Shown here: positions 1-64,000 of the stretch, piece after piece | Layout: each line of letters opens with the position of its first letter | Position numbering within the stretch: position 1 is the first letter of the stretch | Origin: Megalobrama amblycephala | Lineage: Eukaryota > Chordata > Actinopteri > Cypriniformes > Xenocyprididae | DNA: 64,000 nt | Assembly: GCF_018812025.1 (NCBI RefSeq) | Contig: NC_063045.1 | Location: forward strand, 51,858,079-51,922,078 | Direction of reading: 5' to 3' | The notes under the pieces: model-generated | Seen by the model: only the letters and a program-made list of their open reading frames with translations | Told to the model about the DNA's origin: nothing | Databases searched by the model: none | Made by a program: the position numbers and the translations under genes

Positions 1-133
1 TTTTTGCAGCCTAACCTGCCCGACAACAGCAAAATTGGCTCAATCAATGGCATGACTTTGGGGTAGAGCTTTCTGTTTGGGTGACCAACAGCAGATTGGC
101 TGACCTGTTTTAGCTTCAAAACGTGTACAGCTC

Positions 134-399
134 AAAAGGGATAGATCAGTGAAATATGAAAATTAATCTTTTACTTACCTTCAAGTGTATGTGTGTTTTT
201 TCTCCATACTGTAAAAGTCATTGGGTTCCAAAGTTGTTTAGGATCCTCTTGACTTTCATTGTATGGACAAAAACATTCTTTTATGAATTTTATTAACAGT
301 ATCTTTTATGTTTCACATATGAACATTACAGGTTTGTAACGACATGAGGGTGAGTAAATGATGCCCGAACTTTTATTTTTGAGTGAACTATCCCTTTAA
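134..399. mobile_element. MITE with AAAGGGATAG-type ends
   Basis: The left end reads AAAGGGATAG followed by an A-rich GAAAATT motif. The right end reads GTGAACTATCCCTTTAA, its inverted counterpart, and finishes on TTAA. These are the ends of an abundant cyprinid TTAA-targeting MITE family. A diverged fragment with the same internal words (AGTTGTTT, ACTTTCATT) occurs near 1645-1720. Confidence 0.6.
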
Positions 400-2436
400 C
401 ATTCAAGCTTCATGGGTAATGAGTGAAGTTTATTTACAGCTCTTACATAAAGTACTTCTCAGATAATATCTGAGTCACTTGATATTTGATGACACACTTC
501 TAGAGCTTCTACTAGAACAATGAAACTTTGTTCTTTTTCTGAGAACCTCTCGACTGTCATTTAACATCTGGTATTGATAGAAGCTGTGGGTCTTTTGGGA
601 AGGTTCCTCCCATCGGTTCTTTTTCTCAACTCTCTCCTGCTGATTCCTGAATGACGTCGTCTCCTCTGAGTAGGAATGTACTGTGTTGTAACTGCATCCA
701 GATGTTTCCAATGTTGACTTCAACCAAACTCAATAAACTTCCCATTCTCTCTAGGGTTAAAAAGAAAAGCAACACTGCAACATCTGCAAGAATGTTATGT
801 TGAAACTAGTGAAATCATTGGGGTGCTGAAAGCAAGACTCTAGAAGCACTACAGATCATAATCTGTTTATGAAGGCTTTCTACTTTCTTGTCTCAAAACA
901 CACAGGTAGTGTGCGGGTTAGGACAACAATGCCTTAATTTTCCCTATTTAATCCTCAATCCTAAATCCTGTTCAAGAGTTTGTGGGTGGTCTGGGAAAGT
1001 CCTCTGGCTTCAGAAAATAATTGGTCAAATAATCAAAATGCATACTTTCAGAAGCAATATGAACAAAAATTAATTTCCTTTAGGGTTTGAGGAGATCGAT
1101 TGGTTTAAAGTCAAATGAATTTGAAATTATTTGAGGTCAGGTAGATGATGACACAATTTCCAGTTTAATGCAAATAATCAAACTTGAAACGAAAACTCGT
1201 TCTGTAATATTTAACAGGAAGATGGTGTGGAATATAAATGTTGCGTCATTCTCAAAAGGCTCTTAATTTCAGGTTCGAGTTGGCTTTGGTTTGTGTGGAT
1301 ATGATTTTCCACCATATGCTGCTATAATGGAGCCATCTGTGATCAGATCTTCTAGCCAAGATGTCACACACTGATGTTAATGACAGGAGGGGATGCTTGA
1401 ACATGGAGACCAAGGTTGGTCATACAAAGCCTTCAGGGCTCCATTTTCAAGAGTGTTTTATCTAAATGAGGGACACTAAAGCCAAGAACTGCCTCTGTTT
1501 CAGGTCTATTTCAATAGCCAGGGAGAGTTGTTGCAGTCCACCAAATTATATTCTTAATTTATTTTGTGGCAAAATAAACTTAGGCAACATTGCAATGTGA
1601 CTGCAGTTCTTTTTATTTGGGCAATAAATGGATAACATGCAAAAAAGTCACTGGGGTTCAGAGTTGTTTTAGACCCCACTTACTTTCATTAAATTGGCAA
1701 AAACAATTGAAATGTTCAACAAAATATCTTCTCGTGTTCCTCAGTAGGCTCTGCTGATTAACGTGGCACCCGGCCTGGAGCCTCATCATCCCTCAGAAGT
1801 GCCTGCTTATGAGAACATGAGTGGACTTTGTCTAAACTTGCAGACCTCACATTGACCCGTTTGTCATGGCCTTTCATCTTTGACCTGACACTCCCTCCTG
1901 AGAGAGGCAGCAGTAGTATTCCTAATCGTCAGGCTGGTTTTGCAGCAGCTGCATTTGAACACTTCGGCAGTCATTAAAGTCTTCTGAAATAATTTTGTTT
2001 AACAGACCAAACATCCATTATGATGTTAATAGGATTGGAATTTAGCAACAATTAATTGTATTAAAATAATATATTAGAAAAATGTTATGTCCAAGATGAA
2101 TAGATCAGATTGAGAGCCATTCTTTTTGCAAGCTTTTGGACATGGGCCATTTTCACAAATATGACTGCACTGCAGATTAATTTTAGTATTAGAATATTAT
2201 TATAATCATTCAATTTGTGGTTGAAATGTAATTCTTTGGTTACTGGTTGGTTTAAACCAGTATTGTTGTTATTATTATCTAATCTATTAAACATTGTTTT
2301 CGTTAGTTAATGCTGAAATTAAATAAAATAAAATATTAGATTAAAAACTTTAACTTAATTAGAAATTAAAAATTTTGCCTTGGCAACATTACTAAAAATT
2401 AAACATGTAAATTAAAGGATTTATTCACATTCAAAT

Positions 2437-2815
2437 GAAAATTACCCCAAACTTGACCCACCCTCAAGCCATCCTAGGTGTATATGACTTTCTTCTTTCT
2501 GATGAAGACAATCAGATCCATCCATCATAAACGTACTCCACACAGCTCCGGGGGGTTAATAAAGGCCTTCTGAAGCGAAGCGATGCGTTTGTCTAAAAAA
2601 ATATCCATATTTAACAAGTAATGAAGTAAAATATCTAGCTTCCACCAGACCGCCTTCCGTATTCAAGTTACGAAGAAATGTAAACTCGCGTTGGGTCAGT
2701 GAAGCTTTTTCTGTAAGTTGAATAGAGAAGGCGCAGGATGTAGTTCACTTTAAAATGAAAATTACCCCAAGCTTTACTCGCCCTCAAGCCATCCTAGGTG
2801 TAATTGACTTTCTTC
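2437..2815. repeat. Pair of about 70-bp direct repeats bounding a repeat unit
   Basis: The motif AATGAAAATTACCCCAA followed by CCCTCAAGCCATCCTAGGTG and ACTTTCTTCTT occurs twice in the same orientation, near 2437-2505 and 2753-2818, enclosing about 250 bp. This looks like a tandemly arranged or composite interspersed repeat. No coding sequence is evident. Confidence 0.55.
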
Positions 2816-3726
2816 TTATATTAATACTAATTGAAATATTAATAAATTCTATAATGGTATGTAAATAATACTATAATAACACTGATTCGAACCACTAACC
2901 CAAAGTATAAGCATATAAGCAATGGCAAATTTGATGCTTGCGTTAGCAGTAGTAAATATATATTGCTGTATCTTCAAGTCAGCAGAGATATTTATCAATA
3001 CAGAAGAGGACTGTCTAGTCTAGTATACAGTCCAAAGTATATCTGAGCACTTAACAAATGATCAGGCCGAGAGGCTCATCTTTAAGCCAGCGTAACACAA
3101 TTCTTCATCCTCCCTGGCCTTGGAGATGCTTATTTTTCTGAGAAGCATAGAGGGAATGTGAGTGGGTGGGCAGGAGAGAGCAAGAGTGCAGGCATGGAGC
3201 CAGACATCTAGGTCATGAAAGAGCTCTGATAAAATATCCCAAAGCCTATAAGGCGCACTAGCACCATCTGAATGCCTCCCTTCCATGAAAATGATGGTTA
3301 TGTCAGGACAGTGCACTCCAGTTCTTAGGAATGACTGCTTTCAACATTATAATGAGGACCAGCTGGGTTTTTTTCTCAATCAGAAGCGATCGCAGCCTGC
3401 CAAGTCTTTTTAATAAAGAGGGGCAGATTTACGCCAACATCAAAGTGAGATGCTAGATGTCTGACATTGTTCGTCTGCCTTGTGCCAAACTGTATGGAAA
3501 GGGAAGAGCATGATCAATGATAGTGGCATTATCAAAAATTTGAAGACAGATTGCTTCTGAAGAAACTTCACACAAACCTGTGTTTGTGTGTCCCAAGATT
3601 TAAAATACATTTTTAATCTTGGCTAGCATGTGGCATAATTTGACAAAATAAGTATTTTTGTTTTAGAAATATTGACTTTGTAATGTAATTACACACTGGT
3701 TGCAAATTAAGGGATTAGTTCAATTT

Positions 3727-4428
3727 AAAGGATTAGTTCACTTCAGAATTAAAATTTCCTGATAATTTACTCATCCCCATATCATCCAAGATGTTTATGT
3801 CTTTCTTTCTTCACTCGAAAAGAAATTAAGGTTTTTGAGCAAAACATTCCAGGACTTTTCTCCATTTAATGGACTTCAACCGCTACCAACGGGCTGAAGG
3901 TCCAAATTGCAGTTTCAGTGCAGCTTCAAAGGGCTCTACACGATCCCAGCCGAGGAATAAGGGTCTTATCTAGCAAAACAATCGGTCATTTTCTAAAAAA
4001 CAATTATATACTTTTTATCCACAAATGTTCCTCCAACTTAAATCGTCCGACATCGTTGTTTTACCTGCTCGCTACTTCCAGCTACGTCACGTGTGACCTT
4101 TCCAGTGTGATTACGTAATGCGTATATGTGTGGTTAAAAAGTTTTTTTTTTTTTTTTTAGAAAATGACCGATCGTTTCGCTAGATAAGACCCTTATTCCT
4201 CGACTGGGATCATGTAGAGCCCTTTGAAGCCGCACTGAAACTGCAATTTGGACCTTCAGCCCGTTGGTAGCTGTTGAAGTCCACTAAATGGAGAAAAGTC
4301 CTGGAATGTTTTCCTCAAAAACCTTAATTTCTTTTCGACTGAAGAAAGAAAGACATGAACATTTTGGATGACATGGGGGTGAGTAAATTATCAGGAAATT
4401 TTAATTCTGAAGTGAACTAATCCTTTTA
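3727..4428. mobile_element. Large palindromic (foldback) non-autonomous DNA element
   Basis: The two arms, about 275 bp each (3727-4000 and 4145-4428), are near-perfect reverse complements. The left outer end is AAAGGATTAGTTCACTTCAG and the right outer end is its complement. A non-palindromic centre of about 140 bp separates them, including the T-run at 4142-4158. TTTAAAG occurs at both outer flanks. No protein is encoded. Confidence 0.8.
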
Positions 4429-4794
4429 AAGACTTGTAAAAAACATATCTCTCAAAGGTACACTGTAAACAAAACTGCATGCGTTTTGCGGAAGAATATT
4501 GTTTTGGTTGTGCTTCGGCTCTGTGTGAATGTGCGGATGAATATAACCCTTCATAATAGATAATGCTTTACGAGGAACTCTATTAGAAAGCTTCATATGG
4601 CAGTTTAGCTGTTCAATAAAATACCTTACTCATTACACATCCGCAAGAAGCCGGAGCAACTATTTACGGATATGACGAGAGACGCACAGGCGAGTGATGT
4701 ATGTGTGCAATTGTCCGTGATAACCATTCCATCAGGTCTAAAATATAAACACTTATAATAGGCTTATCATAGTGAATCAGGGTAAGACAAAAAC

Positions 4795-4837
<43 letters not shown>
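4795..4837. repeat. (ATTG)n microsatellite
   Basis: About ten uninterrupted copies of the tetranucleotide ATTG/TTGA. Confidence 0.9.
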
Positions 4838-4937
4838 TGAGGGCTTTTTAAAATCATAAAATGTACTTTTGAAATATAATTTTTGTCATGGTTCAATTAG
4901 CATGGCCACAGGGTTGAAAAAATTAATTATAATATAA

Positions 4938-4938
4938 A

Positions 4939-4970
<32 letters not shown>

Positions 4971-4971
4971 A
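4938..4971. repeat. (ATT)n microsatellite
   Basis: About eleven copies of ATT in an AT-rich intronic stretch. Confidence 0.85.
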
Positions 4972-5885
4972 GGTCGTGAAATGGACTTTTAAAAAGGGGA
5001 TTTTCCCTGTTTTTCCCTCTGTGGTCCAGTCTCAGGAAGGGTCATGAAAAATCAACAATGCAACAGAAAATGGCAACATGGCAACAGACCTTCATTTCCA
5101 TATTCCTTTGATGTGATATCCTCTCTTTTCACTAAAGACTTTGAATCGACAGAGAGGATAGGGTGACTGATTGCAGTGGAGATGAAAGTGGAATGTTTTG
5201 AGACTGTTGTCGGCTGTCGGGATGAGAGATCTATCTTATCATTGTGTACTGGAGTGTTTACTGAATCCATGAGTGACTGATACCCACGCGTTCCTTAGAA
5301 TTGTGTGTGAAATGTGAAGTTCAAGTCATTCCTTTTAGATTACGCAAGATCTTGAAGGTTGCAACTGCCCTGCTGTCCCTTCCTCCCCAGTCTTGTTCCT
5401 GGTGGAAAACACTTTATACAGATACGAAGGTATGAAGGTCCTATCTATGTGCACTTACTGAGGAGAGCTTGCGTAAGTTGCAATCAGAGGTGTTGCTCTT
5501 AGTGATAAGACCGTTGTCTCAGCTGTCCTGTCTACATTGAAGACCGTGTCTTGTCTCTCTCATTTCCTGAGGTGTTGTCAGGCTTGGTGAACACTGTGGT
5601 GTTGACAGTAGACCATCTGCTGTGTTGCACAATAACTACAGTTATTACACCTCCAGAAAACCACCTATTCCATTGTTTTCCCCTGTCAGGGTTTACAGTC
5701 CCTCGTCTTTTTTAACTAGCCAAGTTATGTTTTGTTTACTATGCTATGAATTATCTATGTATATTTTTCCTTAGTTAGATTTATAGACTGTTAATGTATT
5801 ACATTTCTAAATATTTAAATATTTATTATTTAATATTGTTATCATTATTATTATTTTCTAATAAATGTCTACATTCTTTATCAGT

Positions 5886-6568
5886 AGCTATTGTTTCCAT
5901 CCACCTATTTTTATGTGCATTTGAGGATATCACATAAAGAAAACAATGGATGGAAATGCCAAGATGCACATAAATTTTAAAAATGTGTATAAAAAATGTA
6001 TGCGCTCAGTTGAGGCGGATACATTTTTTTATCCAATAAGGAGACATGCGCATAAACTATAAATAAACACATTTACCGAACAAATCCCTCGTTGAACAAC
6101 AAAAAACTCACATGACTTTGCCTCAACAGTGGATGTGATTGGATATCTGGAATAACCAGTGAACCAATTTCACAGCATCTCAAATGTTGGTTTGGTCATT
6201 CTGAAATGCCTGAGCCAAAGTCTGTCATCAGAATGATTTGGTATAATGACCTCCCTGAACTGTCTAACATGATTGCATTCCCAAACACCAGCATCTGAAC
6301 ACAAGATAACAATAACAATAATTTTATTGCGTTTCGTCTGCGCGCTGTGAGATGCAAGTCATTTATGATGTTGAAAAAAAGCAACAGTTTCTCCCCCGAT
6401 TGCAGCAACTTCCATTTTTATTACAGATATTTTACAATTTTCCAGGAAGTGATGATTTTGTTCTGTTGAATACATAGGATGCAAATGCTGCTTTTTTCGC
6501 AAATGTTTTAAGTGATTTTCCAATTTTGCGACCAAGTTAAATTCACAACTTTGGATGGAAACATAGCT
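5886..6568. mobile_element. Short DNA transposon with GTTTCCATCC terminal inverted repeats
   Basis: The left end reads TAGCTATTGTTTCCATCCAC. The right end reads GGATGGAAACATAGCTA, its imperfect reverse complement. The interior (about 650 bp) is non-coding, with CCAAT/ATTGG-like words and a GC-richer patch near 6330. The superfamily cannot be fixed from this copy. Confidence 0.6.
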
Positions 6569-7082
6569 AGTTAGTTACTAAATTAAAATCTTTTTTATGA
6601 ATCTGTGGTGAGATATCTCGAAATTTAGAAATGAGAAGTTTATTAGAAAAAAATTATTTCTATGTATAATTATGTATAAATTCTTCATCAGTTACTAAAT
6701 AAAATGATTTCTCTCAAATAAAAAAATTATCCATGATGAGGTAAACCCATATTTCTTACATGACAAACATTAACTAATACTAATCCACTTGATATAAACC
6801 TACTCATTCCATTTCAGGTTTCTGAAAGCCCGAGTACTGGCAACGCATGTGACATGAGAGTGAGATGATTGAAGTTGATCACTGTTTTTGAAGCCTGATT
6901 GAAAATTCAAAACCCTGCCACTCTCCATGCTGGCAGAGCATTGTGTTTAGATAAGGGTTTAAAACAGGATTATGGGTTTTGGGTTAGAGCTTGATCTTGA
7001 TATATGTGAGCAACATGAGAATCCTTCGAGACGAGATGCCCAGAAGTAGCGTCTTCTATGCAGGATTCTGTTCTCTTATGCT

Positions 7083-7091
<9 letters not shown>

Positions 7092-7130
<39 letters not shown>
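7092..7130. repeat. (CA)n microsatellite
   Basis: About 19 copies of the dinucleotide CA, preceded by a CT-rich run. Confidence 0.95.
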
Positions 7131-7134
<4 letters not shown>

Positions 7135-7693
7135 TCTTCTGATGCATCTTTATACTTGATTTCCTCAGTGTATAGCAGCTGCAGATAAGGGATTTTGCCC
7201 AGCCAGTACACATAATGGTTGCCCTTTTCATCCTGTTATTCTAACACATATGATGTAAACACACAGTGCCATTTTTTCAAGTTAACGCAAAATTCATTTT
7301 GGGTTCCTCAGAATCTGAGCTCTGCTGCTTTTAAATCTATTCAGATCCGGTAAACATTACTCGCATGCACAACTGCGACTAGTCAGATTTTATAGTGCAC
7401 ACAATTTCATGCACACTACTTAGTGCATATTAGTTTATTCATAGTTATTTTTTAATGTAGACTTACTAGTGCATACTATTTTTTTTTTGTTGTGCACTTC
7501 ACTTAGTATATGACACATTTGTAATGAATAGTGTCTGGTTCAGTCTAGTTGTGTAGTACATATCTGTACTTGTAAACATTATCTAGTGCATACTGTTTTG
7601 TAGTACATATGAAGTGTACACTAGTTTTCTAGAGCATTTTTATTTTTTAGTTCACACACTTTGATTAGCATGAACTTTAATTAGTATGCACTA

Positions 7694-7786
7694 GGGATGT
7701 GCCTGAAGCCAAATACTGATTTCAGAAAGGAAATAACACATTCTATGTGCCTTTCTGAATAAGGTATTCGGCTTCGGGCACATCCC
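7694..7786. repeat. 93-bp hairpin-forming inverted repeat
   Basis: GGGATGTGCCTGAAGCC at the left pairs with GGCTTCGGGCACATCCC at the right. An inner pair TTCAGAAAGG/CCTTTCTGAA extends each arm to about 37 nt around a short loop. This looks like a miniature palindromic transposon or the remnant of one. Confidence 0.7.
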
Positions 7787-7824
7787 AAGATTGCACTGAA
7801 TATGCACTATGCACTTCATACTAT

Positions 7825-9010
7825 TTAAAGGGGACCTATAATGCCACTTTTACAAGATGCAATATAAGTCTCTGGTGTCCCCAGAATGTGTCTGTGAAGT
7901 TTCAGCTCAAAATATCTAACGGGTCATTTATTATAGCTTGTCAGATTTGCCCCTATTTGGGTGTGAGCAAAAACAGTGTTTTTGTGTCGCTTTAAATGCA
8001 AATGAGCTGCTTTCCAAAAGAGGGCGGAGCTTTAACAGCTCATGTTCGGTTGCTTAAAGGTGCTCTAAGTGATGTCACGCATTTTTAGGCCAAACATTTT
8101 TTGTCACATACAGCAAACATCTCCTCACTATCCGCTAGCTGCCTGTCCCTTGAACACACTGTAAAAAAACGCGGTCTCTGTAGTCGCCACAAGCTCCGAA
8201 AACGGCAATAAAAACAAACTGGTGCAGCCTGGACCATGAATCATAATAAACATGCTCCAGCCAATAACCGACAAGAATGATTTTAAATGCGCGTTCATGA
8301 CTGTTTCAGGAAGCACGGAGGGAGAGGGAGAGAGGAGGAGGAGGAGGGAGGGTCTAGCTAGCCTCTGTTTTGTTTGACAACACTTCGAACGTCAACAGGA
8401 AGTTACTCCACCCAGGATCGCTTAGAGAACCTTTAACAATAACAAAGCTGGAGAATCTCACACAGTCAAAATAAGTAACGGTTAGTAACGTTACTGGATC
8501 AGTTACTGCAATCAGTAACGTCAGTAATGGTGTTCAGCATTACATTATTCAAATGTAACACTGATGGAGAGACTCAGGAAGAAGTTACAACTTTTAGAAC
8601 GCAACTGGACGTTTCTGAATAGTTAGTGGATAAATTTATGTAGTTGCTGTTGAGTTGATTCAACTCATCGACTAGCATGTGCCGTCATGTTAATCTTTTG
8701 TGCAAATCCAGTTGAATTGACCCTCGTTTGTGAAGCAGCCCGGCGTAAAATGACGGCATGGCAACAACACTCTACTACAACAACTCTTCCTCTTCTCTAA
8801 AGCAGCCTCACGCTCTTTGTTGCGTGTTCCTGGGGGCTGGGTTTATGTAAATTTTAGGGTTAGTAATGTCACTAATTCTTTAAAAGTAAATATCCCCCTT
8901 TGCATTGAACTTTGAGCGCTGAAACTTTGCAGATGTTGTTTATGCTCAAACAGCAACATTACACACTAACTAAAGTTAAAAAGTGAAATCATGATCAGCC
9001 ACCCCTTTAA
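7825..9010. mobile_element. TTAA-flanked DNA transposon (non-autonomous), interrupted by a second one
   Basis: The left end is TTAA followed by AGGGGACCTATAATGCC. The right end is GCCACCCCT followed by TTAA. Internal words such as AATGTGTCTGTGAAGTTTC and ATGCAAATGAGCTG recur in the elements at 15748 and 20774, so the three belong to one family. A second TTAA element at 8054-8436 is nested inside. TTAA target duplications are typical of the Kolobok and piggyBac superfamilies. The THAP relic in the 15748 copy favours Kolobok. Confidence 0.65.
8054..8436. mobile_element. Nested TTAA element with TTAAAGG...CCTTTAA ends
   Basis: The left end TTAAAGGTGCTCTAAG and right end CTTAGAGAACCTTTAA are imperfect inverted repeats, each bounded by TTAA. 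The element lies wholly within the 7825-9010 copy, so it inserted later. Confidence 0.7.
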
Positions 9011-10510
9011 GAACTTTCTAGTGGTAATATGACTTTGAAAACACATTGCTACCAGAAGCCTATTGCAGGCCAACAAGCTGCTTTTTTCAGATTCTGAGTG
9101 TGCAGCTCTCCGTCCCTATTGTTCACTTTATCACTGTCAGTTTTTCCTCACCTTTTCTGTGACGAACGGACCTCCTTGTTTCACACAGTACTGCAACAGT
9201 CCATTTTTGTCTTGGTCAAGGAGAATTGCTGCACTCGCAACATTAGAAACCTCGCCATACGCGCTCGACCACGTGATAGGGTGAAATGAGTGTGCCGCTG
9301 CAATCCGTAAAGTTAATTTCTGCATAAGTCAGCATAAGTACTTTTCATGGTCTCACATACACATAATAACTTGCCCAATATCAATGTATCGATTACTCAT
9401 TCATAACTTCTCTGATTGCCTCAGAGAAACAGGAAAGTGAAAGAATGTAAAAGCTTATTTCCCTTCCCTCCATATTTCCTTGCAGTTTTGAACTCTGAAG
9501 TAGAATGTCATTTTTATAAGTGCCTGACTCAGTGTAATGGATTTTCAGGCCTACTGTAATGGATGCAAAGAAAAGAAGACATTTGAAGAATTTTAAAGAC
9601 GAGTTTTGAAATGTCTAACAAGGAGCGATTCCTACAGAACTGGTATACTAATGCCGGAATCTAGGCTTTTTTATATCAAAGAATAGCCATGACATCAAAG
9701 TAAGTCCAAATGAAAGTGCTTCATTCCAAAAATAAACTTTGTTACTGGGCTTTAGCTTGCACCGCAGTGTGGGAGTGTTCTTTGTGTTTAGTCTTCTGTC
9801 CTTTCATTATCTCGGACAACAACTGCTCGGCAAAGACAACTTGAGATGATCACACACCCATCATTTGTAACCAGACACAAAGAGAACCAAACATTACATG
9901 ACACACATAATATGCACACAACAGCACTAGCTGCTAAATATGTGTTCCATGCACACTGTTAGACATGGCAAAGTCACTGTATATCTATTTATTTTCATGT
10001 AATTTCTCTCTCTCTTTCTCTCACACTCTCTCCCTCTCTATCTATTTATCTATCTATATTATATATATATAAAGAGACTGACACTAGCAACCATAATAGA
10101 GTGCATCGTGATAGATGAAGGCACATGGTTTGCAGATGTTTTTTTTATTAGGAAACATTCTGGTAATGATTTAGAGCTCACTGGAGAGGAGGAGCCACAT
10201 TGAAACTACAGTTTTATATATTTCTTGTGGGAATTACATGCCTGTTTATTTTTGCTGAATTGGTAAGAACATAAAAGGGGAAATATGAAATAATTCCCAA
10301 GAAGCTCATTTATAAATAGGCTACTTGCTGCATTCATTATCATATTTTCATTGCTGTTTGGATCTTGAGCCCAGATGAAAACAAGATTTGTGCTTTATCG
10401 TCTCTGCGGAGGTGTGTGTTTGCATTTGCGTGTGATAGAGTATCTGTGTCAAATGGAGAAAAAAACACAAGCTAATGATCCTGCATTGTTTGCAGTAAAA
10501 CAAATAATAG

Positions 10511-12986
<2,476 letters not shown>

Positions 12987-13566
12987 ACATGAGCACAAAC
13001 CAACAGTAGAGGAAACTATGAACACCACATATATGGGCATGGCTTTCATTCTTTGATTCAGAGAGCTTCTACATCCAGTGCGCTTCCCTAACACTTCTCA
13101 TATACAAGGAGACATGACTGAAGGCTGACCTTTCCAAGGCAGTACCCACTTGAGATTTTTTCTGTGACTGACCTTTGACCTCCATTGGAATCTTTTGCAT
13201 TTAAAAGTGATTAAAAAGCATTATGTCAAACGACCTATTGACTTTTGACATTTTGTGTTGAAAAGGACCTACTGTATTACTCTCATTTATCTGTTGTGTT
13301 TGTGTAAGAACAGTATTCTTGGTGAGTTGTTGCGTTTTAGTACATTGTGATATTATAACAACCTATTCTATATTATATATTATCATTTATGTCATGTTAT
13401 TGCCTTAAATGTCTCCGCTGCAATAATATACATCTCAAACGGACTGTGTATTTGCTAATTGTATGTTTGACGATATATTGTCTGATATGATATTTGTTTG
13501 TTATTTACAACTTTTATATAACACATGCATAAATGTCCATTATATTTCACTGTATTTGTAAATAAA
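12987..13566 (+). other. lhfpl6: lhfpl6 3' UTR with poly(A) signal
   Basis: AT-rich sequence follows the TAA stop. A canonical AATAAA lies at 13561-13566 and is the most plausible cleavage signal. Confidence 0.65.
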
Positions 13567-14280
13567 TACTGTGATTTAAACTCAGTCGTTGAGCATAAAT
13601 CATTTGTATTAGTGTATTTGTGTTTTTTAATGCCTTTTATTTAAACCTTAAACAGAGACTCAGTAAACGTCATTTCTTATCTGCATGATCTGTGTATTTT
13701 TAACCTGCATGTATCTTTCTCTTTTCGAATGATGGATTGCCTAGTGTTAATTTCCGACAGGGTGATGCAGTGCTGAAGAATTCGCCGCTGGAATGCGAAA
13801 CTGCAGGGATCCACACTGCGGGAAGATGTAAAGGCTGATCAGAAGTTATTGACGATCTGCTGTTCCCATTTAGCACTATCAGCAAACCGTCTCGCACACA
13901 TTGCAGTCAGCTGTTGTTTTAGAAATGCATATGCCTGCCTGAATAAGATGAACTGTTACTGATAATCACAGCATTTCATCAAACCTCCCCCCTTGTTTAA
14001 CACCTGACTGAAGGGAGGAAAGGTTCAAACAGTTTCCTCCTTGATTAAGCTGAACCTGTCAGTGAGAAGAACAGGCCAATGGTGGAGAGCTGCAGTAAAT
14101 GTAAGGCAACAGAAAATCAATGTCACACATGGTGGAGTTTTGACAAATGTATTGCTTTGCCAGTTTTTTTACACAAGTTCAGCAAAGATGAGCAGAATCT
14201 GGCAGACTTCAGGGAAAACAAGCTGTCTATATGTATTAAGCTCATCTCCCCTCTGCTCTGTGATTTCTTCTTACCTCAAC

Positions 14281-14345
14281 AGTTTTGTTGGACACTTTAC
14301 TCTCACTATGGTCCATGTCCCTTTGATCCTTCACCTTTTAGACCT
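14281..14345 (+). repeat. First copy of a 65-70 bp direct repeat
   Basis: Contains TTGGACACTTTACTCTCACT and CACCTTTTAGACCTGTTCC. A nearly identical copy lies at 15168-15237. An AG preceded by pyrimidines stands upstream of both copies, so exon-like use cannot be excluded, but no gene model supports it. Confidence 0.8.
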
Positions 14346-14723
14346 GTTCCTTTTTTATAGCATGTTAAAATTGATACTTTTAGTGGTTGAGCAAAAACGA
14401 GCCGTTTCAGTGCGGTCCCTTTAAATGCAAATGAGCTGATGCGCTTGGCCAAAGGGGGCGGAGCTTCACGAGCTGATTCTCCGGTGACAGGATTCAGTCA
14501 GGACTGCGAATATATGCTGCATGGAGATAGAACAGGTATAGTTTAATTCAATTACGGTTATAACTTATATTGTCTTCTTGTTTTTAATCCACTATATTAG
14601 TACAGGCCTGTTGTACCGTCCGAATGATGGGCAAAACTATACAGATGAGTTTTATGACGTTTATTGTACTTCACAGAAAAGATGAAGTGTCCGTTTTCAT
14701 TCTAGAAAATCACTGTAAGAGCT
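14346..14723. mobile_element. 5'-truncated copy of the 15748-family transposon
   Basis: From TTTTTTATAGCATGTTAAAA onward this matches 15848-16110 closely, including ATGCAAATGAGCTG, GGGCGGAGCTTCACGAGCTG and GATTCTCCGGTGACAGGA. It lacks the TTAA/AGGGGACC terminus. The left junction falls exactly at the end of the 14281-14345 direct repeat. Confidence 0.7.
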
Positions 14724-15140
14724 TAAAGGGTTAGTTCACCCAAAAATGAAAATTTCGTCATTAATTACTCACCCTCATGTCGTTCCAAACCCGGACCTTC
14801 GTTCATCTTCAGAACACAGTTTAAGATATTTTAGATTTAGTCCGAGAGCTTTCTGTCCCTCCATTGAAAATGTTTGTATGGTAGACTGTCAATGTCCAGA
14901 AAGGTAATAAAAACATCATCAAAGTACTCCATGTGACATCAGTGGGTTAGTTAGAAGTTTTTGAAGCATCGAAAATACATTTGGTCCAAAAATAACAAAA
15001 ACTACGACTTTATTCTGAATAAAGTTGTAGTTTTTGTTATTTTTGGACCAAAATGTATTTTCGAGGCTTCAAAAAATTCTAACTAACCCACTGATGTCAC
15101 ATGGACTACTTTGATGATGTTTTTATTACCTTTCTGGACA
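14724..15140. mobile_element. Foldback MITE, right end truncated
   Basis: Begins TTAAAGGGTTAGTTCACCC at a TTAA. The inner 14900-15140 region is a long palindrome centred near 15013 (ACAAAAACTACGACTTTATT faces its complement). The right arm stops after CTTTCTGGACAT, so the outer right terminus has been lost. Confidence 0.75.
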
Positions 15141-15167
15141 TATAGTATACCGTACATACATTTTCAG

Positions 15168-15237
15168 TTGTGTTGGACACTTTACTCTCACTATGGTCCA
15201 TGTCCCATTGATCCTTCACCTTTTAGACCTGTTCCTG
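15168..15237 (+). repeat. Second copy of the 65-70 bp direct repeat
   Basis: Nearly identical to 14281-14345; it continues into unique sequence (GACTTTGGTGTGGTGGG), so this is probably the original locus and 14281 the duplicate. Confidence 0.75.
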
Positions 15238-16116
15238 ACTTTGGTGTGGTGGGAAAATCTAACGCCAATCTGAATCCATCTGGCTTAAGCATTTAAAGCA
15301 GCCTTTGCTTATGATAAGCAATATAGTTATCATTCTAGTTATATTTATAGTTATCTTTCTCAGTGTAAACTGGCCTTATTATCTGAGGTAATTTTCACAA
15401 CAATAAATAACTGAAGGCTGGAGCACACTATTAAAATCTGTTCAAATTTTAACATACTAGGCATCATACACTAAAAATGACTGAGGATCACATACTACCA
15501 GACTTTCAAGTTTTTCTGAAGAAAAACAAACTCGAGCAGAAACATGCGTCTTTGTTGCTAGAAGATGCATGACAATTGAAAATATGTTCAAAAATCGTCT
15601 CAAAATATGTAACCTCAGACTGGACGGATTCATAGTCTGACGCTAAAGAAGTCTGTGCCCATCATACACTGCACTGCTTTTTAAGTCTGACTGCCCAATA
15701 TTAGCAGACTGTACATCTGGGCAAAAGTCACATTGTGTATTCCAGCCTTAAAGGGGACCTATTATGCCCTATTTAACAAGATGTAAAATTGTCTCTGATG
15801 TTCCCAGTGTGTGTATGTGAAGTTTTAGCTCAAAATACCCACAGATAATTTTTTATAGCATGTTAAAATTGCTACTTTTAGTGGTTGAGCAAAAACAAGC
15901 TGTTTCAGTGCGGTCCCTTTAAATGCAAATGAGCTGCTGCGCTCGGCCTAAGAGGGCGGAGCTTCACGAGCTGATTCTCCGGTGACAGGAGTCAGTCAGG
16001 ACGCGCTATAATGTCAGAAACTGCGAATATATGAACAGGTATAGTTTAGTTCAATTATTGTACTTCACACAAAAGGTGAAGCGTCTGTTTTCACTCTAGA
16101 AAATCTCGGTAAGAGC

Positions 16117-17659
16117 TTAAAGGCAGGGTAGGTAAAAAATGTATAAAAAACTTTTTTTTCTAAATTTGTTTAAACTTTATTTATATATCAATACATATTT
16201 AAAATGTAAGTACTCTGAAAAAGAAAGTATAAAAATCGAGTGTCTGTAGACCTCTCACGACTGTTTTAAAGACAGCTCATTATTTCCATTCACTCCACCC
16301 CCTCCCTTCTGGGCTCCTTCCAAAGCCACGCCCCCAAAACGCATGAACGTGCGACTCCGACCACTGAGCTGGAAGACGCATTATTTACCTGAGACGAGCG
16401 GAGAGGAAGGAGCACAGTGCATGTAGTGACATCATGTCAGAATCACATGTAATAAAAATAACTTTATAATTATGAAGATAAACATAATTTAATTCGCTAA
16501 CGAGTTAGTTATCTATAAGGCAAAGCTAAAAACAGGTTGCATGATACACGTTTTTCCATTACCATCATTTACACTGTGATGAAGATGAATTTCGTGTAAG
16601 ATTCATAACATATACGTTGTTCTACAGATAAACAGAGTAACATACACTCAAATATCAACTCACAACTGCATTGCAGACACAAAATAATAACACACACATA
16701 CAACAAAGTGTGTACAACACACACAGATACAAGATAAAGACATCAGTAAACATAGGTAGAGAATATAAAAACAAAACAAAGGCGAAAAAAAACGTGCAGA
16801 TAAACTTACAGGTGAACATGGTAAAAGAGTTAGACAGAGGGTAAATATAGTTCTAAGAAAAGTTCATAGATGCGGAGTAACGTTAGGCCTATATCTGTTA
16901 AACATGTATTTAGTTATCTAAAGCAAAAATATGCACAATTCAACACTATAGCTATCATCTTGAGCTAGGCCTATAGATTATTTTTCGTCTCTACTACGGC
17001 TCGCTAGTAATGTTATGTTAGCTATATTACGCAGCTACGTGTGCTAATGACACATGCTTCATGAAAAAATAAACAAAAAAATATGTATGATCAAAATACA
17101 AAAAGAAAGATTTACCTGTCCAGCAGTAATAAAGCCATCAAGGAGTCACTTTTCAGCCCCTTGAGTTCCCTCAGTTCTCGCCATCGCTGGAGAGCCACGC
17201 CGATATTAACTCGCGTTTTATTTCTTTGTTTATCCAAAGACTTTTTGTTCATTGCCTTTTCTTGTACTGTTACTGTCTTCCTTTTTTGCCCGGTTTGCCT
17301 TCACTAACTGCATAGGCCGGTACTGTGAATTTTGCTTGCTGTTTCTCTGCCATTGTTTTGGTATTCCTAGGATCCATGCCTCTTGAATTCCCCAAATCAA
17401 ACGTGCGCGCGCAAGTGGGCAGGTCATGTGTGGCAAAAGGGTGGTTGCCATGGTTGCGAGAGAGTGACAGCCGCCTAAGCCAATCCTATGTTTCGTCCCG
17501 GATGGAAATAATGAGCTGTGTTTAATACAGATTAAACGGTCTAGAGTCACACGATTTTTATACTTTTTTATTAGAGTTCTTACATTTTAATTATGCATGT
17601 ATATATATAGAAAGTTTAAACAAATTTGGAACAAAATTTCTTACCTACCCTGCCTTTAA
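16117..17659. mobile_element. Nested 1.5-kb TTAA element
   Basis: The left end TTAAAGGCAGGGTAGGTAA and the right end TTACCTACCCTGCCTTTAA are inverted repeats; inner words AAATTTGTTTAAACTTT extend the terminal repeat to about 50 bp. The interior has a CpG-richer patch (16300-16400, 17400-17480). The open frames show no domain I recognise. Confidence 0.8.
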
Positions 17660-17868
17660 TAAAACACTGCAAGTGTGCATTAAAATATTATCCATAAACT
17701 CTCTCTCTTATCCTTGTATTATCACCAACAAACATTGCAAATTACACAGAAACACTTGTTACAACTAACAGTAAACAAATATATAAGGACCTTATGCCTT
17801 TCGGGTGGTGCTTAATAAACTTTATACCTGTAAATAAACTCAGATGAACTGTAACAAAGTGCCCTCAC

Positions 17869-18189
17869 CTTCATTACTGCCGTATCCAGTATCACTCTGG
17901 AGACTGTAAGCTGGATCACGAACAGTTTTTCTTGTATATCCTTGAGTAGCACATTTTAGCACAGTTTCGTACTGTTCCTTTGTATTGAAATTCGTTCAGT
18001 GAAATGATTCGCGCAGACATAAACTAATTTCGACAGAACTGAGGGAACATTTTCCTGGAAAACCAAGTTAATCCACCTCGTTTTCAGCAGCTCAGATTTA
18101 GGTAGTAAATGAAGAGAGCTATGTGGATTAATCCATCCAGCTACAGAACACCTAAAACGCTTGGGAGACATTCTCGTCAGTGCAGCCAT
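17869..18189 (-). pseudogene. THAP zinc-finger relic within a transposon
   Basis: Read on the - strand from ATG at 18189, the frame contains RCSVAGW, SLHLLPK, a conserved-type TRWINLVF and VYVCANHFTE. The C-x2-H pair and the W match the THAP C2CH pattern. The second zinc-binding Cys expected at CSVAGC reads Trp, and the frame shifts near 17975: continuation in another frame gives QYETVLKC and KTVRDPAY up to an AAG/GTGAGG donor at 17869. So the exon is broken by a substitution and a frameshift. It is most likely the N-terminal exon of a transposon-encoded protein, unrelated by recent descent to the THAP12 genes downstream. Confidence 0.7.
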
Positions 18190-19175
18190 GGCGGACTCGT
18201 TGTAAACAACGCGCTCAGGGCAGTTCTATGTTCAAACTTAAGTGTCAGTCAACACTGTGGGCGGGGCCTGTGGCTTTTGTGACGTCACACTGCCAGGGAT
18301 CTAGAAACGGCTTGTTCTGAGACACTGCTTATGATTTATGGGGATTTAATAAAAAAAGGAGTGGGTGGATTTTTATCATTATAGGGTGGTTGTGTACACA
18401 CACTGCCAACACACATTTATGTCCAAACACCATGCAAAAGTGAATTTTGCATAATAGGTCCCCTTTAAAGTCGACAGGAAATAGAAGTTGCAAAGTCTTT
18501 TATTCCATATTGTGACATATATCCGAGTGAAACGGCTTCACAAACAAGAAAAAATGTTGGCCGGGACTTGATATTGTCCATTGGGAATTGATTGGATTGT
18601 GGTGGTTTGCTGTTGCTGTGATCATGGCTGTGATCTCATGTGAGTGACAGGTTGTCCCGCCCTCGGGTAAATAGGTAAACGAGAAGAGATGTTGCTGCAA
18701 GTGGGAGGGGAAATTATTTGGATTAAAGATTAAAAGGGTACATGAATAAAAAAACATTGTGTTGTGCATGGATTAATTATTCAATAATATCATGATAATA
18801 TCATTTTACTGAAATGTTTCATTAAAAAGAATAGTCAATTTTGATTTCATGGTGACTTTTAGACTCAAGGTGGAGATCATTTGAAACAAAAGAGAGCAAG
18901 TCTGCAGTGTGATACAAGGGACATGAAGGTAGCAATTCTATCATCCCTCAAAGAAGATGCCTGATAGTATATGACAAGGTTTAGTGTTAGTGTAGATTAA
19001 ATACAGAACAGGGAATGGTTGATTTTGTTTTTGGCTTGATGTTTAGAGCCATATGGTTGTCATCAGTGCCATATGTAAAGTTTGAAGGGCTGCTCTAAAT
19101 AAAGATGTTTCCAAATTTAAAGGTGAAAAATTGCAAGCACTGTTTAATTTTAAGGATTTTTTTTAACATCAGGAC

Positions 19176-19178
<3 letters not shown>

Positions 19179-19254
<76 letters not shown>
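19179..19254. repeat. (AT)n microsatellite
   Basis: Thirty-eight uninterrupted AT dinucleotides. Confidence 0.95.
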
Positions 19255-19256
<2 letters not shown>

Positions 19257-19949
19257 CAGAAAACAATGCTTTTCACAGCCAGTGTCCACTTAAACAGAAT
19301 AACGAAATGTTGATTGTGCTTGATTATCCAACCAGTATCTTTTGGTCCCAAAATGAGTCTAGACACACAATTACAGACAAGGAAAATGAGTTGCCCTTCT
19401 TTATTTAAAATGAATAAAGGGCAGAAATGACCATACGTGTGTGACAGACCTCACATAATCATGCAGTCAGCAGAATGTCTCATGAATTAAATATTGCATT
19501 AATTAAAGTGGAACCCTTGAGGGAAGCAATTTGAGGTCACAGTTGGAGTCATAGCCTTACAGCTATAAGCTCCTTATTTACTCGTTATCACACTGAAATT
19601 AAGGTACATTTCACAGTCATACTTGTTCAAATGGGTTGTGCGTAGAGCTGGTTTAGTGGCTGCCATCTTCTGCCATCTAGTGGCTGAAGGTGTTTTTCAT
19701 GCACTTGCCCCATGTGGATCACAAGTACAACACATGAACTGTGAATGTCCAAACTTCTCAAACAAGTAGTTATGCAGGTGTGTAGTATAAATATATTCGA
19801 AGACATGTTACATCCACCATGTTGGATTTGTCCTTGTGCGTGTTATTTGACTAACAAAAACCATGAACACAATTTACTTTTCATCTTTTCATCAACCTAA
19901 TAAACCTCTTGAAGTGCACCCCTTTTTGAGCCCCAAACAGGAAAATTAT

Positions 19950-21718
19950 CAGAGGTGTAAAGAGTACCTGAAAACCGTACTTGAGTAAAAGTACTGATAC
20001 CTTACATCGAAAATGACTCCACTACAAGTTACAAGTAACCAATTCCAATACGACTTGAGTAAAAGTCTTAAAGTATCTGATTTTAACAGTACTTTAGTAT
20101 TTTACTCATGCTGAATGTAGCCTCAGAGATGCACTAGTCCTGAGAGACATGCCAGTGAAATTAAGAAACAATTGATTTGTGAGATGAGAAATAAAGTTTA
20201 TTTTCTAAAATCAAAATAAAACTGAACACCTCAATGTTGCAATAAATCAAGGTCAACACAACAACCTTTTAAACGTCTAGAAACTCTCAAGTCCCAGTCG
20301 AGCTCAAGTGGTCATAAGTAAACCAAATATCCTTCAAAACGGTCTTGTCAATATAGTGGATGAATAAAACAATGTTAAGTAAAATGAAACAGTCAAAGTC
20401 TACTGTATGTGCTGGTTTGAGCCTCATCATAGCTGCAGTCATTTCCTCATCTAATAAATAAAACATCTGCGATCAGCAAATGCCTGCTAATGAACTCACA
20501 TTCACGTAAAGTAACCTTGTTGACAAGTTTTGGGTGAGTAAAGGCAAAACGCACAAGATACCTTCAATGCCCTTAGATCGCTTCTTTATAGCAGAAATAA
20601 ACTGCTGCAGAAAAAGTTAGCTGCCATGAAAAATGTAATTTGTAATTCCATTACTCATCACAAATGTTGTGGAGTAAAAAGTACATTTACTTGCTCAAAA
20701 ATGTAGTCAAGTAGAGTAAAAGTTGCCAATATCTTTGATACTCAGTACAACTACAAAGTAACCAAAAAGATACTTAAAGGTGCCGTAGAACGTTCTTTCA
20801 CAAGATGTAATATAAGTCTAAGGTGTCCCCTGAATGTGTCTGTGAAGTTTCAGCTCAAAAGTACCCCATAGATTTTACCCCATAGACCACCACCCCCTCC
20901 CCCACCCCCGAGCTCTTGACTATAAATGCAGTTATACAGTGCATAAACAAAGTTCACACAGCTAATATAACCCTCAAATGGATTTTTACAAGATGTTCGT
21001 CATGCATGCTGCATGCATGCGTCGGATCATGTGAGTATAGTATTTATTTGGATGTTTACATTTGATTCTGAATGAGTTTGAGGCTGTGCTCCTTGGCTAA
21101 ACTATAACATTACACACTGTTGGAGAGATTTATAAAGAATGAAGTTGTGTTTATGAATTATACAGACTGCAAGTGTTTAAAAATGAAAATAGCGACGGCT
21201 CTTGTCTCCGCGAATACAGTAAGAAACGATGGTAACTTTAACCACATTTAACAGTACATTAGCAACATGCTAACGAAACATTTAGAAAAACAATTTACAA
21301 ATATCACTAAAAATATCATGATATCATGGATCATGTCATTTATTATTGCTCCATCTGCCATTTTTCGCTATTGTCCTTGATTGCTTACTCTGTTGATTCA
21401 GCTGTGCACAGATCCAGACATTAATACTGGTTGCCCTTGTGTAATGCTTTGAACATGGGCTGGCATATGCAAATATTGGGGGAGTACATATTAATGATCC
21501 CGACTGTTACGTAACAGCCGGTGTTATGTTGAGGTTCGCCTGTTCTTCGGAAGTCTTTTAAACAAATGAGATTTACATAAGAAGGAGGAAGCAATGGAGT
21601 TTGAAACTCAATGTATGTCTTTTCCATGTACGTAACTCTTGTTATTCAACTATGCCAAGGTAAATTCAATTTTTGATTCTAGGGCACCTTTAAGTACAGT
21701 AAGTACTTTACACCTCTG
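19950..21718. mobile_element. Tol2-like hAT non-autonomous element
   Basis: The left end CAGAGGTGTAAAGAGTACC and the right end AGTACTTTACACCTCTG match the terminal pattern of Tol2-type hAT elements (CAGAGGTGTAAA...TTTACACCTCTG). Sub-terminal words such as ACTTGAGTAAAAGTACT are also Tol2-like. The 8-bp flanks (AAAATTAT and AAAATGAC) agree at five of eight positions, consistent with a decayed hAT target duplication. No transposase frame remains. A TTAA element (20774-21693) sits inside, close to the right end. Confidence 0.75.
20774..21693. mobile_element. TTAA element nested in the Tol2-like element
   Basis: The ends TTAAAGGTGCC and GGCACCTTTAA are inverted repeats on TTAA. The left interior (AATATAAGTCTAAGGTGTCC, TGTGAAGTTTCAGCTCAAAA) matches the family of 7825-9010. 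The host sequence is continuous across the insertion (AGATACTTAA / TTAAGTACAG). Confidence 0.8.
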
Positions 21719-22488
21719 AAAATGACATGCTTGGACTCAAATGGTTGTCTTTCCTAAATCATTTAGCATGGTTTTGGTATCATTTGAAAGACAAATTGAG
21801 CTTTATTCTCAAAGTTCTCAAAATAAAAAGTTAGACAAGCTGAAGTTTAATGGAATGAAAATGTTTTTTTGCACAACATTGTTTGATCATTGAAAAAATA
21901 ACCAAAATGCCCGCGAAAGCTAGAAATACACTGGGCCCAAAGTCACAAGTCTTAAGAAGTTATGTATCAAGTTTGAGAACGATATAACAAAAAATAAGGT
22001 TCCTGCAAGTTTTTTTTTTTTCTTGAATAGTGCCTATTTAAAAAATGGCCACTTGGAGCTCCAGAGTGACCCTTGGTAAGAAAATGATCTGAGGGCTAGA
22101 AAAAACCTGGAGAAAACTGATAATTACTTTTACATGTACCACATATACTAAACCATTATTTAAAAATGTAAAATAATTACAAACAATTTAATGATGTTAA
22201 AAGTTTGTGTTTTTTATTTAAAAAAAAAATCTGTGAACACGAGTTTAGTGTTTTAACCTAGTAAATTTACACGAAACCTAGCTGTATACAAAAGAAAAAA
22301 GAACAAAAGGACCTTTTTACAACCTTTAAACATAAAATGAAAGTACATTGATCGCCAGTTGTTCACAGAACAATCATGTAACCATACATAAACATCACTA
22401 GGCTATCGTAAACAATAGATATCATATTGATGATCGATTCAGGCAGCAATCGGCCTCCAAAAGCAATGGTTTGGAGGCTATTTATAAA

Positions 22489-23892
22489 CTATAGAGTATG
22501 GGAACGTGACGTCAGCGACGCATTGCATTCTGGGACTTTAGGTCACCGTCAGTACAGTAGAGACTGGGAAATAGTGGAGGAAGATGTTAAAATTTATATT
22601 ATACAGTTAAAAACATATTAGAATGGCGAACGCTGGCTGTGTTATGAACTATCTGCATATACTGACCAGCGTGGAAAACGGATGTGAAATGAAGCGCCAT
22701 TTTGTCCCATTTTCGGGACATTCTAAAACGCTTAATGTGGCGTAATGTAAGTAAACGTCATACTAATAGCCAAGAATTTGAACGCAACGCGTTTAATTTC
22801 ACGTTAAACGCTTTCCTCCCATAGAAACTATGTACAGCAAAGCAGATGAGCCCAGAATATGAACAAAATGCGTCTTATTACACGTTAAGTCACTGTCCAT
22901 TAAGCGTTTTCTTTATGGGAGGAAAATGCGTATGTGTTAAATGTGTTGCGTTCATATTCTGGGCTTATCTGCTTTTCTGTACATAGTAAACACCAAACTA
23001 ATAAAGCATACTAAGTTTAGTTTGTTAATAACACTGTTTTAGTAAATTAAGCCACGTTATGCATTTTCACATTATGCGTTAGAATGTCCCTCATCTGCCT
23101 TCCAGCTTAGAAACGACACAATGGTGAAAGTGAAACTCAATGAAAATAAACTTGAACAAAATGTGGCTTTTTCATTTGTATTTATTACAGATTAATAACT
23201 TCTGATCCACTTGAATATGTAAGTGCTCACGCCATTAATAATGTACGAAAACACGTTTAGAACTGTCATTTGTGATATAGCTCGTTGCGATCACTCTCCG
23301 TGTTCATAAAGCAACACCTCTGATTCATTGTTCAGCTTGTCTCGGTAAGAAATTATGTATTTATTCTATTTAGGTCCAGTAAAACTTACTTGGTGTAGCG
23401 ACTCCACAATATAATTAATTTCAGAGCTGCATTACAGAGGGTCGTGCTCTATGTTATCCCTTAATGCTTAACATGAAGAAATCAGGGCTATCATCATATA
23501 AATATCATATGCTGGCTGAGATCAATCTATTGTGTTTATTATTTTATCTGGCAAATATATCGGTGCCGTTTAGTTATTAAAAACTGCAATAGAGAAATCA
23601 CTTTGGTCCTGTGTGTGGTCCGATAGAAGGCGTCAGTGTGATTTCTATGTGTGTGTATATCATGTCCTGGCCACACGACTGGGCGATCGAATCAACACAA
23701 GAGATTCATATATTAGTCCATTTATTCTAAGCAAGTGCAAGCAGCTCTCAAAAAAAATTAACGTAAATAGTCGTTTTCTCATCTGGTGATTTGTATTTGT
23801 TGTCATTGTACGCTCCTGAGCGTGACCTAAAACATGGCGGCGACTACCCAGAATGCAATGCGCAGTGACGTAGTTTGCCAAGCTCTATAATC
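22489..23892. mobile_element. DNA element with about 70-bp imperfect terminal inverted repeats
   Basis: The left region TATAGAGTATGG...CGACGCATTGCATTCTGGG is mirrored at the right by CCCAGAATGCAATGCGC...CCAAGCTCTATA, and AGGTCAC/GTGACCT extends the arms. A separate palindrome lies inside (22714-23091). No transposase is visible. Confidence 0.6.
22714..23091. mobile_element. Inner palindromic MITE
   Basis: GGGACATTCTAA at the left is mirrored by TTAGAATGTCCC at the right. An inner pair, CAGATGAGCCCAGAATATGA against TCATATTCTGGGCTTATCTG, shows that the element folds back around a centre near 22905. Confidence 0.65.
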
Positions 23893-24254
23893 GCAACGAT
23901 AGCTAATCATTCAGGCACGTTTAGTTGGGCTTATTTGTTTGTCGATTGTATATGATCGTATGTAATTTAGTATTTACCTTAGACTAGAGGATATCGATTC
24001 TAAGCAATTTATTTGAATTGCAACTACGAAATAGAACAATTGTTTCTTAAATCGACAGTTTTTGTATTCATAAAAGCACTTTTTTATTTAAAATACATTT
24101 CATTAAACGTTAATGTAATTAGACTGGAATTTAGGGCAGCTGGATTCGTCCAAAACACTGAGCAGTTGTTAGAGGAATTTTATTTTGGTTCAAAACAGGC
24201 AGCACCCAGTTTTCAGAAAAGAGGTGGGGCCGACTCGATTTTTATCACGTGATC

Positions 24255-24433
24255 AGAAGCAGCCAATACGATTCGTCGGCTAGAGTGACTCACAAACGGT
24301 CATCCCCAATCCGACAGCTCGCGCGCTGAACTCAAATCTGTTTGAAAAAGCGTGCACTGTAATTCAGTTTTTGACTGAGATCCTCTTATACTTGACTTGT
24401 TTTGCCTGACTGATTGAAGAAGCCTCAGATAAC
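24255..24433 (+). promoter_or_regulatory. ckap2: ckap2 promoter and non-coding first exon
   Basis: A CCAAT box at 24263-24267, a second CCAAT-like site near 24306 and a TTTGAA word at 24341-24346 stand in a CpG-containing stretch. CCAAT boxes with a downstream CHR (TTTGAA) are the recognised arrangement of G2/M genes repressed through DREAM/MuvB, which fits a mitotic protein. The non-coding exon appears to end at CAGATAAC before a GTAAGTAAG donor (24434). The transcription start is not resolved. Confidence 0.55.
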
Positions 24434-24870
24434 GTAAGTAAGATGTTGTTTTGTCAGCCGTTATCAATGTTTTGTGAGTATTGGCATGATTTAGATTTTT
24501 TTTGAAGCGTGGTAGAATAACAGTGACTCCTTGCTGATTCTTTAGTAACGTTAATACTGCTAGAAAGCCGGTAATTATTTTTTAGCAGTTAATCTGTTCG
24601 ACATGTTCATATGTAACGTTATTCATATAACGTTATGTCTGGTCACAACCCCCTGTTTCCATTTTCTAATAAAATATGTTTTTCTCTTACCTAGCGTCGT
24701 CAGATTAAAAATTATATGTGTCATGTTAAATATTAGTCATAAATAATGACAAATCTAGCATTCACTTCAATAATGAATAAATTGAGACTAGTTTATTTTG
24801 CATATTTGCAGTTTTGGGGTGTTGTTACCTATTTAATATGGCCTAGTTAAAATGGAACTCCCAAACAATT

Positions 24871-25345
<475 letters not shown>

Positions 25346-25504
25346 GAGAGAGAGGGGGAGGTATCAAACTGTAAATGGAAAACTATAGGCAGGTAATGTT
25401 GAAACTTTTCTTGTTTTGCTTGTTTGACCATTTTAACAATGTGATGTTCTGCAGGGAAGATCATCATCTTTGAAGAACTGCTCTTGCACTGGTAGATGCA
25501 CAAA

Positions 25505-27693
25505 ATGGAGTCGGTGGTGAGAAAGGTATCATTTCATATTGTGAAGCAGACTAGGTCTTTCATAGATTTAGGACATTATTTCTCACATGTAAGATGTCTG
25601 TATACATGAAATGTAGTTTGCTTAATTTTGCCCTTTTATTACTTCTATTTAGAGTAACAAGGAAAACACTAAACCAGTGTGTGGTCCAAAAAAACAAGTC
25701 AGCAGTATTGTATCAAAACAAAGAGTGATATGTAAATCGGCACCTCTTAAGTCAAAGAATGATCTTAAGGAGGATAACTCTGGAAAAAGAGAGAAGGAAA
25801 AGGATGTTAGACCGACGACCAAAGCTAATGATGCTGATCCTACTAAGCGCAACACACTAAGCCAGGCCTTCCGTACGCAGCAGACTGCAAGACACAGGAA
25901 GCTTGTGGAAGAAGTTCAAAAACCACCTTCTACTGTCTCTGCCATTCAGAAATCCAAACCTGGAACGTATAAGGGCCGTGTGGTACAGTCTAAAATCGAT
26001 TGTTTCAGAAAACCTGGTGGTGATGTGAAGACCACAGAAAAGAAAGTGATTTCAAAACTGGATGCGACCAAACCAAAACCTGAATTGCCTAAAGTCCGGT
26101 CCAAGTCTGTTACTTCCCTGCCGGCATCCATTAAACCCAGAGTCAACTCTTTGTCATCTAGATCAAAATCTGTTTCTGATGTTCCGTTGAATGCCACTGA
26201 AAAACCAGTCCAGAAGTCAGTTTCTCATAATCGGATACCTCAAAAGGTCCCAGGCTCCATCTCTCAAGCAGGCGCCCCACGACTTGGTGTTCCTCCCAGG
26301 CCAGCCCCTCTAGCTATAGGGCGCTCAGCCACCAGCAGACCCATTGTTTCAAAGAAGAAAGAGATGGCGGTGCAAGTGGCAAAACTCAAACCGGCCACCA
26401 CTGAACAGAATGTCCGCAGACCTGTCACAAGTACAATCAGCCACTACAAAGTGCAAATGGAGACGGCTGAAGAGAGAAGGTGAGTAGTATATAGGTTACT
26501 GCCATTGAAACGTTGCAGTCAGTAATATTATTAGGCATATAATTTAAAAGAAAATGTCATTAATGTTATTCTGCTAGGATGCAATAAATTAATCATAAGT
26601 GTATTATGGAGATATTTACAATGTTATAAAATATTTCTATTGCAAAAAAACCCTGATAAAAATGTATCATGATTTACAGAAATATATTAAGCTGTGCTGT
26701 TTTAAACAGTGATAATAATAAAATGTGCCCAAGAAACATTTCTTGTGCACCAAATCAACATAAGAATAATTTCTGAAGGATCATGTGGCACTGAAAACTG
26801 GAACATGGCTGCTGAAAATTAATCTTGGCTATCACAGGGATAAATTACATTGTAAAATGTATTAAAATGGAAATGGTATTTTAAATTGTAAATATTTTTT
26901 GATCAAATAAATGCAGCCTTGGTCCGCATAAGATACTTCTTTCGAAAAACATAAAAAATGTACTAATACATTAGTTAATACACTCTGAACAAACATGAAC
27001 AAACAATGAACGACTGTATTTTGATTAACTAACATTTAACAAAGATTAAAAGATACAGTAACAAATGTGTTTCTCATGGTTAGTTCATGTTAGTTAATAC
27101 ATTAACTAATGTTAACAAATGAATCTTATTGTAAACTGGTGCAAAAAAAAAAAAAAAATATTACCTACACCAAACTTTTGAGCGGTTGTGTATTTTAGAT
27201 TCTTCAGTCATAACCTGCATGCATAACCTGATCAGTTTTATCTACAAGTGTGACAGTGCACTGATATGAGGATATATTGATGTGGTTGCCAAATGTTTCA
27301 TTTGTATTCTGCTTTCAGAGCAAAGCTTGCAGAGTGGCTGGCATCTAAGGGAAAGACTCTGAAGAGGCCTCCGATCTCAGAAAAGTCAGCAACCTTTTCA
27401 CAAAAACCAGCTCCACAGGCTAAAACTGCACCCAAATCAACCATTAGTGCTCAGCCTGTGCCTGCCATCCAGACTGAGGCTGTAAAACCAACCCCTGCAT
27501 TGAAGACCAACAGCAAAACTGATGATAACAAAGTCCCTGACAATAAACCAGTGTGTTCTAGCGGATCAAGCAATATTATGAATACCACGTTAGACTTGCT
27601 GGACAACAGTGATATGGATCTGCCGGTCGACCCAGAGATAAGGATGGAGTCGGTAAGAACCATAAGAGAGCCTTATTTGTCACACACACACAC

Positions 27694-27737
<44 letters not shown>

Positions 27738-29054
27738 TCAATCATGTATATTGTCATTATAACTGTAATTTCTGTTTTGCAGTTGGTGATGAACTTGTGT
27801 GATAAATTGGAGGCAATGGAGACTCCCTCATCATGTGAAGATGGTTAGTCTCATGCAGATTCTTTATGCAGTAATTGCAAATGAATACTAGTGTAGTATT
27901 ATTAGAATAAACCAATTTTTGGTTGTGGTGTGATATTTATTTATTTATTTATTTATTTATTAATATATATATATAAATTGCTCATGTTTTTGCAAATCAT
28001 CGACAGACATAAATGCTGACAAAGCTGATGCGTTGGCAGAGGAAAGAATTGAAGAGCAAGTGGAGGAGCACGAAATGGATAAAGTGTTTGAAATTCTGGA
28101 AGAGGAAGAACTGGGGGATGAGGAAGACCCAGAGAGCGACATTACGGAAGACACTAAGATGGCTGGCATAAAGAATGAGGATGATGATCAGAAGGCAAAG
28201 GAGAAAAAGCCATTTGAGAGTGAAGATGACAGTGATGAGGAGATGAGGAGTGCCACTCCAGAGATGGCGGGGGCATCCATTGTGAAATACAATGTGAAAA
28301 CAACTCCATATCTGCAAAGGTGAGTTTGGGGTAATTAAATTTTTTGTAAAAAGACTCTTTATTTGTAAAGGCCTGTTCAAACCAAGCTTGATAACTGTTA
28401 TTGTCCGCACTGCACCAACGGACAATAATGTACTGTTTATTAAAAGAGTGGTGCTGCAGTAATGTTGTCTGGCACTTTAAATGCTTGTAATCTTTAAAGT
28501 GGGGTGGATTCTAATTGGCTGTCAAATGTTTTTATCAGTCAGCTGAACACATTCTTATAGCTTTCCTCTGTGTCATTAATGTCATTAAACCAGTGTCATA
28601 GCCTACTTCTCGTTTTTGTTTTTGTAGCTGTGTTGTGGACTTCCCTGTTCTCACAGAATTAGAATGATTTTTAAAACTTTATAATTATTGTTTTGCTTAT
28701 CCTTGATGTGAACGGGCCTTATGATGTTTAAATATTAATTTGTTTTTCTCGTCATGTCCTTTTAGTGTGAAAAAGAGAATCGATTGCGAAACTGCACCGG
28801 CCAGTGGCTCGCGGCGCAAAAGCACCATCAAAGACCTCAAGTTTTTGACACCTGTGCGACGATCCACGCGAATCCAGCGCAAGTCCTCTCGTCTGCCAGG
28901 TATGCTGAATGACCATGACACTTGCGTCTCCTCATTGGCTGAGCTGGTACAGATGGATGATGCAGATGCAAGTGCTTACATCTACAGAAAAAACCCAGCA
29001 CTACTGGAAGACCTGCCTGATCAGCCTGGAGACTTTGAAAAAGTATGCAGTTAA
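25505..29054 (+). CDS. ckap2: Cytoskeleton-associated protein 2 family protein (CKAP2-like), complete
   Basis: Six coding exons join in one frame: 25505-25525, 25653-26479, 27319-27652, 27783-27843, 28007-28319 and 28766-29054 (1,845 nt, 614 aa). The first donor is ambiguous: using the GTGAGA at 25517 would shorten the protein by three residues. The N-terminal part is basic and Ser/Thr/Pro-rich with the family box [13 protein letters not shown]. The next exon begins with the CKAP2 signature [19 protein letters not shown] Glu/Asp-rich linker follows. The C-terminal exon holds [16 protein letters not shown] and [19 protein letters not shown], the conserved CKAP2 C-terminal domain. Family members bind microtubules, strongly promote nucleation, act at spindle poles in mitosis and are destroyed by APC/C. 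A CKAP2L (radmis) identity is possible; I prefer CKAP2 from overall length and motifs. Confidence 0.85.
26605..27193. mobile_element. Interspersed repeat in ckap2 intron, itself interrupted
   Basis: Diverged copy of the 10938-12650 family (AATTTCTGAAGGATCATGTG, AAATGCAGCCTTGG) ending CCAAACTTTTGAGCGGTTG. At about 26960-27140 a different repeat (TAGTTAATACATTAACTAATG, with GTTAACAAATG) is inserted, after which the outer terminus resumes. Confidence 0.55.
27698..27735. repeat. (AT)n microsatellite just after a ckap2 donor
   Basis: Follows a short (CA)n about 45 bp downstream of the donor at 27653; length variation here could affect splicing of the neighbouring 61-nt exon. Confidence 0.85.
28368..28720. 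mobile_element. MITE in ckap2 intron with GGCCTGTTCA ends
   Basis: The left end AAGGCCTGTTCAAACCAAG and the right end CTTGATGTGAACGGGCCTT are imperfect inverted repeats about 350 bp apart. Non-coding. Confidence 0.65.
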
Positions 29055-30070
29055 ACAATATAAGCTGATACAACACTAATGTCACTTTCAAATTGAAAAT
29101 GCATACATAACACCTACATTTGAAGTATTCTATGTGACACTATTAAAAATGCTTTATTTTAATATTTAAGTGTTTGTTGCATTTGGCTGCTACTTGGAGT
29201 AATCTATTAACTGCAATGGCTTAACGGTTTAAAGGGATAGGTCATCCAAAAATGAAAATTGTCACAATTTACCCACCCCTATTTTGTTCCAAACCTGTAT
29301 GAGTTTATTTCTTCTATTGAACACAAAAGTAGATATTTTAAAGAATGTGGGTAACCTAACAGCACCCATTGACTTCCATTGTATTAATTTTCCTACTATG
29401 GAAGTCAATGGGTGCCGTGACCAAACATTGGTAACCAAACATTCTTTAAAATATCTTTTTGTGTTCAACAGGAGAAAGAAACTCATACAGGTTTGGAACA
29501 ACACGAGGGTGAGTAAATGACAGAATTTTCATTTTGGGTGAACTATCCCTTTAAGGACAATTTCATTTAAGTTTCTTCTTTGCTAACAAGGCTCATGCAG
29601 TGTGTGTGTGTGTGTATATAAAGAGCAATTTCTGTATTTTGTAACATTTTAACTCAACACTGCTTTGTTCATTCTGGAAGTTTAGGGGGAAAAATGGACA
29701 TTTAGAAAGTAGGATTTGTTTTGTTGTTTTTGTTTTGGACATTATCAAAAAATGAACAGACCAAAGAATGTGTTGCCTTTCACTTCACTTATGTAATTTC
29801 TCTTCAAGATGTTTAAGATGCTGTCAGTGTTGCAAATGTTATTGTTCAGCTGTTCATTTTGTCTCTTTAATTTTTCTCCGTTTAATAGTTTTTTTTTTTA
29901 TGTACAGTAAAGTCATTTATCATTTTAATTAACTAAACCTTGTTGAAGTTCTACAGAGGATTTAATTAATCCCACACTAAGACCATGTCTTTTTAAAGGC
30001 AAGATGAGCATTCACTGTATTTTAACCATTCTTTTGATCACTGCACATAAACCTAAAGCATCTTAATAAA
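29055..30070 (+). other. ckap2: ckap2 3' UTR with poly(A) signal
   Basis: Runs from the TAA stop to AATAAA at 30065-30070. Includes the palindromic MITE at 29229-29554 and a short (TG)n near 29600. Confidence 0.6.
29229..29554. mobile_element. Full-length palindromic TTAA MITE in the ckap2 3' UTR
   Basis: Begins TTAAAGGGATAGGTCATCC and ends GGGTGAACTATCCCTTTAA. The halves are extended reverse complements (CCATTGACTTCCAT faces ATGGAAGTCAATGG), so the transcript could form a hairpin of about 150 bp per arm. Confidence 0.8.
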
Positions 30071-30689
30071 GAATATTTAAGTGTAATAAAAATTCTTTAG
30101 TGTCATTATTAACATAATAAAAATATTGTTTTTCACTTCTGATGCATGTATTAAAGGGTTTATTTGTTCAAAATGACAAATGTAGTTTATTCACTCTAGT
30201 GCTGACTGATGTGAATTACAAATGGAGATGTGCAGGATGAGTTTCAGTCACCATTCACGTTTATTATATGAAAAAGATGAAATGAAAGTGATTGCTGACT
30301 GGACTTTTCCTTTTTTAAATTATGAAATAATACGCGAGTAAATTACACTATTTTCGTGTTTGGGAGAACTATTACTTTAATATTGTTCATAAAAAAAATA
30401 TTATTTTGAATTTTCACGGTTCCTCCCTAACTGCCGCCAATTTCTTCCTGTGAGCGCCCGCTGATTGGCTAAGAATTTGAACTCGCGTTGCGCGAGCAAA
30501 GCATTGTGGGACGGACACTAACTCCAACGCGCTTCTCCTCCAGGCCACACAAAGCACTAGAGTGCCGATCAATTTACCGCTTTATTAGTCTTTAAAACTA
30601 AATTTTTAAAACTTTCTGAGTGGAATATAATAACAGTGAGTCAAATGATCTGGATTCGCTATTAAGATTCGACTCAGAGTGAACGCACG
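30071..30689 (+). promoter_or_regulatory. thap12: ckap2-thap12 intergenic gap and thap12 promoter
   Basis: About 620 bp separate the ckap2 poly(A) signal from the thap12 start codon. The last 260 bp are CpG-rich, without a TATA box. They contain an inverted CCAAT box (ATTGG near 30465), a TTTGAACTCGCG segment near 30477 and a GCATTGTGGGA motif near 30502. This is a typical housekeeping-type promoter; factor binding is not shown. Confidence 0.5.
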
Positions 30690-33600
30690 ATGCCTAATTT
30701 TTGCGCGGCGCTGAACTGCTCCAGGAACAGCACTCACTCGGTGCTGGCGTTCTTCAGGTTTCCACGGGATCCAGAGAGGTATATTACACACGTTTTCCTC
30801 ACCTATCCTACTCTTTGTTATCCAGACGATAGGATTTCGCGTTTAACCTTCATTTAACGTAATTCATTTACCAGTACAGACTATGTATTGCTCTGCTGAG
30901 CTAGTTAGCTTGCTGACAGATCAGATGCGAGTCTGTCTTATATTAAATAGTGTTTATGTACTACACGAACTATCATTACAGAACTGGGAGTTATTCATCA
31001 GGCAGCCCAGCTTTACTCAGCATTTCTGTTGTTCATATAGTCTATATGTTAGCCCAACTGGCTCACAGTTCTGATTGAATGTACTCATCTGTCAAATATA
31101 TATAAGTTATATATATGAACTGCATTGATATCATTATGAATGTTGTGTGTTTTAGCAGTAATCAAAATTGTGTGTTACAGTAAAACAAAAATTTGCACTA
31201 TATTATAGTATTACACAGATACAATCTAACATGTTTACATCATTGTTCTTAATAACTGCTATGATGCTCCATTCATGCCATATTTATTCCCTAGATGTAA
31301 GAAGTGGGTGGAAAACTGCAGTCGCTCAGACCTGAAGGACAAAACGCCTGACCATCTGAACAAATACCACAGACTCTGTGCTAGGCACTTTGAACCTAAC
31401 TTGATAACCAAAACCGTAAGTTATAAATTCATGCTGAGTATGTAATTATTGTGGTAGTTTTTTAATGTACTTAATTATATGAATGTGTATGTGTGTAATG
31501 GAAATGGTATATTTTAGGTGCTGTTACTGCTCACTTTTCAGTTTACTTCAATTTAATATTTTTTCAAAATCTAAATATTCCAAAAACTGCATGTATAGTT
31601 ATTATACAAGTATTAGAAATTGCTGTATAAAATAAGATAGCATGTAAAACTACTGGACACTATAGCTTTGCATCACAACTTCCCATCAATAAATAACATG
31701 TGATCTCTAACATACTGCATTGCACATTATTGTGATTATTATCCAGAGCCCTTTCAGGACTGTACTAAAGGATACTGCGGTACCAACCATATTTGACAAT
31801 CCTTCCTTCAAACGATCAAATAATGAGGTAATATTTGCTCAATATGTATTAATTTATGTGATACTGAACTGGATTATGACAGTCTCTTTACATTTCAAAT
31901 GAAAGTTGTCAATTATGTCTACATTCTGAATGTGAGTGGTTTACTAAAAACATCAAATTCTATAACAGACAGAAAATAAGGATGCCCCTGAAGCGAAGAA
32001 GAGTAAATGTGAGTTGTTTTGTTTGTGTCTTTGTTTTATGATTCAGAACTATCGCAATATAATTTTTCCTCACATATTTACACACTCCTTGCAAAATCTG
32101 CAATTTGAAATAAAATTTTTTTTTTTTTTAGTAATGCCATAATAAAGCGATTCTACATTCTATATATTTATATGTATTCCACAAAATAATTACACAAATA
32201 TTTTTTTACATTCTCAGCGGACTCTCAAAGTGAGGAACCTAAAGATAATAGTGAGACAACAACCAAAGAGATCAGTGCAAGCAAAAATGGTGATGGGGTT
32301 GACAGCAGCCCCCAGATCATTGATGAGGAAACACTCAATAAAGAGTATCTGAAGTCTCTGTTTGATGTTGTCGTGATGATGGGCACACAGAATATCCCTC
32401 TGCATGGGCACTCTGACAAAGAACCCAGAAGCAAAAGCTTCACTCCCAGCAACTTCCAGGCACTGTTGGAGTACCGAATCAATGCAGGCGACGAATTCCT
32501 CAGAAAGAAGTTCGAGGGGTCGCCTGTAAACCTCGAGTACTGCTCCTCTACTCAATTGCAGCAGATGCTGGAAGTGATGGAAAAGTGCATTCGTGAAGAG
32601 CTTTTGGCTGATGTTAAAGAAGGACGCTTCTTCTCTTTGGTTGTAGACAACCTGGTTGAGATAGGCAAAGAGAGCCATCTCCCGTTGTTCATCCGTTTCG
32701 TGGACAAGACCAACTGCCTCCGGGAGGAATTTGTCGGGTTCCTGCTCTTTGAAGGTGATGTGGAGGCGATCACCGAGAGGCTTGTTGCTGAAGTGACTGA
32801 GAAATGTGGCCTGGACATGCAGTATTGCAGAGGACAGGCATATTTGTGTTCTGGTGTGTCCGCTATGAAGGTTAAAGCGGTGGTGGCCAGAATAGCTGAG
32901 CTGCACCCACTAGCCGTTCTCACCCCTTGCTCCAATTGCTCCTTGAACATCTGCCTGGCAAACACAATGACGTTCACAGGAGTGCATCTCGTCATGTCTA
33001 CCCTGAAAAAGCTGGATGCATTTTTCAGTAAATCGCCCTTGTTGCAAAATCAGTTGGAAAGTGCTATTTCAATCTACTACCAGGGAAATGAAGAGAAAGC
33101 CAATGCCCTCAAGGAGGCATGTAATTCGAAATGGACTGAGCAGCACGATACATTCGAAGTAGCTGTTGACCTCCTGGAGTCTCTCCTGCTTTGCATGGAT
33201 AGCGTCCATGACAACGAAGATCACAAATGGAACGATGAAGTGGCACACAACGCCTTCATCATATCCGAGGCATTGGCTGATTTTGAATTTGTCATGACGT
33301 TAGTGGTGCTGAAAAACGCCCTTTCCTTCACCAGAGCATTTGGTAAGAATCTGCAAGGGCAAACGAATGAGGTCTTCTTCGCATCTAACAGTCTAACTGC
33401 TGTTCTGCATTCGCTGAATGAAGTTTACGATAATATTGAGGTCTACCATGAATTCTGGTTCGAGGAAGCCGTCAATCTGGCTGCAGCCCTTGAAATCCCG
33501 GTCAAAGTACCCAGGCTGTACTTCAGAAAACGACCAACGTCTGGTGAGGAAATCCAACCTGAGACCTACTATAAAGAGCAAGTCACCATTCCTGTGGTCA

Positions 33601-34115
33601 GCCATGTGATTAAGGAGCTCACTGACCTTTTTTCTGAAAATCATCTGAAGGCCTTGAAGTCCTTGTCACTTGTCCCTGCCATCATGGGACAGTTGAAGTT
33701 CAACACCACAGAGGAGACCAGTGTAGACATTTATAAAGATGACCTGCTGAACCCAGACACCTTTCCTGCTGAGTTGCACTGCTGGAAGATCAAATGGAAG
33801 CATGGAACTAAAGATGTTGTATTGCCATCGACCATCTACGAGACACTTCAGCTGTCTGATGTGAAGTTCTTCCCCAACGTGTGTGCTCTCCTGAAAGTCC
33901 TGTACAATCTGCCGGTCTTTGCTCTGACGAATGAGAAATGCAGCACTGCGAAACAACGACTGACAGCATACCTGGAAGACACACCTGTGCACCACAGAAA
34001 CAAGAGTATGACCCTGTTCTATATTAACTCTGCCATTAAGCATGATTTGGACAACATGGTGGAGACATACTTGAAAATGTATCCAGATAGTGATCCATCG
34101 GAGAAACGTGATTGA
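30690..34115 (+). CDS. thap12: THAP domain-containing protein 12 (THAP12/PRKRIR orthologue)
   Basis: Five exons (30690-30778, 31295-31415, 31747-31827, 31969-32008, 32218-34115) give 2,229 nt, 742 aa, close to the 761 aa of human THAP12. Exons 1-2 encode the THAP zinc finger: MPNFCAALNC, FFRFP, the Trp in KKWVENC, and CARHF completing C2CH; exon 3 supplies the AVPTIF box. The 1.9-kb last exon encodes a domesticated hAT-transposase body: NIPLHGH, EGRFFSLVVDN, YCRGQAYLCSG, VVLKNALSF, and the C-terminal dimerisation region with ELHCWKIKWK and FFPNVCALLKVL. The usual YDGA catalytic Asp reads YLCS, so it should be inactive as a transposase. Human THAP12 was described as a repressor of p58IPK, the PKR inhibitor. 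The start follows the MPxxC rule of THAP proteins. Confidence 0.92.
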
Positions 34116-34490
34116 TTACAGGGAGCAGTGCAGTCTTATTTATGGCAGTATGATGACTCTGCTTGTCAATCAGCAGTTTGTAATTTTGCAGCTATAATTT
34201 TGTTACTTTTGCTTTCATGTACAGTCGACCAAGATTACCAGGACTCTAGCCTTTTCTTATCGTCCTACTGTTTCATTTAGCATTGTGTATATAAACATGT
34301 ACCCCCGATTTGAAAACATTAAAAAGATATTTTCCTGTCCAGCTCCATGAATGTGTCTTGAAATTGTTCAATGTATTTTTCAGAATTAAATACATTTCTG
34401 CAAAAAGGTAAAAATCTTTTATTTTCTGTTCTTCATCTTTGGTATAATTTTATATTAAATCAACTTTTTTAATTTGTACTGTCAAATAAA
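34116..34490 (+). other. thap12: thap12 3' UTR with poly(A) signal
   Basis: AATAAA at 34485-34490 is the first canonical signal after the stop; an ATTAAA variant precedes it near 34317. Confidence 0.6.
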
Positions 34491-35699
34491 TTATGATTTC
34501 CTTTGGAAACTGTTATTACATTTAATAATATATATTTCTATAAAGAATATAGAAATATGCTTTACAGATTTAATGTAGCCTACATTAAATTTTCAATTAT
34601 TATGTCATGCACATAAATATTTATTTTGGATGCATGTTACATTTACTAAAGATTTATATTGCCATATCACAAACCTTAGCTATTTCACTGGTACATTATT
34701 TATTAATCCCGAGACTTTTGATTGTAGCATCAAAACACCATATATTACCTCGTTTATTCACAAATTTAAGTCCAACCAAGTGAGCATGTGTTATACTCTT
34801 TGGAAAACCAGTTCAAATCCCATTGCTGAACAAACCTATAAAGGTTTAAAAACATTAAATCTGTGTTTAATGGAAAAATACTCCAAAGTAGAATAGAAAA
34901 CTGGCAAACAATAACTACCAGATTAAATTTTTCAATTAATATTTTTTATTAATATTTAAACATTAATATAACTTCAAATTAGAATACATATTAATACATG
35001 TACCAAATATCGTGGTTGTGTTATGACATCTTTTAGAGGAGCAAACTGAAATTAAAAATCTGTATGAAATGAACATGAAATCGAGACAGTCTGAACCAAT
35101 TTAATTTATTGTTGACAACTGTGTAGAGTATATCAACAACTCTTATTAGATCCTTCAAAGTCAAATATTATTGGGATTAAATGGGTTTAACTAACTGTTG
35201 CATGCATACTTAAACCTATAAAATAGTTATGAATTAATATGAAGTGTTATTAAATGGGTGTGACCTCGAATGTTCACGTGGGTTACAAAAAAACATTTGG
35301 CGCCTCGTGGAGAAGGGAAACAATTTGTATTTTAATTATAACTTGTAATATATATTTTTAAAAAATAATCAGTTGTGCAGCATTTTTTTTTTTTTTACTT
35401 AATCTGTAGTCTAAATGCACGCGAGAAGGGGAACGAATCACAGTGATATAGTTATTTTGGGGGATCCGTCCTCAGTTTAGTCCATTTCCGCTCTACATAG
35501 GTGTTCTTCCTGGTTGTTGATTCCTATGTGAAAGTAGCAACATTTCGGCCATGAGCAAGTTCCAGCAGAATGCATGCACGCGACGATTGGAAAAAGCGCT
35601 CGATAGCGTAAAATTTATGTAGACGAGCGCGCACTATTTTTTTTTGCTGTCGAAGCGTCTCCTTTTGCGCTGGAGGATTCATGCAATGCAATATTCATT
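34491..35699 (+). promoter_or_regulatory. Intergenic gap and putative promoter of the giant THAP gene
   Basis: The first 700 bp are AT-rich without features. TTTGGCGC at 35296-35303 fits the E2F consensus. From about 35400 the sequence becomes richer in CpG (CACGCGACG, GACGAGCGCGCAC) up to the first exon. No TATA box at a convincing position; the transcription start is unresolved. Confidence 0.4.
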
Positions 35700-35714
35700 A
35701 TGATTAAGTCCAAA

Positions 35715-36490
35715 ATGCCCGAATGCTGTGCCGCAGCAAACTGCAAGCAGAGTGCGGACCAGTCCAACGTTTCCTTCTTTAGTTTCCCGCTGGATCCTGA
35801 TCGGTGAGTGCAGCCTTTTGGGCGTAAATGCAGTCGAAATTTAATCAGTGTTATTTTTTGCTATTTAGATTTTTATTTAAGTACAGAATGAGCAAATTAG
35901 CTTTATTTGTTAGCTGGTTAGCTTCTGCCCCCCTTTTGCAATGATTCATTGAATGCTTTGCACCCTTATTGTCAGCTAAATGCTTATCATGTTGCTACCA
36001 TTAATCTGGTTATGCAGTGATTTTTTTGCGAAGGTTTATTTTGTAGCTAGCCATTATGAAATCATCTTTCGTGTTTCTTCAAAGTGATTGCTTCAACTTT
36101 TATGGGGTTACTGTAAGCAAATGAGTCCTGTACACGTTCGCCATCATCAGGCCCTTCCCAAAATGGCAGGAATTTAATTCCCTCAGAATACGTTATTTTG
36201 TTTATGGCTTTATTTGTATTTTGCTGGTTTCTTTTTGAGGTATTTGGTATTTTGTGACAATAATTAAATAATATTCTTTGTTTTTGTCCTGTGATCTTTG
36301 ATTTTTGAGGTTTTTAATGTTAAAACTTAATTTTTGCACTACTGCAGTAACCTTGCCTCATATCTTTAGATGTAAACAATGGGTGGGTAACTGCCACAGA
36401 CCAGATCTGGAGACCAAAACAGCTGAAGATTTACACAAGAACTACAAATTGTGCTCAAAACATTTTGAGACGTCAATGATATGTCAGCAA
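35715..36490 (+). other. THAP zinc-finger exons 1-2 of the giant gene
   Basis: Exon 1 (35715-35803) encodes MPECCAAANCKQS and FFSFPLDPD; exon 2 (36370-36490) encodes RCKQWVGNCHRPDL and LCSKHFE. C5, C10 and the C-x2-H pair plus W and P complete the C2CH THAP signature. All zinc ligands are present, so DNA binding is plausible. The phase-2 intron position is identical to that of thap12. Confidence 0.88.
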
Positions 36491-39400
36491 GTAAGTGAGC
36501 ATCTTCTGTTAATATGTATATGAATGATCTTTTTATTTTATTATTACTATTTATTATTTAGCATTATCTGCTTGATGTAAACAAACCCAGTTTCCTAGTA
36601 TTGACATATGTAGAGTTGACCAGTGGGCCTGACATGTTATCCATCCCTCCAAAAAACTGCACAATGACATGTCGCCATATGTTTGTGAATGTCAAATTAA
36701 ATTTTCTTCATGGCTATTAAAATGGGTTTTGTGTGAAAGCAGATGTATTCAGATTTTTAAAAAATGGCATGAATGTTGGTGAATTGCCAGTGTTTGAAAC
36801 CACATTTATTTCACAAAAGATTATTAAAGAAATATTAAATTATGCATATTTCCCAAAATTATAGTGTACCATATGTTTTAGTGTAAGTTTTAGTGGCTAA
36901 ACTAGATGAGTACAGTAAACTTTGCATCAAAATATGAATACAGTTACATTTTATTTACTTTTGATTTCAATTTGAATTACATTATTAAAGACCATTTGTA
37001 AACTTAAGTTTAATAGTTTTTGCTTTTTAAAATGGAAAAAAGGTTTAATTAAATTAAAATTAAATTTGTTTATGGGTGTCTGCATAATAAGACTCTGAGA
37101 ATGGGATGTTATTTTTTGTTGGTGGTGGTATAAATTGCTGATTTATATTCGTGTATTATTTGAAATATAAATTCACAAATTAATGATTTATGCATGTCAC
37201 AGCAAACCCTTGTGTGCTGAAATGTATAAAACTCCTTTTTTTTTTTTTTTTCCCAGAGTGATCTTAAGGCTGTTTTGAAGGATGATGCCGTTCCTACTAT
37301 ATTTGATTTTGTATCCAACCAGGACAATGCACAAACTAGCAACAGAAAAAGGACAAGGGAGAAAGTGAGTCTCTTATTTACACATCAAGTAGATCATAAA
37401 ACATTGTTTTTGTTCTGCTTTATATGGTCTTTTGTAAATTTTCATGCTTTTTAAATGCACTGAAATATATTTACAAACTGCAGTCCTAGCAGAATGGTCA
37501 TTGCCCATGCTCCCACCAATGGCACGTATGTACGGCTGTGCACTTTGGTTATGTCAAATGTTATTTCAACAAAATCTTTTGCAATATGTGCTTTTATAAA
37601 GCAACATAAAATAATGAAGCAAACTACTCACCCATTTTTTTAAGTTGATGCTTATGAAGCTAAATATGCAGTGACAAGTTATTTGGTTCTGTGTAGATTA
37701 ATTACCATTTGAATATAAATGTGATTCCACCTTTTCATGTGGATTAAATTTCATGCTTGTAATAGTTCTCAATGATCCCTTACCCAACAAGCATTTTATA
37801 ATTTTGTAGCCATCAGTAAAGAAATGTATTATCTTTTTATTGTTATTCATTGTTTTTATTTAGCATTATCTGCAAATTGTAGTGTTAACTACAAACATTT
37901 TAGCATATAATGATACATTTCGTTTTCATTTTTTCAGACAGGAGATGAGCCGATTGTCACAAAGAAAACTAAAGGTAGATAATGCATTTCCATGTCAGCT
38001 GCTTTTAATTCTCTCTTCTTTTTGTAATTACACAAACTAATTACAGGGGATTCTCTGCTATTTTGTTTTTAAGTGTGTTTGTGTTCTCTCTCTCTCTCTC
38101 CTTTTTTTTTTTTTTTTGGTGAAGGTACCACCGATAACTTAAACCCCTCTGTGACAGAGGAGGAAGTTAAAGTTGAGAGTGACTCAGCAGAGAACATTCA
38201 AACTCAAAATCTTCCTGCACATGATGAATCAGAGGAGGATCCTGCTATTTCCAAAGCGAAGGAAACTTTGAAAGACTACTTCAAAGAGACGTTAGCCTTC
38301 ACTGGTTTCAGCATCGCCAACAATGCTTCTCTTAACTCTGTTAAACCATTGGGGAATGACCCTGCTGGGCCGCTTTCTGTCAATACCATATGTGCAGAGA
38401 AGATCGACCAAAAAGAAGTGCTCACCTTAGGTGAGGATGTGATGCGCGAGGAGATCCGCAATAGCCTGCGCCTTGCACGCTTCTTTTCCATACTTCTCCA
38501 AGACAAAATAAACATTGAGGGCAAGGACCAGATTCCTGTGTTTATCCGCTCTGTCACAGGTGAAGGCTTTCCACAGAAACACCTCATGGGATTCCTTCCC
38601 TGTGATGTTGACTCCGACAGTCTGTTTTTATTGCTTCTATCCGAGATCCGCAACAAGTGGGGCCTGCGGATGGAGCACTGCCGTGGCTTCACCTACCTGT
38701 CATCAGGTAGCATGTGTCAGAAGCTGAAGGAACTCTCCTGCAGGATGCTGCGGGATTTTCCACAGGTGGTTTTGTCCCCCAGTGAGCCCTACGCCTTCAA
38801 CATGTGGTTGATTCGCTCCATGCCTATCCTTCCAATTCAAGACGTTGTTGATACTGTAGAGCAAGTCGCTGCGGTTGTTAGGCAATCAGAAACTCTGGCG
38901 AAGAAACTTGATAGCAAGATCACTGCTTCATACAGCCACATCAAAGGTGAGGTGGACCGAGTCAAGGATTCTTGCCAGAACCATTGGGAATATGGCACGG
39001 ATGCTTTCCAAACAATGCTTGATATCTTGGAGCCGCTTTTGAGCAGCATTGGAGAGATGTGCACCAGTGCCCTTTCAGATGTAGATGCAGACACTGTCGA
39101 AGTGCTTCTAAAGCTGAAAGAGAAACTGAAGAACTTTAATTTCATCATTACTCTCGTGGTCTTAAAGAACACGCTGTGTTGTGTAAGCATCCTGAACCCC
39201 AGCCTCAGGGGAATAATCAGCATCAGCAGCACTTTACAGTACACCATCTCAAATGCCTTAAAGCTTCTCACCAAACATATGCAGGAGATTGCCATTTTTC
39301 ACAGGAAGTGGTTCTCTGATGCATTGGGCAGAGCCAAGAAGTTGGGGGTGCCTGTCAATCTGCCAGTGGAGATGGTGACAAACGGTGATGGCACGGAGAA

Positions 39401-39996
39401 ACCACAAGCATCATTGGAGGATTACTACAGGGAAGCGCTGAGCAAGAAGGTTTTGCAATACCTTGTTGATGAAGTCAAAAGAGTCCTTGGCACTGAAATG
39501 GCAAGAATCCTCAGATGGTTGTCATTGGTGCCCTCATACATGGCTGACCACAATTTTAGCATCCGCAAAGACAAAGTTGCTGATGCCAACCTGAATAACT
39601 TGGCTCGTCCTGACTCCTTTTATGATGAGCTGGGTTGTTGGGAAGTGAAATGGAGGCATGCTAGCAAGCGAAGGATTCTTCCCACTAGTGTGTTTGCTAC
39701 CCTCAAGATCCCAGATATAGGCTTTTACCCAAATGTACAGAGCCTGTTGAGAGTGCTGGGCACCATCCCTTGTGTCCATGCAGATTCAGATGTGTATGGG
39801 CAGTATGACATGGTGCTGAACCGATATCACACCTACATGAAAGAAGTACCAGTGGAAAAAAGACTGAGCAATATGGCCTTTGTTTATGTCAATCAAGATG
39901 TCCACTTCAGCATTGAGGAAATGGTAGAGGCGTATGTAAAGAAATATCCAGAAGTCCTGCAGCTTTTACAAGAGGTAAACATATTTTTATTTATTG

Positions 39997-40034
<38 letters not shown>

Positions 40035-40259
40035 TATTAATTACTGGAGATGAATAATGCAAAAAACCCTCAAATGTTCACTTTTTTTTTTTTTCTTTTT
40101 TTTTTTTTAAGGATGACATAATGGAAGTGCAACCATCAGGTAAAACTTCTCATCTCTGACTTATTATTCTTAAAAAATGTTAACATCTTCTTTTTCATAG
40201 CTCAAACAAGTTTGAATTGAATTTTACTGTAATATTAGATGCAGTTGTTAATTTTTTAT

Positions 40260-40319
<60 letters not shown>

Positions 40320-43300
40320 TTTTTTTTTACTCCAAATCCTATACAGTTCCAGAAACCAGTGCAAATGACGCCTCCAAAGAAGATACGGAAGAACCGAGAG
40401 AGATGACTTTAAATATGGACGTTGAGAGACAGAAACCACCCGAGTATGCAGAAACTGATAAAGAGGCATTAAAATCTGCATTACAGGCTGCTGTCACTGC
40501 AGCATATAGCAGGCAAAGCAGACACACTCGGGGTGATCAAGATCAAGAAGTAGAATATGTGACCAAATCTGAGATGAATGAAGTCCTTAAAGTGTGTGAG
40601 GATGTTGTTAGGGATAGGATTCTTTCAGAGGTCGGAAATTCATTCTTCTCTCTGTTTATCGATAGAGTTGTCAGATTTGGAGAGACTGACTACTTACCAA
40701 TTTTCCTCAGATTTGTTGACAGTTTCGATGTCATGCGCCTTGAGCTTATGGGATTTGTTGAGGTTATTCTTGACACTGAGGCCATGTGCGAACGGCTTTA
40801 TGATGTTGTCACCAATGAGTGGCATCTGGATTTGAGTTACTGCAGAGGTCAAGCTTACCTTGGCTCTGGTGAAGTGTCCTACAAGCTCAAGGCTTTTGCA
40901 TGTAAAATACAGGAGAAGTATCCTCTTGCTATATGCACACACTGCTCATGTTACTCTTTCAATACCTGGTGGTCAAGATCAGTTCCAGTACCTGCAGTCA
41001 TCAGAGCCATAGACACATTAGAGGAGATAGTGTCTTTTTTCCACAGCATGTCTGCCCTCGAGAAACAGTTAGATCAAATCTTAGCCATAGGCCTAAGAGA
41101 GAGCTATGAGAAAATCCATGAGCTTCAAGGAAAATTCTGCTCTTCTTGGCTTGAGAAGCATGACTCTTACGAAGTCTTCGCTCAGATTCTGGAGCCTCTG
41201 GCAGATTGGCTAGAAAATATTGATAACTGCCAACCACAAAGATGGAGTTTGGCAGTATCCAACCGAGCCAACAGACTACTTCACTTAATTCGGGACTTTG
41301 ACTTCATTGTGGCAATTGTTGCGCTGAAGAATGCCTCATCCTTCACCAGAGAACTGAGTGCAGCGCTACAGAAAGATCATTTTAGTGCTGCCTCGCAGCT
41401 CAGCCAGATCAGTGGTATTGTGGCCACACTTAACCGAGTGAAGACCAACATTAAGGTTTTCCATCAGAACTGGTTTGATGAAGCTTGTTGTTTTGCTCAG
41501 AGTCTGGGTGTGCAGGTTAAAGTGCCTGATAGTGTGATTGTTCCAAGGGACAGCCTCTTGAAACCAGGTACATACTACAAAGATGCAATGAGTGTCCCTT
41601 TAGTTGACCACCTCATAAACATGGTGAAAGATTATTTCTCTGATGACCACAAGGAGGCTCTCAACCTATTGTCCTTGGTACCCTGCTCTGTGACAATGAG
41701 CTATGTTTTTGAAACGCTCAAGTCGAAACCTCCATTGTACATTGGTGACCTTCCAGATCCTGACAATTTCTTCACGGAGCTGAGCTGCTGGAAAGTGAAG
41801 TGGAAAACGAAAGTGGTTAGTGTAACCATACCAGAAACCATTTTTCAGACTCTGCGTCTACCCCTCATGCAGTACTTTGTAAACATCAATACGTTGCTGA
41901 AGATTATGTGTGTGTTGCCAAGCACCGCTTTGGATTATTGTGGTGAGGTGAAGCGTCATAAAATGTATCAAGACTACTTGAGCAACACCTCACCCATGGA
42001 CAGATTGCCTTGTTTAGCCATGCTTCAGGTCGGCACTGACTTTAACAGGGACCTAGACAGAATGGTTGCTCAGTGCTTAAAGCTCACACCTAAGACGCTG
42101 GAGGGCATTTGCCTGGTAAGGATCAGTTTTGTAAAAATGAGTTGCTTGTGTTAAGTGTTTAATTTGCTTTCCAGTTGTGTTTCTAATGTCTGTTGTGCTC
42201 CACAGGACAAAGAATCCAAAACCTTAGGAAGGACTGCTGAAATAAAAACAGAAGGTATGTAAGCTATGATTATTCTTATTGCTTTCTTTAAAAAAAAAAA
42301 AATCAGTATCTTATTTATGTTATTATGTATGTATGTTTTTAGTGGGAGATGAGTTGTTCACAATGAGATCAATAACATGCATTAATAGATAGGGTAAATT
42401 TTCAGTTCATGCCGACTTTAATGCCCACTTTGCCAACATTGCAGATGACATCCACATGGATGAAGTGGAGAACAGGGACACTCTGCAGGTTTGTAAAGTT
42501 ACATTAATAATGATTGTTATTATGTAGTGTATCAGAAAACTATAGTTCAGTTGAAAACTGTTTTAAACTATTTTCAGTAAAACTTTGCTTCATATCAGTT
42601 GTTTTTAGTTGATTGCCTTTTTAGCTTTATTCACAAGTACTTCTTTTTACAGGACAAAGACTCCAGAACACTAATGGTGAATTCTGAGATAACAGGTAGT
42701 GATATGTAATTTGTGGGACTGACCTTCCATTTGAGTCCTTGATGTGCTATTAATGTATTATTTATTTCATTTAAACTTGTACATTGTCTAAAATAATGTC
42801 TACCTTGCCTTCTAGAAGCAGTTACCCACAAAGAGGTTGCAGAGAGCATAGAGGCTCAGCAGCAGTCTGAAAACATAGCAGAAGTGGTTGCTGAGGACCA
42901 GCTTGTCAAGGTTGATGATGTGGGCCAGATTTTGGATGAGAATGGCCATTCTGATGAACCATCAGATAACATAAGGAACTGTGAAGAAGTCTTCAAACAG
43001 GCAGCTAAGCTTGCAAGGAGAAACTGCTCATTGATCGACCTTAACAAATCAGAGCAAGATGCTGTTGTACAGAAACTTGCCTCATGTCATTGGGTACAGA
43101 AGGAAGGGGCATCATTTTCAGAGGGGGAAATGCTGCAAAGTATTGTAAAGGCCATACGAGAAACGATCCTCAGTGAAGTTCAGGACTCTCCTTTCTTTTC
43201 CATCATCACTGATAGAGCAATCTTAGTGGCCGAGGCGAAGTTCTTACCACTCTTTGTTAGATATGTGAATGACTGCATTCCTAAAGTGGAGCTCATAGGT

Positions 43301-46300
43301 TTTCTGCCATTTGATGAAAGCTCTGATGTGGATTTGCAATCTAAGGCTCTTTCAGCTACACTTGAGGATGAGTGGGGACTTCAAATGGGCTACTGTCGTG
43401 GCCAGTCCATCATGTGCATTGGTACAGGGAGCCACAGTCTCAGGAAGATGGCTTTGGGCTTTTTAGAGAGCTATCCATTAGCTGTGAACACTCCCAGTGA
43501 GTCTTGTGGACTTGCCTACTGGCTGGCTTTAAGCCTACAGAATGCCTACATTACAAAGGTTCTAGAGACAGCTGAGGATTTGCTACAGTTTTTTGACCAG
43601 TCACCCAAATTAGAGAGTGAGCTTGCCAAGACCATGGATGGGCTTCTGAATACCCCACGGGAAGCACTTGCAGAGATCCCAGAGACCTGCTTGTCTAGAT
43701 GGAAAAAGAGAGAAGACTTTTTCGATATTCTGGTGGACATGTTGGAGGGAGCCCTGAATTGCTTAGATTCTGTGAGCACCAACTCCAATGGGTCATGGAG
43801 TAGTAGCATGTCACTGCATTCTCAGACCCTGTCCACAGCCATTAGACAGGTAGATTTTGTCATCCCCCTAGTGATCTTGAAGAACGCCTGTGCTCCGTTG
43901 AGGAACTGTAGCACTGTGTTTCGCTGCGGAAACCCTGCTGACATTATTTGTGAGCTTGAGAAGATTATGCCAATAATAGATTCTCTTGGCAAAATGTTGG
44001 ACAATGTGAGTGCAGTGCATTCTATCTGGTTTGAGGAGGCAGTGGATCTTGCTACTAAGGTCACAGGATTGCTGTCATATGCGGAATCTGTCAGTGGCCA
44101 TGATTCACCAGAAACGTTCTACATGGAAGCAGTTAGCTTACCAGTTCTAAATGGTTTGATTGAAGAAATGAAGTTTAACTTCTCAGAGAATCACCTAAAG
44201 GCACTGAAAGTGTTGTCGCTTCTGCCAACATGCAACCCTTTGCCCGTTCTCCCAGAATCCACAGATAAACTGCACACAATATACATGAGTGATCTCCCTG
44301 AGCCAGAAACAGCTGAAGAAGATATTAACACCTGGGCCACAGTATGGAGGGAGAAATATCAAGATGTTTGTCCTCCCACATCCATCTCTGAGACACTGCT
44401 CCATAATGAAGCCAAAAACCTTCCAAACATTGCAACCCTTCTTAAGCTTGTGGCTGTGTTGCCTAGCATTAGCATGGAGTGTGATCTAATGAAGACAACA
44501 CTAAATGCCTTGAGGACCTTACTCCGAGATGGTATCTTCAGCAGAGGCAGTAAGACTGATGCAGTCATGCTTCTTATGCATCGCCAGACACTGCAGAGCC
44601 TGGAGGAGGTGATTGAGAAATGCCTGGAGGGTGATCCGGAAAGTCATTTATTTCTTGCTCAGGTATGATAAATTTCTTAGTCTTTATACTGTTATAATTC
44701 ATTGTATTCAACATATTTTGATGTGTGTTCTTATTAATATTAATATCACCTGATAAATAAGTAATGTTCCTGAAAACCCTGTTCTGTTTTATTTTCCTGA
44801 TTGTATTTATACATGTAGGTAAAAGCAAGAGTTAGTCACTTGAGAATGGAAGGTGGTAAGTAAAACTAAAAATATTATATACTAAAAAATACTATATTAA
44901 ATATTATATACTATATATACTATAAAAAATATTTGCAAGTAGAAAGATTTATTATTGATTATTATTGATATTAATTGAGAAGTTGGTTTTTGAGTAGCTC
45001 AAATGGGCCCTTAAAGTATTATAATAAGCTGTGTTTTTATTCTGACACACTCTTTCCTGTCCTTTCTCAGAGGTGATTGCTATGGCTCCACAGGAGATAG
45101 CTGTGGATACAAATGGTTCTGGTTATCCACAAGAGGCAAAGGATGCTGAAATTGGTCAGTAATATTTAATGAAAAGTATTAGTAATAACCTAGGTGCATG
45201 ATTATGAATTGTCTCTGTTTTTTCTTACACAATCATGTCTCGTCCATTGTTTAGATGTTAAAACTGCTGCTCCAGTGGAAATTCCAGTGGAAACCAGTGA
45301 AATGGAAAAGGTTGAAGAAACACGTGTCTTATGTACACCTGACCAGCCATCATCTTTAATGCTCAACAGTTCAGACAAAGCCACAACTGCAGCTCAAGTC
45401 ATCCCTGCTCTCAGCTCTCTGCCAACCAGCACACCTGAACAACCGACAGAATCTGTCCAAGATGCCACTATGCAAACCCCAGTAGCAGAACATGATAGAA
45501 GTGATCAACTGATCACACTTGTTCAGGATGTAAATGATAGGTCTGAAGTAATTGATCAGTGTGGAATTGGTCTGCTAGAAACAGGGGATCAAATTGTAAC
45601 TAATCAAACTGAGCAGTCTAATGAAGAACAGCCAGTTAGCATTGTTCAGTTAGTATCAGTTGATCAAAGTGAAACTGATCAACCCATGGAAGTTGATCAG
45701 TTTGTAGCAACAGAACCAGTTGAAACAGACCAGCCAGCAACAGAGAAACAAAGTGATTCATCTATAAATGCTCAAGATGAAGGTTGTTGCACAGTAACAG
45801 AGTTAGCAGATGGTCAGTTGATATCAGAGGATCAGACTGAATCTGTTCAGCTCATTGCAGTTGATCACAGTGTAAATGATCAGTTGGTGTCAGTAGATCA
45901 AAGCGAAACCAATCAAGTCATGGAAATTGATGAGTGTGAAAATGATCCATGTGTAGTTGAAGATCAAGTTGAAAATGGCCAGCCAGCAACAGGGGAACAA
46001 TGTGTAATTGAGCAGTTGGCAGTTAGTCCAGTTGAAACAGATCAGTCTATAATAAAAGGTCAGGATGAAGCTTGTCAGATAGTAACCGGGATAGCAGATG
46101 AGGGTGAAACTGGTCAGTTGGTATCAGGGGATCAAATTGAATCTCATGAATTTAAGGCTGTTGATAACTCTCGAGATGATCATTCTGCAGCAGCAGGTCA
46201 GGGTGAAACTGATCAGTCAGTAACCAAAGATCAGACTGTAAATAATCAGTTCATGTCAGATGACCAATTTGAAACAGATCATTCAGTAGTAGAAAGTCAA

Positions 46301-49300
46301 GATGAGGCTGGTCAGCCAGAAACTGGGTTAGTGAATGAAGGTGAGTTAATCTCAGGGGATCAAAGTGAATCTAATCAACTCATGGTAGTTGACTCTGGAA
46401 ATGATCAGTCCTTAACAGAAGGTCAAAGTGTAACTGGTCAGTCTGAAATAGTAGATCCAAGTGTAACTGAACAGTTCATGGTAGTTGGTCAAGTTGAAAA
46501 TGATAAATCCGTAGTAGAGGGTCAAGAGGACACTGCTCAGACAGAAACCGGGTTTCCAAGTGAAGGTGAAACTAGTCACTTTGTGTCAGGAGATCAAAGT
46601 GGATCTGATCAGCTCATGGTAGTTGACTCTGGAAATGATCAGTTCTTGGGAGATCAAAGTGTAACTGGTCAGTCAAAAATAGTAGATCCAAGTATAACTG
46701 AACAGTTCATGGTAGTTGGTCAAGTTGAAAATGAAAATTCCATAGTAAAGGGTCAAGAGGACACTGCTCAGACAGAAACTGGGTTTCCAAGTGAAGGTGA
46801 AACTAGTCAGTTAGTATCAGGAGATCAGAGTAGATCCAATCAGCTCATAGTAGTTGACTCTGGAAATGATCGATCCTTAGCAGCAGATCAAAGTGTAACT
46901 GATCAGTCAGAAATGGTAGATCCAAGTGTAACTGAACAGTTCATGGTAGTTGGTCAAGTTGAAAATGGTCATTCTGTAGTAGAGGGTCAAGTTGACACTG
47001 CTCAGACAGAAACCAGGTTTCCAAGTGAAGGTGAAACTAGTCAGTTAGTATCAGGAAATCAAAGTGGATCCGAGCAGCTCATGGTAGTTGACTCTGGAAA
47101 TGATCGGTCCTTAACAACAGATGCATGTGTAACTGGTCAGTCAGATATAGTAGATCCGAGTGTAACTGAACAATTCATGGTAGTTGGTCAAGCTGAAAAT
47201 CACCATTCCTTAGTAGAGGGTCAAGATGACACTGCTCAGACAGAAACCAGGTTTCCAAGTGGAGGTGAAACTAGTCAGTTAGTATCAGGAGATCAAAGTG
47301 GATCTGATCAGTTCATGGTAGATGATGACTCTGAAAATGATCAGTCTGTAACCGAAGATCAAGATGTAACCTGTCAGTCAGTAACAGAAGATCAAAGTGT
47401 ACCTGATCAGTTCATAGCAGTTGGTCAAGTTGAGTCAGAACAGTCTATAGTTGATGGTAAAAATGAAGCTTGTCAGACAGAAACTGTATTTCCAAATGAA
47501 GTTGGAACTAGTCAGTTAATATTGGGTGATCAATGTAGATCTGATCAGGTCATGGAAGTTGACTCTGGAATGAATCAGTCTGTAATAGCAGATCAAGGTG
47601 GAACTGGTCAGTCTGTATTACCAAATGAAATTAGAACTAGTCGGCTAGTTTTGAGGGATCAATGTGGATCTGATCAGCTCATGGCAGCTGAGTCTCGAAA
47701 TGATCAGTTTGTAACAGCAGATCAAAGTGGAACTGGACAGTCATCAGCAGATCAAACTGTAACTGATGCATTTGTGGAAGTTGCAACTCAGCTGCCTATA
47801 GTAGAAGATCAAAGTGGATCTGGGTTAGCAGATAATGAGGGAACTTGGCAGGTAGCATCAGGGAATCAAAGTGGAACTGATCAGCTTGTGGCAAATGTAC
47901 CCTGTGGAAATAATCAGTCTGTAGTAGAAGCTCAAGGTGGAACTGTTCTTGCAATTGCATTGAATCAAAGTGTACCAGATCAGTCTATGGAACTTAGTCA
48001 AGTTGGAACTGACCAGATAGTACCAGGTAATCAAAGTGAAACTGATCAGTCCAACACGGTAGATCAGTTTGGCCCTGACCAGCCTAAAGTAGCTGCAGAA
48101 CGTGGCACAAATCAGTTCAATTCAGCGGCTCTAGATGGCTCAGACCAAGAAGCTGCAGCAGTACACGTTTGCCTTGATCAGCCCTCTGCAATAACAGTTA
48201 CTGATCATTATACACCTGTTTCACCTGAGGATATTACTGATCATCCTGTAGCATCAGAATCAGAAGGCACAGACCAGTCTGAAGTAAAGGCTCATGATGG
48301 CACAGACCAAGTAATTACTCTGGATAGCACTGGACCTGAAAAAATAGTTTTTACCCCCTACAATGCTGATGCTCGAGAGGAATTGCTTAAAGAACTATGT
48401 AACATAAAATTCTTTTCCATAGTCACTGAGGATGAGTTTGCAATTGATGGCCAACCTTACATTCCTGTAGGAATACACTACCTTGACAAACAAGACATTC
48501 AGAGTGAAAATATATTAGCATTCATCCCCCTTTCCACAAACATTGCTTCATTTGTGGACACTCTCACCATTGTCCTCTCTGAGAAGTGGGGTTTGAACTT
48601 GGCACTCTGTAGAAGTCAAACCTTGGCAAGACCAGGTGCCTCACTCTCTCAGATGACACAGGCTTCAGATTTGCTTTCCCAGAGACTCCCTCATGCTTTC
48701 AGTTTCCCGAACCCTGTTACTCTGAAGTCTTTGCTAGCCAGTTGGTCCTCCCTTAGAGAGATAACTCACAGTTTTGAGTGCTTAGAGCAGCTGTTTATGT
48801 GGTTCTCTGAGGATGTTCAACGACGGGAAAGACTAGAGGATGCTGTTGTACATTTGTTCCAGAAGGACGAAAGGAAAGCCAGTGAACTGAAAGCCAAGAT
48901 CAGCAGTAATCAATTGGCAATGAGCCATGAGGTTCTGGAAATTACTACAGACATTCTAGAGGTCATCATCCTTTGCTTAAATGAGATGAAAGGAAACCAA
49001 GATAATGAGGCAAACGCAGCACAGGCCCAGAGCTTCCTTTCTGCTGTCCAAAACTTTGATTTCATATTGACAGTTGTGATTATGAAAAACATCTTAAGCC
49101 TCACCAAAAACCTAAGTCTGAGTCTTCAGGGAAATTCCTATGATGTGTATCAAGCTGTAAACCGCCTGTCTGATCTCCTGCCCTCTCTCAGTGAAATGAA
49201 GAACAGTATTGACACGCACCATCAAAACTGGTTTCAAGAGGCAGTTGCACTAGCTTCTAAGCTGCAGGTACCTTTGCTACAAACACCCTTAAATGTGCAC

Positions 49301-49708
49301 TACAGAGAGGACCTCAGTAAAGGGGCCATTGAGCACTGTATTGCTGAGGTGGAGGGGTTCTCCCAGGATGTTCTGTCTGCTCTTCGCTGCTTGCAGGTTG
49401 TGCCTTATGTCATGTCAAACGTGGAGGGATGCTGCAAGGACAATGAGTTTATCAAGGTGTTTCAAGATGATTTACCTGACCCAGATTCCTTCCAGACTGA
49501 GCTGCAGAGGTGGAGGGACAGGTGGCCAGATACTTCTGCCACTCATCAACACCTACCTGACACTGTTCTTGGAACTCTCAAAGCTTCTGACATCCAGTCA
49601 TTTCCCAACATTTCAACCATCCTTAGGCTCCTGGCAGTCCTGCCCTACTCCAGCATGCACAGTAGCTTCAGACAAGGAAAGATGAAATCTGAGCTGTACC
49701 CTCTGTAG
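35715..49708 (+). CDS. Giant THAP protein with four tandem hAT-transposase-derived modules
   Basis: Fourteen exons: 35715-35803, 36370-36490, 37257-37364, 37938-37974, 38125-39974, 40112-40139, 40347-42115, 42206-42254, 42445-42488, 42653-42695, 42816-44662, 44819-44855, 45071-45154, 45255-49708. All have GT/AG borders and compatible phases, summing to 10,560 nt (3,519 aa plus stop). Order: THAP finger (about 1-80), AVPTIF box, module 1 (about 119-735), module 2 (745-1334), module 3 (1380-1995), acidic Asp/Gln-rich repeats (about 2110-3065), module 4 (about 3068-3519). Exons 1 and 2 have the same lengths and phases as in thap12 next door, so this is a tandem paralogue that expanded. Each module resembles the thap12 hAT body. 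Probable nuclear DNA-binding or scaffold protein; function unknown. A shorter start choice or split transcripts are possible. An in-frame ATG also exists at 35700, but MPECC fits the THAP start. Confidence 0.8.
38125..39974 (+). other. hAT-derived module 1 (exon 5)
   Basis: A single 1,850-nt exon, phase 1 in and phase 0 out. Landmarks in order: ARFFSILLQDK, HCRGFTYLSSG, VVLKNTLCC, KWFSDALGRAKKLGVPVNLP, YYREALSKK, LSLVPSYM, ELGCWEVKWRH, and FYPNVQSLLRVLGTIP. It matches the thap12 body from the RNase-H-like core to the C-terminal dimerisation region but lacks the NIPLHGH-type N-terminal motif. The open frame continues into a poly-T tract in the next intron, so intron retention would end the protein at 40040. 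Confidence 0.85.
40265..40316. repeat. (TA)n microsatellite just upstream of exon 7
   Basis: About 26 TA dinucleotides followed by a T-run, ending 30 bp before the acceptor at 40346. Together with the poly-T tracts at 39999-40033 and 40081-40109 it crowds the splice signals of exons 6 and 7. Confidence 0.9.
40347..42115 (+). other. hAT-derived module 2 (exon 7)
   Basis: A 1,769-nt exon, phase 1 in and phase 0 out. Landmarks: NSFFSLFIDRVV, YCRGQAYLGSG, VALKNASSFTREL, NWFDEACCFAQSLGVQVKVP, YYKDAMSVPLVDH, LLSLVPCSV, ELSCWKVKWK, and YFVNINTLLKIM. Of the four, this one looks closest to the thap12 body. It is preceded by a 28-nt exon (40112-40139), flanked by long T-runs and an (AT)n tract. Confidence 0.85.
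42206..42695 (+). other. Three small linker exons between modules 2 and 3
   Basis: Exons 42206-42254, 42445-42488 and 42653-42695 encode short charged linkers. The first (DKESKTLGRTAEIKTE) and third (DKDSRTLMVNSEIT) are clearly similar and share phases 0 to 1, so one is probably a duplicate of the other. An AATAAA word lies inside the first at 42241-42246. Confidence 0.7.
42816..44662 (+). other. hAT-derived module 3 (exon 11)
   Basis: A 1,847-nt exon, phase 1 in and phase 0 out. Landmarks: SPFFSIITDRAIL, YCRGQSIMCIG, VILKNACAPLR, IWFEEAVDLATKV, FYMEAVSLPVLNG, LSLLPTCNP, DINTWATVWREK, and NLPNIATLLKLVAVLP. The fold landmarks persist but the C-terminal KW motif has diverged. Intron retention after this exon would stop at 44668. 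Confidence 0.85.
45480..48340 (+). repeat. Acidic Asp/Gln-rich coding repeat region
   Basis: About 950 codons of degenerate short repeats with a DQS/DQ core every 8-12 residues (TDQS, GDQS, EDQ, VTGQS), built from TGATCAG-like DNA words. There are almost no aromatic residues and few basic ones, so it is probably disordered and strongly acidic. It stays fully open with no stop or frameshift. It lies in exon 14 between the linker and module 4. No counterpart exists in thap12. Confidence 0.88.
46451..47383 (+). repeat. Four tandem copies of a 77-78 residue unit
   Basis: Units start at 46451, 46682, 46916 and 47150 (spacing 231, 234, 234 bp). Each contains VDPSVTEQFMVVGQ or a one-residue variant, DTAQTET, FPSEGETS and VVDSGND or a variant. 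Spacings are multiples of three and the copies are much alike, so they arose recently by in-frame expansion. Confidence 0.88.
48352..49708 (+). other. hAT-derived module 4 (3' part of exon 14), C-terminally short
   Basis: Landmarks: IKFFSIVTEDEF, LCRSQTLARPG, VIMKNILSLTK, NWFQEAVALASKLQVP, LQVVPYVM, DLPDPDSFQTELQRW, and SFPNISTILRLLAVLP. It stops with SELYPL soon after, so it lacks the last roughly 50 residues (DLDNMVETYLK region) present in thap12 and modules 1-2. It is the most diverged of the four. Confidence 0.82.
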
Positions 49709-50218
49709 TAGGCTTGACCTAACTGCCCCCAAACAAGCTCTCCATTAGGATGTCATACACTGCTGAAACTTCAGAATGTCCCTCTGTATTCTCTAAACTG
49801 TAGATCACATCTGATTGTAGGTTTCAGTATGTTTATTTTATTACTTAATAATTATGAATTAGACCTGTACACTTTAAGTATAATCACATAATTGTTTTAT
49901 TGATGTTTTGTCTTTTTTATTTTTTATTTTCCTTTTACGTAAGTGGCATGGAAAAAGAGGACTGCCAATTGGGACCAATGTCTTGCCAAAAAAAAAAAAA
50001 AAAATGAGAATAGGATGCCCTTGGGGGGCCTTACTGCTTTGTGCCTTTATGCAAAAACCCTACATAACTCTGAATCATGATACAAAAAGTCTGGATGGAC
50101 ACTTTCAGACAAGAGTTTCTGGAAATTTCCTAATATCTTCAGGAACTTTTAAAGACTTCAAATCATGTAAATCTTCTGAGATGCATTGGGGGGGAAAGAC
50201 ATGTTTTATCACAATAAA
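49709..50218 (+). other. 3' UTR of the giant THAP gene with poly(A) signal
   Basis: AATAAA at 50213-50218; further AATAAA words lie near 50409-50418. Contains a 20-nt A-run near 49988. Confidence 0.55.
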
Positions 50219-53200
50219 TTACGATGGTTGTGTTATACTGTCAAAATATCATCCCAAGGCACAATTTAAAAATGGTCTGTCCCTGTATCATTATGCGTGT
50301 TACAAAGGTTGATTTGTTTGCAGTTTTATTTAGATGAATGGATTTTTCTGTAAACATTTCCCCCATAAGCCCTCCTCATGAAGGAAGCATTCATATATAT
50401 TTGACTAAAATAAATAAAATCATTAAAAAGCAGTGTTTTATCTGAATCTCTGCTCACTTCAAAATCAAAACATTTAAAGATGTCCACAAGATGGCAGTGT
50501 ACACCTTTCAAAATTTGCAGAGTACTTGTGGGTAAGTATTGATTCATTCATGTGTTTGTTTGTTTGTTTTTTGTTTAGCTTTTTGCCCTGAGACTTTTTC
50601 CCTAGATGATTTTTTTTTTGAATGCATTGCAGAAACTAATTTAACTAGGATTTTTTTTTTTTTTTTTTTTTTTTCCCCAGTTGATTAATTGGCCAGCAAC
50701 ATTGATGCAACATTTTGTTAATATTGCAGTATCATGGTGGTGGTTAACAGTTGATGTCATTGGCTGGTTGTTGTGCAGTCTGTTAAAATATTTTAGTTCC
50801 TTGTTTTAATTGCTTTAGTCATATTAATTCGTAGTCTTTATAGCCTTGATAGTTTTTTTTTTTTTTTTTTTTCAAAACTATGGAGAAGAATCCTTCTGTT
50901 TACCACTTCCTGTCAGTGTCCTCTACTCTCCCACTGAGTCAAAAGTAGTTAATGATTAATGTCGTCACTTTTTAATGCCTTTGTGAAAAGCCTGAACTCT
51001 TTGAAAAAGTAGCTTTGGCCCCCTGTAGCCTGTCGATGATTTGCAGCCATTCTTTAGCCCTTTGGTTCATAGACTGCAGATCCATCATAGAATATTGTTT
51101 TCAGGAGTAGATTTCGAGATGTCGTTGAGAAGCAATCAGTCTCCCATTTCCATGTAACCTTGGACCTATGATTCACCCTTGGGGGCTAGAGTCTTTGACC
51201 TTTTAGGGTCATTTCTTGTGAGAGCGGCAGTATATGCGGTTGGAAAGGCAAGAAAATAAAGCTATTAACAAGACAACGCCACAGTAATTGCAACTACAAA
51301 TCAATCAAGGCCTGGTTTATTACTTTATTGTGGCAGACTGAATCTATGACTACGACAGTCAAGAGAAAGTAGGAGAGTAGTGGTTCTGAAACCAATGAAG
51401 ACTGTTCCAAACAATGTATTTTTCTTTCTTTTCTCCCCTGGGGTAACAAGTTTCTGCCAAGAGCTTAAGTGACTTAAGTTTATATCAAGACAAATGCATG
51501 GTGTTTTAAGGATCAACAGTTTCATCAAAACATTTTGTACATATACATTCATACTCATCCTACTCTGTTGTTAATTGGGAAATTGTGGTTAGAAAATAGT
51601 GTGCAACATATATCTATCCCAAAAACAATTGCTTGTTTGGCAGTTCCCAGTGGATTTTTTTTTCTTTTTTATGTGGCGTTGGATAGTGTGCTGACAAGCC
51701 AAGTCCTTGTCCGTCATCATCGACCAGTGCGTTCCGCATACCACAGTGGTTTTGATTTTCTCCCCATTTTCCACAAACAATAAATTATTATTTGTGAGAT
51801 CTTCTGGCCCGATTGTTGTGAATGCTTTGTGATATTCATTGTACTCAAATACAAAGTTATATGCAACATTTGGATCTCTTTCTCATCTTTAGAAGCCCTT
51901 GCAAGAGTTGCAACATCAGTCAGGTAAATTTGTATATTATTATTCCAGCCACGGAATAAATCTCTTATTGTCAGTTAATATTTTTTGAATATTCATTATA
52001 AACAATGAAAATCTAGACCATCTTTGAGGACTGATGACTTGTTTCCTTTGTCCGCTTTTTCCAGGCTAATAACATGAGCCTTAAAACCCTTGGTGCCATT
52101 AACTGCAGCTGAAATGACAAGATACCTTTTCTCTTGTGAACTGCTATCTGGGATTAGTACATTTCCTCTCTCTTTCTCCTCCAAAAGCACTCAGTCTGAA
52201 CGTTGTTTCACTCTGTGTGTTCATCTGGAGCATCCTCTGCTCTGATCACACTGAAGAGGGCTCATGTATTCTCTGTCTGTAGGCCGAAACAGCTGCCCTC
52301 TCCCTCCTCTCAGAACAAGGGTCTGATTGTGTCTGCTCAGCCCGGTGTGAAAGAACTATCTCTTCGTGTTCCCGCTGCTCATCTACAGAGCAAACGGATC
52401 TGTCTCCTCTGTCGGCTGGGCAGGCCAGCAGCGCTGTTTGCAGACAGGATTACGTCTGAGTCCTCCAGTCTTTTAGTTCTCAGAGACTCTCCCACCATCA
52501 GCTTTTGTCATAACCGTTTTATTTCAAATATATTTCATTCCTTAGACCGTTAAGTTTTGTCGGTAATGTTATAATATGTTGTAAAATCAGTATTCTTTCA
52601 AATGGCCAATTAAAAAGTATGTTATACATTTCATCACTTTCTGTTTGATTGTATTACATTGCTTGCTAATCTTCTGGCCAAACTGAGAATTGCCCTAATT
52701 GAACTCCTGAGCTTGTTTCCTGCTGGAAGTCACGGCTGGGCCATGCCGTAGGACCTGTGCCGGTGCATAATCATGTCCATGCACAGCATGGTTTTAACTA
52801 TACTCCTGAGAGAGAGGCAGAAGGCTTAACAGGATTTTATTTCAAGGTTTCCATGCCGGCAATCCCTAGCCAAAATCTTAGAACCACCAACAAATAACAC
52901 ATTTGGTTTGAGTTATTCCAATGTCAAATATGCTGGTCAGATCCGGAAACACTTGATTTTTTTTCTTCTTTCGTTCTATGTATTCTGCATGTAAATCCTA
53001 GACCTTAACATCACATCTCTCATGTATTTAAATGCCATGGATTAACCTGTGAGTTTTTAAGCAGTTTTAGTGTTTCGTCTTTCTTCCCCCTACTCTTAAC
53101 TGAACCTGAGTATTCTGGAAGTAAAATGGGCATATCTTTGACAGATTAATATGCCTATTAGAATTCTTGAAATAACTGTGTGCTTTTTGGCTTTCTAAAT

Positions 53201-53879
53201 CAAGAGTATTACTAATGTGTGTCACTGATTAATTTGCTTATGAGAGTTTGAGGTCTGAGTGCCTGCCGATATGAATAATGCCCTGCTGTAAGAGTGGAGG
53301 GAAAGTAGGATTACCTTTGTGATTTGGAGTGATTAGGTTACTGCTCTGGCAGCCTTTTCTCCCAACTACTTTGCTTTCAGATCGGAGTGTCTATAGTTCT
53401 TATAACTGACCCTGGTACTCTGGTTTCTTTTTGCTTTAATCCTACAGCAGGCTATTGATCAAAAACAGATGTGTCCGTACAGTTTATCTATTGTTCTACT
53501 TGTTACCTCTTTCTGCCCTGTTAATCTCTGCCGCCTTAGTAGATCAGTGTTCATCTAGACCCAAAACTTTTGCCAAGTCTGTGCCCTTACCACCCAGACA
53601 GCTCAATCCATTCTTTCATTTGGTTCAAATTCCTTAAATCTTCAGAAACAGATATACAGGACAAAATCTGGAAATCAGGCGAAAGGCTATTATAATAGGC
53701 CACGGTCACACAGCAGCAGAATGCAGTTGTCAGTAGAGTTGCCAAGTCCGCTTATTATAAGCGACTTTGGGCTTGTTTTATTTAAGAAGTCGCTTATAGA
53801 TTTGGGCAGTTGCAGTTTTTTTTTTTTTTTTGCATATTTGGGTCTGTTAGTGGTTGGCACCCATAGGACAGCCTATGGC

Positions 53880-54370
53880 TGCATTCCAGTTCATTTTTTA
53901 TGCCCTTCCCTCGCTAACTTCCCTCAGTCTCGTTGACTCGGATGTATGTCATTGCTTACCTTGCACGAGTGCCCACTACTGGCGGAACTCGTGCAAGGGG
54001 TTGAATTGGAACATCCTAAGCCCTTGATCACTTGGAATCTGCTATGGAGTTGATTTATTATTTACATTTTTTCCCTTACGAAACAGTTTAATGCAGCATT
54101 CTTTATGTATATAGGTGTGTTTGGGTTGTTTTAGATATTTAAAAAAATATATATATCATAGAGTTGTTTGTGGTGGGATAAATTAAATGCGATATAGAGT
54201 GACGTCACAATCATGATGCATTGTGGTATATGAAGTAGACTCACTCCATATAAACTTCCTTTGTCCACTTCACGAAGTGGAACGCACTTCAAAATGGCGG
54301 CAGGGATTCCCCCGAGGGGAAGTGCTTAGGGGAAGTTTGCGAGTGCGTGTCTAAAAGTGGAGTGGAACCA
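53880..54370. mobile_element. Probable old DNA element with inverted ends
   Basis: GCATTCCAGTTCATTTTT and CCCTTCCCTCGCTAACTTCCC at the left are mirrored loosely by GGGGAAGTTTGCGAG and AGTGGAGTGGAAC at the right. Arms are diverged, so the boundaries are approximate. Confidence 0.4.
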
Positions 54371-55451
54371 CAGCGTGGTGTGTAGCTTCAAGAGAACAAC
54401 CAACCATCTGTGTTGTTTTTTATTTTCTTCATTTTTTTTTGTCATTTATATTATTTATAAATGAATAATTTATATTCATTATATTCATAAAAATATCATT
54501 TTTATTATATTTTATATAACTTATTTGCCTTGCTTTTCCTCAGTGCTTGCAGTTGTTGTTTAATCTTATGATTGATCACAAATGAGAGACAAGAGGGAAC
54601 ATCTCAATTTCAAGGTTTTATGGGATGTTGTTGTGAAGCAGTTTGATATAACAACACTTATTGGATTTGTGCTGGTCATAAGATTATTAAATAAACCCTG
54701 CTCATTTTTATCAACATCACTTTGTCTCCTGCTTTCTTCTCTGATAGAAGACTTTTAGTTAATAGAGTTTTGTATACCAGACAAAATACAATGTTATTGA
54801 TTTTGGGTATCAGACAAGACTTGCTGTTAACTGGTATTGGGTATCAGAAAAAAACATGTGACTGATTTTGGATACCAGACAAAATGGATATTTTCTGATG
54901 GGATTTAGTAAAGAAACTGGATACAATATTCCAAGCATAGAGATTCTATCTAACAAGAGTCACACCTGTTGTCAATCCCAAATGCTGACAGTGTGAACGT
55001 CTAAAATAGATACTATTTCTTCAGATAACCATTTCTTCTGAAATAGAAGTGAGCACTATACGCGAGTAGCTATTTTATTGGCATATTTTTGTGTATTGGT
55101 TTAAAGCCAACTGTATTCCTCTAGCTCTTGTGTTACACAGTTGCTTTTGGTCTAGCTTCTGCTAGGAATGCAGTAACAGCATATTCCGCCTACTGTCTTA
55201 TTTCCGATGACAGTGGTTATATCTCATCTGTATAAACCTCCAGAACTTGCTTGCTTTGGTTGATGAGCAGCTTCTTTTGATCTTGTTTTAAGCAGAAAAT
55301 GCTCTTACCGCAAGTGTGTCGCTTCTGACCGATAAAGAAGCTGATTTTATCTCATCTGTATCGCCTGTCCCAGCATTCTCCTTGGCTGATGGGTTAAGAC
55401 TTTGATCTTGTACTGAGGGAAAAATAACACTGTGGACAGGACAACATGGAT

Positions 55452-55452
<1 letters not shown>

Positions 55453-55502
<50 letters not shown>
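55453..55502. repeat. (CA)n microsatellite
   Basis: Twenty-five CA dinucleotides. Confidence 0.95.
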
Positions 55503-55504
<2 letters not shown>

Positions 55505-57091
55505 CAATGTCTGTAAAGCCTTTCATAGCTTAATTCTCCTTCCATGTTTCATACTGGCTTGTGAACAAGCGTTCATTGTTCCTCCCCTTCACTTCCTTGT
55601 CTTTCCCACCTATTTTATCATTTACAAGTGGAGAGATCAAACCCCACACAGCTACAACACTGCAGTGACAAGCCACAGAGCATCGAGTTCCCTGCATGTT
55701 TGTTAATGATTATAGAATTTGCTTTCATGAAAGGTCTACCTCCACTTGTAGCAAGTTTTGTCATTTTCCAAATCACTTTGCATATAACCATATCTGAGAG
55801 ACGTCTTTGAAGTAACAAATGTTACCAGACACCAATAGCATAAAACAAACGGGTGCATGTTCCCATACAGTGAGACAAGTCACTTGTGTTTTTGAAAGTA
55901 CCTCCCATCTGGTACATGAAAGGGGCCATCGCCTTCAAAGAGGGGAAAAGAGGGCCAGTCCTAAACAAATGGTCCCTTTCTGAAGAACAGGTCCAAACTC
56001 TCTAAACAGTCTGAATTGGACACTGAACGTTTTCTCTCTGGGTTCTCCTGCTGAGTGTGACTGTCCCAGTGTTTTTACAGCAAAAAGCACCTGAGAACAC
56101 ACACATCCAGACACAAAAGCATGTTCTGCGCTTTTTTTTAGTGAACTGAAAACAAGTGTGCGTGGAATTTGAAATGAAGTCATTTTGACAAGTTTCTGCA
56201 CAGGAATCTTAATTGTAGGGAAAAAGTGGAGAGCGGTTTTTAAGTTCTCATTCTTGATGTTTAGTGTATGTAAACTTCCTAAAATGTTCCCCTAAACAGT
56301 AATTTGTTTACATTCAAGCCATTTGAACTTTAGCACCACCATGCTTGCAATAGAAACAAAACCTCAAGATACTGGCATGCCGACATAAGCTGTTTGTCAG
56401 GTCTCTCTTCATTCAACCTATTAAATCATGATTTGTTTTTATGAGATTGCCTAATTAAAACAGGTTTCAAAAGAACAGCCAAAACAAAGCTTCTCCCACC
56501 TTAGCTTAAATAAACTGGTTGGACACAGTGCTGCAGCCAAAATGATGCATTTCCTCTTAGTTTAAACAGCCAGTCAACGACAGACTCTCCATCACGGAGC
56601 AGCAGACAGCACCAAACAGACGCTGCCGCCTTTCTTGTGTCTCAAACAAATGGATTTTGTATTTGTCAGAGACACAGAGCTGCTGAACAATGTTTTAAAT
56701 CAACATTGTTGCTGTGTTCTGTTTGTACTGTGTAGATGTTTTGCCTCAAACGGGTAACGATTCCAACCGTTCATTGCTGGCACCATGTATTCATCCAGAG
56801 CAATATGTCTCAATTTTTCTATTACAAGTTTTGACTTTGTCTGAAAGTCAGTATATATTGCTTACTGAAACAAGAAGTTATCATTAATCATTTTTTGATT
56901 TTATTTTGATTGTATTATTTGATTGTCATTTGTGGTGGTCTACCAGTAGATTATCTACAAGTAGATATTTTTGCATTAATGTTGAGGCTATATAATATGA
57001 AATATAATAATAAAATAGATATGCACGTGTTAATAAATTACCTTTTAATAATTGTGTCTACATATACTTATATATTTTTACTTTGTTTATA

Positions 57092-57115
57092 CTCACACAC
57101 ACACACACACACACA
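57092..57115. repeat. Short (CA)n followed by a GA run
   Basis: About twelve CA copies, then GAGAGAG. Confidence 0.85.
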
Positions 57116-60100
57116 GAGAGAGCGAGACATTCAGTGTTATTTGTAAGATCAAAAATGATTTTGTGGTGAAGTAAATACTACAGAAAAAACAAACGTAATT
57201 TCTAGTTCAGGCAAAAATTTAAAAAACAAAGTAACTTCTATATTACTATTCAATTTAAGCTTGTAGAAATTAAAGCGTAAATATCAACATTATAAAATTA
57301 AGTAAAACCTACTCAACTTTCTGATACTGGTGTTTCCATCATGCACTTAAAAACTCAAAAACTTGCAAAAGAAAAATAAAGTAAATTTTACTTATTGTTT
57401 TTTCAGTGTAGAGCAAGAGAAACATTTCGATATGTTTTTAAATCTTGTTGCACTTATATCGACTCATAACAACAGATAAAAAAGATATTGAATAAAGTTG
57501 TCGAACAGAAATACATGTCTACAATAAAGTTGTGAATAATGATGATCACAGGTTTTAATATAGAATTAGCATCAAAAGACAATCAATAATCATCACTGTT
57601 GATGACAATATTCAGGTATTTTTTAAACTCGGGTATTAAGACAGATTTATTTTGCCTTGGATAGAAGTTTATTTGTTCATGTAACTTTACATCTTCACTG
57701 AGATGTGCAGCTCAGATCTAGCCGTGCGGTTCTAGCTGAGCGCCGCTGACAGTCGCTGAGACAGGAGACAGCTGTTAGCGGGGCAGAGACCCGAGACATC
57801 AGGGGACGGGGAAGCACTGTGTCTCTGTACTCCTTCAACAAGCTCAGAATGAATGATCTGAATATATGTCAGGGTAAATGGCGCTATGTGTCCGATGATG
57901 TCTCAGATAGAAGACAAATAGCATTGACCAGTTGGCACAGCTGCCGCAAATGATTCATTATGCAAACGTAAAATCATTAGTCTCAGTAACGGCATTAAAC
58001 TTCACACATGGATACCCACCACAAAATGTCTAAAATACCAAATCGAGTTAACATTTCAAACAAGAAATGTCAAAAAAAAAAATGCATTTTTCTGCCCCAT
58101 GCATAATTTCTGTTATATAAACCGAAGTAGCTTTCTTGCCCTCTATGAACCAGCCTAAGGCTATGTAAGACTCTCGGCTTGAAGATCAAAGTGACTGTGG
58201 TGTTGATCCTGGTACGAGGAGGAATTGAGAATCTGCATGTTAAAACCTCAAACACAGACACTCAAGGGAGTTCACGGCTCTGTTGGTCAGTCTTCAGTCC
58301 CGTTTGACCTGATATTAAGAGTTCATGCCCATTCACATCTCACTGCTACTAGAAGCTTTTCACATCCCTCATAAAAAGAGTGTAAGACTCCATAAACACG
58401 CTTCTATTATGACTCCACGCTGCCTGAAAATGAGCTCTCTGAAAGATGTGAATGCATATTTTTGGTTACTTTCTAACATATCATAAATCAGTTTGTTTTA
58501 TCATTAAAATAAGACCTATTTAGTGATGCCACCATTTATCCACAATGTTCAGAATGCACTGAATCTCTGAAATGTAAGGTCTGTGGTTTTTATTCATGTC
58601 CAAAGCCTATTATCTCCGGCACGTCCCCCTCAGCTTGGCTAATTCCCATTCCCGCATATTTAAATAATTTGCTGTGGGCAGATGAGTTTAGCGAAACAAC
58701 GCATATATTTGCTTTCCCATTGCTTTGGGTCGAGATTAGAGCTCCACGGGCATTTCGCGTTATATTGAGCTGAAACGGTGCAGCTTGGCAGTGAATGAAA
58801 ATGTCATGCTTCGGCAATTGTCGGTGGTACCTCTTAAGAGTATCAGATTAGCTCTAAATATATACACGCTGCCCTCTTTTCTGTTCTTCGCTGCTTTGGT
58901 TTCAGCTGTGAGAGAAGGATTACCTTATTAGATTATTTCTTAAATCAATTAAACTAAAATAGTCGTGCCTACAGTTTCCAATATCATGCCCCTCTGGCAT
59001 GCCTTGTTGGAGTGAATGATATAAGTTTGTGTGACATTTGCTTCTTCCTAACATCCCTCAGAATGCCTATGCAATAAGACGTGTAAGGAATGGCATTCAG
59101 TTTGAGGTCAATCAAGGTTATAGTGCATGATTTAATGCACATAAGTAAATACAGTTCAAGATAATAAGTAGCGCCAGGCATTTACTCATACACACGCAAA
59201 ACCTTGAACAAATGGGATCTAAGTTATATTCAACTTAATAGGTGAGAAACATCCACTCAGTTTCTTTTCATTTTGAGGAGCGTCAGAGAAAAACTTGGTT
59301 CAAACATTTGCAGAAATGTAGTTTGGTAGGAAAAAGCGCATTATTTAACAACTGAGCTGACTTTTTATTGTTCATTTACTGTAAAGTATCTGTATTGACC
59401 TATTGTACTGCTGTAACACAAGCACTTTGTGCAAATTTTGACACAATTTGCCCTCAATGTCATGTTAATCTTTTCATATGCAGTAGAGGCCTTTTTTTTC
59501 TTTTCTTTTTTTTTGCACTGTATCTTTGATGTTTGTTTTTCTTGTTTTTTTTTCTTTCTTGCTCGTTTGTCTCAAATTCATACTCGCAGCTTACACACGT
59601 AACCACAAAATCAGTGGAATTGCCTTCTTTATATAAAACAGTAGATACTGTTAACAGTGGAAAAAGTCTTAATGATTGTACTTTAATTGCGTCGTTATTT
59701 GAAAATTGGGTTGTGTGGTGTGTTTTACAGGGGAATCTTGTGAGTGTTACGGAATTCACTGCAGGAGGCATTTTTGGACCAGAAAGCCAGGTTAATAAGA
59801 GAAGCATATGGCCAGAGAACATCTTGACTTTTATTACACCATAGACGCTATTAAAATGACAGTTACCTTAGATGGCTAAAATATTAACTTGGCCATTGTG
59901 TGTGGTGGGATCTGTAACAAATGGATACACGTAGTGGCCTATTTTTTATTCTATAACAATATTTTCTCAACACATTTATATTTATTATTAGCAATCTGTA
60001 ATGATAATGAATCCTTTAATGGACTCTTTTATACTTCTTGATAGACCAAAAATAACAAGAGAATTTAATAGCTCATTATTATGAATAAGGAAATATCTTT

Positions 60101-61164
60101 GCTCAGATGTGGACTTCAATGGGCTACTGGGAGTATTTCTGAGGGTTAAATCATTTATTGTGTGAAATGTAGAAGAACCTTTGTCATATAGTGGCTAATA
60201 TGAAACGTGCATCGGGATGTATTCATCACGTGGAAATTATTATTAGCGTGCTTGGAAAATTGCCTTTGCCGTTTTTGGAGTGGCCAATATGGGCCGTGTA
60301 CAGCACTGTAAATGGCATGAGTGTGGAAACTCTGGCTTACAGCCGCATAGCCTACTTAATTTTATGGACCATGCAAACACTAGAATTGCAATATGTCCAA
60401 CTTTGTAGCGAATTCTGTGATTTTATTTCCTGAAATGGATGCTCCCATGATTTTTCACTTAATTTACTTCTCATGGATTGCAGTGCAGAAAAAAGGGTGC
60501 CTTTAGTATCAGTTTTTAAAATATATATTATCAAATGGCATGATATTATGAGTCGTTTATTAGAAAGGAAATTTAATGGTGATATTTCAACAAATATTCA
60601 GTCTTCAATGACCACTACTGTACAAAATAATAGTGACATGATGGACTATTTGAAATCATCAAAACAGTAAGATAAAGTGATGATAAAGTGATGATTTGAG
60701 GATTTCATCCTGCAAGGATGATGTAATTATAACAGTTTTTGTAGCAGTTATAAACTGTTTTTTTTTAATCTAACCTAATCTAAAATTATATACAGAGAGA
60801 ATAATTGTAAATACTATAAGATATTTTTTTCCACTGAAATGTATATTTTGCTAATTAAGAATAATTTGGAAACAGAAGAGGAAATTAAAATAAAATACGA
60901 TCAAACAATTGCCTACAATACCATATAATAAAAATTTGTGTCAGATTTTCATTGTTAGAATCATCGTTTACAAACATATTCATGAGGGACACAAAACGCA
61001 CCTTTTTTGAGGGATGACCCATAATGCAAATAGCCTTGTGGGAAAAAAAAGCTGAAATTCCGTGTCAAAAGTAGCGAGATGTCTTGAGTGTTGGAGATCA
61101 TATTTTCAAGGTTTTCTTTGGCTTGGTAACCTTAACCACTTTGTTATGCTAATAGCCCCTGACA

Positions 61165-61427
61165 TCAGCGCGAGATCAAAGTGGCGCGCGGACTCATATA
61201 GTCTCGACCTCCGTCTGCACCGTCAGTCCAGCAGATTCCAGCGCGCGAGCAGCACTGCACAGCAAAATCAACACATCTCTTCATCATTGGACTTTTGCAT
61301 GATGCTTTCTCATTCGGACTTCACAACAACGGATTAACTAGAGAAGTTTGGCTGGATTTAAATAAAACGCACTTTTGGATTATTTGCACAATCGGCATTT
61401 TTTGACGTCAGCCTCTGTTTGATAAAG
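61165..61427 (+). promoter_or_regulatory. wnt11: wnt11 promoter and putative non-coding exon 1
   Basis: A CpG-rich island in an AT-rich region, with GCGCGCGG, GCGCGCGAG and an ATCAAAG word (61175-61181) that fits the TCF/LEF core. A perfect CRE palindrome TGACGTCA is at 61403-61410. The sequence then reaches GATAAAG before a GTGAGG donor (exon end 61427). The exact start site is not resolved. Assignment to wnt11 rests on the downstream exon. Confidence 0.5.
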
Positions 61428-61988
61428 GTGAGGATGAAAGTGCTTTAGCTTTTATTGTACACAAAGTTTCTTCTTAAGTTAGTACACTTGAGTGCATCTC
61501 TTATATACAAAGATGTTTTAGTTTTTAAATATCCTTGGAGCAAATTAAAGTCAATTGACAGAGCAATAATCTGCAATAGTGCCTAGATTGTGGACCACCC
61601 AGAGGGGTTATATTGAGTGAACTAATTACATTTTAAGTTCACTTCGGCTCCCCCCAAGGTGAAAATACGGGAGATAAAAGATAAAGTGCAATCAATCGAA
61701 ATCGCAGCCTGTAAGAGGCTGCTATATTGCTTTTTGCATAGGCTATAGCCTATAGGCTATACATAGCCTACAATATAATCTTATCACTCATATCTTTAGA
61801 TAGGCGTTATCTATATCTTATATGAGATTTGTTTAAATATATGTGCTGAATATGAGCTTGGAAAAATATTAAAATCTCTGAACCGCGTAGATGTCCATGC
61901 GAATATTATATTTATATTATAGATAATGCATAGGATGTAAACTACACTACAATTTGTTTTAATGTCTTTAAAATTTAGTACGCTATAA

Positions 61989-62023
<35 letters not shown>

Positions 62024-62892
62024 GCTATATTGCTGACTTAAATCTGTTAGTAAATCAAAGTGGTGTCCAAGTTACAGTCTGCAACTTTGAAATTTGTTGT
62101 TGAGAAAAATACTAATAAATAGCCTACATAAAACCATAGAAATGATTAGAGTACTACAAATTATAGTTGAAAATTCAACAGCAGGAAACATTTTATGTGT
62201 AATATATAACAAGTACTATCATTTTTATACATTAGCTACATCTGTAATTGTAATAGCACTTTTAATGTATAGTTTTCTGGGTAGGTCTATAGCCAGGAGG
62301 GGGGAAAAAAACACAGCTCTGCAATCTGGACAATCACTGTCTGTATGTTGTGAAAGCATCATGCCTGAGGCCAGACAGCATGTCCACTGAGAGGTAGTAT
62401 CTGTTTATTGCCCTCCTATTCCAGCAAATGGAATAATCTCAAAACATTTGATAACATTCCAAAAATTGCCACACCTATATTTCAGAACTTTACATGCAGA
62501 GTATTAGAAAATTACACTTTGCAATTTTAAAAACAATGAAAAATTGGAACGTACTATTAAAAATAAGAGTTTTGCTTTGGAATCATTTTGTAATTAGCTT
62601 TTTCCAGTGTTTTCTTAACTGCTTCTCACAAGGAGATAAAAAAACTAAAAATATTTCATTTAAAATGTTATTTTTAAATCCTTACAACAAGAGTAATACA
62701 GTAATGTAATAGAAAAATATAGCCTTAAAATACAAAATTACTATTTTGAGCAATTGGAAAGCTACGCGTAAAGGCTGTTTTAAGTTTTAAAAATTCTTTA
62801 AAGTATGTCAAGTGCACATTGCATAGCAACCATCAGATGTATGTGATCGATGTAATCTGAACCTTATTTTTATTTCTTTTTTTTCCAAGCAG
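61428..62892 (+). other. wnt11: First intron of wnt11 (5' UTR intron)
   Basis: AT-rich sequence with an (AAT)n tract at 61990-62022; no exon seen. Ends in a pyrimidine-rich TTTTTTTTCCAAGCAG acceptor. Confidence 0.5.
61990..62022. repeat. (AAT)n microsatellite
   Basis: Eleven AAT trinucleotides. Confidence 0.9.
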
Positions 62893-63020
62893 GAGAGGGA
62901 CAGAAAGAAGGAATAAGTGTCATGGCTTTTGGCTTTTAATTATAACTGTGTCAAGAAGCAGTGGGGTCAGCGAGCACCTGCATCAGTGTCTTCTGATCGA
63001 GCTGGATCTTATTGTAAAGC
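62893..63020 (+). other. wnt11: wnt11 5' UTR (exon 2) with a short uORF
   Basis: Starts after CCAAGCAG. An upstream ATG at 62922 opens a five-codon frame (MAFGF) closing at TAA 62937-62939, 81 nt before the main start. An in-frame TAA at 63015-63017 lies directly before the main ATG, so the coding sequence cannot begin further upstream in this exon. Confidence 0.6.
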
Positions 63021-63103
63021 ATGAAGCAAATCTTCCCTTCACTCCCGCTCTGTCTTGTCACATTCCTGCTCCTGTCTCAGCAGTGCACAGGAATCAAATG
63101 GCT
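63021..63103 (+). CDS. wnt11: Wnt11, first coding exon (signal peptide; 3' partial)
   Basis: ATG opens a 27-residue frame, starting MKQIFPSLPLCLVTF and ending QQCTGIKWL, with a GTGAGT donor at 63104 in phase 2. It is a hydrophobic secretion signal followed by GIKWL, the conserved mature N-terminus of vertebrate Wnt11; the fish silberblick-type paralogue has GISWL there, so this is the wnt11 (formerly wnt11r) type. Wnt11 is a secreted lipid-modified ligand of the non-canonical Wnt/planar polarity pathway. The remaining exons, with the Wnt cysteines and the acylated Ser, lie beyond the right edge. Position beside thap12 matches human 11q13.5, where WNT11 and THAP12 are close neighbours. Confidence 0.75.
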
Positions 63104-64000
63104 GTGAGTTGCTCTTTTCTCTCTGTACTGTATATATACTGAAACTGTTTCAAAAGCATTCAAGATGTTTTTTTTTCTTTTTTCAAGTTGATTTTTTTTG
63201 TCAAACTATGTGCAACTTGGAAAAAAAAAGGAATTTTGGAACCTGGGAAAAGATCTTTTCTTGGCAGTAGAATAATGCCATTTAATTAGGAAAATATCAG
63301 AAAAGTTTTTGATCACAGAATTTGATCTTAATTCTATTTAATCAAAAGTAAATCCAGTTTAACACTAATTTCCTGGTAATTTCAGCAGAATGTTTTGTAT
63401 TCACATAATCGTACTGTTGTTGATGCATTGGAATGGAAAACATGATGGTAGAGAAATTGGACATGAAGAGGCCATTTTGCATGCACAAGATGCTGGTTGA
63501 GGTTTCCAAAGTCTTGATATTGCATGGCAAGAAATGCAAAACAGATGCCACCATAAACACCTGTGTTCCCTGGATAACAAAGACGGAGGGTGTGTGTGTG
63601 TGTGTGTGCGTGCGCGGAGGTTAAGACAGGGGTCTGTCAGTCACAGCATATCATGGAACATAAAGTGGCGGCCCCTAATCTGAAACAGGCAAAGGTAGAG
63701 CGGGCATTTGTTGGTTCTCACGAACAGTGATACATGTGTGTGCTTTAGTAAAAGAGAACAGGAATCATGAAACCAACGCTTGAATTCAACAGGTTTCACT
63801 TACAGTCTTACTGAAATTAATATTGTTTATCTTTCATTATTTTTGTGTCAGAAGTTTTGCAATAATTTCTTGTAACTGAAAACTTTCAACCTATTAGATC
63901 ATTTCTAAGATAAAATCTATGATTTACGTTTTCTACTGTGACTTAACCTTGCAAAAATTCTTCTGCCGTTGTCTTACGGCAGCTTTAACATGGTACATTC
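63104..64000 (+). other. wnt11: wnt11 intron (continues past the window)
   Basis: No Wnt-like exon is seen before the edge. Contains T-runs near 63165-63200 and a (TG)n at 63591-63609. Confidence 0.5.

Follow-up and report, generated by a model that had tools for sequence, protein, structure and literature searches.

Two THAP-hAT genes in tandem

The 64,000-nucleotide stretch of Megalobrama amblycephala DNA analysed here, which we call the window, carries two THAP-hAT genes in tandem on the same strand (Table 1). The upstream gene is a one-body THAP12, and the hAT-derived body at 32218-34115, the fifth in the window, belongs to this separate gene; its five exons fit the four coding introns reported for PRKRIR (PMC3257199). 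The second gene is far longer. We re-derived its exon chain from the window sequence and obtained a predicted spliced product of 14 exons, 10,560 nt and 3,519 residues whose sole stop is terminal, with GT/AG at every exon border and compatible phases throughout; its 13 introns interrupt a span of 14 kb. The exon number, borders, fitting phases and summed length given in a preliminary description of this DNA were thus reproduced exactly. An in-frame ATG at 35700, five codons 5' of the modelled start at 35715, is usable too, and the THAP match of the nearest relative (P0007) starts five residues later than in the model that begins at 35715.

When exons 1-4 are joined, the product matches the Pfam THAP family (PF05485, E 1e-20) and contains a C2CH THAP finger with the AVPTIF motif. 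The fingers of the two genes share 47 of 92 residues, and their first two exons are equal in size. Every body exon of the long gene starts in phase 1, with phase 0 at the 3' ends of exons 5, 7 and 11. The M1, M2 and M3 exons each lie directly behind a phase 0-to-1 micro-exon; the M4 exon follows such a micro-exon (exon 12) plus one phase 1-to-1 exon (exon 13). In THAP12, the body exon is likewise phase 1 and stands behind a micro-exon, and the two genes are likely tandem paralogues. Within the long gene, the peptides of micro-exons 8 and 10 resemble each other; since the milkfish linker holds just one such stretch, the pair probably reflects a small-scale exon duplication within the carp lineage.

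Table 1. Features of the two THAP-hAT genes, in window coordinates.
Feature	Position	Strand	Basis
Separate upstream gene, one-body THAP12, 742 aa, five exons (89, 121, 81, 40, 1,898 nt)	30690..34115	+	
Exon 1, THAP finger part 1	35715..35803	+	splice model, Pfam THAP
Exon 2, second part of THAP finger; 121 nt, the size of THAP12 exon 2	36370..36490	+	splice model, Pfam THAP
Exon 3, THAP domain end with AVPTIF motif; bipartite NLS-like stretch, first half	37257..37364	+	
Exon 4, micro-exon before body 1, phase 0 to 1; second half of NLS-like stretch	37938..37974	+	
Exon 5, hAT-derived body M1	38125..39974	+	splice model, alignment, tree
Exon 6, micro-exon before body 2, phase 0 to 1	40112..40139	+	splice model
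Exon 7, hAT-derived body M2, predicted Hermes-like fold	40347..42115	+	splice model, tree, predicted fold
Exon 8, micro-exon, peptide DKESKTL...	42206..42254	+	
Exon 9, micro-exon	42445..42488	+	
Exon 10, micro-exon, peptide DKDSRTL..., similar to exon 8	42653..42695	+	
Exon 11, hAT-derived body M3	42816..44662	+	splice model, alignment, tree
Exon 12, micro-exon, phase 0 to 1	44819..44855	+	splice model
Exon 13, linker exon, phase 1 to 1	45071..45154	+	splice model
Exon 14, repetitive linker rich in V/Q/S/D/E, followed by body M4 (48347-49705) and the stop codon (49706-49708)	45255..49708	+	
In-frame 234-nt tandem repeat, about 6.9 copies, within the exon 14 linker	46017..47613	+	

Further upstream, we found exons of a CKAP2-type gene at 27281-29051 on the forward strand, with a C-terminal exon matching PF15297 (E 4.4e-23) and an earlier exon below the cut-off (E 4.6e-4); an open frame at 25653-26480 matches no family and may belong to the same gene. 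Long hairpins at 3724-4429, 11045-11696 and 14892-15141, with arms of 110-293 nt that are 90-96% complementary, resemble miniature inverted-repeat elements.

Homologues, transcripts and constraint

Residues 1-2035 of the predicted protein were the input for a search on the M2 region, which yielded 158 proteins; the best 120 are considered here. The best match is grass carp si:dkey-250d21.1, with 99% identity in M2, and M1, M2, M3 and M4 occur in this order in 119 of the 120 matches listed. The exception, a Carassius gibelio model (P0016), runs from M1 and M2 through an M3 fragment into a body that is 91% identical to the THAP12 body of the window; because THAP12 lies upstream there, the model is not a simple read-through. 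A second search with bowfin M3 gave 151 matches, and the 120 listed include 21 new proteins, 19 of them with four bodies; the gar model is without M4 and the Arapaima model begins at M2. The four bodies therefore stand in the same order in 138 of the 141 listed homologues, coelacanth included, a count that agreed on repetition; the 141 are database clusters, of which more than one may come from the same species, and both searches admit long proteins only. The coelacanth protein (P0196, 2,579 residues) has one THAP finger by Pfam and four bodies, whose order was read from the tree. The preliminary description had suggested looking for the layout in other teleosts; among the homologues listed here, all but three share it. 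The window gene belongs to the si:dkey-250d21.1 orthologue group of ray-finned fishes and coelacanth, which is uncharacterised and shares its order THAP-M1-M2-M3-M4. Compared with the milkfish orthologue, the window copy has extra linker sequence from micro-exons 9-10 and a shorter C-terminus.

Shorter proteins were covered by a search with M2 alone that admits 324-1,030 residues. All 60 matches are listed: 31 M2 pieces without a THAP match, two truncated THAP-M1-M2 models, 25 THAP12 proteins and two hAT transposases. Orthologues in which each module is a separate gene with its own THAP exon had been named as evidence against a single gene, and for M2, the module this search covers, none of the 31 pieces carries a THAP finger. 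Tetrapods are represented in the listed matches by THAP12 only, and no tetrapod or shark orthologue was recognised by name among the 120 of 158, 120 of 151 and 60 of 60 matches listed, which include many 'lgn' rows without an organism.

Fifteen of the 141 proteins come from 'lgn' contigs only, a label that we took to mean assembled sequencing runs, and each of their frames holds all four bodies. The longest contig of each protein measures 7.8-11.2 kb, just 343-1,232 nt beyond the frame. Since the same span in the window is interrupted by 13 introns over 14 kb, these contigs look like spliced transcripts, and they join the modules that the preliminary description had placed in one transcript by inference. 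In five of the fifteen (P0020, P0061, P0069, P0081, P0110), the frame is called from a start inside the THAP region or beyond it, and the annotated models P0117 and P0126 start likewise; these may reflect a THAP-less isoform, or contigs and models that are incomplete at the 5' end.

The C2CH pattern is present in 128 of the 141 homologues, and the remaining 13 show a partial THAP match or none. Behind the finger lies a bipartite NLS-like stretch (RKR..KKTK in the window), which a looser scan recovered in 136 of the 141 proteins and in 5 of 141 shuffled ones; a stricter scan before it had detected no NLS in the window protein. An HCF-1-binding motif was detected in just one of the 141 homologues.

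Identity between the window protein and milkfish reaches 80.6% in M1, 81.8% in M2 and 71.0% in M3, with 52.8% in M4, 63.8% in THAP and 48-57% in the other four segments; the flank of the THAP region stands at 54.6%. By this comparison of sequences, M1-M3 appear clearly constrained and M4 does not rise clearly above the linkers. In the last 4.45-kb frame, body 4 takes up just 453 residues, and most of the rest is repetitive linker. The M3-M4 linker has 1,071 residues in the window, with V, Q, S, D and E abundant and 51 DQ pairs; it has 57 residues in bowfin, 60 in milkfish and about 80 in coelacanth. Five repeat copies of the window linker gave dN/dS values of 0.48-1.32 over ten pairs, so these repeats look weakly constrained and the stop-free last exon is weak evidence of selection for its linker part. 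At the same linker site, the salmonid proteins P0036 and P0044 carry a different repeat expansion, with AEEDGVLM and AQEGGALV units.

The preliminary description had taken the stop-free large frames as a sign of selection rather than decay. The conservation of M1-M3 agrees with this, and the dN/dS values of the repeats speak against extending it to the whole of the last frame. Decay into a pseudogene is not favoured, given stop-free frames and the conservation of M1-M3. The central proposal, one THAP finger followed by four serial hAT-derived bodies, is supported by the homologues, by the transcript-like contigs and by conservation of M1-M3 above the segments between bodies.

Fold, catalytic residues and age of the bodies

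Pfam detects the window bodies poorly, so we identify them from their alignment, the tree, the predicted fold and the phase of the introns. DUF4371 scores 37.2 bits in the upstream THAP12 body and 24.0 bits in M2, against a cut-off of 32.1, and the Pfam scan of M1, M3 and M4 found no hAT family. In the alignment, M1-M4 are 26-34% identical to the THAP12 body, with 40 columns invariant across all five. Structure prediction, also suggested in the preliminary description, gave a Hermes-like fold for M2. Descent from a hAT transposase was judged by homology to an intact hAT transposase and by this predicted fold, and both were found. A PDB sequence search with M2 returned no match at E 10, a Foldseek search returned nothing at E 0.001, and docking was not confident when M1 and M2 were modelled in one chain. 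The C-terminal dimerisation region PF05699 is found in coelacanth P0196 (E 5.9e-10) and was not reported for the window bodies. In all eight sequences inspected, M4 stops short of the hAT region's C-terminal tail, and body 4 may therefore have a role different from that of the others. The preliminary description had envisaged a protein that could bind one DNA site while offering four dimerisation surfaces; the missing M4 tail and the M1-M2 docking model leave this a conjecture.

In all four bodies the D-D-E triad of an active hAT transposase is broken. Across 141 rows for each body, the second catalytic Asp is absent throughout, and the third Glu is retained in just 3, 1, 1 and 0 rows; the first Asp is retained in 140 of 141 rows in M2 and 139 of 141 in M3. 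The bodies are thus predicted, from these residues, to be unable to cut DNA. The protein differs from the Hermes transposase in this broken triad and in having four bodies in one chain. THAP12 (also PRKRIR, P52rIPK, DAP4 or THAP0) resembles the window gene in its finger, in its micro-exon plus phase-1 body and in the missing second Asp, and differs in having one body, in forming a separate clade and in retaining the third Glu (7 of 8 rows, a count that also applies to the first Asp).

We built a maximum-likelihood tree from 39 of the 67 rows that had entered an earlier quick tree. In the 39-row tree, coelacanth and ray-finned bodies group by position, with support of 98/98 for M1, 95/98 for M2, 98/97 for M4 and a weak 70/72 for M3, which rises to 100/100 for ray-finned rows alone; in the quick tree, coelacanth M3 falls outside the other M3 rows and the M2 group has a support of 94. 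The THAP12 clade (99/94) excludes all four bodies and appears as the sister of M4 (85/81), and the bodies together with THAP12 lie on one side of two transposases with intact motifs (100/100). A separate four-fold duplication in coelacanth was rejected (one-clade tree, p 5e-9), in a comparison that involves one coelacanth protein and a grouping named after the first trees. Because bodies group by position and the one-clade coelacanth tree is rejected, the four-body layout likely predates the split between coelacanth and ray-finned fishes. A tree that unites all four bodies with THAP12 outside is not rejected (p 0.124), so neither gene is placed first.

Exon phases make serial duplication the simplest reading. 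In the bony-vertebrate ancestor, as phases and tree suggest, the micro-exon and body-exon unit of a THAP12-like gene would have multiplied in place; each earlier stop would have been replaced by a splice donor, with all bodies then read from one promoter and sharing one THAP finger.

Proposed function and alternative readings

Domesticated transposases usually keep one transposase body, and to our knowledge four serial bodies are not known in ZBED and other domesticated hAT genes. The finger of ZBED genes is a BED finger, different from THAP. Like the window gene, ZBED-type genes are host genes made from hAT transposases, and some are transcription factors (PMC3424704). In the open-access papers searched, we came across no THAP protein described as having four bodies, and no such case was seen in the available portion of a survey of transposon-derived transcription factors (PMC10027918). 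The gene is named but uncharacterised, a THAP12-type domesticated hAT gene of unusual architecture, and the mechanism below is proposed by analogy.

With moderate confidence, we favour the view that this copy of si:dkey-250d21.1 is an old THAP12 paralogue whose product is a nuclear, promoter-bound scaffold and not a transposase. Its finger would bind a promoter site as reported for THAP12, which activates complex I assembly genes from the nucleus according to a 2026 preprint in which THAP12 is linked both to genes of mitochondrial complex I and to a disorder in humans (PMC13404843). The bodies would serve as platforms for protein binding and dimerisation, their partners being one another, another copy of the protein or the THAP12 product of the neighbouring gene; four bodies per chain would raise the number of partners per DNA site. 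In carps, catfishes and characins, the long linker between M3 and M4 would act as a flexible spacer. DNA binding, nuclear action and protein binding lean here on that report and on the homodimerisation of THAP0, the old name of THAP12, via residues 1-488 (PMC6402169).

A different site of action would follow if the main product came from transcripts that skip the THAP exons, with the bodies working in the cytosol, for instance in the PKR/DNAJC3 stress pathway, in which THAP12 has been proposed to act. The five late-starting contigs among the fifteen agree with this, as does the first description of THAP12 as a regulator of DNAJC3 and PKR; however, the finger pattern and NLS-like stretch are widely kept, the THAP region is better conserved than its flank, and it is the nuclear pool of THAP12 that reportedly does the work (PMC13404843), which makes a cytosolic main product unlikely. 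We consider it quite unlikely that the bodies still bind or cut DNA, for instance by attaching to transposon ends in genome defence: the near-universal first Asp of M2 and M3 and the Hermes-like fold predicted for M2 would suit such a role, but the second Asp is missing from all bodies and the third Glu from nearly all rows, and THAP12, a reported promoter activator, likewise keeps its first Asp and third Glu.

Two further readings concern how the gene arose and whether it is one gene. The bodies might descend from separate hAT insertions into a THAP gene instead of duplication of the THAP12 body exon, as their low identity to the THAP12 body and a tree that does not unite them before THAP12 would allow. 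The phase 1 of every body exon, shared with THAP12, the second Asp missing from bodies and THAP12 alike, and the position of all of them on one side of the intact transposases, of which two were sampled, render this origin decidedly unlikely. That annotation has strung together four adjacent genes or pseudogene remnants, so that the single protein is an artefact, is highly improbable. The window exon calls are indeed predictions, and the models of some relatives (P0016, P0187, P0203, P0156, P0157) are short or unusual, but the fifteen four-body contigs scarcely exceed their frames, nearly all homologues agree on the layout, the M2 pieces are free of THAP fingers and M1-M3 are well conserved.

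Beyond the favoured scaffold, we offer a more speculative and rather doubtful idea: one finger wired in cis to four dead transposases could form an intramolecular transposase multimer, frozen since the bony-vertebrate ancestor, which assembles promoter complexes with the neighbouring THAP12 and was lost in tetrapods. The locus provides a natural series, with one body in THAP12 and four in its neighbour, whose comparison bears on dead hAT bodies as dimerisation platforms, and the named zebrafish orthologue makes knockout and tagging feasible. The zebrafish protein F1QRG5 is reported to rise 1.58-fold in the eye under trichostatin A, as one of the significantly changed proteins of that proteome (PMC5595969), and a toxicology study mentions the transcript among its responders, as one that lacks annotation (PMC8063052).
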